This document shows, in pieces, positions 1-64,000 of a stretch of DNA of 64,000 nucleotides (positions are counted from its first letter, which is position 1; each line of letters starts with the position of its first letter). Source of the stretch: Hysterium pulicare CBS 123377. Lineage: Eukaryota > Ascomycota > Dothideomycetes > Hysteriales > Hysteriaceae. The position numbers and the translations under genes were made by a program. Below the pieces are notes generated by a model. That model had not been told where the DNA came from. It did not search any database and was given only the letters and a program-made list of their open reading frames with translations. Location: assembly GCA_000467715.1 (NCBI GenBank), contig AJFK01000171.1:61748-125747 (forward strand), written 5' to 3'.

Positions 1-77
1 TACACTAATAAGTATAGAGCACTAAAACAATACGATTACCCACTCAATCCTCCTACCCGAAGCAATGTCTAAGAAGA

Positions 78-758
78 CTATCCCACAGGCACAATCTTCA
101 AATTCTCAATCCTCTCCCTGACCACACCCATCGCCTCCATCTCCTTCTCCCTAGATTTTCCAAACTTCCCCCCTTTCCTCCCCTCCACCATCTCAAACCC
201 TTCTCCATTCAACTTCCCCGCATCATCGAACTTCCCCTCCCTCGCCGACACCTCCATCAACAGCCTCAAGTTGCCCAATACCTGCGGACTATCGTAGCCA
301 ATCTTCTCTTGCAGCCTGGGAAGCATACGGCCGAGCAGCGTCTCCGCTTCCGCATATCGGCCTTGATCGGAGTAGACGAAGCAGAGATTATGCTCGGCCG
401 CCAGCGCAGATCCCGGGCCTGATTTCTTCTCGCGGAGTGAGATGTGTTGGCGGTAGGTCTGTTCGGCTTCGGTATGTTGGGCGAGTTCATGTTGGACCAT
501 GGCTAAGGCGAGTATGGTCTTGAGGGTGGCGTCGTCGTCCTGCCCAAGGGTTGATTGTCTAGTAATGAGGTCCTCTTTCAACGCCTCTTTAATGATTTGA
601 AACTTGGATTCGTTGTCCATGTCGACGGAAATCGGGATCTTCGCCATGTCTTCCGGCGTCATTGTAAGCGTAACGGCGTTGTACATGTTTTTGGTAGAGG
701 CCCAGGGGTGATCCGCTGGAAGGACTGGTGGCTCCCAAGGAAATTTAGTCTCAGCCAT
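78..758 (-). CDS. TPR-repeat protein, kinesin-light-chain-like
   Basis: Intronless frame of 226 aa. The middle part (about residues 75-185) holds degenerate tetratricopeptide repeats of the kinesin-light-chain type, seen in LALAMVQHELAQHTEAEQTY and the following segment around GRYAEAETLLGRML. TPRs are helical protein-interaction scaffolds. No catalytic motif, signal peptide or membrane segment is visible. The start at 758 is an ATG in a good context and the C-terminus is charged. Small free-standing TPR proteins like this are common in filamentous fungi and mostly lack an assigned role, so only a scaffold function can be inferred. It lies next to a secreted deacetylase on the same strand, with no evident link. 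Confidence 0.75.
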   Translation of the reverse strand: MAETKFPWEPPVLPADHPWASTKNMYNAVTLTMTPEDMAKIPISVDMDNESKFQIIKEALKEDLITRQSTLGQDDDATLKTILALAMVQHELAQHTEAEQTYRQHISLREKKSGPGSALAAEHNLCFVYSDQGRYAEAETLLGRMLPRLQEKIGYDSPQVLGNLRLLMEVSAREGKFDDAGKLNGEGFEMVEGRKGGKFGKSREKEMEAMGVVRERIENLKIVPVG

Positions 759-1115
759 GGCGATAACGATAGAAGTAAGAGGCTGTTTTTGAAGTTGCAG
801 ATAACTGCTTGGAGATGACTGAACGGTTTCGATGTTTTACCACCCTTCTTATATATTGCTTCTGAGATGAAAGAATTGTGCTGCCTAAAAAATACAATAG
901 CCTCTTCCTAGCTCATAATGGTGGAAAGATACAGTTTCGGGATTGGGTGAGGCAGATTCCTCCAATCACATGCGGGGTAATGCTGATTTCTGATTTCTGA
1001 GGGTCACCATGGAAACCGGTGCGTTTAAGCACTGCATGTTCTGTATTGTACTGTACATATTATGCTATGACATTTTTGGAAAAGAATCATTGAACACAAA
1101 TTCCTACCTCTCCAT
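759..1115. other. Intergenic region between two minus-strand genes
   Basis: About 360 bases carrying the promoter of the TPR gene and the 3' end of the deacetylase gene. The small frames here show no domain or plausible codon use. Nothing else seen. Confidence 0.5.
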
Positions 1116-3547
1116 TTACATGACACTTATTGCCTTAGAAAGCTTAAAGGTCTGCGATTTACCTTTCAGCGTAACCCACAACGTCAACGGATCACTCCCA
1201 ACTTGCTCCTTGGTCGCCGTGCCCGCATTCGAGACTGCACCCGGGACAGTCACCGGAATCGATGTTGAGCATTTGCTATTAGCGGCGCCCACTGTGACAC
1301 TAGTGATCGTTTTGCGGTCCTTGGAGAGCTGATAAGACATGTTGGGGGCACATTGGTCTCTGGTCATGCGCGCAATCCACGCGAGGGCGATGTCGTCGTG
1401 TTTGAGAGTGATCATGGGCCAGGTAGTCCTGACCCCTATTAGATTGACGTTTTCTAATATGGTGAGGGGGTGAATGCTTACAATCGAATCATCTCTTGAA
1501 CCACCGTCTCCACCCATGCCGTGAGTAGTGAGTATTTTTTCGTAACACCGTTGACGGTAATTGAGGGGACATCGGATATACGGAGATTTGCTTGATGAAA
1601 CATGAATCTAATTTGTTAGTTAGCAGAAAATAATCTTAGGTCTCGACGACTGAACTTACGGATCCCAGTGGAGGCCAAGAAGATGTCTGGTGTTCACTTC
1701 TCGGGCATCATCGAGTAAATCATCAAACGTTCCTTTGCCAGCTGAAGTAGCAATCCACTCGTTTACTGTACAACTTGGAAGGTCACAGTTGTAGTAGATC
1801 GTGGTTGCCCAACGACCAATAATATATAATCCAGCATATCCGTTTGTGGTTACATTGGTAATGAGGGGCCAGAAAGGGCTGAGCTGTTCATGATGTCAGC
1901 TAGGCGTGAAAAGTTGACGAATTTGGGTGTTCATACTGGACTCATAAGGATAGGTCGAGTGTTATCTCCAACAACGTACTTAATCCCATTTCCCAGCCAA
2001 GCTCTGATTGCGTCTCCATTATGGAGTCCCGTGATTGCAGGTGGAATGATGCCATTGGGAGAGAAATTGTCTCCTGCACTTATGCCAACTTGCGCCAGCC
2101 ACTTTTGATTCCAGGTGATCTCCTTCAGGACATCAGAATACGTGGCATTGTCCTCGTCTTCATGTGTGCTGAACAATATTAGTACCCCGCGGCATAATTT
2201 TACCTCATTCTCGAACTTACAATGTATGCTGCGATTTGTCAGTTCATGAACCAGTTGGATTGGGGTTGTGAGACTCACCGAAATATGAAAGAAAGCGTTG
2301 AGGTTAGTCTGATCAGCCCAGAACAGCTCGAGATCATCTAATTGTAAGCACGAAGTATTCCAGGTATACTCGGTTATGTTATTAGGCCAGATAGACGTGC
2401 CAGTTCCCAATGGCTTTTGGAATTCGAGTGGAGTATCGATTTGGTCATCATACTCGATGCCAGTCTGCGGGTCGCACTTCGCTGGATCATTGTTATAATC
2501 GAGATCAACCGCTGCCTCAATATTACCGTTGCCGTTGTGGCCAGTCTCAAGCTTGTATGCAGATCCGGCGGGCATTCTTGAGTTAATGTCTGCCATCCAA
2601 GTGATATGTGCCGTCAGGTCAGCAGGCTTGATCCGGAAGTTGGAGCCATTAGGCTGATACAGCTCAGTCTCTAGGAACATATCATCGATCTGGGTGTTGA
2701 AGTACACGCGACGAAATCCCAGGTATAGGCCTCTCGTCATCCAATGAATCCATGCATGTGACAGGAATGTCGATGTTGTGGACCAATCTGTCGCCCACGG
2801 CATAAACCAAACTTGCTGCTCCCGATTTCCAAAATTGTTGATGACTGCCGCAGTGGACTTAGGATACCCATCAACAGCAGCAAATTGCGCAATTTCCACA
2901 GCAAGAGAGCTGTTGGTGATGTTTGCTGGGTAATGGTAAATTCCGGAGGTGCTCATTTGAGCTCCACTGCGCAGAATTAGTTATACGACTCGGCGTAACT
3001 ACGTGCTAAGAACTTACATAACAATGTTTGCCGTCGGGAAAGCCGACGCGTTCGATATGCTGACAGGCTGGTCGACTCCTACACCACCGGTCGTGGATAC
3101 GCCAAACTCTGCTGTGGGCCACGCATCTAGACGAACCATGCGAACACCGAAATATTCTTGATAAGCATACAATTGCTGCCATTCCGCGTCCGTTAATGCG
3201 CTCTTCCAATCGTCGCCATACTCGTAAGCAACTTCGCTGACGGTGAGGATGCCTCCAAAATTGCCTGAAGTAGCTGAGGAATTCAGGGTTGGTAGTGCCG
3301 CTCCATTTTGCGATATATCGAGGATTTGATAGGGTATACCATAGCCTTGAAGTACAGACGACCCAGAAAATGCCGAAGAGGCCTCCCGCGCGATAATGAG
3401 GATTGTGCTATTGACGGTTATGTTTGCATTGCCACCTTTGGTGATTGTGTTGTTGGTGGCTGTGTCTGCATTGGTTAAGGTCATCCAGTTAAATGTCAAG
3501 ACCACCACCAAAAGCCAGAGTAAGGACTGAAGCGATGAACGATACAT
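1116..3547 (-). CDS. Agd3-like secreted polysaccharide deacetylase, 7 exons
   Basis: I assemble seven exons: 3547-3018, 2966-2279, 2228-2221, 2168-1937, 1883-1660, 1607-1482 and 1428-1116, giving 706 aa with all phases consistent. The N-terminus (MYRSSLQSLLWLLVVVLTFN) is a signal peptide. Family hallmarks are FNTQIDDMFL, the HNGNGNIE segment, the HTFTHED metal-ligand motif and the late MFHQANLR and ITLKHDDI segments. They match the fungal Agd3 family (CE18), whose Aspergillus fumigatus member deacetylates the exopolysaccharide galactosaminogalactan outside the cell. The start at 3547 is chosen over 3757 because it opens directly on the signal peptide. The third exon is only 8 nt and completes HTFTHED. 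No other galactosaminogalactan cluster gene is visible nearby, so the substrate is inferred. Confidence 0.85.
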
Positions 3548-4710
3548 AATGAAAGCAGCAACAAGTGGACTGAAGAAATATTGAATAGATTGAAGATCTT
3601 GGCGGAGGAATAATATGTGGAAGAGGGTCAAATATACATGGCTAGAATGATACGAAGACCTGAGAATAGCCAGAAGTGAAGTCTTAAACGTAAACGACAA
3701 CGAATCTTTTAACCTCGCCTGGCCTTTCGGCGTCAAGATTCTAGGATCCGCAGACAAGGCGTTCCTGGCCTGCGAGCATACGCTGGCCTCGCATCCAGAA
3801 TGTGGACCTCAACTAAAGAGAGAGAATCCATCATTCGCCAAAAGCACCTACTGCAGCCCCAAGATGCTACCCGGAACGCCTGTAGTAAACCGAATGGAGC
3901 GGCCCCGGGTAGACGTATATTGGACACGCGGCCAAGAAAATTTAGCCAGGAATGCAGAGGCAACATGTATGTCAAGCTGCATTATTGATTTATAGGTGCT
4001 AGCGGAATTATCATGGATGATATATTGCCAGAGTACGTCAGCTCTGCTTCGGAGAAGGAGACATAGGGGAGGAAGCTTGAGGAAAGCTTAAATCGGTACG
4101 CGACAGGGAGAGCGCCCGGATTCCTTCTATTCATGGCTGGAGGCGAGCCATCTAGATGGGATGGATTCACCTAAAGGAGAGCATTTTGTCCGGGGCAAGG
4201 TTGTGCGTGAAGATTAAATGCAATATGGATGATATTGCGGTTAATATCCGGTCTCGGCGGTAAACCTGGTGTGCTGTTGAGGAGGGCCGAGCTAGGAATT
4301 CTATGCCGGAAGAACACGAGTACATTGACTAGAGTCGTTCCTCCTATTCGGAAGAGGCTGGTGGAAGTAGGGCCTATTGGGGCGAGACTCATGCTAGAGA
4401 GAAGGTGTTGGGAGAAAGTCCGAGATTGAATTACGAAGTTTTAACCGGCTTCAATTTAAGCGATGTGAGGGACCAGCACGTGATGAATGTAGTTTTTCAT
4501 GTCATTAATACTTGGAGATACCAACTCCTTGTCTCTTTTCTCGGAAGGGACCGAGTAAATGTGGTGCAAGCAACTTCCGATTTGTTGGAGACACAGTTTG
4601 ATAGATTTTAGAACGAAGACCTGGATCAGTGATGGACACAACTGTTCCAAAACAAATTTTAATAATTTCGTGATACTCGTTGCATTGCCCATATCCTCCC
4701 CTAATTAACA
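3548..4710. other. Gene-poor intergenic stretch
   Basis: About 1.16 kb between two minus-strand genes. Several frames of 60-80 codons exist on both strands but none shows a signal peptide, repeat or domain, and they overlap one another. I see no terminal repeats or transposase remnants. Confidence 0.5.
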
Positions 4711-6897
4711 TTACTCTGTCCGATGCACCTGCCTCCTCCCTACATCCCTCATCATCGCACCAACTATATACCACATCTCCTTCCTGCTCTCCCAAATCGG
4801 CATGACCACACAAATAATGAAACTCGTCCAAGCCCAAACAAAGGCGACAATGACATAGGCGTAGAAAAAGCCCTTGGAGAAGACATAGCCAGTACCAAAC
4901 AGTGTGAATGGTAGTATGATCATAAATCCAAGGGTACCCACAATGAGAGCTCTCAGCGCGAGACGTTTCTGTGAGCGGACCTCCTCGGGTGAAAGCGCGC
5001 ACACTGGAACTGCCCCTTCTTCCAAGACTGGCTTGAGGGTTTCGGCCATGGAGTTCTTGAGTTGAGTATGTACGCCTTTCGGCGCTCCTGCGGAACCTTC
5101 GGTGCTAGCAGCGGTTTTCTCATCATCGTATTGGCGTTCAGCGTCGGCTTGCTGCGTTGCAGGAACAGCGACTTCTTCCCCTTCGATGATGTCGATAATC
5201 TGCGTCTTCTTATCGGGCATCAAGTAGGAAAAGAGAATGATGCATACCAGACCCATTCCAAGGCTGACACAGTCACCTACGAGGTTGTTATAAACATCAC
5301 CTGTAGTAGCGATGTTGATAGCGCCGGAACGTATCTTCGTGGCGACCATCCAGGAAATGAGACCGGAGCAAGGCCGACAATTGGGGAGACGATAGCTGCG
5401 AAGGTAGATGTTCGGTCCCATAACACGATGAAGGCCACGGGTAAAGCTCCGCCTCCTAGTAAACAAGCCTGGTAAATTTAGCAAGATGCCCTGAAGGATT
5501 TTGATGCCTAGTAGGACCTACAAGAATACTAATGAGATAGGTTGAAGAGATGCCAGCAGCATGAAAAATACCAGAGATAATGGACAGAGCAGCTCCATAG
5601 ATACAAAGGCCAGCGATGGAAACCCATAGGAGCGCCCGCACCGACGCGCGAGGATTAATGTACGACTTGTAGATATCGAACGTCATAAGTGATGACGCTG
5701 CGATGCTTTCAGCCGATACAGAAGATGTGACCGCCATGAATACGAGAATGATGAATAGATACGCTCCGGTGCTGCCCATAAGAGAGATCACTGCTGCGGG
5801 TCCTGCGAGACCAGCGGAGACGTCGGCCGCTGTAAGTTTTGTAGCCAATAAGTTGTTACCTTGAAGAGCAGCTGCGGCCAAGCCGACTGCGGTGGACATG
5901 GAGAACGGTATCGCATACCATGCGACTGAGCCGAGGATGTATCCTTTGACTGCCGTGGCCGGACTAGATGCAATGGCACGTTGCCAGTAAGCTTGATCAG
6001 TCCAGACATTGCTGAAGCCCCCGAGAAGGATCGTAGCTGCTTTAACGAGACCATCATGAGACTTGACCGTTAAATAGGAACCCTTTTCGGAATGGGCAGG
6101 GTCTCGGACCTCTGCTGACTTGAAAAGATCGTACACTCTTCCGGGCGATCCGATTTCGGGTTTGATAGCGTAAATTTGGAACATGAAGGCAAAGATACAG
6201 GCAAATAGGATGATCGTATGGAGGTAGTCGCAAATGAACGTTGAACGTAGACCACCGACAACAATGTAAGCCGTGATCACGATTGGGAGAATCCAGTACG
6301 CAGCCCAGATATTCATCCCAGTCAAAGAGCTCACGACGGCGCCTCCTCCAGCCATGAGAGCGGATCCAGCAATAAGATTTGCAATCAGGCCGAGAAAGGT
6401 AAACATAATATGAGCAATCTTCCCATGTTTCTGGAGAACGATTTCCAGGAACGTGTGGGCATTGTTCGATTTTTCTTTGATTCGAAAAGCGGTGAATGCG
6501 AAGAAGAGCGTCTGAAAGGTGCCAACGGCTCCATACCAAAAGCCACCACTGACTCCATACGAGTAAGCCAGTGTACAGCTGGTCAGAAGGGTAGAGGCAT
6601 GTGTCCAGCTCGAAACAATGCCAGCTGCGATCACTCCAGGCTTGATCGATCGGGAGGCAGTGTTGAACTCCTCCGTCGATTTGAAAGTATTATGCGCTCC
6701 ATATCGATTTTGGACCTTTTGTTCCGTGAGCAAACTCGATATTCATAAATGCGTCTAAGTGGTACCTACCAGCGTAAATCCAACCATAACGACAGCAAAA
6801 GCAAGTCCAATGCCAATAGTAACACCATATTAAGCGCCAGGATCAAGTAGGTCAGTCCCGCCATCGTCACTGGCCTAGGATATAAGCGAAGATTGTT
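4711..6897 (-). pseudogene. DUR3-like sodium:solute symporter, disrupted
   Basis: Sodium:solute symporter (SSS) family, closest in character to the fungal urea/polyamine transporter DUR3: long hydrophobic helices, the early SSWTHASTLL segment and a hydrophilic loop before the last helices. Readable exons are about 6897-6770, 6715-5522 and 5468-4711, joined by introns of 54 and 53 nt. Two lesions are visible. In the first helix the frame encoding YGVTIGIGLAFAVVMVGFTL is preceded by an in-frame TAA (6832-6830), with no AG acceptor between that codon and the helix. In the last exon the frame reading SPIVGLA must slip by one base near 5368 to continue as SGLISWMVATKIRSG. The remaining 400-codon exon is open. 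It is either a recent pseudogene or carries sequencing errors. The upstream neighbour is a divergent isochorismatase-fold hydrolase. Confidence 0.75.
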
Positions 6898-7194
6898 AGG
6901 AAAGATCTTTTCGTTGAACAAGCAGGAACAGAAATCACCACAACACGAACGCAGTGTTCTCAGAGTTCCGCTGTAGATAGGGTAAGATAGGAAAATAGAT
7001 ATCAAGAGCTTCTGTATGATAAGCTAAATCGCGAATGTTGATCGTCTCCACTTTCGCGCAAGCTTCGGCTTCGGGCTTCCGACGAACATTCGGATGCTCA
7101 AACTCAATGTTGAATAATATCTATGGCCTGGGTCTCGTATGATGATTTTGCATACTCCGCTGCTTGAATAGTGAGACAAACATCGAGTAGGGAA

Positions 7195-8008
7195 ATGTCC
7201 GAGTACAAAGACTTGAGTGGTTAGTCATCCAAAGAGCTTTATAATCGTCCCACGCCTAAAATGTTGAAGAAAACTACGCGAAGTGTTATGGAAAAAATGA
7301 GCTTCCGTTCGGCGACAAGCCCGCTCTCGTGGTTATCGATGCTGTAAAAGCATACCATACTCCTGGATGCCCTCTTTACGCGCCTGAGCGGTTCGACGTC
7401 GCCCGCGATTCAATGGTACGTCTCATCGCGGAGTGCCGTAAGTTGTCAATACCTGTAGTTTTCACCTCAGTCATCTACAATACCAAAGGTAAGCCAAGAA
7501 AACCAAATCCCATTGCCAGGCTTACCGGATTACTCATAGGTCTAAGTGGTGGGAAATGGTATAAGTATAAACTCCCTAACGTCCTCAACGCCTACGACGA
7601 GGGCAATCCAATGCGCGACTTTGCCGAAGGTGTCGTTCCGCGCGAAGACGAAGTAATCGTATACAAACAGTACAGTAGTAGTTTCTTTGGGACCAGTTTG
7701 GCGAGTCTGCTAGTTAGTATGGGGATTGACACGACGATAATCTGTGGGTATTCGACAAGTGGCTGTGTCAGAGCTACTACGTGTAAGTTCCCAACCATGT
7801 TGAGGTCATCCACAGAATGAGTAAGGCTTATAAGGCTGCAGTAGACGCAATGCAATATGGATTCTCGCCGTTCGTTGTGAGAGAGGCGTGTGGTGATCGC
7901 CATGCTGCTGTGCATGATAACAACCTGTTCGATATGGATCAAAAATTCGCCGAAGTAGTCACGGAGGAATGGATGCTGAAGACGCTGCAGAACAAGTTCG
8001 GAAAATGA
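7195..8008 (+). CDS. Isochorismatase-family hydrolase
   Basis: Three exons: 7195-7219, 7270-7782 and 7842-8008, giving 234 aa. The tiny first exon encodes MSEYKDLS; splicing to ENYAKCYGKNELPFGDKPAL restores the usual fungal N-terminus, and introns are 50 and 59 nt. The cysteine-hydrolase triad of the family is present: Asp in ALVVIDAVKA, Lys in VIVYKQYSSSFF and Cys in GYSTSGCVRATT. The second junction restores RATTLDAMQYGF. Members include N-carbamoylsarcosine amidase and related amidases acting on small carbamoyl or amide compounds; the exact substrate cannot be read. It is probably cytosolic, with no signal peptide. It is divergent from the damaged DUR3-like symporter, so an older nitrogen-scavenging pair is possible but inferred. 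Confidence 0.85.
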
Positions 8009-8116
8009 AGGACGCAATATTCATATTTTAGTTACTGGAGTTAGCATCATCCCCTTAAAGTCAACCCGTACCTTTCCTGTCTCAAGTATGCCCTCCTGAA
8101 GTATCGTAGCTGAGCC

Positions 8117-8629
8117 TCAAGTCTCAAACCACTCCAATGGATCGTCCTTTCCAAAAATAGCCCGGAATACGTGATCGCCATCCTTCTTTACCACTTCCTC
8201 AGTGTGAATGCTGTGCAACTTAGCGACCCTCTCATCTTCAGTCTTGCCATCTGTACCCTCTTCCGCGGCTACGAAGACTCGTACGTGTATGTAACCTCCT
8301 TTGCTTGCCGAAATATGAAGTTTTCCGAAGAGGTGGAGGCCGTAGGCGCTGGTGCCGACCCGGACGGATTCGAGATCTTGGGGTAATTTGAAGGAGGTCA
8401 ATTCGTCGTCGGAGAGACTTGACACAGTGCGGAAATATTCGGGCTCATGTTCTGTACTGGGTCAGCAAATCGACTGGATAATGCGAGGCTCTGGTCTCTT
8501 ACTGTCATGATCGCGTCGGAGCTTGACAAGCTCGCTCTTGATGGAAGGGAAAATAGACTCAAATGCATTTACGGAGGCATCCTTTGGAGCATGAGGCTCA
8601 GAGAGGTCAACAGTCTCAGCGGTAGCCAT
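8117..8629 (-). CDS. Small conserved-looking protein, unknown function
   Basis: Two exons, 8629-8503 and 8451-8117, separated by a 51-nt GT-AG intron; 153 aa. The start ATG lies in a good context followed by ATAETVDLSEP. The C-terminal half (VGTSAYGLHLFGKL, then GGYIHVRVFVAAEEG) faintly resembles the strand pattern of cystatin-type folds, but the QVVAG inhibitor loop is absent, so I do not assign that function. There is no signal peptide or membrane segment, suggesting a cytosolic or nuclear protein. A GGTGGA-type microsatellite lies about 55 bases upstream of the start. Confidence 0.65.
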
Positions 8630-9317
8630 GGTTGTTGGTTTCGGTGATTGCTGTTTGTGCTGTAGAGGTAAGTTGTTATAGCAGGCGGAGGTGGAGGTGG
8701 AGGTGGAGGGGTAGCTTGAAGCTTCGTTATAGAACGTCTAACCGCATATGACGCCATGCGAGAAATCCTGTTGACGCGGCGAGGGAATCTTGCTGGAAAG
8801 TGAACGTGATCGTCTTTGCGACACAAGGCACGTCTCAGCTCCCACGGCGGCCTCGCAGGAATGGAAACTTGGTCAGCCAATGACATGGCTCAGGGCCTGG
8901 AAAGCCAAGGCATGATGAATGTTCTTCTAGATACCTCAGCCTAGGGCAATCAGAGTTCATCTTGTATGCTGAAAGCGTGGCATGAGTGGAAAGATGAGGA
9001 GTGAGGATGAAAGACCCTTTGACTATTCGACCAAAGTGTCCGGCTCGCATTTCTCCGGATCCGATACGCACTATGCCAGTTTGAGCCTTCATCTTCACAC
9101 GATCGGCAGCCGTTTTAAATAAAAATTGTATTACAGTAGGACGGTTGCACTCCATGACCATATGGACTAATACTTTTGCTTCAGACGAGTTCAAAGAGAG
9201 AGTCCAACTCCAACCCAATATGCTCCGAAAGCCCAAACTCCATAGCCATGCGGCGGTACAGAATGACTGGGGAACAAGTGCAGCCACCGAATGCGTTCAC
9301 GCCATGCGACACGGAAT
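8630..9317. other. Intergenic region with CCTCCA-rich leader
   Basis: About 690 bases between two minus-strand genes, holding the promoter of the small unknown gene and the 3' flank of the vacuolar transporter. Apart from the microsatellite annotated separately, nothing recognisable is present. Confidence 0.5.
8684..8711. repeat. (GGTGGA)n microsatellite
   Basis: Four imperfect copies of a GGNGGA unit in the leader or promoter of the minus-strand gene starting at 8629. On that gene's strand it reads as a CCTCCA pyrimidine-rich tract, as often found near fungal transcription start regions. Confidence 0.8.
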
Positions 9318-11051
9318 TCAACTCTCGGTCCACCTCCAAATGGTAACACATGTCGTGTAGACCATAGCAGCCAGGCCCACCACCATCATCAACAAATCCC
9401 CGGCCTTCTCAATCCTCGTACTGGCGACGCCCTTGAAGTGCAGAAACGCCGGGTAGATGTATACCAGCGGAACACAGGCAAAGGATCCAATAAGAGACAC
9501 GAACTTGTCCAGATCGCCAGCTCCAACAGCGGCAATGAAACCGCAGAGAATAACAAGCAAGGTTCTGAACAGGTTCTTCTTCCACTTGGTTAGGCCGTCC
9601 CGCTTTCCTGACAGGTGGCCGAAGAGTTTGCCTTCCATAATACGGAGGGCGGGAAACAGTTGAACGGGTGTGCCCACTAGAACAGCCATTGCGTAAAGGA
9701 ATTGCACGGCGTTTACGAGCTTGCTGTCCTGAGGGTAGTTTGTAATAATCTCCGTTGATGTTCTGTCCCCGAAGGTACCATAGCACAAGAAGCCGACCGA
9801 AGTGAAGATGACAGTGATGATGAACATAACCATGTAGAGGAGCTTATTAAAGTGCTGCGGATCCTTCATGGAGGACTGTATTGGCAGAATAAGACCGATG
9901 CCTTCGAAGGTAAAAATCGCAGAACCGACTGTCAGCGTGAAGTCTCTTGGGTTGAACAGACGAATTGTTGGATTGAAGCCTCCCATTTTAGCGATGTGGG
10001 AAAGGTCATATTGGTAGATATACACCAGTCCGATGAGAATGAAGACGTCTGCAAGGAGAGCAGCAGGGCCTAATTTGGAGATATTTCGAATGTACGACAG
10101 CGGTATGAGAGCGACAACTTGTATACCGATCAGGGTGTTTGTAGAGATAGGGGTCGCATTCGGCGTCACGGCGGCCACAAATGAGAAGAGATTCTCTGCT
10201 ACGAAGATAATGCCCGCACAGACGAAGCCAATCTGTGAGATGGTGATGGAAGACAGAATCAGCCTCCGCATTCTCCGACCACCAATCGCTTCTCCCAACT
10301 CGCCGTAGCCACCGCCGTACCTCAATCGGCATCGAAGCAGCAGATGGAAGCAGAGGCTGGTAATCAATGACACCATAATAAGAGTAATGGAGGAAAAAAG
10401 CATGCCCCCATTTTTGAATGCCTTTGGCAAAAACATGATTCCGGTCCCAATGAATGCTTTGAGAAGGGTAAAGAAAGACTTGACATTGCCTGCATCACCC
10501 GGAGCTTTTGCTCTGGTGCTCTTTCGTCGACCAAGAAGTGGCCTTCGTTCTGTCGGCTCTGCCTCGGTTTCTGAATCGGTAACATCTTCCTCGTCGGATT
10601 CGGCAAGATCCTCTCCTGCGAAACTTCCATAAAGGTCGAGGAAGGAAACAAAATTCTTGGTGACAGGAGTGGTTACGCTGGAGAAGCGACGGTGTTGTCG
10701 TTCCAAGAAGGCCGCCCTTCGAAAGCCTCCTGGGGCCATTTGCTCCGAGGGAGGAGGTACATTGTGGGCGGGTTCTGAGAAATGAGGTGAGTGGGCAAAT
10801 GTTGCTGCTCGTTTATGCAGTTTGGCGATCTTTGAACGAGCGTTGATTCGATAGAGATCACGATGTACGTCGCCTCCTAACAACCTGAGAGATGACTCGG
10901 CAGTCATCGGGTCACTGGTTGAATCATTATTTGCCGTCTGCTCATTCAGAGTTCCATCAAAATCCCCAGAATAGGCAGGATCCAGGTGCCTTGAGAGGAT
11001 GGCGGCGTCCCTCTGATCTTGCTCGGAGTCTCGATTTGGTGTGTCCGTCAT
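9318..11051 (-). CDS. Vacuolar amino-acid transporter, Avt3/Avt4 type
   Basis: Intronless 577-aa protein of the amino-acid/auxin permease (AAAP) family. A hydrophilic N-terminal tail of about 185 residues ends in an acidic patch (ESDEEDVTDSETEAE) and ERRPLLGRR. It is followed by the first-helix signature SFFTLLKAFIGTGIMFLPKA and about ten further hydrophobic helices. The long N-tail with a dileucine-like ERRPLL signal is typical of the vacuolar exporters Avt3 and Avt4, which move neutral amino acids out of the vacuole. Length and architecture are complete. The gene runs divergently from an unknown membrane protein across about 650 bases. The individual substrate is inferred from the family. 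Confidence 0.9.
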   Translation of the reverse strand: MTDTPNRDSEQDQRDAAILSRHLDPAYSGDFDGTLNEQTANNDSTSDPMTAESSLRLLGGDVHRDLYRINARSKIAKLHKRAATFAHSPHFSEPAHNVPPPSEQMAPGGFRRAAFLERQHRRFSSVTTPVTKNFVSFLDLYGSFAGEDLAESDEEDVTDSETEAEPTERRPLLGRRKSTRAKAPGDAGNVKSFFTLLKAFIGTGIMFLPKAFKNGGMLFSSITLIMVSLITSLCFHLLLRCRLRYGGGYGELGEAIGGRRMRRLILSSITISQIGFVCAGIIFVAENLFSFVAAVTPNATPISTNTLIGIQVVALIPLSYIRNISKLGPAALLADVFILIGLVYIYQYDLSHIAKMGGFNPTIRLFNPRDFTLTVGSAIFTFEGIGLILPIQSSMKDPQHFNKLLYMVMFIITVIFTSVGFLCYGTFGDRTSTEIITNYPQDSKLVNAVQFLYAMAVLVGTPVQLFPALRIMEGKLFGHLSGKRDGLTKWKKNLFRTLLVILCGFIAAVGAGDLDKFVSLIGSFACVPLVYIYPAFLHFKGVASTRIEKAGDLLMMVVGLAAMVYTTCVTIWRWTES

Positions 11052-11700
11052 GAGTATGAATGGGGTGGACTAGAAAGAGAAGACGAGATTATGGCTGGGT
11101 TCTGGAGAGGACGGGAGAAGTCCAAGGTTCAGTCGTTGTAAGTGATTGGAGAACGAATTGACATCATCAACACGTGGGGAATCCTTGCTGGCGAGGGCGC
11201 TTGACAACAATGCTGGTCAGCTGTACTTTTGAGCAACAAAGAGCCCCCAATACGTAGCCAGAGTAGTGGAGGATATTGTTGTGAGCAAACAAAATGCTCC
11301 GTGTGTGGCGATGGTGGAAGAAGGAGAAGATGGGTAAGGTTGGAGGCTTCGAAAGGTTTTGCGGGGAGAAACCTAGACCCTTCTGAGGCGTAGCGCAGAA
11401 TAGCCGACACTTTATTCTTGTCCACGTGCCGACTCCTTCACCGAAACTTGCATCGCCGACGTTCAGCCTTCAATTGTTCTACATTCATACGTCCAATGGG
11501 AGCACCAAGACAGAATATAGCTTTTCCCATGAAGTCCATCCAGCACCGTCTACTTTCCGTGGGATGGAACGTGTAGATCAACTAGATTTGGCATCAATCC
11601 ATCGATTTTGGCATCAATCTATCTCCTTCTCAATAATATCCTTCAAGACTGAGGAAAGAAGAAAGGAAATAAAGAAAGAAAAGAAAACGAAGCCATCCAA
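11052..11700. other. Divergent intergenic region
   Basis: About 650 bases between the start codons of the Avt-type transporter (minus) and the membrane protein (plus), so it holds both promoters. An AAAGAAAGAAAAG-type purine tract lies just before 11701. No other element recognised. Confidence 0.55.
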
Positions 11701-12866
11701 ATGTCGACAAGTCCATCCCAGCCCGCCCACCCCTCCAACCTCCGTCCCATATCCATTTTCACATCCTATATGCTCCTCTGCTCCCTTCTCTCCCTCCTCA
11801 TCCTCCAAAACCTCTACCGCAAGTCCTCCAAGTCTTCCATCCGCATCCCTCCCATCCATCTCCACGCCCTACTTGCCACCCTCAGCCTCCTCCTAACCTG
11901 GACCCACATGTTCCTATTCTTCGTCCACTCATACCGAACCTGGGCCGCCATGCAGCAAATGCAGCAAAAGTTTTTCTACGGAAGCGATGCGGGGAACTTG
12001 CGATTGGGGAATTGGCTGAGGGACTCGAAATTGTTTAAAGAGGCTTGGGGTACGGTGGTTGAGACGCCTGAAAGGTTATGGTGGAGTCAGCAGATCTTTT
12101 TTTGGGCTGCTGGGTGGGGGGTTTGGATGGGGAGGCAAGGTATGAATGGCCCTTAATTATCCACTCACTCTTATTCTAGAGGTAGCAATTGAATGAATAT
12201 TTAAATTTCAAATAGGTCAAAGACGGCAAATTTCTTATATTTGGGCATACATGCTGTTAGGTCAAATCGTAGCTATATCCTTCGCCACGAACTTGTTCTT
12301 CATAGCTGTTCTGCTATACTCACCTCAAGGAAGCAAGCCGCTCATCGAGCAAACGTCAAGGTCTAAGAGATGGGCAGGTCCGTGGATCATCTACACTCTC
12401 GCCATCTATGGAACCATCATCACCACCGTCCTCATCCCTCTCTCAAGTTTAAGCGCGCACTTCCTCCTTCTCCTTTCAATTCCGCATATTCTATTACTAC
12501 TCCCTCCAATCGCCAACTCTCTCATCCCGAGGAGCTGGAACTTCACGGATAATTCAACGAGGGCGTCCAAGGCATCGATCAATTCCTACTATGGACAGCT
12601 TTATTGGGTTCTGATCGGAGCTGCGTTCTTCCGGCAGTTCGTCACGACATGGGAAGTTATCGCGAGTGGGCGGGGAACTCTGAGGATCAAGGAGGCGTTT
12701 AGCGAGCATCCGGCGGTCAGTAGTGTGGGATGGGATGTTGTTCTTTGCTGGGTAAGTTGGGGGATGTGGATTGCGCGCCAGGGCTGAGATGCAGGTGATG
12801 AAGCTGTTGATGAGGTTGACGAGGGAGAAGAGCGGAAGGACAAATGAGGATTTGGTCGACTTTTAA
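11701..12866 (+). CDS. Fungal multi-pass membrane protein, unknown
   Basis: Exon 1 is 11701-12139 and exon 2 begins at 12216 after a 76-nt intron that restores GRQGQRRQISYIW. Several hydrophobic helices are seen (for example SYMLLCSLLSLLILQNLY and IPHILLLLPPIANSLI), giving roughly seven membrane spans. The 3' end is ambiguous. Reading through, the frame stops at 12787 after WVSWGMWIARQG. However, GTAAGT at 12752 and an AG at 12794 would remove 43 nt and give a charged tail (VMKLLMRLTREKSG onward) ending at 12866. I prefer the spliced form, about 338 aa. The segment WGVWMGRQG before intron 1 resembles WGMWIARQG at the read-through end. No family recognised. Confidence 0.65.
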
Positions 12867-12978
12867 CCATGGTAGTGATGGATCACGAGAAAAGACGTGG
12901 ACCTAAGATAATGAGAGTCTGGTCTGAGCCTTTCAACTCCTGCCTTGCATATTCTATGAAAACCAATGGGTTTCAATC

Positions 12979-14247
12979 TCAACGCTTTCCCGCGACCACT
13001 ATGCACCCCCTTACAACGCCCGTTCTAGCCCACCATCCAAACATTATTTTCGCCATCCGAAAAGAGCCGAGTCCATATCCTATCATCTTTAACTCCCCAT
13101 CTCTTTCATCAAGAAACTTCGTTAGCGGACTGAAGACATGTTCCGAGATATCTCGAATCTCAATGTCTTCATCTTTATACCCGGCCTCGATCAGCTTCTC
13201 TCGATACTGGGCTTTGGTGACGAAGTTTCTGAAAGGGGTGCTCATGAGCGTGGTTAAGATGAATAGAATGGAGCGGTTGAGAAAGGAAGCATCATCTGCG
13301 AGAAGGAGGTCGAATGCCATCAATGAAGCATTAAGCTCGCGGTAGGCGTAGTTGATGATTGACCAGCGGGAGGGTGTGAAGTGGTAGAGGGTGTCGAGGG
13401 CGAGAACCCAAGTGTAGTCTTCGTCGTAGGGTCTTTCAAGGCTCCTACGCAGACCGATTTCTTCTACCTGGGATAATTTGAGGCTTTCCACTGCTCTCTT
13501 GACCTCGTGGTTCCAAGATGTAGGATTTGCAGCATCCGCACTGAGCAACTTGATGCGTGCTTTTTCGTCATTTTGGTCGAGATACCCAAGATCATGCAGA
13601 CGTCGCTCTGCGAAGAGGTACTGCTTGTGATCTAACGTGATTCCGACATAGCGATCAAGAAGCTCAATTCTACTCATCTCAAGGCTTTTTTCCTTGCTCC
13701 TTGAGTGATTCGCTTTTGTCTTGAAAGCGTTTTGGATTATATAAATCGTCTGGTCGCCGCATCCAAACCCCAAATCTAGAAGGGTGCAAGCATGGTCGGA
13801 TGAATCAATGTAATGATCAAAGAAGCCAGCACTTTTTAAAACCTCCTTCAGTAGAGATTCACAAGCCTTTGGAAAGTCTGAAGTATCCTAGAAAATGTTA
13901 CTTCGTAGATCAGAAGGAACATGCAGTTGATGGAATTGTATCAAATAGAAGAAGCGCACTTTCCAGTATCCCATATTCATCCACATAGACGGAGGTAGAT
14001 TTAGGTTCAACCTTCCATGGTCGAGATTATACATTGAACTTTCTTGACTTTCCAGCGGTCTTCGAGAGAATATTCGTTTTATATGAGGGAGAATGATCAG
14101 GCCGAGTGCAGCAGAAAGGCAGCGAGAACCGATTTTGCTCCATTCATCTAGAAGCAGATGTGATCCAACAATATGAATAATGAACCCCAGAAACAACACT
14201 AGCAATGTATGCAGTATGATCTTCCATAATGCGGAGTTCATACTCAT
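12979..14247 (-). CDS. SAM-dependent methyltransferase, membrane-anchored
   Basis: Two exons, 14247-13960 and 13887-12979, with a 72-nt intron; 398 aa. The N-terminus has one or two hydrophobic helices (ILHTLLVLFLGFIIHIVGSH) that could anchor the enzyme to a membrane. The class I methyltransferase motif I is LLDLGFGCGDQT, and the preceding segment MWMNMGYWKDTSDFPKAC resembles small-molecule C- or O-methyltransferases. Later landmarks are ALDTLYHFTPSRWSII and a basic C-terminus. It would transfer methyl groups from S-adenosylmethionine to an unidentified lipid or metabolite. It lies 280 bases downstream of, and on the same strand as, an FAD oxidoreductase, suggesting a shared pathway. That link is inferred. 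Confidence 0.85.
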
Positions 14248-14527
14248 ATGAGTCGGTTGACCTTGAAATGTGAAGGAGACCGATGATGAATGAAAGTCGG
14301 GTAGATGCGCACGTCTTACGTTTTTGCGCTAGTACATCTTTGGCTATCCCAGCAATGCATCAACTCAAATTTTGGCCACTGCATAGTAAGCAGTGAGGCA
14401 TCTCCAAACAGCTTTGAATTTTGTCAGGCAGTCACGAGGCGGCATTTGACTGGGGGTAGGGAGGGCCCAACACCCCAAATACTCTAGCATTGCAAGTTGC
14501 TCTGCGAATGTATTCGCTCGTGGTATC

Positions 14528-15982
14528 TCATATACTATTACGCGTTCGCACATGCTTATTGGCTCGCCATGGAACTTCAACATCAAAAGCGTCCGCAATT
14601 CTCATCGCTGATATCACACAGCCTTCTAGCAATACCATTCCATCCCAACACCATCCGCCTACCAACCACACGTTCCCATCTCCATTCCTCCAAAAAGATG
14701 GTAACTTTTCAGAAACGATGATATCTTGTTGAGGGGTATCTCCGAATATACTATTTACAATGCGTCTGCTCTCCGGGGTGCGAAGGACCCTCGTAAACCT
14801 CGAGGATTGGATAAGATGAGTAGGATCGATACGAGAGAAGGGACAAGTTGTGACAAGTGTGCCGGAGGGTTGCACGTGAACGGATTCGGTGCGATGGGTA
14901 TCTTCGGTCGATGTTCGTAGGTAAATTGATTGTGCCACAGAGTTGTGAGGTCGCTGATCGTGGGTGGCGTCTGGCCCAATGATGCTCCTATCGGTATGTA
15001 TTGCGCTCTCGACTGAAAGAGTCGGTATCCGTGACATAGCATGCTGCAGCGGCTCGAAGATTTGCGCCACAATGTCGGGTGAAACTGCCAGCACCACCCT
15101 GTCATATATATCTTCGGCTTCGACAAGATGGTGCGCAGTTGCCCAACGTAACCGAACCCCGTGAGGTTGAGGTTCTACGGCTGACACCATCGTGGACAGT
15201 TTATAGCTGATGCCTTCCACAAGCTTCGTCTGGACGCTTTGCACCCCGTTGGTGATTGTGTAGTGAGGAGCTCCATGAGTTCTCCGCTTGTAGTCGGTCA
15301 AGTCGCTCGCGGGAAATGCCAGGAGTGCTGTGTGGGGACAGGTTGTCACACTTGACATCAATGGGAGGAGATAGTAGGTGAGAAAATATGACGGAAGACG
15401 TATTCTTTGGAGGTATGCCCCCAAGGTCTCACATGTCCCATTGTAAGATATTCCAGGTGCCACTAGGAAGCAGCAGAGGGAAAACCAGAAGTAGCATCCC
15501 AGCACGTAGAGAGTCTCCAGTATGTATGGCATAGTTCTGACCCCTTGTGGCCGCAACGGTGGTAATCTATGAATATTGGAAGCGTGTATGAAGTAAGACT
15601 TGTAACTCTCTCCCCTTTCACCACTCGACCTGGAGAAATCGAACACAAAAGGTTGGTCGTGGTATTTCATTCCCAAGTAATCATACATGTTCTTCAAATT
15701 ATTGTAGAATCTCCCGGCGAATGCTCGCATAGGTAAGTCGACGCGGTCTGGGGAGCTTTGGGAGGGATTTGGGATTGAGATGGAGGCGGAATCGAGAGAC
15801 AATTGATTCCCCTGGGCCAAGTTAGTTAAATCGTGAATGGGGTGATTGACAATACTGACAGCTTCGAATACTGTTACCGTATAGCGGCGGTGGACGTCCC
15901 GATTCAACAGATAGGCCGTGACGAGCCCCGCCATGCCAGACCCCACAACCGCAACTCGAATCTGGCCATTCTTCGGTTCCAT
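14528..15982 (-). CDS. FAD-dependent oxidoreductase (amine-oxidase-like)
   Basis: The N-terminal dinucleotide-binding motif is VAVVGSGMAGLVTAYLL followed by a ribose-binding acid in TVTVFEA. A 48-nt intron (15859-15812) has a GTCAGT donor, a TTAACTAAC branch and a CAG acceptor; because it is 3n long the frame is open through it. Splicing gives VFEAGNQLSLDSAS, the usual family sequence, and a 468-aa protein. The exons are 15982-15860 and 15811-14528. The C-terminal FAD-contacting segment is NVWLVGGWCWDGMVLLEGCV. A hydrophobic stretch in the middle (LYVLGCYFWFSLCCFLVAP) suggests membrane association. Such proteins oxidise or rearrange amines, polyenes or lipids. Its neighbours are a methyltransferase and a flavin monooxygenase. 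Confidence 0.85.
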   Translation of the reverse strand: MEPKNGQIRVAVVGSGMAGLVTAYLLNRDVHRRYTVTVFEAVSIVNHPIHDLTNLAQGNQLSLDSASISIPNPSQSSPDRVDLPMRAFAGRFYNNLKNMYDYLGMKYHDQPFVFDFSRSSGERGESYKSYFIHASNIHRLPPLRPQGVRTMPYILETLYVLGCYFWFSLCCFLVAPGISYNGTCETLGAYLQRIRLPSYFLTYYLLPLMSSVTTCPHTALLAFPASDLTDYKRRTHGAPHYTITNGVQSVQTKLVEGISYKLSTMVSAVEPQPHGVRLRWATAHHLVEAEDIYDRVVLAVSPDIVAQIFEPLQHAMSRIPTLSVESAIHTDRSIIGPDATHDQRPHNSVAQSIYLRTSTEDTHRTESVHVQPSGTLVTTCPFSRIDPTHLIQSSRFTRVLRTPESRRIVNSIFGDTPQQDIIVSEKLPSFWRNGDGNVWLVGGWCWDGMVLLEGCVISAMRIADAFDVEVPWRANKHVRTRNSI

Positions 15983-16570
15983 GGTAGGTCCACTTGTATG
16001 CCAAAGATAGCGGAGAGATCAAGTCGGATAGTGGTGTTATATACAAATAGCGACAGGCATGATAATCGATTCGCAGCGAACGGAGGAGTAAACGACGTAT
16101 CCAACAAGGGCGCGAACGGAAGAGGTATCAATATGCGCGACCAATTGAGGAGATTGTGGGAGGGCGGCCTAACATGACGAAGCAGAAATTGAAGGTTGAT
16201 GGAGGCCAAGCAAACGAAGAGCGACAAGCCCTTTGCCAGCAGGAATGCATTGATGCAGGAGATGCCGCACGGCGAGAGAATGATGTAACTTCAAGCAGGC
16301 CCTAACGAATGATAATCGAGAAAATGTTGCTTACGTACGTAAATCTCGGCGCGGATCTTCTCCTCTCCCGAGCGGGTGGCTGCCGTTATTCGCTGGCAAT
16401 TCTTGTGCCTTGCAGACAACCACACTAGCTGACATCATGAATCATGAATCATGAATCCGTTTTCATATACCGCAGACCTGCATGCTGTTGACATTTCCAT
16501 CTTTTGAATTGAAGCCGGATCTGGCCTTGGAAGTGCATCTGAAGCACATCTTCAGCTTGGCATGCCTGCT
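15983..16570. other. Divergent promoter region
   Basis: About 590 bases between the FAD oxidoreductase (minus) and the flavin monooxygenase (plus). It contains a heptamer tandem repeat annotated separately. It could serve both genes as a bidirectional promoter. Confidence 0.5.
16434..16454. repeat. Three tandem ATCATGA heptamers
   Basis: Three perfect copies of ATCATGA, followed by ATCC, about 115 bases upstream of the monooxygenase start. It may be a simple slippage repeat or a repeated regulator site. Confidence 0.8.
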
Positions 16571-18631
16571 ATGAAAATCGCAATCATCGGCGCAGGGTAT
16601 GTCTGAATGGGATTTACAAAACGTACAATACTCACAAGTATCACAGTCCTGGAGGCCTAGTGACCCTCAAGACCCTGTTGGAAGCATCAACTCCAGAGAG
16701 ACCAATAGAGGCATGCCTGTTCGAGGCGTAAGTATTCCCATCTATTCCCATCAGCAAAGTACTATCGTGTGGAAGAACTGTCGAGACCTCATTGTTGGTC
16801 GCAGAACAACTCGGCCTACGAACCTGGACTCTAACAAGTGACTGTAGAGAAGCAGATGTTGGCGGCACGTTCCAGTACCGTTCCTATGAAAATGCCGAGC
16901 TCGTAAGCTCAAAGCAGTTGACTTCATTCTCCGATCACCGGTTTCCACTCGATACTCCTGATCACATTTCTCTTCCACAATATGTTGAATACTTGAGGAC
17001 ATACGTGGATCGCTTCACTCTGAAGCCTTTTATCAAACTGGGATGTCGTGTTATGAACATCTCGCCGCTGGATTCTTCCGCAAGCCAGAAGTGGAAACAT
17101 CGAGTAAAATACTTCGACAAATCCGCCGACAGAGAACGCACCTTCGATTGCTCTCATATTGCCATATGTACAGGACTACATGTCGAACCTAACGTCCCCG
17201 CGATTCCTGGAATTGAAAACGTGCATGGAGACATCTTCCACTCCTCTCAGTATAAGCGTCGTGCCCAACTCACTAGTCGAGATGTTCTCATTCTGGGCTG
17301 CGGTGAGACTGCAATGGGTAGGTAAATCGTCACCTCCCTGGTTTTATGCCTAATCATATCCACAGATATTGCCTACGAGGCCATCAAGGCAGATGCTACA
17401 TCTGTCACAATGTGCTATCGTACTGGCTTCTTGTCTTTTCCGAAAGCACTCAGTCGGTTCAAAGTCTTTGGGAAGCAGTTCAAAGGCGGTCTACCGATCG
17501 ACGGTCTCATCACGAACCTTTTCGAAACCGCATATGTACATCGGGCACTGGCGGAAAGCAGATTGCGCTGGTTTGTGTCTGATTTTGTGATCAAACGTGT
17601 GTTGTGGTTCTTGACCGGCACGCAAGCCGGAATGAATCAGCATGTCGGCGGCCTACCGCAAGATCGACTCGGCCGCGCGTACGTGTTCTTGAACAAGAGC
17701 AGCAAAGCAATGCCATATCTCAACAGGCCATATAAAGAAAAGCACCCATTAGGGTTTCTCGGAAATGGCTATGTAGATCCACCAGAAGACGCGAATTCAG
17801 AAAGATGGGTGGACACCTGCACGTTTCCGACTTGTATTGATGACACAGGAACAGTAATTTTTGAGCCCAAAGAGGATCGCAAGGACTGGCAGAGACTGAA
17901 AGATAAAGCGATCAAGCCAAATTGTGTGGTGTACTGCACAGGGTATGTTTGGCTTAGGCCCATTTTCAAGAAGCTTGAGAGATGCTGACTACTCTTTCAG
18001 CTACAAACAAGTGTTTTCATGGCTGGATCCATCTTATCCTACGGCAGACCAAGCTAATGTTCGGAATATAATCAATGCTTCGCATCTTGATATCGCATTT
18101 ATTGGTTTTGTGAGACCTGGTGTTGGCGCCATTCCACCCATTGCCGAACAGCAAGCCATGTGGTGGACCGCATTAATCCTCGGCCACATGCGCATTCCAC
18201 AAGACCCTCCCCACTATCATCTTCTGGCCAGCAAAGGCTCCCGCATCCAGTACGGCGTCGACCACAGCGCGTATATGAGCACTCTAGCGCGCGATTTCGG
18301 CGGCGCACCTGGGCTGCTCACCTTATATCGAAGACATGGCTGGCGCATATTGCTCATCTACTGCTTCGGGGCTTCATTTGTCACATTTTATCGTCTTACC
18401 GGCCCTTTCGAATTTCCTGAAGCTCGCCAGATTGCGTCGACGGAACTTGCAGAAACAATCATGCGGCGCGGCCTACTTGGGAATCTTTTCTTCGGAGTCA
18501 TACCGATGATCTTCTACGGCATAATAAACATGCTCGCACTTGCACTCGACATCTGTGGGTTTCTACCTAAGGAAAAGCATGCGGTTGAAGAAGGAGGAAC
18601 GAATATAGATCTTAAAGTTAGAGACTTATAG
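16571..18631 (+). CDS. Flavin-containing monooxygenase
   Basis: Five exons: 16571-16596, 16647-16727, 16848-17317, 17366-17942 and 18001-18631, giving 594 aa with all phases consistent. Landmarks are the FAD-binding GAGPGG at residues 8-13 (split by intron 1), EADVGGTFQYRSYENAELVS, the second nucleotide-binding motif LILGCGETAMDIAYEA (split by intron 3) and VVYCTGYKQ, the conserved ATGY-type motif (split by intron 4). The C-terminus has hydrophobic helices that may anchor it to a membrane. Flavin-containing monooxygenases use NADPH and O2 to oxygenate soft nucleophiles (N or S) or ketones. The start at 16571 gives a direct Rossmann start, MKIAIIGAG. Intron 2 is 120 nt, longer than the others. 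It is divergent from an FAD oxidoreductase and convergent with a transporter. Confidence 0.88.
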
Positions 18632-18918
18632 CAGATGCGAATTAAACGCCGTCACCATGGCACTTGACTTCGGCCCCGATTATCCACCTACATCCTGAAC
18701 GAAGTTCCAAATACATCGCATCAGGTCAACAACACTAGAGTTGACGAAACCCAGAACGCTGACAGACCCAAAGATGAGCATCGGGAATACAGATAGAGTT
18801 ATGTGGCCTGTGTTCCTTTCAGCAGCAGCTTTAACTTTTCCCAGTGGGGGTAAACAATGGATATGATAGCAAAAAATCCAGCCCTCCTCGAGACCGTTTT
18901 CTAGACCTCACCCGCCAT

Positions 18919-20310
18919 TCATACCCTTTTGACTAGTTTCCTATCAATTCTCAACCTCGCAGCTAGTACGAAGAGACTTGAAACCAGCGCAGTTCCACCA
19001 GCATAGAAGATAGCTGGTCGATAAACATCAATTCTCTGATCTTTGCCATCCTTATTACCGCCGGCTGCTTGAAGTAATAAGCCCGCGATTGGTGCACCCA
19101 TCAGATAACCTCCTGTCCAGCCTGTGGTTGCCATGCCCATCGCAACAGGCGCTCTTCCCGGTCCAAACATAGTTGCCACTACAGTGGGCAGTGTAGTGAA
19201 AAAGGATCCGTTCGCGACACCATTCAGCATAGCGAATACGACCAGTGGAGACAATGTATCCGAAACTGGCCAAATGGCTAGCATACTTACTGCATTCAGC
19301 AGCATCGTCATGAGAAACATATTGACCGGCCCAATCTTATCACAAAGCGAACCAGCTGTGAATCAACCAATAGCCGTACAAAGATTAAAACCAGACACCA
19401 GTGCCGCACCCGTACTTGACGAAAGTCCAATTGACCGCGCGAAGAGTGGGAGGAAATACTGTGGAACATAGAGCGCGAAGACCCCGATGGCGCCCGCTAG
19501 AAATACCGCAGTGAAGGGCAAGCTTCGAAACATGCCCAGATCAACAAACTTGCCCCCCCTCCGTATCTGTGGCTCGCGATCTTTAAGCAACCAAGCGGCC
19601 GGCATCCCCGTAACGATAGTCAAGAAGCCCTGGATACGAAACGTCCACGCGATACCGACCTTGCGGATCAAAGCCTCGAGGCTGACAGCAAGAACAGTCG
19701 ATCCAATCCCGCCACCGACTTTGATAAGGCCATTCGCAAGACCCAACTTGCCGCTGAAGTATTGGATGGGAAGTGCATTGCACACGCTGTAAAGGAAACA
19801 CATGCCCACACCAACCAACAATCCACTCGTACCAAACAGTCCACCAATATTACTCGTAGTAAATCCACTCGCGATCTCGCCCGCGCCCAATAACGCAACG
19901 CCCATCATCGCCGCCGTCCTCGCGCCCAACCATCGCATTAGTCTCACGCCGAAGAGTCCGAAAGCGACGCTCCATGCCATGGCTAGCGACCCGACAAAAG
20001 ATATGGTCGAAGTAGAGATTTGGGGGAGCGAGGTGTCGAGCAAGGCGGTTTGTAGGACGCCCCATGAGCCAGCCACGCCTGCGAACCAGAATGTTATAGT
20101 GGCGCAACCCAGGACGACAGTGTAGCCGTAACCGCCGTCGGGGATAGCTGTCGTGGTGAAGTGTGAGCTCCCTTCTGCGGGGCTGCTTTCGTTGCGGGAA
20201 AGTGCATTGTCGGAGTGGTGGGAGGAAGGTGAGTGGGAAGTATGAGACCGCGAGAGAGCAATGTCTTCGAGCTCGATATGTTGGAGCGATGTCTCTGTTG
20301 CTGTGGGCAT
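18919..20310 (-). pseudogene. MFS monocarboxylate-type transporter with in-frame TGA
   Basis: A single continuous frame of 464 codons, interrupted once by TGA at 19365-19363. The conserved MCT start signature is PDGGYGYTVVLGCATITFWF, after an acidic/serine-rich N-tail, with 12 hydrophobic helices in all. Around the stop the frame reads GFNLCTAIG, stop, FTAGSLCDKIGPVN. In this family the stop position is normally Arg (AIGR followed by an aliphatic or aromatic residue), so a CGA-to-TGA change explains it. No splice signals fit an intron across it. Truncation would remove the last five or so helices. Fungal MCT-like proteins move monocarboxylates, riboflavin or pathway metabolites. Its place beside the monooxygenase group suggests a former pathway transporter. 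A sequencing error cannot be excluded. Confidence 0.75.
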
Positions 20311-20893
20311 TGTAGGAAAAGAAGTGTGCAGATTTTGATTTTTAGACGTTGAACGTTCTTCTTAAGAGAAGCGCAAAAGTTAGCCGTCTGCATGACGTTA
20401 GCCAGGCAGACTGTCGAAATTCCAGCTTGCTCACGTGTTGGAGCTGAGTGCGGAATGGTGCCGCCCAGAAGGCCGACTTCCTCGCCCGCGTCTCTCCAGC
20501 AACCTCCTCTTTCCATCCGTCGAACTCTCTAAACCTATCAACTTGGAATGCAATCATCATCGTCGTTGCTTTGCAAATCGCAGCTTACATTGATTATGTG
20601 CATCCTTGCCCCACTCATTCGCATGGCTGCCTGCTGTTCACCGGAAGTTCAGCCTTGCGCATCGAGGCATGATTATGTGGTATCTCAGTACATACCAACG
20701 ACATAAAGGGCAGGCTGGGACTCGCGCAGCATTTGGTAGTCCTTCAGATCCCGAAATGCCGCATTCCATGGCTGGGTCTACATACTACGACATTCGTCGC
20801 AACGATACTACATGAAATTGTACCGAAAGCAGCCTACACCAACCTCTCAGACAATTTCTTCTTTCTGGGTTCCTCGATTTCCATCTAAGAAAC
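20311..20893. other. Divergent intergenic region
   Basis: About 580 bases between the MFS gene (minus) and the orphan gene (plus). Only overlapping short frames without features are seen. Confidence 0.5.
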
Positions 20894-23800
20894 ATGAGTT
20901 TTATCAGCCGCTTCCTTGCATCAATCGTCTCAGGCCACCAGGAAACGAATCTGTCGCTGGCTGAAATCAATTTCGATTTCTCCCTCGTGAAAGCGAGTGT
21001 CCATGCTCCTTGAACACTTCTATCTACTAACACTCTCCTAGTTTGAAGCTCCACAGGAGTTTCACGGCCTCGGGGCTGTGCTCTCTCCTCGACGAAAGGC
21101 CGAGGCTGAAAAAGGAACATGCCACGTGACTGCCCGGAAACTTGGCGCCTTGTTTGAGGGCCTTATTCCAGGCACGCCCAACCTATTGGAAACATACGGG
21201 AATCGAGTTTCAGAAATCGCCGAACATCTTGACATAAAGGAGGTTCCGCCTCAAGTTTATGGCATATTCACCGACCAAGCTGGCGTTGACGGGACCAGCA
21301 TTTGGGCTGCCGCAACCTCGGGAAAGGGAGCGATTGCTGTTCATCTACTCGCGTGCATGTTGGCTCGCATGTGGTCGGCTGGTGAAGCAACAGCAATTTG
21401 GGTGGAATTGGTTGAAGAACGTAAACGTGAACTTGTCAACAAGGAGCCCTCTGACCCAGCTTATTTCTCGGCCTCCTCATTGCTTGCCTCGCAAATTCTT
21501 ATATCGGAAGTACAACTAGCTGAGTGGGATAATAGTGCCAGAGCTTGGCTGAGAGCTGCAGATGAAATCAAGCTCCTGCAACAAAAACAGCTATTGCTCT
21601 TGGTCAGAAATATCACGATTCCAGTGAACGGCGATGACCGAAATACGTATCGGAGTGTAATTCGTGCGTGGAAAATGGCACTACAGCTTATGGAAAAGAT
21701 CCTTTCGGGAGCTCCTCAGAATGTTCGCGATGGAGATCTTCTGCTTGCTCTGGCGAGCTGGCACATCTATCCAGACCTACATGTATGCGCTACACGAAGA
21801 GCTGACACTTGATCAACAATAAACGGGCAAGATCTGACTAGCATTTAGATTCTTGGAAACCAACCGACGCGGCAAAATGATGCGTTAGTCCCTCCTGGCG
21901 GCGTCCTCACAATTGGCCTGGAAAGCTCCCCAGCTCAAAGAGAAGAAGAAGGAGTTTTTTGGTCTCTTCCACTTGCACAGTATCGATTCTACGGGAGACC
22001 AATAATGTCGAAACGGTCTATCTGCATTGATTCCGAGAGATTTTCGCTGGATGACTTCCTCCAAGTTGCTTTAGGAAGTTTCCTAAGTAACTGGAAGGAT
22101 GCTGAATACAAAACCCTTGATCATGCTCGTGTTCTGGCTAGTCTGGGGATGTTTCTGGACACACTTCCGAGCGCTTCCAACCAAGAAGCCCCCGATTCTG
22201 GAGAGATAAGAGAGAATCACAGCAGCAATGAAGGCATTGACGTGCCTTTAGATCCGAGACCTAGTGGATCTTTCGGTTGGTTAGGGCTCCTTGCTTCCAC
22301 CGCTGAAAGTCTTTACACTTCCAGTGGCCTTCAGAAGGAAATATCTCTCAAACAAGTCAAACTTGGCCAGAGAAGAGGGAGGGCACTTCTCGGCAATCCG
22401 CCCCCAATGTTCGGCCTGACGGTTATGGCGACCTTTCTGGACTTACTGAAAGGTTCTGAAGAGAGGGTTACTGCTCTGCGTAGACTAGCGTCCCGTTTTG
22501 CTGAATGGTACCCTATAGAAAATAGGGATATTGTTATTTGGTACAGGGCCGACATCCCTAAGCTACCTAAAGGCATTGAGGACGAGGAAGGGTCGGGTAA
22601 CGCGTCGAGCAAGCCAAAAAAGAAATTGAAGAAGCTTAGAAAAGTCCGTTCGGAACCATTTCGTCCAATACCAGAAGCACCTCATTTGGGACAGTATGAT
22701 GAGGGCACCTATGAATTAGCTTCTGCTCTACCTTCGATCCACCGACCTGCAGATGAGAGTTTAGGTCGCTCGCAATGCCCATCGACAAGCCACGAACGCT
22801 GGATGCACTTGGAAAAGAAATCCGATACCAAAAGGGCCAGTATTTATACGGCTAACAATGGCGAGATATGCTATTCCATCGAACACTCTCCATATCAACT
22901 AGGTGCCTTCAAAGACCTGGTAACCTATAACGATACCTGTGGTATTTTGATCAACACAAGACCTATGAGAAGTAAGGACCTAATTGCTAATGATGAAGTT
23001 GTCACTCTTGAAGATGTTGAGTGGGCCATAGCATCTCAGGCCTTTGATCCGCAGAAGATTATCCAATACTGCGGTGGGCTTTCTACCTATGGCGAGGTTG
23101 GGACGTCTCTGAGGGCACTTGTCACGATTGCTGACACGTTGCGTAATACGTCGGGTTTGGCAATAGCGCCAAAAGTAATATCGTGGCCGTTGAGTAAAAA
23201 AAGGTGGTGTCAAAGTGCGATCGCGAACGAATCGGATAGCCCTATTTCAGAGGAGGAATCCTTGCCGGACGTTCCTCGCGGCCTCAAATCTTTCCGGCTT
23301 TCCAGAGGAGAGACTTTTGCCTTACTGGCTTTCTTGGAGTCCGGTGAGTTGGATCCTAACCCCGAAAACCTGAACTCTGTAATGGCAATGGCTTCTGGAG
23401 ACTCAATCTACGCCTCAGCCGCACTGCTCATGGATCCACTGGAGGGCGCGGCCGTCGATCCTTCCGCTGTCAAACGGATCAGGGGAAATGTCGGAAAGCC
23501 AGGCATCGCTATGCTGATTCCCCCTCCCGGCGACCCCTTAGTTAAGGAGCGAAACGAGGCCGATTGGAAACTTATAAACCATTCTCCTTTCAACGGCAAA
23601 CTAGAAGACTGCTTTAGCCGTACATCGCTTCATCTTTCCCTGACAAACTTCTGCCTTCCCATCGATACAAGCCATTATGGCCAAAGGTTTACGGAACTGT
23701 GCTTCTTAGAAGCTGCCGTATCTGTCCACGATAGAGGGAAATGGATCGCCGACTTGGATGTCCTCTCTTCATTGGCCAAGATTTCACTGGAAAGGCCTCA

Positions 23801-24083
23801 TGGCCATCGAATGCCTCTGGAGTGTGATCATTCCTCGGATGGAACATTTCCCTTCAAGGCAATTGCAGTGGACAACTGGGACGAATTTCTCGATAAGCCA
23901 ACGTCCTCGTTCATCTTCAGAGCACGGAATAATTGGCTCGCCCGTTTAGCGGCAACAGTCATAAGTCTACATCGAGGCGACCGCACTGTGGTTCTTCCTA
24001 GTGACGTGGATATATGCTGGCACTGCCTGAATAGTCTTTATGAGATGATGGGCTCCGAACAACACTTCGCTCTTATTTGTTAG
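20894..24083 (+). CDS. 1024-aa fungal orphan protein, unknown
   Basis: Three exons: 20894-20992, 21042-21782 and 21849-24083. Intron 1 can be spliced with a GC donor (AAA then GCGAGT) to give FDFSLVKFEAPQEF, or with a GTGAAA donor six bases earlier giving FDFSLFEAPQEF. The second intron (66 nt) joins WHIYPDLH to ILGNQPTRQNDALVPPGG. The protein is soluble-looking: no signal peptide, no membrane helix and no motif I recognise. A lysine-rich stretch near residue 540 (KPKKKLKKLRKVRSE) could be a nuclear signal. Several acidic serine-rich linkers separate apparently globular segments. I recall similar proteins only as hypothetical fungal entries, so no function is offered. Confidence 0.75.
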
Positions 24084-24563
24084 GGCTTCTTTCTTTCTTC
24101 CTAATGATTTCATGTCATCGACTTGGCTGGAAGGTTAGAGATTCGGGTTCTATAGATTCTCTTATGGAACTTTGCAAAGCGCTTTACATGTAATCAGTAG
24201 TGCATACCTGGATTTTCCGAATAGCGTATATTTTAGGGGAACATGAGAGAATGAAAACACTACATTATCGGCTCCCTTCATACGAGTCTTGGCAAAGCTT
24301 GACTATTTGTGAACAAGACCGCTGCGATACCATACGATATAGTTCTATGCTCTGTTCGGAGTGAAGCATTCACATGCACTCTTACCTAGCATCGACGTGT
24401 TCGACCACCATTCATCTAGGTCGGGTATTTCATCACGCTGTATGTAGAATGAGCAGCATAGTAATGAGACATCGGACGGTTCTAAATTATAGGGAATGAG
24501 TGTCCCATTGGGTTTCCGTAATACAGCTCATGCATATCTGATAAAGAGTGATATATTTCCGAC
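24084..24563. other. Convergent intergenic region
   Basis: About 480 AT-richer bases between the 3' ends of the orphan gene and the patatin gene. It should hold both transcription ends. No coding signal seen. Confidence 0.5.
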
Positions 24564-27500
24564 TTAAGGACCCCGCACTTCAAGTTTACTCCTCTCAAGG
24601 GCCGCAGTCAATTCATTCTCATCCGTCCCCGACAGTGTCCTAAACAACCTCTGCCTCTCCATGGCCTCCTTATGCTCTCTCAAACTGATTTCAATCGCTT
24701 GCGCCAACGACACTTCATCCTCATCCAAGTCTGGCATCGGTCCAGCAGGAAGTTCGAAGTTGACCTCTGGCGGTGGCGTCGGTGGTCCACGTACGACCAT
24801 GCCAACTCCCGTCCTTCTTGAAACCCAATCGCTGACATCGTTGGGTCCATTGGGATACTGTACCGGGGCTTCTACAGGTTGCGTTTGCGCTTCAATGTTG
24901 GAGTAGGAAGTCGATCTACTGGGAGGAGGGCTGTTGCTGGAGATGGAAAGTTGAGGTGACTTGTTGCCTGCCAGCCTGGCTAGGTTCTCCTGACTGCGAA
25001 GGGATTTTCGTTTGCCGAATAGACGAGGGTGAGTCTCGGGAGCATCTTCCTTGGATGCTAGAGATGTATAAGTTGTGTACGCAATACCGAAGTTAGGTGT
25101 GTTCACTTGCCTGAGCGTTGAAGACTCTCTTCGATCACGAGATCCCGTGGGAAACCGCTGATTGGATAGAGATTTTCACTTCTTCTTCCGTCTCCTAGTA
25201 AGCAAAGAGATATCGTCGTTGCGCCAAGCTGAGGTGATATTTTCACTTCCAATGTGCCCAAGTCGAAGGTCGCAGTCTGAATCATCGCCTCAACCGCCGC
25301 AGGCGTAATAACAACTTTGAATGTATAGTGACTATAGTTCTTTTCCTGCACCAAAAAGTAAGGTTGGAAAGAGGGTTCTTGCTGCTGTCTTAGGAAATCC
25401 CCAAGTTGACGGAGCTCGGAGGAACCATTGGGGAATCGACAACGTAGGTCACCTGTGCAGTGGATCAATACAAGTTTGACGATGTCAGGAGGATGCACTT
25501 ACCCATGCAAACCCAATAAAGTTCCATATCCTTTGGAGTCGAGCGCTTTTCGAAGTAGAAGGAGCTTGCGATAAGGCGATGAGCTACACGCGTTATCTTT
25601 GATTGATACCTGTTACGGAGAGTCTCCTTGACTTTTGTTTGGACGGGCTTGAACTTGGCTTTGTCGTCAAGTTTAGGTACCTGAAACCCCAGGTCGGGGT
25701 TAAATCGTTCGTACCGTCTTCCTTGGGTGGCCGCGCGTGAGCCCATAACTTCCTTGCGGAAGGTGTTCCAGATGCTTTCCGCATCGAGGATATTATCCAC
25801 CCTATTCATCATGACGTTGAGAAACTGGCCGACTTCACTCATCTTTGTCCAAATGCCAAGCCTGTTCTTATCGTTGACCTCCGGATTCACTGCTTCGTGA
25901 AGATTTTGCAGTGGTCGTTGGCGGCGAAGTCTTCGTGTAACTGAGCCGGCTGTTTGCTTCCCGTTATGTCCAGTCCCAAGAGATAAAATTATGTCAGGAT
26001 GCTGGTTATCAACATCCGGCCATATTAATTTGCGTTCATGGTTCGCCACATTTACCGGATTATTATGAAAAAGAGCGCCATCTACAAAACCCTGTTTGGT
26101 CTTGTCGTTCACGAAAGGTTTGAAGTAGGTTGGTGCAGCCGAAGTTGCACGGGCTCTGTATAACGCGATTAGCTAACTTGCCAATAATAGTTCAAGGGAT
26201 TGACGGTCTCATACACTTCCCATAGTTTCATTTCGTGAATTGGATTGTCTGGCCGGATCATTGAGTATGTGGCTAGCGGTGGTTAGTAAATGGTTTTTAC
26301 AACATCTACATCAACGACTCTTACGATAAGCTTCGATTGGGCGGTTATAGTTCGTGAAGATGACTGCACGGTCACCTGTATCAGTCGTGGCTGTAACCGC
26401 CACCTTGGTATGGTAGCTTGCGGCGCTCTCGTGTCGGCCTCCAAATAAGCGCTCGTTCTTGAAAACTTCTTTCAAAGACTCCGCCAGAGGACTTGTCCTG
26501 TAACGATTACCGATTCGCATTCCCGGCAGACGTTTTGTGAAAGCCTTGTCGACGAGCCGTTCAAACTTTTGAATGCAAGTCTCGACTCGCCAGTGTTCGA
26601 CACCTAAGCCTAGAGCTATGATCCCACCCGTACTATAATTAACTTGTCAACCAAACACATGAATAGGCCGAAGAAGAAGTAAGGTCGCACCTGGTCCCAA
26701 CGATCAAGTCGAAAAACTGCTGGATGGGAATCTTGTCTCCGAGAGCTCGTTCAATCTCTCTAAGAACTTCGAGTTCAACTATTCCACGCATGCCGCCGCT
26801 AACCCGATAATGAGCAATACGAACAGTGGAAGGATATAGAACTTGCTCACCCGTCCAAGCTCAACACACGAACGCCTGCCAGCTCCGGCTTCAGACGTAT
26901 GGTCCATTGAGCGGTCGACGCTGTCTCGAGTTCATGCAACGGACAAGCATCCATACAAATTAGCCCTCGATCAGTCCTACCGTAATCCTTTATACAGGGC
27001 GTACATAAAATGTGCCCGCAAGGCAGTGGATGCTCCGGTACTTCTCGAAGGCAGCAGAAGCAGGCTGAATGGCTTATGAACCGTTGAGCGCCTCCAACGC
27101 GGTGGTAAAATTGGTCCATGTTATGGCGATGTAGCCTAGGCACCACAGACTTTTCAGAAGCTTCTCCACTTCCGATACGTAAGTCGCCTTGGAGTGCTGC
27201 GACTCGACTCCGGAGTAAGTCAAACCATTCGACTTCAAAGCTTTCCCAAGAGAACGATGAGTGATAGCCGCCTTCCCCAATGATTTTGCCTTTCGCATTT
27301 TGGTGGCCTTTGGTGTGGCCTTCCTTGAAGTTACAACATTGACCGTATTTGTTTCGGAATCCACAGGGCCAGAACAAAGCGCAGAAGTCATCCAGAGCGC
27401 AGTCGCAATAATCCATGTAATACCGTTCCAGTAGCTGTTCAGCGGGTCCTGTTATCTTTCAGTAAAAGGATAGACGTTCAAAAGTCGGTCAGTAGTCTGT

Positions 27501-29474
27501 AGTCATAAGATCGATCACATGTGAGATGGGGAGGTATCGGCTTAATGCTACTGCTTCAAAAGAGAGGGTTGTTCATACCTTTCAAATCATGACGAACGCA
27601 ATCGAGCATAACACACGAAGCAACCATGACACTTAGTTCTTGAAAAAGTCTCTGAGGCTCAGAGAACTGTTTGGTGTCTCGCATAGCTACTGCAAGCTTA
27701 AGGATGTTCCCCCCGAAATCCAAGGGTATCGGGTTGTTCTTGAAAGCGACGTCCATAAAATTAAATGGCGTGTCTAGATTCTGAGAAAAATGATCGAATG
27801 CGGATTGCAAATAAGTGTGGAGCTCCTCTGAATTGGACAGCATACGAGCCCTCCTTTTCATGTAGTTGGATATTTCACACTTCTTGGTTATCACTCGGTG
27901 TAGCTTTTCAACCTGCTCATCAATAAGCATATAGCGGCCTTTGGTCGGAATTCGAACAACAGTGATCGAAGAGTAGTAGCATTCGAGCAAATCTCGCATC
28001 GTTTCGATTCGTTTACCCCGATCAATCCAGGTTTCCGCATAATGACGGTACCTATGGTCTCTGTCAATGGCTTTTGCAACACTGGACAAGAGAGTTCTTG
28101 TCGCATGCTCGACGTCCCATTCTTTCTGGTCGATAGTACTATCTGTAGCGTTGAGAACGATTATTGCATGGGGTAGCGTTGGTTGATTCAGAGACTTTTC
28201 CACTGATGTGTGTGCCCATCCCAATAGTTTCGACAACACGGAAGATTCGAAAACCCTTATGATATAGATTAGTCAGGGTTCGTAGCCTTATTACTGCGCA
28301 ATTTTATCTCGAGCACTATATCACAGTGTTTCTAGGACATGTGCTAGGTGCTGGTTGTCCAAAGACTTACTTGGGATTCCTCAAGACGAAGACGATCACG
28401 TCAGAAAAAGTGTATAACAACCTAGGATATAACTCCGTCACAGCATATTGTCGTTTCTGAGTATCTGGAGAGCTGACAGATGAAAGTCTATTAGCCACGA
28501 GTATCCGTATGATAAGAAAGAAGGTTTTCGTACTTTGCCCAAGTAATATTTCGTTGCGTGCCTCGGGCAAGCTTGCGAAGCTTTCTATGGTGTCCAGACT
28601 CCGACGAGGCGTTCTCTGGAAACTTCTTGGACTTAGCTGGCTCAGACGTCAAATGCCTTGACGCTATTGGAAGTGTTTCACCTCCTTCGAGACCTTCGCA
28701 ATCTGCGTACAGCATCGGAAGTGGTCCAAAATATGTGCCGGGGTCAGAGTATAGATGCACATCACCAGAAGTTGGTACATTATCGTAGGTCATGCTTCCT
28801 ACAACTGGTGAAGGAAACGCGGCTTCCGAGCCTAAATTTGCCTTGTTTTCCTGTTGGTCAATGAGCATCTTCACGATAGTGCTCTTGCCTGCTCCGGTCT
28901 GCCCAATGAATGACACAAGTTGAGGGTATCTCGTGTTATATGCTTCGCCGGAACTGTTCGCCATGATCGTAGCATATCTGCCATAATCTTGGAAGACCGG
29001 CATACCCGCCGCATCTCGACCAGTTCCAAACCACGTGGTATCTTCATCCTCGATATGTAACGACTGCTGGGTTTGCGGGTCGGCCGGGGGCGTGAGAATG
29101 TCTCGTAATCTATTAACAATTCGTGGATCGGCCTTTTCATGAGGTAGGCCATCCGGCCCAGTCTTCCCTGGTTTATGCGGCCTTTGTTTGTCCCAACAAG
29201 GGCTACAGAACACAGCATCACAATGGACGCAATGAAACGTAGGATCTTCTGACTCGTCACATTCCTCGCAAGGCTTGAAGACTGGTTTCGCCCTGGCAAG
29301 ACGAAGAGTTGGTGCCGGCAGCTCATGTACTTGCGAGGAAGGTGGAAGATCTCTTGGACTCCTGGAAGTCCGAGTAGGGTTTGGCATATCGGAGATAGAT
29401 CTAGCTCGAAAACGGGGTGAACTTGCTTGACTTTCGCCGTGACTGCCTCGGAACGGGGATGCGTGACGTTCCAT
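24564..29474 (-). CDS. Multidomain zinc finger-GTPase-RING-patatin-UIM protein
   Basis: Ten exons: 29474-28534, 28472-28371, 28255-27579, 27448-26851, 26798-26691, 26632-26325, 26272-26215, 26155-25503, 25452-25111 and 25057-24564; 1426 aa, all phases consistent. Order of modules: a disordered Ser/Pro/Arg tail (1-60); a Cys/His zinc cluster (69-100) of B-box or ZZ type; a P-loop GTPase with GQTGAGKST (191-199), DCEG (258-261) and a NATD G4-like motif (about 383-386); a RING-like cluster (703-743) with CGHILCTPC; a patatin phospholipase with DGGGMRG (772-778), GTSTG (catalytic Ser809) and DGA (956-958); and a C-tail with two UIM-like helices (about 1374-1391 and 1408-1422). Patatins hydrolyse acyl lipids with a Ser-Asp dyad; all its key residues are present. 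The last intron is GC-AG. I infer an immune- or stress-type switch that couples GTP and ubiquitin sensing to lipid cleavage. Confidence 0.85.
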
Positions 29475-30766
29475 TCGAATGCTCTGAGCAATACCTCTCT
29501 AAGGGAGGAGAACTGTTAGATCATGGAGTGATATAGTTCCTTAGCTAGCTCGGAGGGAGGACTTCAGCTGAATAGTGGACCACTTCACGCTGGTGAGGGG
29601 TAATAAGGGGATGCATGCTGGACGGGAACTGGGATACTATCTTCAGCCTCACATCCCGTCCGGTCCAATTGAATTCAATCTCGCCCTTCGTACGCAAGTT
29701 TTGGGCGGTGGCCCCATCTTGGCGGCCTCAGCCTTGCAGCAAGGCTGTTCGACTTAAATCCCAAATGAAACTCAGCTGAGGTTCTGATACATTTAGTCCA
29801 ACCAATTCATGCTCTGCAAGTTGTCTAGACGAGGGGCTTTTGGCAAGGAAAACAAAACATAGTGCTGCGAGTCTGTAATGCGGAGTGGAGCACGCACAGC
29901 AAGCCAGTACGACAAGGTCACGAAGAGATGGTCGGCGCAGATGTCCCAGAAAATACCTCAAGAAGCCACAATAGAGTCTCCGCTTCAAGTAATGATAAGC
30001 AGGTAGAATGTAGTGAAATCAGGCTGAGAACAGGTCGAGGCCATTTGGCCCCCACCCCTTTCGCCAGGCTCGCATTCAGTCTTTGCCAAACAAGCCCCTT
30101 AAGTTCAGCATGATGCTGCCTTGATTGTGTATCACAAGTCAGAGTCCCTCGTCTCCGCGGTGAGTTGGCTCTGACGATGTCATACAGAATGTTTAATCCG
30201 AGAAACATCGGATGAGGCAAGCGTTCGAAAACCGAGTATTCTGGGTATATAGGTAGAATGCGATGGCAAACGACATCCTTGTGATGCTAAAGAAGTGTCA
30301 GCAATATTGACGGGGCCGCAACTTTCTGCCGAGACTATCCTCGTCGCTCGGTAGGTCTGGCGTGATTGTTCATGAAATGGGCGCATGGTGCTAGAAAGGT
30401 GCAGAAATTAATGGCGGATGGTCAAAGCTCGAACTATGGTTATTAAGCCATTTGTCAACACACCTCTTTATGTAGCTTGCACGTGAGTCGAGACAGCCGA
30501 ACTCCTGTAAGTTTCTTAGACAGATTGGCTGAGGGGGTCGAGCTTTTCTAGGACTTCCTCAAATGTCTGTCACGTCTAAGGATGATTGACGAATCGTTAT
30601 TTCAGTCTTTATCACGTGAGGAATTAATATATTGACAGACTGCCCGAAGCCTTGCTGTCTATGTACGAACATATACCGAAAAGCCCTCTGTGTATCCATT
30701 CCTTCCTGTAGTACTCCCAAAAAAACAAAAACTTAACTCCGTTACGCAGCACCAAATCAGAAAAAG
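29475..30766. other. Intergenic region
   Basis: About 1.3 kb upstream of the patatin gene and downstream of the GMC gene. It holds the patatin promoter. Small frames on both strands lack any feature; no repeat seen. Confidence 0.5.
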
Positions 30767-32662
30767 TCAAAGCCTCCTCTTCTTCCCCTGCCACTCCCCG
30801 ACAATCATCTCCGCCGCCCTCTCTGCAATCCCATAAACAACAGTCTGAATATGCGCACTCGGCAAAATGGGCATAACACTAGCATCCACGATCCTCAACC
30901 CTTTGACCCCGTAAACCTTCAACTCGGGATCCACAACGCCCCCATCCTTCTCTGGCCTCAGAGCGCACGTCCCCACCGGGTGATAAATCGTCAAAATCGT
31001 ACTCTTCGCAAAAGCCTCCCACTGCGCATCCGTCTGCGTCGCGTTTCCCGGCTCATACTCCATGGTCCAGACGTCCGACATAGGCGCCGTGTTTGCGATC
31101 TTTCGCATGAATTTCGTGGCGGTCACGGCGGCGGCGAGGTCGTAGGGGTGGGAGAGGTATTTCGGGTCGATGACGGGTTTTGCGGCAAGGGAGGTGGTGT
31201 TTATGTGGACGTTTCCGCGGCTGAGAGGGTGCTGGATGGAGGATATTAGGGTAAAGAATTCTGCGCCGTACAGGGTCGAGTTGGGTAATGGGTAGCCTTT
31301 TACGCCTGTGTAGCCGTCTGAGAAGATGATTTCGAGTTGGGGCACGGTCATGCTGGCGGGTGGGGAGAGGTAGGAGATTTTGGTCTTGTCGACGGCTGAG
31401 GTGTCGGTGTTGTCTTGGGTTGCGAGTGTCGTGAGGGTTGAGGATGTTGAATTGGAGAGAGTGGACCAGTTCATGTAGGCATATCCGCTGCCGGTGTAGT
31501 CCCATTCAGACGGCTTACTCATGTTGTAAAGAGCGAGTTGCATTTGAGCATAAGAGACATTGAACCGGAGGATATCGAAGGAGAGGTAGTCCGGTTTGAG
31601 TTGATAGGAGTTCTGAATACGAATATGGTCTTGGAGGTTCTCGCCGACGCCAGGTAGATCATGGATGACCTTGATACCAAGGCCTGTAAGCCTTGTCTTG
31701 TTCCCAATACCGGACAGTTCGAGGAGGCCTGGGGATTGGAACGAGCCGGTGGAGAGAATGACCTCCTTATTTGCTGAGATAATGGTGCCGTTCTCCAAAG
31801 TAACGCCGCTAGTAGTATTACCCAAAAAGTTAATCTTTGCTACACGAGTATCCGTTATCAGCTCAAGGTTCGCGCTAGCTAGGTTTAGGTACTCTGGACT
31901 ATAAGATCGAGTGTAGTTGCTCGCTCGAATGTTGCTGGGTTGTCGCATGACGCCAATAGGATGCCCGTCCAAAGATTCGTTATTGTAGGGCAACCCAAGT
32001 TTGTTCATTGTAGGTATCCAGGTCAGTTGTTGCTTCGGCAGAATCCTGTTGATCAACGTTTGGATAGGTCCAGTATGTCCAACTCCTTGGGTTCCATACT
32101 CAGGCGATGGTAAAAATGTCTCGCACTTGAGCATAGCAGGATACAGGTTGGCCCAGTTCCATCCCGGGTTCCCCAATTTCTCCCAAGCATCCAGTTCAAT
32201 TGCGGTAGTACGATCCCATGTCATGAGATTGAGAGCCGAACTGCCTCCAAGCACCTTGCCACGGCTTTGGGCGAGAACTCGATTGTTGACATTCGTCTGG
32301 GGGATGGTGGTGAAATTCCAGTCATATTTGGTCCCTAAGGTAGAGCCCTTTTTGCCAGGAATGTAGATGTTTGGTTCATTGCGACCATCCGGACCTGCTT
32401 CAAGGAGAAGTACAGTACTGTTGGGCAAGCCTTGACTGATGCGAGAAGCGACTGCTAAACCCGCGGTCCCTCCACCAATTACGATCTATGGCATGCCGTT
32501 AGGATTGCGGGGTAATTGAGAGGCATATGCTGTTTTGAGTTGACGTACAAAGTCATAAGCTTTTCCCTTGTCATGCGCATCGCGTTTGGTAGGGCCAGGG
32601 GCTGCATTGGCGAGTCCCAGAAACGTCACCAAGATAAGCAATCCACACCAGAGGGTCTTCAT
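30767..32662 (-). CDS. Secreted GMC oxidoreductase
   Basis: Two exons, 32662-32549 and 32485-30767, with a 63-nt intron; 610 aa. The signal peptide is MKTLWCGLLILVTFLGLANA. I use the ATG at 32662 rather than one 24 bases upstream because it opens on the signal peptide. The intron restores YDFIVIGGGTAGLAVASRI, the FAD-binding Rossmann motif. GMC signature 1 is GKVLGGSSALNLMTWDR and signature 2 is GSFQSPGLLELSGIG. The catalytic histidine region is IYHPVGTCAL with a second active-site region SAHIQTVVYG. Many N-glycosylation sequons fit secretion. GMC enzymes of this group oxidise alcohols or sugars, some making H2O2 for lignocellulose attack. The substrate is not readable from the sequence. Confidence 0.9.
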
Positions 32663-34602
32663 AATGCTTTGTTGTGCTCGCGACAAGTCGGCTTCAACTT
32701 AGAGTTTTCAGGGCTCCAAGAGACTGGGATCATGGAAGTGGCTTCGAAGGCAACAAGCCATGCTTATGAAGGACCAGGAGAACAAGAGAACAATAATGTG
32801 CGGGTCATCTGCCGAACGAGAATCTAATTCTAACGTAACCTGCCCTAGCTTGATCTGTGCTTACACGGCGTCACTTCGCCGAAGGGTATCCTCCTACTCA
32901 GTCGCCTTAAATGTGGATCCTGCAGCGAGATATGGTGCGTTCGGAAAACCTGGAAAAATCGATGCAGGTACGGCGGAAGTCCAGTATGCTCCAGGATCTG
33001 ATATCTTTCATTATTACGGGGCAGTATCTTTGATCCTAATGATAAGCAAACGTTCTACCACGTATCCAAGGGTTGTGGGAGGGGGTTCCTTGGAGGAAGA
33101 TGCGTCCTGTCGATCATTTCTTTGAGACGGGAGGAAGAGAGGAGAGGGTGCGGGAACTCGAGTCTGAGCCGCGGCATCTGGGAACCCTACAAATCAGTGG
33201 GACGCCGCTGGGGGTCGATGCTTCTCATTTGTCGATAAAATAAGCATGCATCGACCACATAGAAAGATGAGGGGCTCATTTCACCGTCACAGGGCATGAT
33301 GCCTGCCGCCGTTCTGCCATGCAGCATCCTTGGTCGCTCGCTCCATGACGGTCGGTGCAGAGAGGATGTGCGCCCTGTGCTACTCTCTGCGTCCTCGTCA
33401 GTTGGAGATGTTGAAGATGTTGAAGGCCAAGTATCTCGATCCCTATGAAGGTGGGAGGTTGAAAGATAGTACACGTCGCATGGTGCTAGAGAATGAGTTC
33501 CCGGTCTCGGGATATCCGGCCAACCGGTGCCGGGATCAAAGATTGGGCAACCCGTCCGCAGCTATGCCTCGCGTTCCGGGCGGAGACGCAACCATCACAA
33601 CTAGGCGTATCAACCGTTCCACATTTCATTCCACTGTCGTCTCTTGCTAGACAGACATGGCTCTTAACGGGTATTCATCCCGCCGTGGAGAACACTCGTC
33701 TGGAAGCAAATCCTGAAAGAAAGTTCAGATACTACACAAAAAAACCCCGCAATTCGAGCGCGTGGCTGACAGATGGCATAGGAAGCCTCACGTCTCGACC
33801 CAAAATGACCTCACCATGCTAGGGAAACCAGTCAATAACCGTATCAGCTCGCCGCGTTTCTGTGACGGGCCGATGCTGCTAATCACCCTGTTACCAGACT
33901 GTCGGGATTGGGGCGTTCAGCAATGAAGCATCTTCTGACCTGCTCCATGGTGCCAATTCCAGGTCCAGAACGAGACATCATGGCATCATATACCGTATGA
34001 CTTCCTTTGTTCCGCAATAAGAGAACTTCGAGACCTCAAGCAAAACATGCCATCGTTTGCGTAGGCTTGCCCCTCTAGTTTCCGATGAAACACATTCCGG
34101 GGTGCATACAACTACGTAGCGGATGAGACTTCGACGCTATGCAAGACGGGCCGACTCGTCGTCCCTCCGTTGGTGCAAAATCTACCGGTAGGTTTGCGAG
34201 CGAACGAATCGCTTTAGTCGCCAAATAATGTGGGGAGCCTACCCTTCTCCAAGCAAAATTCGTAATTCTCTTACCTTCCCGATGGCGATCGACACACGTC
34301 TCGTTTCCCTGCTGCATGCAGCTGCTGAGGAGTGAATCCCTCGTCGATTGCGGAGCTCTCCTTTCTAAGATGTGATACCCACGCACAGATGTGATGGATG
34401 TCGCTTTATCTCCCCTGATGGCCAAAAAGGCTCAACCTCCCCCGTGAAGAGTTGATTCGCTGCTCCTTGCACTGATCGCCATATCTCATCATAACATCTC
34501 GCATACTCCCGGATCAGCGAGTCTTGTTCTCTCTCGGACCTTTGCCATATACATGGAGGTTGTATTCTTCACATCCTCCAAGTCCGCTCCCACCAGGCCG
34601 CC
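32663..34602. other. Long gene-free region
   Basis: About 1.9 kb between the divergent GMC gene and the receptor gene. Frames up to about 120 codons occur on both strands but overlap, lack domains and have unconvincing composition. No terminal repeats or transposase motifs were noticed. It may hold large promoters or a non-coding transcript. Confidence 0.5.
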
Positions 34603-35902
34603 ATGCCGTCAGATCCAAATCCCATATCTCCTGATCACTCCATGGGAGGAGTCCTTCTCGTGCTGACTTGCGTTTTGACGGCGTTCACTATCGCAACGAC
34701 CATTCTAAGGGTTTGGGCGAGAAAAGCACGGAAGGTGCTGGGCTGGGTGCGTCGTTCCTCGTGTTTTGCGTGAGGACTGTACACTAACTGAGTAGGATGA
34801 TTACGCCATCATCGTCTGCACGGTCCTCGCTATTACACGTACCATCATCCAGATCGTCTCTATCAGACATGGAAATGGCCGCCATAAGTGGTTCCTCTCG
34901 AGGGAGGACTACCAATATGTCAATTTCCTAACATGGTTGACCCAAATGCTCCTTTTCGTCACTATCTGCTTGATGAAGTGCGCTATCTGTCTCCTCATCT
35001 TGCGGATAAAAAATGAGAAGGTTCTGCGATGGTCTCTCTATGCTATGATGGCGGGGCTCGTGCTTACCAACTTCGAATGCATAATAGTGCTACTTGCAGA
35101 ATGCGATCCGCCGAAGAAGTATTGGATGCCTCAAGCACCGGGTAAATGCTGGCATACGAAAGTGAGGATCTACTCGATCTACGTCCAAGTTGGTATGCAA
35201 CTCTTCCTTTCTTTGTGGCATTTTCAGCAGTCGGCGTGCATGATCTGACTCCCTTGATTAGCATATTCCGTCGTTACAGATGTGATCTGCACGTTGCTTC
35301 CAGTTGTCGTGTTGTGGAACATCAGGATTGCCACAAAGCTCAAGGTTGCCGTCTGCGGACTAATGTCTTTGGGTCTGATCGCGACTGCTGCCGCCATCGT
35401 ACGCGCTTCTTCACTTGGTACCAGCTCGGTGGACCTGTCATACGATTACTGCATTGCAGCCATCTGGGCAAATACGGAACTACACCTTGGCATCATCGCA
35501 ACGAATCTCTCCTTAAGCCGAATGATATACAAATACTTTGCTGGCCACCCAGCTGACGGCTCTTCCAAATCGAGATCACACAGTACGCCACAGGATGGCG
35601 ATAGGAGTCATATAAATCGGGACCGATTTGTTATGAACCAAGAACCTAGAAATAGGAGCTTCAATGACATGGATAGTCTTGAAGTCGAGACGGATCGCGA
35701 GAGCGAGGAAAGAGCAAGCGAGGTTAATAGTCAATGGAGCGAGATCCCGTTAGATCCTATTGTCAAGACGACGGATTTCTACGTCACCTCCGAGGCAGCA
35801 CGAAAATCAGCCGAAGTTGCGGCGTCCCATCGGAGCTGGAAGACCAGCCCAACGGCCGAAGCAGGAGCAGTCACCAAAAAGTCATCGAAAGAGTTCGAAT
35901 GA
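34603..35902 (+). CDS. PTH11-type seven-helix membrane receptor-like protein
   Basis: Three exons, 34603-34746, 34796-35192 and 35262-35902; 393 aa. Introns of 49 and 69 nt restore VLGWDDYAIIV and YVQVAYSVVTDVICTLLPVV, both hallmarks of the fungal rhodopsin-domain (PTH11/SAT4) family. Seven hydrophobic helices come first, then a cytoplasmic tail of about 130 residues rich in Ser, Arg and acidic residues. PTH11 of Magnaporthe senses surface cues during appressorium formation; most relatives have no known ligand. The CFEM domain of some members is absent here. It likely sits in the plasma membrane, with G-protein coupling inferred only. Confidence 0.87.
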
Positions 35903-36089
35903 GGCGGGCGAATACTCGTGAACTGTCGAGTTATTTCCGCGTATTAGTAACGTGCTTCATCAACGGCTGGGCTTTGGATAGAGGACGGGTGGTTATTTAT
36001 GGGATACCCTTTCTTCGAATTTCACAATGATTATGCTACTGCGACAATTTCTCTACGGGTCTGGCGGCGTCATTGTGATTGGGTATATT

Positions 36090-37201
36090 TCATGGCGTTT
36101 GGAATTCGGTGGTTCTGCTTTGCAAAAGCGGCTCGAAGAGCTTCTCAAGGGCTATCTGCATGTCGCAGAAGATGTTGATAGCCTGGCTCAGTCAGCTCTC
36201 AATAATTCAGCATTTATTTCGGAGGTTCAACGAGCCTGTATCAACTTTACTTCCTCTTTACCTCCATTCCTCCTAGTGACAGCAAGCCGGAAACCCGCTT
36301 GGTCTCCGAGAAAGCTTTTGATAGCCGGCAGCTCGACATCGCCCATAGTTTCAAAATGCGATGGATACAAATCACTTTCGTCGTCCTGCACTGTGATTCT
36401 GGCAAGTTGCTCCAGCAACGGAGGTACGATGGTGATGTGATCAGCACCAGCCAGAGCCATACATTCTTGGATTGTCGTCAACGACGCAGGGAGAACATTT
36501 GTCTCGATATCATTTCGGTGATACCAATGCTGAGCTTGGACGCAGAGGTCAAAGTTTGGGCTGTCGTCGTGATAGCTGCGGATACGTTAGCGGATATGAA
36601 ATTATATAGGTAGAGGGCCTCACGTCTTATCTAAATGGACCTTCAATTCATTGACATACGGCGCAATATACGTGCATCCAACTTCCCCCGCCAACACTGC
36701 CTGCTCAATGGTAAATAGTGTCGTCGCCAAAGTCTTGATACCCATCGCCTCCAATACCCCGCACGCCTCTAAGCCCTCCCAAGTGCTCGGAATCTTGATA
36801 CAGACCCTCTTCACATCAAAGTCCGGAGCTATCCATTCCACCAAATCCATTATCCTCTCGGCTCCCTCTATCGTACGCCCCACGGAATACGCATCGAAAG
36901 GGTTCGCCTGGATATGGATATTTCCCGAAAGGTGCGGGGCAATCCGCAGCGCTAACTTGATCATGGCGATTTCAACGGCGAGAGAGGTCTGTTTGGGCCT
37001 AACGGCATGAGGATACTTTCTAGCAAGTTGGGCGGCCTCTAAAAGGAGGTCCTTGTGAAGATCGCGTTGGAGTTCGAAGCATGCAATTGCTTGGTTGCTG
37101 GTACAGTCTACGAAGGGTCCATAACGGGCTGCGACGGAGGCGTCGAGAGTGTCACAGTCGACTACGGTGCGGGATCGAAGCTGGTCGAGTAGAGTTGGCA
37201 T
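36090..37201 (-). CDS. Transaldolase-family protein
   Basis: Exons 37201-36624 and 36575-36251, then a proposed short third exon 36182-36090, giving 331 aa. The start MPTLLDQLRSRTVVDCDTLD matches the fungal subfamily and is chosen over an upstream in-frame ATG. The catalytic lysine is in RVCIKIPSTWEG, and the helix after intron 1 reads DKTYHDDSPNFDLCVQAQHW. The last intron (GTAAAG donor at 36250, CAG acceptor at 36183) is proposed because the frame otherwise ends after KLIQAR without the usual C-terminal helix; the spliced end supplies AINIFCDMQIALEKL. Transaldolase moves a dihydroxyacetone unit between sugar phosphates in the pentose phosphate pathway. This subfamily may be a paralogue of the housekeeping enzyme. 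Confidence 0.85.
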
Positions 37202-37603
37202 CTTTTCGGAGTTGATGTTGTTGTCTCTCGTCTTGATGATTGTGGCTTGCATGGGTATCGGGATGGATGACCGAAAATTATTATGGCGTCATTGCGGGCC
37301 TTGCATCATGATGCGGTATACGCTGCAAAGGAAGTCTTTCATATTCTCCTAAGTTCTCATTTACTGGAGAAACCAAAGTGCATTCAAAGAAGAGCTCCGA
37401 TAAGCTTCGAAAGGACGCATATCTCAGATTGCTGGTATCGGACTTTTGTGAAGAACTTAAACTCATCCTCCGATGTACAGAATACATAGACTGGGAGCTG
37501 ATCGTAGAAATATGATATTCGATACACAAGCTCAAATGCAATACTTTTTACCAAGATGGTAAGTCCACCTCTGATCCCCTTGCCAGTATGGGCAAGATAC
37601 ATT
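37202..37603. other. Intergenic region
   Basis: About 400 bases holding the transaldolase promoter and the 3' flank of the ankyrin gene. No other feature seen. Confidence 0.5.
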
Positions 37604-40397
37604 TCAGCCTTCCTTCCAGCCCTCGTCCTCGCTAAAATCACTCTCCATCCCATCTCCGCTCATTTCTGATGAGTCTTCCGTACTGCTATCCAGAAGAGGT
37701 TTTGAAGCATCGCCATCATCGGAGTTGGAGTCGGAGCCTAGTTCCATTACTCGAGTATGGTCCTCATCGCAATGCTCGCATCTTGATGCTCCGAGTGGCC
37801 ATATTTCTGGATCTTCGAAGTACGGGCAGAACGCCTCTCTACCCTTCCAGATCTCTTCGAAATTCTCCCTAGTATACATGGTTGCGTACTTCGGTATTCG
37901 AGGATGGTTTTGGCGAAAGTCCGTAAGGTTGTAGCCGCATTTAGTTAGGACAGAATCCCAGAGATCCCCTTTGTAGCCACCCAACGAGGCGGCTGAATTG
38001 TATCTGTAGTATGAAGTGTATGCAACTTCCGATACTGTCTTCCCATCGTGCCTCCTGGCGAGAACCTCGGCGCCATTTTGGAGCAAGACCTGTAAACAAG
38101 CCTGTTCTGAGTATGCACACCAAGGGCCCCATATACTTTCTAGAAATATATGCAAACAAGTATTCCCTTCGTTATCTTTGGCGTGAATGTCAGCGCCTCT
38201 ACTCAGAAGGTAACTAAAGACCTGCTTCGAACAATTGCCGTAGTCATTGCTGGCGGACACAAGTAAAGGGGTGCGACCATCTGGGAATCTGTAATCCATA
38301 TTTACAAAGCAGCTATCCTGGTCTAGTATAGTTCGCATATTACTCTTTTCACAACTGTAAGTATGTACTGCACCAAGTGGTCATTTTCTTAGTTCACTTA
38401 CCACTTCATACTTGAGGACCCAGTCCAAAGCAGACATGTCCGAGGATTGAATGAATGCAGTTAGATCAGCACCAGCATCTAATAGAAGCTTGTAACATGC
38501 GAGTCTTTTATGATGGTCCTCGGAATTGGGCTCTTCCAAAATATGACACATTTCCAAAGGTGTTCTAGCGAATAGTCAAGACATATTCCTTGAAAGAGAG
38601 AATCTACGGAGACGAACGACGGCAGAGAGGACGGCATATCAGGCTGAAACTCAAATTCTTCTACATTAGCTCCGTAGTTTACGAGGAATTGACACATTTG
38701 TGGCTGGTTACCAGAAGTAGCGTACTGAGATATCATTAGCTTGAAATGACACTATGAAGATGCAGGTTGAAAGAAAATTTACTCGCATGTAGAAGAGATG
38801 TGCCGCGCCCATCATGATCTCTCAATGACGCATTGCCGCTCTCAAGAAGCACTCTCAGCTCGTCTACTAGCCCAGCCTTGACTACCTCAAAGATGTGGGA
38901 TCCTTCAGGTAGAATGGGATTCGCAAACAAGGTTGGCATTAACATAGTGGCGTAAGTGGATGTTCGGACCTGGTGTGCGGTTACCGCTATCATGGTTCTT
39001 TGCGTTCTTTTGCGAGGCATGATTTTAAGCTTGACGATGAAGTCGTCGGTTCCATCCTCAGTATCGATACTGGTTCGAGCATCTGTACGTAGGATTCGCC
39101 GTCGTTTTTGTGTATGGACCGTCAGAGTACCATCTTCCATGTCGTACTCTTTGGATTTCATTTCCTTTCGGGAAACACTCTCATTTGGCGTCGGACAATG
39201 CCGCTTTGCTGCGGAGATTGTTATTATATACTGCATTAGCTAGACACAAACTTGGTACGAGACGCTTACCTCCTTGGTTAAGCGTCAGGGCTGATGATGA
39301 AAGTAACAATCCACCTATTAGTTTTAATTCACTAGGCTGCTGTACTTGTTCAGACCGCTTGGCGTATGACCGAGGCGTCAGCTTCGTGTTTTGAGCATTT
39401 GCTGTCTTCAATGCAGATCTCAATAGTGTGTCTATACCATTTACTACGTCTTGCATGTGATCCCACGATAAGACACAGCCTTGTTCATTGACGAGCCCAG
39501 AGAGACGTTCGATGCTCTCCGTTAGTTCTGTTTTTGAAGAAGGTGAAGTGCTTCTTTGCGGGGGCTCACTCCTGCATCCGCTGCTGCTAGGAAGGACTGG
39601 GGTACAACTCGATGCGTTAATATTCTTCGATTGTTGATTGACCTGTCCTTGGAGTTTCTCGAGAACTTTAATAGTATCCTAAGATTGTGCCGATAGCAAA
39701 GAAGGAATTTCGGATGTCATTTGGTGGAGCAAGTTGAGGGTGCTGCTGATCTTGTTCAGGTTCTCCTGGGACAGGATATTATCTTCTTGGAGATCACTTA
39801 GGTTACCGTTTATTTCGAATAAGGAATCTCTCTGCTCGGATAAATGGTTTGACGTAGTTGTGTCTCGTTCTGCTTGATCTTGAAGGCTTTGGTCGATTCC
39901 TTCGAGCTTATTGCTAGGCGTGGAGAGGCAATTAGGCTAGGAAAGAAGTCACGGAATTTCCGAAAGACTTACGATTGCAAAAGATTGAGGTGAAGCGTCA
40001 GGGTAGAAATATGCTCACATATAACGGTTCGCATGTGCTCCAACTCCTTTCCGTACATGGTCGTCTTGATTCCGTTCCAGATACGGGTTCCACGATGCTT
40101 GCCAAGTTGCGCTGACCATTTTTGGAGCTGGACCTCGAAGCCCGAAACGTCGTCCTGACATTTCTTGATGACGGACTTGATGGGTGAGAGATTTATTCCA
40201 TCCGCTGGCGCCGCAAGGGCTCGGAGATTCTTCAGCTCGTTAAGAAGAGAGTGTAAACTTCGGCTTGACTCAATGAGTCGCTGAATGTGTTCCGGCGCGT
40301 TTCTGACATCTTGGAAGAGCTCGTAGATGAACTTCGTTGAGCCTAACGCAACGGTGACAAGCGTAAGTACACTCGCTCCAGCACCAACGGCTTCCAT
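37604..40397 (-). pseudogene. Ankyrin-repeat protein with fungal coiled N-domain, degraded
   Basis: The N-terminus (MEAVGAGASVLTLVTVALGS, exon 40397-39973) is the helical domain that opens many fungal STAND/ankyrin proteins, followed by a coiled-coil exon starting at 39913. In that exon the frame meets TAG at 39681-39679 (SAQS, stop, DTIKVLEKLQG) but stays open and coding-like for about 130 more codons. No phase-0 donor exists to skip it, and CAG-to-TAG explains it. A later intron (39269-39209) leads to an ankyrin region. From about 38785 to 38340 the splice phases no longer agree between recognisable ankyrin pieces (YATSGNQPQMCQFL; TPLEMCHILEEP; NMRTILDQDSC). The final exon (to 37604) is acidic. 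It was probably an interaction or self/non-self type protein; now likely decaying. Confidence 0.6.
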
Positions 40398-41262
40398 CTT
40401 TCCAATCTCCAGCGTGCAATCTTATGATCGTTCAAGAGGCGAAAAACGTGCAATGATTGAGACATGTGAAAGGTTTTGGACGGGGTATTTTTGTGTGTGC
40501 TGGCAAGGCTTTCCTTTGGTATTGGCGGAGCCGAAGGTGCACGACCGGTGAAGCTTGAAACATCCAGACCAATCATATGACTTCTGTAGGGACAATATGA
40601 AAGGCTCACTTAGTGCGCGAAAAGGGCTTCAAGGCCATATTCTTATACACAGATTCATGAATACTGACAAGACTTATGTAAATAGTAGCGAGATATATTC
40701 ATACTCGAGTTTGCCATCAATTTAACGAGCGCGCGACTAAAAGATGGATTCAGGTTTGTGTAGATTTACATATGCTGTACAGCTCTATGAGATAATGGAA
40801 ATCTAGAGTATAAATGATCTAGATTAGTATTAACCAGATTTATTGCTTCTCTGAAAGGACTTACATATTGCTGCCTAAAGCAAGGAATGTTGCAAACTAG
40901 GAAGTCTCTGGGTTAATAATAGGTACCATAAAGGGTTTAGCACTCCTAGGTCTAGACATTCTTGATTATCGCCCATACACTCTTAAACTCGTTCGATTCG
41001 ACGGCCACTGCGGCCTCTAGCGCTTGTGTACAGGTACATGTATCTTGACAAGCATTCGTATATACAAATTTACCGTGCCAAAAACCCTCCGACCCCTCGA
41101 ATATCAAAAATGTTCGATAAACTTGAGTTCACCCAAACTAGAAGCTAGAGCCTTAGCAAGCGCATTTCCCGCTCTCCTTTCCCCTTTCGAGTTGATAAGG
41201 TCGCCGCTGGTTTCTCTGCTACTGTTCGAGCAGTCGTGATTCCGAGGAGGTCGCTGCTGCTT
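40398..41262. other. AT-rich intergenic region
   Basis: About 865 bases upstream of the ankyrin gene, with AT-rich sequence and no convincing frame. Nothing recognised. Confidence 0.5.
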
Positions 41263-41601
41263 CTAACAGTATTTACTAGAACTGACCCAGGTGCACATTT
41301 GGGCGCCGACACAGCCGCAGCACTTGCACGCCTACGCCAGCTAGTTAGCAGGACCATTCCGTCTCTAGAAGGCTCGCCTGCAGGAATGTGGATGTCGCGC
41401 CTTTCTTTTCCTATCCGCATCATTTGTCCCGTCAATACAGGTTAGCGTCCTCGCATTGAAGCGGTTTTCGTTGTAGCAGGCGTTGGCATCGATGACGGCC
41501 GCACAATCGTCGGATGCTGCGAGGGATGCAGGGCAGGGCGTTACGGTTTGACCAAGAGCCATGGAGAGCCAGAGAGCGATCAGGCCGAGTGAAAGCTTCA
41601 T
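41263..41601 (-). CDS. Small secreted Cys-rich protein (effector candidate)
   Basis: The signal peptide MKLSLGLIALWLSMALG begins at 41601. The first exon (41601-41401) ends at RKRK. A second exon (41331-41263) encodes ACKCCGCVGAQMC then TWVSSSKYC and a stop. Joining them requires a GC-AG intron of 69 nt (donor AAG then GCGCGA, branch CTAAC, acceptor TAG). The product is 89 aa with about 70 mature residues and ten cysteines, an even number that fits disulfides. Without the intron the first exon runs into an unlikely basic tail ending at 41365. Size, secretion and cysteine content fit apoplastic effector-like proteins. The junction is the weakest part of the model. Confidence 0.55.
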
Positions 41602-42522
41602 TGTGAGGGTAGGAGAGAGGCACACTAAAGCGATTTCAAGCGTGGAAGAGAACCAGAACCAGATTCATGACGGGCACCGTGTAGGTCTTTCAGGAATAAA
41701 TAAGTTCGACGACATCGGACCCGGATATACTAATTTGCTGCTGATATTAGGCAACGTCAGCATCAATCAGAAGCATGTTTTCTGATTAAATGAGAATTGA
41801 TGCTAGACGTCAGTGGATAACAGGCGGCTTTGGGGAGGACTGGGGGAGTGCTGAGAGTTGGAGAATGGAGATCTCCCGTGTGGAGAAGAAGCTTGGAAGA
41901 GCGGGGTTGGAGAGCACGGCCCACCTTTTAAAACCAGTATATTAGCAGGCCACCACAGTTGGACGTGTATACAGATTAAACCCTCGACTTTTCCAATCGT
42001 CCTCCACTCGGCACTTACATTCTGGATCGGCACTGGCACACGGCGAGGGCGCTTATCATCTGCCGACGTTGTAGACAAAACCCTTGGCGTTATTTCATAC
42101 AGCTTGGGTAAGGCAGCGAGTTGCTTGACGAGGCGTGGTTGATGGCCAGGCTGAGTTATTATAACGAAGATGAGACACCGAACGTTGGTGCGTTGATACT
42201 TTATAAAATACCAGCTAACAGAACTGTATGTAGGTTACCGTAGCTGTGCGGCGTGTCTAGCTGTGATGATCCCTATTGTCGCATGGAAGCCTTGTGCTAT
42301 TGACCATCGTCAATATCAACCGTAATCAAAGCCAACCTGGGTCGGTTTTCGAAATGTGCTGCTATATTAATGAACGATATGTCTTTTGTTATCAGTGTGT
42401 GTGAGAGACGGCAGCTGTTCACGGCGAGCCATCATCGTGGCTAGGTCATAACTACCGCCTGTCTCCCTTCACATCCTATTCTCCTCCATCGTTGCCGCCA
42501 TCTTCTGCTCGATAACTTCGAA
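41602..42522. other. Divergent intergenic region
   Basis: About 920 bases between the Cys-rich gene (minus) and the DUF1996 gene (plus), both secreted proteins, so it holds both promoters. Short frames only. Confidence 0.5.
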
Positions 42523-43664
42523 ATGAACTGGAATACCTTCGTCGCCGCCTTAGGGCTGTTCGCGCCTGCCAGCGCACTGCTTCGATTCGGCTGCGCCCGT
42601 TCGTCGATCCAGCGTCTGGATCCCTTGGTCAACCCTGGCTTGAACCCGTCTCCCCATCTTCATCAAATCATCGGAGGCGTATATCTTCCCATTCCAAGTT
42701 CTTGTAACGCCAGATGAACCTCTGTTCTAACAGCTTGCAGAATTCCTTCAACGTGTCCATGGACCCAGCCACACATGACCTCCCCAAGCTTTCCACTTGC
42801 ACGAGTTGCCAATTCTCCGAAGACTTCTCCAATTACTGGACCGCCGTGCTCTTCTTCCGTGCCAGGAACGGCACTTTCAAGAGGGTCCCGCAAGTCCCCC
42901 AGTCAGGTATGGAGGGTACTCAGGGCGGCATGGTCGTTTACTACATGACCGATGCCCTCTTCGATACGGCACAAAAGTCAAGTGTTACTGCTTTCAAGCC
43001 TGGCTTCCGCATGCTAGTCGGCAACGTTAACTACCGGACCCGCGATGAGGCCAGAAATTTCCGACAGTTGACCTATACCTGCATGCAAGACCAGAGCACC
43101 CGAGCCCCAGAGAGCCTCGAGTTCCCCACAAAGCCGTGCCCCATCGGTATCATGGCGAACCATCGTTTCCCGACTTGCTGGGATGGGAAGAACTTGGATT
43201 CCCCCAACCATCAAGACCACGTCGCGTACCCGGAGAGCGGTACCTTCGAGTCTGGCGGCCCATGCCCCTCTACGCATCCCGTCAAACTGCCCCAGATCCT
43301 GCTCGAGACCCTCTGGGATACCAGGGCCTTCAACAATAAGGCAGATTGGCCCGAGGATGGTAGCCAGCCCTTCGTCTGGTCCAGTGGCGATAAGACTGGC
43401 TATTCCACCCATGCGGATTACCTCTTCGGCTGGAAGGATAACTCCCTTCAAAAGGCTATGGATTCTCATTCCTACGTTACCGCTTCGACGCTCAAGACCC
43501 AGAGTATCGCTGATCAGAACAAATGTGTCGTTCAGGATATGGTTAAGGAGAATCTCGATGGCTGTAAGTCACAACCTTTTTCTTCTCGACTCGTGTTTCT
43601 TCGGCTAACCATTCTTTTTCTCGCAGGGTTGACCCAGCTGCCCGGCAATGTCATGGTCGATTAA
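42523..43664 (+). CDS. Secreted DUF1996 protein
   Basis: Three exons, 42523-42678, 42741-43563 and 43627-43664; 338 aa. The signal peptide is MNWNTFVAALGLFAPASA, after which the DUF1996 domain starts at once (LVNPGLNPSPHLHQIIGGNS, restored by the 62-nt first intron). Other family landmarks are MDPATHDLPKLSTCTSCQF, NYWTAVLFF, RMLVGNVNYR and CPIGIMANHRFPTCWDGKN. There is no C-terminal WSC, CBM or GPI extension. DUF1996 proteins are secreted and common in fungi; their biochemical role is not established, though the conserved His/Cys/Asp residues suggest an enzyme or metal site. The last exon is only 12 codons plus stop. Confidence 0.9.
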
Positions 43665-44257
43665 ATGAGGACGTTCGGAGTGTTTGTGGGCTAAGGCCTT
43701 TTCTAACAAAGAAGCGTTGGCACGCACATAGCAGTCGTTACGTTGTCGATCCAGAGTTCAGTTTCATGGCCCAATAACGTCGATGTCAGTGTTTGACATA
43801 GGCCAGCGGGCCGGTGGGCCTTTGGTGCGGGTTAATCAAGGCAGGATGTTCGGACTAGTACTTTATAGCCGTAGTGAAGATCTTGATTCTACTACTCATA
43901 TAAAATTGGCCTTAGTCAGCAAGTTTCTCGGTGTTGATATTGCATAAGGCCTCCAAGGATTGAATACTGACACGAAGTGCTTCAATTTGGCGTGCAGATG
44001 CGTAGAAAATTAGGTTCTTATCTCCTGGATACGTCAGGTGGACATTGACTCTTGAACCAGGCTTCGGGAAATTCGGCGCCGATGACACATGTCACATCGT
44101 CAAAAAGCAGTAGAGTTGTCGGAGGCTATTCATTAGATGTAAACTGTTATGACGCCTATATCTGAACCAGAAAGAGCGCCAGTTGCGATGGGCATGGCAA
44201 GCTCCTATGTTCTTGTAAATCGGAACGCACCTTAAAACCATCACCCTGCCTCTCTTC
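43665..44257. other. Convergent intergenic region
   Basis: About 590 bases between the 3' ends of the DUF1996 gene and the RING gene. No coding signal. Confidence 0.5.
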
Positions 44258-44773
44258 TCACTCACCCCCCTTCCCAAACTTCCTAATCCTCTCCATCGCC
44301 TCCTGATGCATCCCCTGGATCTCCTCCATCCGCTCCCTATGCACCCTCTCATTCTCTCCCAGCCGCTCTCTATGCACCACCTCAAGCCTCCTCATCCTCT
44401 CTCTGGCCTCTGCGATATTATCCCTGTACCGCTGCGCTAGTTCCTGCCAAGCCACCGCCGTCTCATCCAACCCCTCCCCAAGTCCTCGCGCCCATCTAGC
44501 AAAGTCCTGAGCATTCTGAACGTCGGTAGCTGTAGATATGCTGCAGTGTAGTTGGGTCCGACACATGGGACAGGTGTTGGAGACTTGCATCCAGGCTATG
44601 AGGCAGGTGGAATCGAAGATGTGTTTGCAGGTTTTGGTTCGGATAAGGGTTTGTGCGGTTGATGGTGTGTGGTCTTCTAAGCAAATGCCGCAAGTGATAG
44701 TGGTGTTGGGATTGGGAGGATTATATACTTGGATCCCGGAAGTGAGGAATTCATCGCGGGTGGGCAGTGGCAT
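44258..44773 (-). CDS. RING-H2 finger protein with C-terminal coiled coil
   Basis: Intronless, 171 aa from the ATG at 44773 (MPLPTRDEFLTSG), which has a good Kozak context. The frame extends upstream but without another ATG. The RING-H2 pattern is CGIC at residues 29-32, then CKHIFDSTC and CPMC, the C3H2C3 layout of many E3 ubiquitin ligases. The C-terminal third is an Arg/Glu-rich coiled coil made of imperfect 11-13-residue repeats (VHRERLGENERVHRERMEEI). This suggests a soluble E3 ligase that dimerises or binds a partner through the coil. The substrate is unknown. Confidence 0.8.
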   Translation of the reverse strand: MPLPTRDEFLTSGIQVYNPPNPNTTITCGICLEDHTPSTAQTLIRTKTCKHIFDSTCLIAWMQVSNTCPMCRTQLHCSISTATDVQNAQDFARWARGLGEGLDETAVAWQELAQRYRDNIAEARERMRRLEVVHRERLGENERVHRERMEEIQGMHQEAMERIRKFGKGGE

Positions 44774-46024
44774 TGTTTGTTGGAGTTTGTGTGAGTCTCG
44801 TGCACTGGTTGTTTGTGGGGTGCCAGTATCTGAAGTGGAAGTAAATCCTGAACGGCACTGGTGCGGACTGCAGTATTCGTAGTTGGTCAATCAAGTGTGA
44901 GTAAATAGCAAAGCATATCGAGAACCGATTTAAAGAGATCCGGACCCTTTCGCGCCAGGGAAGAAACGATTGACAGTGATGATTCACCTACTAGATTGTC
45001 GTTTCACAGTGTTGACAGGTAGTGAATCAATGGTGGGTAGAAAAATTCATACTCTCGAAATCGTTGACATTGTACACGAAGAGAAGCTTGACTGCAGAGA
45101 CGACATGCATATAGACCTCATAATAACCGCCAAGTTCGTGATTTTGGGCAACCAGCGCGCAGCTATATATTTCGAAGGACGGGTCGGAGCCTATCAAATT
45201 CTTTACTCTCAACCTATACAGATGATTTGGACTCGAGAAAAGCTTTAAGGCATGTTGCCATCCGAAAGGTGATCTAGAAAGTAGTACCTGGATTAGGATT
45301 CATGTTGAAGCGTCGGGGAAATGGTAGCCTCGTAAACAGTACGGTGATTTATGATACTTTTCGTGACGTCCTGGATACCGGCTTCATCACTTTTACCGCT
45401 TTGAAGACATGCCGTCATGCGATACCACTCACACATGGAACTGATAACCTCTGATAATTCAGTGCTACTGTTTCTGTCGGTGCAGCAAATATTGACGAGT
45501 GTCACCGTAGCAGCGTGAAGGAGACGCATTCAGTCGTTCAGCAGGCCTTAACGCGACGTAGACAAAGCTACAACGTAGGGAATATTGAATGGTAGAGTCA
45601 GAGATTGTCCAGTGACATATCTCGTACTCGGGTAGGATGCCAAGTATATAGAATATTGAAGGAAGTGGCAGTGCTGGTGTCGTACGTGCGGGACCGTGTC
45701 AGCCCTACCCGCCGCATCGGCCCAGCAGCCCCTAACTCAAACCACAAGGGGCCCCGGAAGCAAAACAACCAGCAGTGCCACAATGGATTGGAGGCGGACC
45801 TGAGCGTTGCAACGCCGCAAACAACATCCCGACAACTTTTAAATAGAACTGCGTTCCCTTGGCAGGAGTGTTAAAATCATCTGAACACCTCATTCTATCA
45901 TAACTCACGATCTGAACGCCTTCGAACTTTGGAAAGACGACTATTCGACTCACCTCCGCATACTAACCCAGCTTCGAGAGCACTCAAACTTCGCATCGAC
46001 GGAACAAAGCCACTAACCATCATC
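44774..46024. other. Divergent intergenic region
   Basis: About 1.25 kb between the RING gene (minus) and the LITAF gene (plus). Frames of about 60-90 codons on either strand show no domain. A short minus-strand frame around 45293-45529 has mildly coding-like composition but I cannot support it. Confidence 0.45.
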
Positions 46025-46730
46025 ATGGATCCTCCTCCCCAGTACGAAAGAGCCCCAGCGAACGATGCGAACGCAATCCATCAAGCGCCGCAACCAGTCC
46101 ACCAAACCGAAATCCCGCCAGAAAAACATGCTCACCTCGCTCCAGCGCTACCCGAACCAACCCACCAGGTTCAAGAAAGGTACATTCTCATCCCATCTTG
46201 CAAGATCATCAAATGAGCCCAAAGATATGAATGAATCGTTAACACGAAGTTTAAGACAAGGCCAACTGATCGCGCAACAACCACAGCCGATTCAGAACGG
46301 TATGGCCGCGACGCCAGGCGGGCAAACCTTCTACGTCATGCCCTTGGAGCGACTGGGCGACGAGCCGCAATGGATAGACTGTCCCTTCTGCAACGACAGG
46401 ACGCAGACGCGGGTGGCGAAAGAGCCACAATCAATGCAAATGCAAGTTTGAAGTTTCCTATCAGCCACTACTCCCCGGTATCCAAGAAAACAAAAGCTAA
46501 CATGATGTATTAGGGTCGTGGGAGTGGCACTATGCTGCGTTTGTCTTCCCCTGGCCTGCCTGCCTTGCTGTCTGGGCTGGTTCGAAGATACCGATCATTT
46601 CTGCACCAAGTGCAACAGCAAAGTCGCTCACAGGCCGTACGATGGTCCCGTTCAAGTCTTGACGCCTGGAAATACGGTTTACGGGCCGGTGCCATCGAGG
46701 CTTCCTGATCCCGTCCCTAAGGCTTCCTGA
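46025..46730 (+). CDS. LITAF-domain protein
   Basis: Three exons, 46025-46179, 46250-46441 and 46514-46730; 187 aa. A Pro/Gln-rich N-terminus is followed by the LITAF domain: CPFCNDRTQTRV, a hydrophobic half-membrane helix (ALCCVCLPLACLPCCLGWF) and HFCTKCNSKVAHRP. The two CxxC knuckles bind zinc, and the helix inserts in the cytosolic face of endosomal membranes. The second intron (46442-46513) must use a GC donor (AT then GCAAGT); the only GT alternative puts the LITAF half out of frame. Fungal members are mostly uncharacterised; a role in endosomal/vacuolar sorting is inferred from animal LITAF/SIMPLE. Confidence 0.88.
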
Positions 46731-47166
46731 TACTGAGTGATTCAAGAAAAGCGGCGTTCGGGAATGGGGAATGGGCGTTTTTGTATGGTACATTTGATCG
46801 ATCCCGCATTTAGAACTAATATCGTTACATGATTACTTCATTTCATAGGACTTCTCCAGCTCCACATATTATTGTAAAACTTGTTTATCTGCTTCGAATA
46901 ACGCCAGGAACGGCTGCGGCTGCGGCCATGTATGGTTCTGATAAAGCATACATGATAAGCCAAGAACTTCTGCTCTGACATTGCTGAGCAATTAGACTGG
47001 AAAAGGTAAACCGATCGCATTTATCCATGTTGTGTAGATATTGGATGATTTTGATTATGTCACGAGTTCCTTCGTCTCCTTCCCAGTGGAGCTATTTAAA
47101 GATTGAGTTTTGCAGCCCTTGTATTTATGATGTCTAGTCAAATAAAATACTTGGGAGCCTGTGTGT
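46731..47166. other. Convergent intergenic region
   Basis: About 440 bases between the 3' ends of the LITAF and carboxylesterase genes. AT-rich; no coding signal. Confidence 0.5.
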
Positions 47167-49061
47167 TCACTTCTTCCATGCCGCTCTATGATCTTTACGC
47201 TTGATACCATACGCCTCCATCCCCTCCACCCGTAAAGCTCCAATGCCGCTATTCACATCTGTCAACTGCCTTCTCCGCATGCACAGATCATCGCAGAGAT
47301 CATAGAAGTCATCAATGAATGCCAATCCCACACCCTTCTCCTTTCCAAACCTCTCAATCTCCTCCCAATTTGCGTAACCCCTCTCGTTCTCCTTCTCATC
47401 ATCCACTTTCCGCATCTCGAGCCCGGAATTCGTCCAAACGGCCCACTTTCCATCCTTATCGAAACGCTCCCACGGCTCTTGGCCGTTTGCGAAACGTAGC
47501 CAAGCTTCCGCCATATTGGCCGAGACCTCTTGTTGATGTTGTGGCAAGAGATGACGGAGTAGCGACCAGATGTATACGTTGTCGAGAGAATGATGAGCCA
47601 GCCCGCCCCACTCATTGTCGAACGGACTCGGGACGTCGAAGTGGTAAGCATATATCTCCGGGTTCGCGCGAACAACAATCCAATCTACAGCAGAATACAA
47701 TCCATGCGTGGCCATCTCTTCTATCTTCCAAAAAGTTTCGTCATGGGACATGTCCTCTCGCAATTCGTAAAGCTGGATGAGCTTTTCAGCGCCACCTGGA
47801 GTGCGGAAGGGGAAGTTACGAATTATGGAGAGCAAGTCCGCGGCGTCGTAGCTGCGATATGCCTTGTTCCAAATTATGCACTCGTTCCTAACATCCCCGA
47901 GCATAATGCGCGGACACCACTCCGGCGCCTTGAAGTTTGCATATTCGGAATACTTCGGCATCGGGCCGCCAATGAGAACGCCGTCATCGCAAGGCGAAAG
48001 GGTGATTACGGGCGTCACTAGAGCAGGCACCATGGCTGCAGTGACTTTGTCTTCGGGCGCGTCGATGAGACGTTGAAGACGCTCTCTTGATGGAAGCGAC
48101 GAGGGGATGTCGAGGGCTGAGAGCATTTTCTCGTAGATGGATTGGTATTGAGGCACAGTCATTATACCACAGAGCGGGATGAGCCCGGACGAGATTATGA
48201 TAGAGTTGAAAAGTTTCTCGCCTCGCGCGAGGTGAATATTTCCTGATACTGTCAATAGGATTAACAATTAGCTGACTCGTCTAATGGAATTGGAGTGATA
48301 TGAATTACCTCCACCAGCACTCTGCCCAAAGACGGTCACCCTATCAGGATCCCCACCAAAGCCCTTGATATATTTCTGCACCCATCTCAGCGCCTCGACT
48401 TGATCCCAAAGCCCATAATTTCCGACGCCATCCTCGCCGAACTCTTTATTATACTCTCGAATCTCTTCACTGGCAAGGAATCCGAAAACACCGAGACGGA
48501 AATTGACGCTGATGATAATGGTCGGTATATTCAAATCTTCTTTTGATATCGTAGACAAAACCCGGCCATCATAGATCGCGGCTCCACCAGCTGCATAGAC
48601 GAAAGCACCGCCGTGGAAGAAAACCATGACCGGGTAGCCGTTTTCGGGCATCTTTCCGGAGGACGGAGGAGATGGGACGGAGATGTTCAAGCTTAAGCAA
48701 TCGGTCGAGGACGTTTTGGGGTTTTGTACCCATGGCCGCTCTGGGTTGGGAATTGGGTAGAAGTCTCGAGGAGGCTGGCATGGAAATGGTCTAGTATAAT
48801 TGAACTGTCAATGGAGGTTCCTCATATCGATGCTGAGAAAGATGAGGAACTTGAACAGGCGTACCCCAACTTTGTGCCATCCCATTTCTTCTCCGGCCAT
48901 GGTACATCGGCGGGTCGAGATCTCCGAAACCGCCCTGGAACTGTGGCATATGGCACGCCCATATATTGAGTTGTACCTCCATCAAAACACAAGCCCGTGA
49001 TAGAGCCTAACAAAGGGACATCGAGCGTGACTGAGCCTGTTTCTTTGGGCTCTTTGAACAT
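47167..49061 (-). CDS. Type-B carboxylesterase/lipase
   Basis: Three exons, 49061-48865, 48790-48309 and 48248-47167; 586 aa. Landmarks are YMGVPYATVPGRFRR, the oxyanion region VMVFFHGGAFVYAAGG, the nucleophile elbow VTVFGQSAGGVSG (restored across intron 2), and the catalytic histidine in GGLAHHSLDNVYIW. No signal peptide is seen, so it is probably intracellular, unlike most secreted family members. It hydrolyses carboxylic esters; the substrate is unknown. It is divergent from a Zn2Cys6 regulator across 346 bases, which makes regulator-target coupling plausible, and a permease and P450 follow beyond the regulator. Confidence 0.88.
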
Positions 49062-49407
49062 GACGGGCTAGAGGTAAGTGCATAGGATAAGTGGAAGTAC
49101 AGAAGTGTGAAACATGATTGTCTCTCCCGAATAGACTATTTCTAGTCATCGTTCCTGATAGTGGTTGCTGAACGCATACGAAAGATGGTCGTCGGCGAGA
49201 ACGCGTCGCTCATTCCGATTCGCATCTTTGGGCATGATTAGGAAAGGCGCATCCGGGTCAGGGGCCAGCAATTAGCGTCCCTCTCGATTGGATCCCGTGA
49301 TTGAGATAGAGATACATGACTCGCGCAGCACTCCATCTTTATCGCAACTCCACTTCCTTTCCAGACGTCAAGCTATCATCCTTCATTCTCGGGAAATACG
49401 ATTCACA
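49062..49407. promoter_or_regulatory. Divergent promoter between esterase and regulator
   Basis: About 350 bases separate the two start codons. Short divergent spacing of this kind often means co-regulation. I did not identify a certain CGG-N-CCG binding site. Confidence 0.45.
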
Positions 49408-51434
49408 ATGCGCTCTGTATCTAAAAGTCGAAATGGATGTGCCCGCTGTAAGGGAATGCGGGTTCGTTTCTGGATGCCTCCATTTTCAGAAAAAGACAAC
49501 GCTGACTAAGAGCCCAGTTGAAGTGCGATGAAGCAAAGCCCGCCTGTGGCAGATGCGTGCGTACTGGTGCCCAATGTCCTGGATATATACAACCCTTGAA
49601 ATGGTCGACCAAATACGAAAAGCATAGCCCTGGGCGTCGAAAGCGGCGGTCGAGATCACCCGCACCGTCCCAAGCATCCATCATCGACTCTGCGACTGCA
49701 GGTTCGGCAATAGATAATCCATTTTCCTTGGACTTAAACGATTCCATGTATCCATTGTTCATGGTGGGCAGTCCATTTCAATTCCATGATTTCGGCAATG
49801 ATGCATCGCCACCACTCTCACCTCCTGAATCGGTTACGCAGACGAGCGAAACTCAAGAGCCCAAAGAGCCGATGCAGCGTCAAATCTCACGTAGAGACCC
49901 GATACCGTCATCTTCGCCATCAGTCCAGCTCTTCACTTCGTGGCAGACCAGTGTGCCACCACCGCCACTCAAACGATCCATAAACGATACATCGACCATC
50001 CTAACGGAATTCTACTTCAAAGAAGCCGCATCGCTCTATTCCATTTACGACTCCCAAATGAATCCCTTCAGGGCTGCCGTATCCCAGCTCTGGTCCTCTT
50101 CCCGCCTGATTCACTGCACGCTGCAGTCCATGGCAGCGGCATGTCTTGTAGATAACTTCCCGCACCTAGGAGCGATAGGAAAGTCCCTTCGCACGGAAGC
50201 GATATCCATTCTTCAAAGCCAGCCGGTTGAATCCCTCGATCACTCCTCATTGCTTGCGATATTGATGCTAGGAGGAAGTTCAGGCTGGCACGACACGAAA
50301 GACCTCGGTCTTCATTTCTTCAATCTTGCCAGGAAGACTCTGGACCACATGGCTTTGACAGGCCAATTGCATCGAGAAAGCAACAACTACACTTTCTTCG
50401 AGGAGGCTCTCATCTATTGGGAACTCCTGCTTTCCTACGTCGCAGACAACCACGCTCTAGACCCATTACCTGCCTCCTCTTCCGCTTGCACACAAAGAAT
50501 CTTCTCCCCATCCCGTGTTATCCCGCATCCTTGGACAGGTGTCGCACGGGACACCCATATCACCGTGCAAGAAGTCGGGCGGCTGATTCGGAAATCCAGG
50601 GGATTGGCGCACTCACGGAGATTCGCCACTCAATCGCATATTGAAGACTTGCAGCGTGCCATCGACTCTGCAAGTCAGCTTGAAGAGAGGTTATTAGGCT
50701 TCGTGTATCCTGATGAGAAGGATGTGGTCAGCCCTGGTGACAGAGACACACCTGTTTGGCACCTCTTATCACTAGCCGAGGTGTATCGGCGAACGGGATT
50801 AGCGCAATTGTACAGAGTATTCCCGGACTTACTGAAGCGAAGATTACCGCCCAAAACAACAACGGCGGCAGAAGAGTTAGAAGCGGAACAGACGGAGGCT
50901 GAGAAGGAGATTGCAAAGTTCCCATTCGATCTGTTACTGGATGCTGCTGTTGCGGAAGCCATCGCCGAACCCGCTCTACCGCCCTTGTCCTCCTCCCTAT
51001 CGCCGACGCGGAATCTGATGGGAAATGAGAATAGCACGCAGAGTGAATGGCTGACGAGTTTCACGCTCGAGACACTCGGCCTCCTCAAATCGATCCCGCT
51101 GGAGTCGGGTACAAGGGATTTCCAACCTTTTCTTCTCGTTGCCTCTTGTAGTGAGCTTGGCTTCTCTCAAGATCAAACTATGACCAATGCGACCACCGAT
51201 AACGTATTGCCCGAGTTATCGCTACGTACGGTAGAAATTACACGCATGAGACAGTTCATTTTGGATCGTTTGACGAGCTTTTTGCGTATCTTGCCGCCGA
51301 AACCGATGCACGTCTGCATTGATATTGTGAAGGAGAGTTGGAGAAGGATAGATGAGGGGATGGAAAATGGAGAGGAGGGAGTTTATTGGATGGATGTCAT
51401 GATTGAGAATGGATGGGAGACTTGTATGGCTTAG
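49408..51434 (+). CDS. Zn2Cys6 transcription factor
   Basis: Exon 1, 49408-49461 (18 codons), joins exon 2, 49518-51434, through a 56-nt intron that sits inside the DNA-binding domain; 656 aa. The binuclear cluster is CARCKGMRLKCDEAKPACGR followed by CVRTGAQC, matching CX2CX6CX6CX2CX6C. It is followed by a basic linker (RRKRRSRSPAPS), a Ser/Pro-rich region and a fungal-specific regulatory domain (from about residue 170 to the end). It acts in the nucleus, usually as a dimer on CGG repeats. Flanked by an esterase, a permease and a P450, it is a candidate local pathway regulator; this is inferred from position only. Confidence 0.9.
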
Positions 51435-51644
51435 CGCGCTCCATGGCTTCGATATAATCCGTCTTTGCCTGGCAATCCGCAATGAGGTGACTCTAAACTC
51501 TCCCGGTTATGCATATTATATAGTTTAAATTCTTAAGGAAGGTAGAATATAGCACAGAAGATCTAACTGGATTCTCCTCCGATTCCGAAAAGCAAGAAAG
51601 TATGGAAAACATCAATAGTAAATCTGTAAAGCAAAATCGCAAGC

Positions 51645-53322
51645 CTAGAGACCAATAGTAGCGTGGACTCCTTCCCCAACATGGTCCAGAGTCTGTCCCC
51701 TATATTGCTTTCGAGCGCGGGCAAACCAGTCGATGGTAAAAAGGAGTATAATAGCTCCGTAGCATGCGGAAACGTAGTTCATGCCTAAAAGACATAGGTT
51801 GTAAGCATGTCTTAGCACGAGACGGCTGATTGGGACGGTAGCACTTACTATCAGGTTCCACGGGCATGGCCGTGGGGAAAGAATACATAATAACCGTAAA
51901 AAGAGTCCATCCCAGTAAGACGAAGTTGGCAACATATCCATACTTGCCCAGCCAAAATGGACCTGGGCGGATATTTGAGCGACCCTTGATAAGGAGACAG
52001 GCCACGGGTATGGAGTAAGAAATATAGGGGAGGACGATACATCCAGTGATGATGCTGTTGATGGCTGCATATGATGCAAGGTATAGACATCCTAACGCCG
52101 CTACGATAACGCATCCTAGTCCGTGTGCGTATAGCGGGACATCGAGGGTCGGATGAATCTGCGACCAGAAGCGATGGAAGGGGAGTCCGCGATCGCGTGA
52201 AAAGGACCAGCAGAGTCGGGATTGCCATGTATGGCAGGCGACCATACAACCAATTCCTGTGGCTATAACAAAAGATTCTAAAACGAGAGCACCTGCTTTA
52301 CTGCCAAGAGCGTCGTAGAATAACTCAAGAACAGGCGCAAGGCTAACAGAGACGGCGTCGAGGTTGATAAGACTGAACATCATGCTGATAATGAATAACC
52401 AAGATGTAACAAAGCCGATAAGGACAGTACCCATAATTGCAATAGGGATATTTCTTTCAGGCCTTGGTGTCTCTTCAGCCATGTGTACGGCAGTATCAAG
52501 ACACGAAAAGCCCCAATTAGTGTTAATCAGGCCTGTGATGAATGCAATGCCATTCTGTTTCCAGCCGGTCGCATTAATGAACGTCTTAAAAACGAACTTA
52601 GCGTCCCGGTGGGAGCCCGAAGGCACTTTCGCTGGGACGACGATCAAGATCACGAGGAACGAAGTCAAGGTCGTCCACAGAGAGATAGTAGCGATACGCG
52701 GAAGGACCTTTCCGTAGCAGTTGAAGATGGCGCTGAATATATTGACGCACTGATAGGCAAGAAAAATATGCCATGGCTTGTACTCGCTATCATATGTTTA
52801 GTTACAGGGAAATGAGATGATTTCTGATTGGTATACGTACAATGACGGGTGTGAAAGGCTATAGCATGCCACAAGCGCATAGGCAACAGTGAGGGCAACA
52901 CTGGCGCATGCGAATAAAGATCCAGCCCAGGCAAACCATCCAGCTAAGTAAGACAGCGCATTCGAGTATTTCTTGGGAGCTAGCTCTCGCGCCCAGAAAG
53001 ACTGACCGGCAGCGTTGGGCAAGGCGCTTGCAAGCTCGGATAGAGAGGATGCAACACCAAGGGAGATAACGAATAGAAGAATGGTGCCGTAGATGAGAAG
53101 TACAGGACCTCCAGAGTTGATGCCGGTAATCAATGCAACAGATACTGCCCACCAGGAATTGGTAAGGGAGAAGCCGATTCCAAGAACAGACCAAACAGAA
53201 AACTTGCGGGTCATATCCTGAGAATAGCCCATTTCCTCAAGCTTTCTAGCATCCACGTCGAGTCCGCTGCCGCTACCGCCCTGCTCCACGACACCGAAGT
53301 CGGGTTTGGTCTCGGTAGCCAT
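51645..53322 (-). CDS. Amino-acid/GABA/choline-type permease
   Basis: Three exons, about 53322-52841, 52786-51849 and 51784-51645; 519 aa with 12 hydrophobic helices. The N-terminal signature is KFSVWSVLGIGFSLTNSWWA, and RNIPIAIMGTVLIGF is the conserved APC-superfamily loop. It matches fungal permeases of the GABA/choline (ACT) group in the plasma membrane. The first junction has two workable readings (HPSFEYKPWHIF or HPSLYYKPWHIF), differing by one residue. The gene is convergent with the Zn2Cys6 factor and divergent from the P450 across 534 bases. The substrate (GABA, choline, another amine or a pathway product) is not determined. Confidence 0.88.
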
Positions 53323-53856
53323 TGCGATTGATGGAGTGGCTCAATTATCGACAAGCGTTAACAAAGAACGATGATGAAGAGGAGAGCGGAGGTGTAAAGG
53401 AGCGACGCTCGAAGAGCAGCATGGCAAGAGTACAAGTAGCCTCTCCCCCATGGTATCGGACTCGAGTCTTGTGCTGATAGGTGAAAGGTAGTCGGATCGA
53501 TGCTGCAGTCGCTGGAAATCCGGGGTGACCTCAGCACGGCATATCGATGATGGCGAACTAGGCCCGATTAGGATCACAGATCCTAATTCCCCGAGAGCCA
53601 GCGAGCGTCCAGCCCTTCGTTCGCATCCGTTCGCATCTTCACTCCACTTGTATTTCTTTTGCGTCAAGCAGTCTTGCCATCTGCTAGCTCGTGCCCTACA
53701 ATGCTATGCCTGTCAGGCATGCATGTTCCGGCAGATGGATCCTCCCTGGCGACGATACGATAGCGTAGCTGTGCCATTAGAATAAATCTGCATGCTCGGG
53801 GACTCTTTTGCGCAACGTATTGTCTCTACGGATTCTGTCTTACGTGTTTTGCCAGT
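53323..53856. promoter_or_regulatory. Divergent region between permease and P450
   Basis: About 530 bases holding the promoters of both genes. No specific operator identified. Confidence 0.45.
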
Positions 53857-55565
53857 ATGGTTGTTCTAAGCCTTCCCATTGTGGCTGCTTGTGCACTTGT
53901 TTTGCTAGCTTTCTACAAGTATATCGTCCATCCTGCCTTTCTTTCGCCTCTAGCAAAAATACCAGCTGCAAACTGGACCGCCCGTGTATCTTCATTATGG
54001 ATCAACTATATCAGATATGCCAACCGCGAGAATCGCACACTGTATGAGCTGCATAAGACATATGGCCCGATTGTTCGTCTGGGTCCCAATGAGCTTAGCC
54101 TGAACTGCTACGAGGGCGGGCTGAAGACGATATATACAGGCGGTTTTCCAAAGACGAACTTCTACGAAAACCGCTTCACGAACTATGGGTATTTTCTTCT
54201 CCTTCGTCTCGCTAGACGCTGCTGACTGGATCGCAAAGAACTCCCAACTCATTTTCCATGATCGACAAAACCGTGCATTCTCAACGCAAACGCATGCTTT
54301 CAAACATCTATTCCAAATCTGTGGTTCTTGCATCACCTACTGTGAAAGAGACAACGAAAGCCATACTTTTCGAACGGCTTCTGCCCATCTTCCAACGATC
54401 ATCCGATACAGCCACGCCGATTGATGTTCACCGCATGGACTACGCTTACGCTATGGACTCTTTCATGGCCTTTCAGTTCGGACTCTCGCTCGGCAGTAAC
54501 TTCCTCCAAGACGAAGCAAAGCGCAACTGGTATCTTGAAAACTTCTTCGGCCGCCGACCGTGGCTATTTTGGCTGACCGAACACCCTCGATTTGCTGCCT
54601 TTACCGAGAACCTCGGACTACGCATTGTGCCAAAATGGATCGACGAGTCCACACAAGCACTCGAGGACTGGCAGATCGATATCTGTGACAAAGCTGAGAA
54701 GCTTCTTTCTTCCAACCCGAACATCGCGTCAACAGATCCAGGGAATTACCCTGCCATCTTTGCGACCGAGCGTGCGCAGTTCCAAAAGGTGGATGGACCC
54801 CGATGGAAAAATGCGACACCTGGTCAGATCTATCCTCATCGTCTTGACATCGCATCTGATATGTATGACCACAATGCTGCCGCGCACGAAACCTCAGGCG
54901 ATACCCTTACATATGTCTACTACGAGATGTCTCGTCGCCCGGAACTACAAGCAGCTCTTCGTACCGAACTCCTCACCCTCGACCCACCCTTAACGTATCC
55001 ACCTCCTAAGGGAGACCTCTCCAGCTTATCTCTACCTGACCCGATCTCCGTTGACCGACTGACTCTTCTCGATGCCATTCTTCAAGAAACACTCCGACTT
55101 TGGGTTGCGGTGCCAGGCCCTCAGCCTCGCCAAACTCCACCCGAGGGCTGTTCACTGGCGGGATTCGATAACATCCCCGGTGGCGTGCGTGTATCAAGTC
55201 TTGCATACAGCCTTCATCGTGACCCCAAGGTATTTCCGCACCCGGAGGAATGGCAGCCGGAGAGGTGGCTGAACGCCACGCCGGAAAAGCTGAAAGAGAT
55301 GAGGCATTTCTTCTGGGCATGGGGCAGTGGTGGGAGGATGTGCATTGGTAGTAACTTTGCTATTCATTGTAAGTGAAGATTCGCTCTTAGGGCTTTTGTA
55401 CTGGAGCTTATACTGATTGTTTCCACAGCCATGAAATATGCCATTGCAGGCCTCTACACTAACTTCACAACGCATGTTGTCGATGCAGAGGGAATTGAAC
55501 AGGCTGAAGGCTTTACTGCTGGTCCCATTGGCGACAAACTAGTTCTAGGATTCAAGCACGTGTAA
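53857..55565 (+). CDS. Cytochrome P450
   Basis: Three exons, 53857-54188, 54239-55368 and 55429-55565; 532 aa, usual length. An N-terminal membrane anchor (VVLSLPIVAACALVLLAFY) is followed by PYG-type YGPIVRLGPNELSL, the I-helix region HETSGDTLTY, the K-helix ExxR in ETLR and the heme loop WGSGGRMCIGSNFA with the cysteine ligand. The first intron restores NYGTPNSFSMID and the second splits the segment after the heme Cys. It is an ER-bound monooxygenase needing a P450 reductase; the substrate is unknown. With the permease, regulator and esterase it may form a small gene cluster. Confidence 0.9.
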
Positions 55566-56513
55566 GCTGGAGATTATCTTGATATGTGAGATCTAAGGAG
55601 GGTGAAACATAGTACCTGAATCGGGTTAGCCGGTGAATTGTCCATCTCAACCGTGGCTGCTCTGTGTGAGGGTGTTATGTTCTTAGTTGCAGCTTTACAT
55701 GGTTTCAAAAAGGAGAACATATAAGCTGGCGATGCTTTTTCTTACTATATATGCGCTTTACTCACCTGTTTTCAAGTTTGTTCTAGAGAGTCACGTGACG
55801 TTTGAAGAACTACCAAGGTCGCCTTCGAACAAGATTCACACAGTATAGAGCGATATGACCTCCAAATATCTTAGCTTTGGTATTGAGGTTGTGATTAGTA
55901 TTGAGCGAAGTGGCAAGCCGACGAAATCCGAATCCTGTGGCATCGTTTAGTAATTCGTTCCAGGTGATAGCTTTATCATCTTTATCAATTTCTCGTATCT
56001 TTGGAGTACTCGCCTCAAACATCTTCCACCTCTCAAACCCCATAAAGGTGCAGAAAGCCATAGGGTAAGCGTTTGTCATAAAGCTCGGGAACTACGTTGA
56101 ACTACGTACAAAATAAGCGGGGTCACTTCGTCACTGCATCTGCTTCGGGCATCGATAAAGTGTGATGCAGCTTGGATACGACATCGATCAATATAAATCT
56201 GCCGTGCCGTCACCTGTGGGACGTCATAACCTCGCACAAAGTTCGTGATGTGCAGTGGCCTCGTGACAAGTGCAACCCCACGATTTCGAGGCGGTTACAC
56301 AGGATTCAGGTAGGTAGTTGTGGAGATTTTCCATGGAGATGTGCAACTTCGTAGATATTCTTCTCATAACTGAGTCGTCGCCGCTTTTCCTGCGCCCTCC
56401 ACAAACCTACTACCGGTAAAGATTTCATCTTGAAAATACATTATACTGTACAAATACCTAAACTCCTTCCAACCCATACGGTCGCTACCTGAATCACCAA
56501 ACCGACAACAACC
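55566..56513. other. Intergenic region
   Basis: About 950 bases between two plus-strand genes. A minus-strand frame of 89 codons at 55810-56079 is open but has no domain or signal peptide and is not called. It includes the promoter of the secreted protein gene. Confidence 0.45.
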
Positions 56514-57146
56514 ATGGGATTCGCCACCCTCTCCTTCCTCTCCACCTTCCTCACCCTCGCCAACCTCACCACCGCCCAATTCCCAAACCAAACCGCCCCC
56601 TTCACCCTCCTCCTCCTCTTCACCAACACCACAATCAACGGCTCCACCCTCTCAGCCTGCCACACAGGCGCGGGAATCGAAAGTGCCTGCCTCAGCAAAT
56701 CCATCTCAGTCTCACAACCGCAACCCCAAGGCACCCCCCCGACCAGCTTCCGCTTCAACTTCTCGGACGCAGCCGTCAACAACGCAACCGTGGGAACAAA
56801 CGGCTACCTGACCTACCTCCTCGTCGGTTCCAACTTCCAAGAATCCGAGGCTATGGGATTGTACGTGAACCCGGCGTCGAACGTTGCGCTGCCACTTTTC
56901 CAGCCGGGCCAGAATCAGGCGACCGTTGTGGCTTTTGATCCGCGCGGGTTCTTGAGTATTCAGGCGTATGTGGATGATAGGAAGGTGCCTGTGGAAGGTG
57001 GGGGGGGTATAAGGCTTATTATCGGTGGTATGCTTGCGACGTATTTCGAGGGATATCAGTATCAGGCGCTGGCTTGGGGGTTGGGGGAAGCGGAGCCGCA
57101 GAATCCGAGTTGTGTGAAGGTGGGTGTTAAGAGGGTGTTTGATTAG
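56514..57146 (+). CDS. Small secreted protein, fungal DUF7907-like
   Basis: Intronless, 210 aa. The signal peptide is MGFATLSFLSTFLTLANLTTA; the mature part begins QFPNQTAPFTLLLLFTN and continues with SACHTGAGIESACL. This pattern recalls the fungal secreted DUF7907 family, a match made from memory and therefore tentative. Four or so cysteines and several sequons fit an extracellular protein. There is no transmembrane helix or GPI tail. The third-codon C bias in the first half is strong compared with its neighbours, often a mark of high expression. Function unknown. Confidence 0.8.
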   Translation: MGFATLSFLSTFLTLANLTTAQFPNQTAPFTLLLLFTNTTINGSTLSACHTGAGIESACLSKSISVSQPQPQGTPPTSFRFNFSDAAVNNATVGTNGYLTYLLVGSNFQESEAMGLYVNPASNVALPLFQPGQNQATVVAFDPRGFLSIQAYVDDRKVPVEGGGGIRLIIGGMLATYFEGYQYQALAWGLGEAEPQNPSCVKVGVKRVFD

Positions 57147-57445
57147 AGGGGATCTTTGAAGCTGTGTTTTGAAAGGTGGATGACGTAATGGTATGAATGG
57201 GGCACAGCGTTCACAAAACGGCGAACATTTAAAGTAAATAAGGGAAAGACTACACATAGGAAAGCTAAGGAACGTATGGACCTAATGAAACGTAATAGTA
57301 ATGACAGTATGAGGATTCAGATCCATCGTATAAACCCCCTGAAGACGTGACCCATACATTTGAGCATTTATTTCCGTGACGCTACCCAATTCCACTGATG
57401 CCTCATCCCTCCACCATGACTTATCTTCCCCACTCGCAGGTCAAC

Positions 57446-58754
57446 CTAACAGTTGGGATGATCGATGGTCTATGCAAAGGTCAATATCTTCTTCTAAAAA
57501 TCTGGCAAGCGATCACTTACCAACTGGGCCTCGTAGTCGGCTCGGTTGTCCCGCTCGTCGTTCCACTCGAGGTGCCCGTGGCTTTTGAAGCTACATATAC
57601 AGATTAGCATCATTGTCAGAAAAGTTGTAGCGGGCGAGCGACGGCATTGTGAGGTTCAGGGGAATTGAGAGTAACGGGTACTTACCATCCGTTTGTTGCT
57701 GAGACGTTGACAAACCAATTCTCATGTATTTGAAACCCATAACCGCATCCCTAATGATATATTAGCATCTCTTCAAATCTTCGGAAGGTAGTTCCTTATG
57801 TAAGCAAGGGAGGTGGGACTTCTTTATGGAAGCGAAGGGGACGAAAGTTCTTCAAGTAAGAAGGGGAATTGGAATTCGCGGTGCGGGCGAGGGGGTGGGC
57901 TTCTTCAGCGAGCACGAGGAGATGGAAATACATACCACTTGGACGTATTCGTTGTAGCTGTTGATCCCGTCAGTGGATGGTTGGTTGTCGAAGTTGTTTG
58001 GGTATTCTCACGCTGTCCAGTCGGACTGGATCCACCTGCTGCAGAACCACCAGTCGTGTCCATCTACGAAACAGCCTTGGAATGTTGGTCCGTTGGGGCT
58101 TGACTTTTGCTGTTGGAAATCAGAGACTTATAAACATATCTTCAGGAGGTTGTTTCTGCGCACGTTCACGATGAAGGCATCGCCGGATACGAGCCTGGCG
58201 ATGTTGCCTAAGAATACGGGCATAATAGTGGAAATCCGCATTTTGATCTATGGATGACTCGAAGCCGAAGTCGAACTCGGTGTTGAGAGAAGCTGAGAGG
58301 ATGAAGACTGTATGGAAGAGGTTTCAGAATCCCCTGGCTCTTGCTTTGTAGTCTGCCTCTTGACGGCCATGGTCTGCGAGGCAGACATTCGAACTTTGGA
58401 TCGATGTTCGATAGCACAATGAAATCCAATAGTAATCGATAGCCATTTGGGGCGACTCTAGGGATTAAGGATTCTGATATTGGTTCTTCATGGGATGGCT
58501 TCCTCAGTGTAGGTTTGCGTAAGTTCATACCTCCAAATATAGGACGAATCCCCGCTCATGGCTTGTGATGCTCATTTAAAGCTGGGAATTGACCTTCCAT
58601 AGTGGCCTTTGAAAGGATGAATTATTGATCTTGTACCTAGCCGGCGATCTAAGGAAGTACTCATGTTGTAGTGATGGCGTGTCGAAGGATCATGCCGGTG
58701 CCTAAGCCAAATTGACGTTACAAAAGCGGAGAGAAAAAGGGCGGTAGTATGCAT
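57446..58754 (-). CDS. Multi-exon secreted protein gene with very small exons
   Basis: The 3' part is phase-perfect: exons 58241-58164, 58109-58012, 57957-57936 (22 nt), 57750-57686, 57590-57521 and 57469-57446 (24 nt), separated by GT-AG introns of 54, 54, 185, 95 and 51 nt. The reading includes NGPTFQGCFVDGHDWWFC, YNEYVQVGCGYGFQIHENWF and NGCFKSHGHLEWNDERD, ending DHPNC then stop. In-frame stops seen in longer reads fall inside these introns. The 5' part is unsolved: an ATG at 58754 begins a signal-peptide-like MHTTALFLSAFVTSIW, and coding-like pieces lie between. The start could instead be the ATG at 58241. I recognise no family; the paired cysteines and aromatic residues fit a secreted domain. 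Confidence 0.5.
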
Positions 58755-59944
58755 ATCGCGGCAATGCTTGTTTCATTCGTGTATCGACACCGGGCAAGGC
58801 CTTCAAGACGTCGTGTCATGGTTGTGAAGCTCACTACCTGAAAGGATGTCAAGGTGATCGCCGAGCAGTTAGAGATAGCAAGGGAACTTCCTACGGGTTG
58901 ATAATGCGCGTTGAAAAATGCCCATTCCTGAACTCGTCTCCCGTATTCTGGGTGAGTCCTTCCCGTCAGCTGCAGGACAGATTAAAACAATATCCTAAAT
59001 TGCTGCTGCCGAGGCTGTGTATGTAAGGTTCCATCGCCTGTTCGGGAAAACAACCGAGGGAAGCATAGGTGCAGAGCATCCAAGCTTGAAGGGATAAGAC
59101 AAGTCACAAGTCCAGTGATTGAGGATGTTGACAGTCGCCAGCATGATGTGGATGAGAGGTCAAACTTGAACTACGTTGTGGCAAGTATTGGAGGAATCGC
59201 CCTAGCCGCATGAGGGTTAACGCGCTAAATTTAGCTATCTCCTCAGCTGCAGAATCCTTCATTGCATCACTCTTCAAGGCAACGAGGCACGCACCGCTGC
59301 TTTGATCGATACGGATACGAACAACCCAAAATCCTTCCATCAACAGCTTATCAACCTCCCATGTGCATTCGGGGGCCAATCCTTACACTCCGTCCGTGAT
59401 CCCCGAAGGCCTACAGTTTGGGGCCACGTTCAATGTTTGTAGAAACCGAAACGCAGTCCTGTCTCAACCATCCTATTGACCCCAATTGTGACGCGGATTT
59501 GATTCCATCGAGTCGGTTCGAAGTCCAGAAGTGGGAACCGGAGAGATTGCGGGTGCCTTACTTGTTCCGCGATTGACAGTGTAGTACCTTCCACCACAGC
59601 AGGTGTCAATATTGGTGGTCTGTATACGTCTGGAGAGTACCTACTGCAAATTTCACTTTCTTAATAACCGCAACGATGGCAACTTACTTCCGAGCCTTGT
59701 CCAAAGTGTAAATCAGCTTTGTAGGCTGGTGGTCAAGAAACTGGCAGGCGCAGACCCTCCGAAAACGACGAGTTATGACACCCCATGTGCACGACCGCAT
59801 CTTCATTCCAGATTCGTTACTCGTTCTTTCCGCAATGTTCAAAGTAGATTGCTCGAGAAGTTCTTAACTTTCATCTCTCATTCTATTCATGGTAGGCATC
59901 CTGTTTCAAGTATTCATTCACTACAACAACACGTTGCTGCCGAA
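58755..59944. other. Divergent intergenic region
   Basis: About 1.2 kb between the hidden secreted gene (minus) and the PLC-like gene (plus). Open frames run into the region from the PLC-like gene side (from 59603), but the signal peptide places that start at 59945. Nothing else recognised. Confidence 0.45.
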
Positions 59945-61339
59945 ATGTTGTCGTTCGTTTACTTCTTATTCCCGTTACTATACTTTACCATTGGACAGTA
60001 TGCACCAGGCACCGCAATCACCCTACAAACAGTCGCAGTTCCCAGTGCTCTGATGTTACCATCCCCAGAACCCGACGCAACAGACCTATGGGAATCTGCA
60101 CATGGCATAGCAGCATTCACTTCCTCCTTCGGTGGATCTAATGAAACCTCCGTTTTAATAGCTACCGCCACCAAGTCGCTTATAGGGCTAACTGGATCCC
60201 CCTCGCTAACCCCCACGCTCTTGAACGATGCCACCGAAATAAACTCACCCTCAAGACCTACTAAGAACACACAACCCTGCAATGGACACGTCGAGCTCTG
60301 CGACCGCCGATACAGCAATGTTTCGATGGTTGTAGCTCACAACAGTCCATTTGTGAGACCCAATAACCTAGCTAGCAACCAGAACCTACCCGTTCTCACT
60401 CAGTTGAACGATGGAATCCGAGGACGTATGCTTACATGCACTCTTCCTGCTTGACCTCCATTACTGACACAATCCAAAGTACAATTCGAAACTCATAAGC
60501 CCAACGCCACGTCCCCGATGGTGCTCTGTCACTCATCCTGTGACCTCCTCGAAGTTGGTACCCTTGAAGCCTACCTCAAGACCGTGGCCGGCTGGCTCTC
60601 GACCCATCGTTTCGAAGTGATAACCATAATGATGGTCAATGATGAGCACCCTCACGTTTCACCTTCGGCCTACGTCGCCCCCTTCCAAAACTCCGGAATC
60701 CTGCCATACATCTACACACCGCCGAAGCCCATCATGAGCCTCAACGAATGGCCCACCCTCTCAGAAATGATCCTCAACAACACCCGCGTAGTCGTCACGC
60801 TAGACTACGAAGCTAATCAAACCGAAATCCCTTGGCTCCTCTCCCAGTTCGCCTACCAATGGCAAACCAAGTTCTCACCTACGGACCCAACATTCCCATG
60901 TACTGCCGACCGACCTTCGAACCAATCTCGCCATGTACTCGAGGACACAATGTACATGATCAACCACAATCTCAATATCGCTATAGAAGTTCCTTTTGAC
61001 TCCCCGATTAATCTCACATCCTCGCCCATTCTCGTACCAGCGCGTACGCTTCTTCATCAGACCAACGCCGCATCCGGGCCCGCGAGCCTAGGGCGAAGTG
61101 TGGAGGAGTGTACCGCGATGTGGGGCAGACCACCCAACTTCCTGCTCGTGGACTACTACAACTTCGGAAACTTCAACGGGAGCGTCTTCCAAGTCGCTGC
61201 TAATGCTAATAAAGTGCTCTACAACCGAGCGAGCTGTTGCGGGGTGCCGTCTCTTTTGACCCACGTCCTCACTTCTACGACGATAAAGGGGTGGGGGGTG
61301 TTTTTAATGATGCTTGCTATATTGGTGTTATTGATGTGA
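59945..61339 (+). CDS. GPI-anchored PLC-like phosphodiesterase
   Basis: Two exons, 59945-60425 and 60480-61339; 446 aa. The signal peptide MLSFVYFLFPLLYFTIG is chosen as the start, although the frame is open further upstream. After a Thr/Ser-rich stretch comes the PI-PLC X-type domain: NVSMVVAHNSPFV with the first catalytic histidine, LNDGIRGLQFETHK (restored by the 54-nt intron) and WLSTHRFEVITIMM. The C-terminus (IKGWGVFLMMLAILVLLM) is a hydrophobic tail suited to a GPI anchor. These fungal proteins have the TIM-barrel fold of phospholipase C; whether they cleave phosphoinositides or glycolipids is not settled. It should act at the outer cell surface. Confidence 0.85.
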
Positions 61340-61843
61340 GCTTTATGATTATCCGTGAACACCAGGCCCATCTTCGACCTCATTCTTTATTCTTATTCTT
61401 ATCGAAAGCCCTTTGCGCATTTATTGCCTCCCTTCTCATGACTTTTGCTTGAACTTGTTACTGATGATTTTGGTCTCTAGCGCGCCGTTATTTGTTGGAT
61501 GCATGGGGTTCAGGACGATGATGGAGAGGAGGAAGCCGTTGATGGAGTGAGCATTTTTGGGGTTGTGGTGTACGGCATTATTTTTTGGGCTATTAGATCA
61601 ACGTAGTTTCTTCCCAATACCCGAAAAACTTTTCTGATATGAGAACCAGCCTTTGATTGGCGGATAATTGAAGTGAATGAATAAGGATGCACAAGAATAA
61701 GATATTTACAGGTCCAAAAGGAACAAACAAGAGAATGACATGGCCAGCAATCTTCAAAATCACACCAACGAGCTTTTCTCCAATCTCCCGCAGAATCCTT
61801 GCAACTGGAATAAAAAAGGTTCCAGCCAAGTATCAGAAAAGGC
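61340..61843. other. Convergent intergenic region
   Basis: About 500 bases between the 3' ends of the PLC-like and polygalacturonase genes. Hydrophobic minus-strand frames here overlap and are not convincing. Confidence 0.45.
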
Positions 61844-63025
61844 TCAGCAAGAAGCCCCACTAGGCACATTCTCACACTTGGAGCTCGTCTTGCCCCCCGT
61901 AACCTTAACACCCGACCAAGTCCAATCCGAACAACTACCCTTCCCACAAAGAATATACACATCCGTCGCACTAGACGCCACACTTCCCGTAACCCCACTC
62001 ACCGTCAAGTCCGTAATCGGCACGCCCGTCGTCGGCGTGCCCGTTGGAGAGCCATTCTCATAATCCTGCTCGATCACGATACCGTACTTGGTGATTCCCG
62101 ACAGCGTGATGTCTTTGTACGTGACGTTCTTCACGGTGCCAGTGGCGTCGTAGACGGTCTTGATGCGCACGCCGTTTTGCGAGTTTTTGATGGTGGAGCT
62201 GGAGATGAGGATGTTTTCGACTGTGTTGTCGGTGCGACCGCCGACGGAGCCGATGCTGAGACCGTGCCCGCCGGAGCAGGTACCTCCCGTGAAGGTGATG
62301 TCGGTGCCGGAGTTGATGGCTAGACAGTCGTCCTGGTTCTGGACGTTCGCATTGGAGATGGTGACACCGGTTGATGAGCCGACGTCGAAGGCATCGGTGT
62401 TATGGCCTAGGGAGTTCGTGTCGCCGGCCGAGTTATCGATCGTGATGCTGTCGAGCACCAGGTTCGTAGCGCTATTGATGCTGAAACCCTGGACTGGGGT
62501 GTTCTTGACATTGAGGCTGAGGATCTTGCTGTTTGTGAGACTGTGTGCGGCGAAGAATTTGGGCTTTGTTTTGCCGCCGTTGGAGCCTTCACCGTCCCAC
62601 CATGCGGCCCCGTTGCCGTCGATTACGTGGCCGGAGGCGCCCTTGACGGTTATGGAGGTGCCGGAAACGCTGATGAGGGGGCCAGACCATTCTTTATAGC
62701 CGAAGGTGGTTGTGCCTTCGAAGATGACCTATGTATAATTTGTGAGTATGTTTGTACGACGTGATGGCTGGCCTTAGGCTGTTGAGAGGGGGTTTACCGT
62801 AGTTCCAGTATTCAACTTCGTCAGGTCAAGAGTTGTACCCGATGGTACAGCGACGTTGCTTAGGACAATAGTGGCGCACGAAGTCTTGGACTTGCTGGCG
62901 GAGGCAGCATTGGTGAAGGTACAGGTTGTTGCTCTGTCCTGTAGTTTGGCGGCCGCGGTAGGTTCGGGCGCGGGAAGCGCTGTTGCTAAGGCTGCGAGGC
63001 CTAGGAGAAGGGAAGGGACAATCAT
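61844..63025 (-). CDS. Endopolygalacturonase (GH28)
   Basis: Two exons, 63025-62798 and 62728-61844, with a 69-nt intron; 370 aa, normal family length. The signal peptide is [20 protein letters not shown], with a likely propeptide ending near LQDR. The right-handed beta-helix carries all GH28 motifs: [29 protein letters not shown] and VRIKTV. The three catalytic aspartates and the active-site His, Arg and Lys are intact. It hydrolyses internal alpha-1,4 bonds of polygalacturonan in plant pectin outside the cell and is a classic tool of plant-infecting and litter fungi. The ATG at 63025 opens on the signal peptide, so the longer frame from 63085 is rejected. Confidence 0.95.
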
Positions 63026-64000
63026 TTTGGTATTGCTTGCAGATGTTCGAACGAATGAATGACGGGTGTACTCTAAGAGAGCCACAGGAAATGATGCAAA
63101 GCGAAAGGAAAGAAGCAGAACCCGCTACTTTGGAACTTGACAACTTGAATTGAAGTAGGTGGTTGGATTCAGAAATAGTTACGGGACCTTGAGAGATGCC
63201 TGTTATATATCATTGAATATGATTGACAGGACACCCGCTGTTGGAATACCTTGTCCACATGGCTTGTGATCTGGGCTTTGAGGCTTGATGCTGCTGGAAA
63301 ATTGCTTGCCTAGACACCTCACACGGGAGATGCAAAACAGGTCCTCCAATGACCGCGACGACCGCAAGGTGGAGATTCGATTGTAGCGTCATTAGGGGAG
63401 AAACGCCCGTCGCCTATAGGGAAGGGCTCCTAATCCTCCAATGATACGTAGCCATGTCAAGCGGGCTTCATGCGTTCGAAGTGTTGTAAATAAATGACAT
63501 TCCAAGGATCGCGTAAACGCATGTAGGACAATTCTCCGATGGATGCGCCCCGCTCTCGGAGTGGTTTTCGATCTGTTCGTGATCCTGGCTGTCGGGAAGA
63601 TGTTTCGTTGGTGGAAACATGGTTTCGTCGATTGATTCAAGGAGGAGGCTACAGGGTGAAACTTTTCAAATTTGAGGGTGTCCGACGGCGAACTGAGAAG
63701 CCCCGCAGCGCTCACGCGATGCCGCACGAGGTTACCTACTGGTCATTGTTTGCGAGAATTCCCGTAATACAGGATGAAGGAGAAGATAAAGCGATATTTC
63801 TCCGTTGGAAAGATGATGCATGTAGGGTTGTAGGACAAAGTAGGTGTTGCGAGAGTTCAGTGGTCCTTGAAACATGCTTTGCTCTTTTTGGTCTAGCGTG
63901 CAGTTCCACCCGTCTTTGGGGCTTCTGCTACCTAGGTATCCGATCCATCATACCACAACAACAGCTATGAATTCCACAAGACCATTCTTTCGCATATCAC
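63026..64000. other. Right-hand flank of the window
   Basis: About 975 bases upstream of the polygalacturonase gene. A plus-strand frame of 143 codons (63539-63970) is open but shows no domain, signal peptide or coding-like composition. The polygalacturonase promoter lies here. Confidence 0.45.

Follow-up and report, generated by a model that had tools for sequence, protein, structure and literature searches.

A Hysterium pulicare gene joining a putative P-loop switch, RING-like and patatin-like phospholipase domains belongs to a family with recurrent loss of the lipase nucleophile

Introduction

Patatin effectors are driven by nucleotide switches in fungal NLR proteins and are also present in bacterial CBASS. 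In iPLA2beta (PLA2G6), ankyrin repeats precede the lipase, and that protein is not known to have a RING or GTPase domain. A DxEG-type motif occurs in the GBP and atlastin GTPases. According to the extracts cited here, cell death triggered by Neurospora crassa PLP-1 requires both its patatin domain and its nucleotide-binding motif (PMC12881547), the hetC product of A. fumigatus is a patatin-like protein that causes incompatibility without other NLR parts (PMC11138114), and plp1 of Trichoderma atroviride acts with lox1 after injury (PMC10714772).

Here we describe a gene from a 64,000-nucleotide stretch of H. pulicare CBS 123377 DNA (the window; contig AJFK01000171.1). Its predicted product combines a patatin domain with zinc fingers, a P-loop domain and a tail with candidate ubiquitin-binding helices. 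A search of open-access main texts found, among the papers listed, no functional description of this architecture.

Results

The gene lies on the minus strand.

24564..29474, minus strand: whole gene, 10 exons, 1426 aa in a single chain (spliced model)
29474-28534, 28472-28371, 28255-27579, 27448-26851, 26798-26691, minus strand: exons 1-5
26632-26325, 26272-26215, 26155-25503, 25452-25111, 25057-24564, minus strand: exons 6-10

Splicing these exons reproduces exactly the 1426-aa product of the first-pass annotation, with its motifs in the same places. Eight of nine introns are GT-AG; for the last (25110-25058), inspection gave GC-AG. The nearest homologue among the matches listed, P0001, is 70% identical over 97% of the protein, and in its alignment all nine splice junctions are free of gaps to a distance of 10 residues. 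The P0011 alignment is equally clean, P0010 has a gap that near at one junction, and P0044 has small gaps at three. The modules stand in line in 151 aligned relatives, some incomplete ones apart; relatives of identical domain order, for which the first-pass annotation had suggested a search, do exist. Because they exist, and because the P0001 junctions are clean, we reject the reading of two neighbouring genes wrongly joined, which the annotation had left room for and which is now extremely unlikely.

A homologue search with the whole protein matched 599 proteins, of which 120 were listed; database names among the relatives are FabD/lysophospholipase-like or calcium-independent phospholipase A2. 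This search and the Pfam scan used a 1431-aa draft that differs from the final protein only around residue 930. PF28431, annotated on many homologues, was absent from a Pfam scan of six, four of them bearing it or expected to. Around the gene, 12 of the 22 window frames of at least 250 aa were scanned, and none was recognised as a HET or NLR gene. One of the 12, at 37604-38380, has ankyrin repeats.

26044..26864, minus strand: patatin domain, about aa 769-968 (introns included; Pfam, PDB, PADLOC)

The window protein is, by its sequence, a patatin-like phospholipase domain protein and a putative lipase. The full catalytic set expected from the earlier reading is present, with DGGGMRG at 772, GTSTG at 807 (Ser809) and DGA at 956, and the Pfam patatin match is well above its cut-off (E=5.2e-21, 76.2 bits against 27.7, on the draft). 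When the family profile was compared with the PDB, CapV, the cGAMP-activated phospholipase of CBASS, was the best solved relative of the patatin domain (5.2e-26), and iPLA2beta was found at 1.6e-20. PADLOC's "Effector, Phospholipase" matched P0001 at 8.8e-41. CBASS_lipase (NF041079) was the best NCBIfam match in each of three homologues, but at 122.7 (P0001), 114.2 and 82.3 bits against an equivalog cut-off of 200, and we rejected CBASS membership; unlike CapV, the window protein is a eukaryotic multidomain protein. Among six other patatin frames scanned in the same genome, the two with DGGG and GTSTG match PADLOC phospholipase effectors, and the frames without such a match are two of DUF3336 (Tgl-type), one of NTE-type and one of 285 aa.

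27883..29039, minus strand: P-loop domain with GTPase-type motifs, aa 146-472 (introns included; conserved motifs)
28878..28904, minus strand: P-loop GQTGAGKST, aa 191-199 (sequence)
28692..28703, minus strand: DCEG (DxEG, G3-like), aa 258-261 (sequence and conservation)
28141..28152, minus strand: NATD (G4-like), aa 383-386 (N383 conservation)

The P-loop domain is probably a GTPase switch. GQTGAGKST and DCEG, both named in the first-pass annotation, are found at 191 and 258 of the spliced protein. Lys197 is present in 149 of 151 aligned relatives, Asp258, Glu260 and Gly261 in all 151, and Asn383 in 150; the conserved P-loop, DxEG and N-x-x-D/E resemble G1, G3 and G4 motifs, and the window domain's own Pfam matches are sub-threshold. 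The DxEG-type motif likens the domain to the GBP/atlastin/VLIG group of GTPases, and bacterial LeoBC matched weakly in all three homologues scanned, LeoA in two. PDB profiles gave the domain weak P-loop matches, none below E=0.04 and none significant. Twelve P-loop domains cut out of family members all matched RsgA_GTPase, MMR_HSR1 and ABC_tran in Pfam at E<=1, with NB-ARC in one, NACHT in two, nSTAND3 in four and NPHP3_N in five (best 0.0055). This spread across GTPases, ABC transporters and STAND-type NTPases counts against a GTPase-specific reading. Used alone as a query, the domain matched 968 proteins of about 180-570 aa, 120 of them listed, possibly fragments as well as true short forms.

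29139..29270, minus strand: N-terminal B-box/ZZ-like zinc finger, aa 69-112 (PDB and Pfam profile matches)
27303..27365, minus strand: C2H2-type Cys/His cluster C602-C611-H618-H622 (conservation)
26934..27062, minus strand: RING-like finger, aa 703-745, last ligand His (PDB and Pfam profiles)

In the draft scan, the window protein's zinc-finger matches, like those of its P-loop, were below cut-off; profiles of the relatives support two of the fingers. The Cys/His cluster at 69-100 in the earlier reading has CxxC pairs from residue 69 and resembles a B-box or ZZ finger, with PDB matches to the Midline-1 B-box (2.7e-4) and p300 ZZ (8.8e-4), weaker rows for APC, FYVE and HDAC6, and Pfam zf-B_box at E<=0.1 in 15 of 19 sequences. 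The RING-like cluster, formerly placed at 703-743, agrees with RING profiles over aa 703-745. Eight ligands in RING spacing (C703, C706, C717, H719, C722, C725, C742, H745) run from CFCC at 703 to CPLH at 742-745, the last pair being Cys/His. PDB profile matches include TRAF6, TRIM34 and RNF141, and the 60 rows listed comprise 52 RING proteins and 8 of APOBEC3G; Pfam zf-C3HC4 was found at E<=0.1 in 18 of 19 sequences, and the window's own RING falls just below the cut-off (20.1 bits against 21). Seven ligands are each kept in 146-149 of 151 relatives, and the eighth, His745, is Glu in seven and Asp in two. The C2H2-type cluster was overlooked in the first-pass annotation. Each of its four residues is kept in 147-149 of the 151 relatives, and PDB profiles gave no match to it at E<=5.

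25127..25680, minus strand: conserved C-terminal domain, about aa 1090-1257 (intron included; alignment)
24672..24725, minus strand: UIM-like helix 1, aa 1374-1391 (pattern; Pfam UIM 14.0 bits, cut-off 21)
24579..24623, minus strand: UIM-like helix 2, aa 1408-1422 (pattern match only)

The conserved C-terminal domain had only chance-level matches to PDB profiles, the best at E=0.066 to a cystatin. The UIM-like tail noted earlier stands as a pattern, one chosen after the window's tail had been seen and matched by 25 of 105 tails against 3.1 expected by shuffling (19 of the 25 in the window's clade), but not as a Pfam UIM: none of five tails scanned reached the cut-off, the best scoring 20.3 bits. 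C-terminal additions among the 120 listed relatives (of 599) are SPRY in five, ankyrin in two of those and SH3 in one.

The lipase nucleophile is, in our alignment, not conserved across the relatives, and predicted pseudo-lipase members recur; this is the new observation. Of 151 aligned relatives, 48 carry Gly, Asn or Asp at this position. Ser is kept in 103, of which 96 also keep the Asp, leaving 55 without an aligned Ser/Asp pair (two rows are gapped there). All 48 Ser-less relatives keep the P-loop lysine, DxEG and N383, and seven RING ligands are present in 47 of them. With the patatin columns left out, a 152-row tree requires at least eight nucleophile changes, and each of two smaller trees at least six. 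Ser is kept throughout the window's own clade (34 rows); the two paralogues found in its genome retain it as well, and the Ser/Asp pair is intact in all three copies. Both Ser and Ser-less members occur in 3 of 14 hand-picked species with at least two members (F. endolithicus, Z. tritici and A. maeteangense). Patatin versus GTPase identity is 0.70/0.80 (23 rows), 0.74/0.78 (9) and 0.89/0.91 (3) in Ser-less clades, compared with 0.69/0.69 and 0.76/0.76 in two Ser clades. This somewhat faster patatin divergence in Ser-less clades may be decay.

Discussion

The window protein resembles several described systems in part. Like PLP-1, it places a patatin domain and a putative nucleotide switch within one fungal protein; PLP-1 has an N-terminal patatin, NB-ARC and TPR in the extract cited (PMC12881547), whereas here the patatin follows a DxEG P-loop domain, zinc fingers are present and TPR was not found. 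Pfam at E<=1 detected neither NB-ARC/NACHT nor TPR or other C-terminal repeats in the draft protein, and we rejected NLR membership. With the hetC product, a patatin-like protein without other NLR parts, it shares the patatin (PMC11138114). B-box and RING occur together as in TRIM proteins, and SPRY is found in five relatives among the matches listed, but the order here is B-box, P-loop domain, RING, and a lipase is added.

Since 48 of 151 relatives are without the nucleophile and 55 without the Ser/Asp pair, cutting lipid cannot be what every member does. Because relatives have repeatedly lost the nucleophile and kept the rest, the gene looks like one for a signalling or self-defence protein and not a simple lipase. 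The first-pass annotation proposed an immune or cell-death switch. Its domain list is correct, and such a role may hold, but the Ser-less relatives speak against a simple lipase effector. Control of lipid attack by nucleotide binding and ubiquitin, as also proposed, is plausible, though inferred.

The explanation that we favour, tentatively, is a cytosolic, nucleotide-gated, ubiquitin-linked patatin effector of CapV/iPLA2 type, acting like fungal PLP-1 or bacterial CapV. The C-terminal tail would bring the protein to its target, through ubiquitin-binding helices in the window's clade and, in a few of the relatives, through SPRY, ankyrin or SH3. The P-loop domain, probably a GTPase and presumably binding GTP, would change shape or assemble when nucleotide-bound, and this would place or open the patatin domain. 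The patatin would then cut membrane phospholipid, giving a signal or killing the cell, and the B-box and RING may serve in assembly of the protein or in attaching ubiquitin to it. The intact Ser/Asp pair of the window copy and its paralogues, the kinship of the patatin with CapV and iPLA2beta, the PADLOC matches of the two other DGGG/GTSTG frames, the nearly invariant P-loop, DxEG and RING residues, the variable additions and the PLP-1 and hetC analogues favour this reading; the Ser-less relatives, the mixed and weak matches of the P-loop domain and the lack of a recognised HET or NLR gene among the 12 window frames scanned weigh against it. A bolder and quite doubtful version is that fungi have here their own equivalent of GBP/TRIM cell-autonomous immunity, in which a ubiquitin-reading, GTP-gated phospholipase would assemble on ubiquitin-marked membranes or intruders and destroy them or the cell, with repeatedly evolved pseudo-lipase copies as sensors, decoys or brakes.

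Other functions deserve weighing. The protein may be a nucleotide- and ubiquitin-linked scaffold whose patatin mainly senses or binds lipid, with catalysis optional and Ser-less copies regulating or replacing active ones. We consider this somewhat unlikely. The repeated losses, the near-complete retention of P-loop and RING residues in Ser-less relatives, the conservation of the patatin when dead (identity 0.70-0.89) and the species holding both forms would all fit, but about two thirds of the relatives keep Ser, nearly all of these with Asp, the window's clade is uniformly Ser, and the faster patatin divergence may be decay. Housekeeping or wound lipid signalling, in which released fatty acids would go into oxylipins or serve to repair membranes, is unlikely. 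Such a role is proposed for T. atroviride PLP1, and the relatives' database names agree with it; that protein may, however, be another patatin (PMC10714772), and zinc fingers, a P-loop and a UIM-like tail exceed the needs of a metabolic lipase. The repeated loss of the nucleophile also speaks against this reading. A RING-type ubiquitin ligase, with targets picked by a lipid-binding patatin and the tail, is very improbable: the conserved ligands, the predominance of RING proteins among profile rows and the UIM-like and SPRY tails speak for it, the sub-threshold score of the window's RING and the replacement of His745 in some relatives against it.

The effector reading, if correct, would mean that this family combines a known effector type with ubiquitin-type modules and another kind of switch, across hundreds of sequence relatives. 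That the nucleophile is lost time and again while the rest stays in place raises a testable question: what the protein's job may be without lipid cutting.

Results

The first-pass annotation had read window 24564-29474 as one 1426-aa protein. This holds: a spliced minus-strand model of 10 exons gives a product of identical length, and it aligns without gaps within 10 residues of each of its nine splice junctions to its nearest relative, P0001 (70% identical across 97% of a preliminary 1431-aa model). The seventh intron (donor GT/GTATGA, acceptor TACAG/AGCC) restores the W/R-E-(A/V)-A-R-A-T-S read by most homologues shown. The last intron (window 25058-25110) has, on inspection, a GCAAGT donor and a CTAAC branch site and is probably of the GC-AG type. 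The product is a real single protein and a member of a large family, and the source genome (37.2 Mb, 596 contigs) is fungal, judged by relatives of this gene. Its neighbors are:

Window 21849-24083, plus strand: 744-aa open frame adjoining the gene, no Pfam match at E ≤ 0.01
Window 30767-32485, minus strand: GMC oxidoreductase (Pfam match), upstream of the gene

Other window frames scanned match MFS, amino acid transporter, SSF symporter, amine oxidase, P450, DUF1996, fungal transcription factor and ankyrin repeats; two scanned frames had no match.

With the window protein as query (preliminary 1431-aa model), 599 proteins matched at E ≤ 0.001, and family details rest on the best 120 of these. 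Names among the matches listed are FabD/lysophospholipase-like, PNPLA domain, calcium-independent phospholipase A2 or hypothetical, and the recognised organisms we take to be Pezizomycotina, bar one labelled Quercus suber, taken as a fungal contaminant. Annotation has already picked up the RING-patatin combination: one homologue is named "Zinc finger, RING-type, patatin-like phospholipase domain-containing protein". The divergent member P0055, as full-length query, found 407 proteins; 31 of its best 120 were new. These 31 and the best 120 of the 599 make up our 151 aligned relatives, so the fractions below describe two match lists, not the whole family. Among the matches listed, SPRY occurs in five homologues (P0034, P0037, P0039, P0041, P0063), two of which also have ankyrin, and SH3 occurs in P0062; Pfam places the extra domain C-terminal of patatin in P0034 and P0062. 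P0136, a 553-aa Cladosporium protein named B box-type domain-containing, matches the P-loop domain with no patatin listed and is perhaps a short form or partial model.

Two paralogues were found in the source genome. L019 (G000:C156:26800-33500) has the same modules, is 50-51% identical in two stretches and keeps GTSTG (spanning an intron) and DGA. L020 (G000:C94:13500-20800) is 29-56% identical, mostly 29-40%, in four stretches. It keeps the nucleophile Ser and an Asp, its GTSTG runs into a probable intron, and its RING ends CPLD rather than CPLH.

Most of the proposed modules were borne out by profiles of relatives. Against the PDB, the patatin domain finds CapV (5.2e-26), iPLA2beta (1.6e-20) and patatin-17 (9.2e-13). 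The RING profile finds TRAF6, TRIM34 and RNF141, with 52 of the 60 rows shown being RING proteins and 8 APOBEC3G. The N-terminal Cys/His cluster matches Midline-1 B-box (2.7e-4) and p300 ZZ (8.8e-4), with Pfam zf-B_box in 15/19 sequences at E ≤ 0.1; the finger appears to be B-box or ZZ, two types that cannot be told apart here. A further C2H2-type cluster (C602, C611, H618, H622), not named in the first-pass annotation, is kept at each position in 147-149 of 151 relatives and matched no solved structure at E ≤ 5.

The GTPase and the UIM-like tail stood in part. A P-loop is clear from the motifs, with K197 conserved in 149/151, D258, E260 and G261 each in 151/151, and N383 in 150/151. Since DxEG and NxxD/E motifs accompany it, a GTPase is likely, with a putative GTPase fold; however, no PDB structure matched below E = 0.04 (SMG-9 reached about 0.1), and every Pfam match to the domain in the window protein falls short of threshold. 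At E ≤ 1, RsgA_GTPase, MMR_HSR1, ABC_tran and AAA_22 each match 12/12 sequences, Dynamin_N 7/12, NPHP3_N 5/12, nSTAND3 4/12, NACHT 2/12 and NB-ARC 1/12; in PADLOC, LeoBC matches three homologues (1e-5 to 2.7e-3). The UIM-like pattern occurs in 25 of 105 tails of at least 40 aa (16 of 121 rows dropped) against 3.1 expected by letter shuffling, although relatedness makes the rows non-independent and the window tail had been seen before the pattern was chosen. Nineteen of the 25, the window's included, fall in its clade of 34 rows, but none of five tails scanned reaches the Pfam UIM cut-off.

The patatin nucleophile is often absent. At position 809, the relatives have Ser (103), Gly (38), Asn (8) or Asp (2). 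The P-loop Lys, DxEG and N383 persist in all 48 Ser-less rows, of which 47 keep seven RING ligands and 34 the dyad Asp. Among Ser rows, 101/103 keep the P-loop Lys and 97/103 the seven RING ligands. Ser and Asp both align in 96/151, with a gap at one site in 2 rows. P0256, P0085 and P0081 have Ser and lack the aligned dyad Asp, another sign of lost catalysis.

Trees were built on GTPase-to-RING columns, excluding the trait itself, by quick searches that left some long branches. The fewest changes at 809 were 8 on the 152-row tree and 6 on both the 121-row tree and an 85-row mixture-model tree, built without the Ser rows on long branches and without some of the remaining Ser rows. Parsimony on these trees cannot tell direction; patatins as a rule carry Ser, which makes loss the natural interpretation. 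In clades picked from the tree, patatin/GTPase identity was 0.70/0.80 (23 rows), 0.74/0.78 (9) and 0.89/0.91 (3) without Ser, versus 0.69/0.69 (24) and 0.76/0.76 (10) with it. Ser-less clades thus retain a conserved patatin, yet its divergence outpaces that of the GTPase more than it does where Ser is kept. Three of 14 hand-picked species with at least two members hold both kinds, the members coming partly from different strains or assemblies.

Discussion

Resemblance to CapV identifies one kind of patatin but does not prove a role in defence, because two of six other patatin frames of the source genome, both with DGGG and GTSTG, also match PADLOC phospholipase effectors. No such match was found for two DUF3336 frames (Tgl-type), a 285-aa frame or an NTE-type frame, which has the patatin domain start only and matches unrelated models instead.

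The family has no functional description in the searches made. Among analogues, cell death by N. crassa PLP-1 depends on both its patatin and its nucleotide-binding motif (PMC12881547). In A. fumigatus, hetC is patatin-like but has none of the remaining NLR parts; introduction of its alternate allele gives an aberrant, non-sporulating phenotype (PMC11138114). Of nine P. anserina non-NLR patatin genes, five go up with each of two bacteria and three do so in vegetative incompatibility (PMC4835503); these genes are not known to belong to this family. T. atroviride PLP1 points in a different direction, acting in wounding (PMC10714772). Sordariales patatin NLRs are almost all of NB-ARC type (PMC12258605), whereas Pfam found no NB-ARC in the window protein (preliminary model). 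The first-pass idea of a switch worked by nucleotide and ubiquitin is reasonable and unproven. The recurrent putative pseudo-lipases argue that lipid cutting may be only part of the story.
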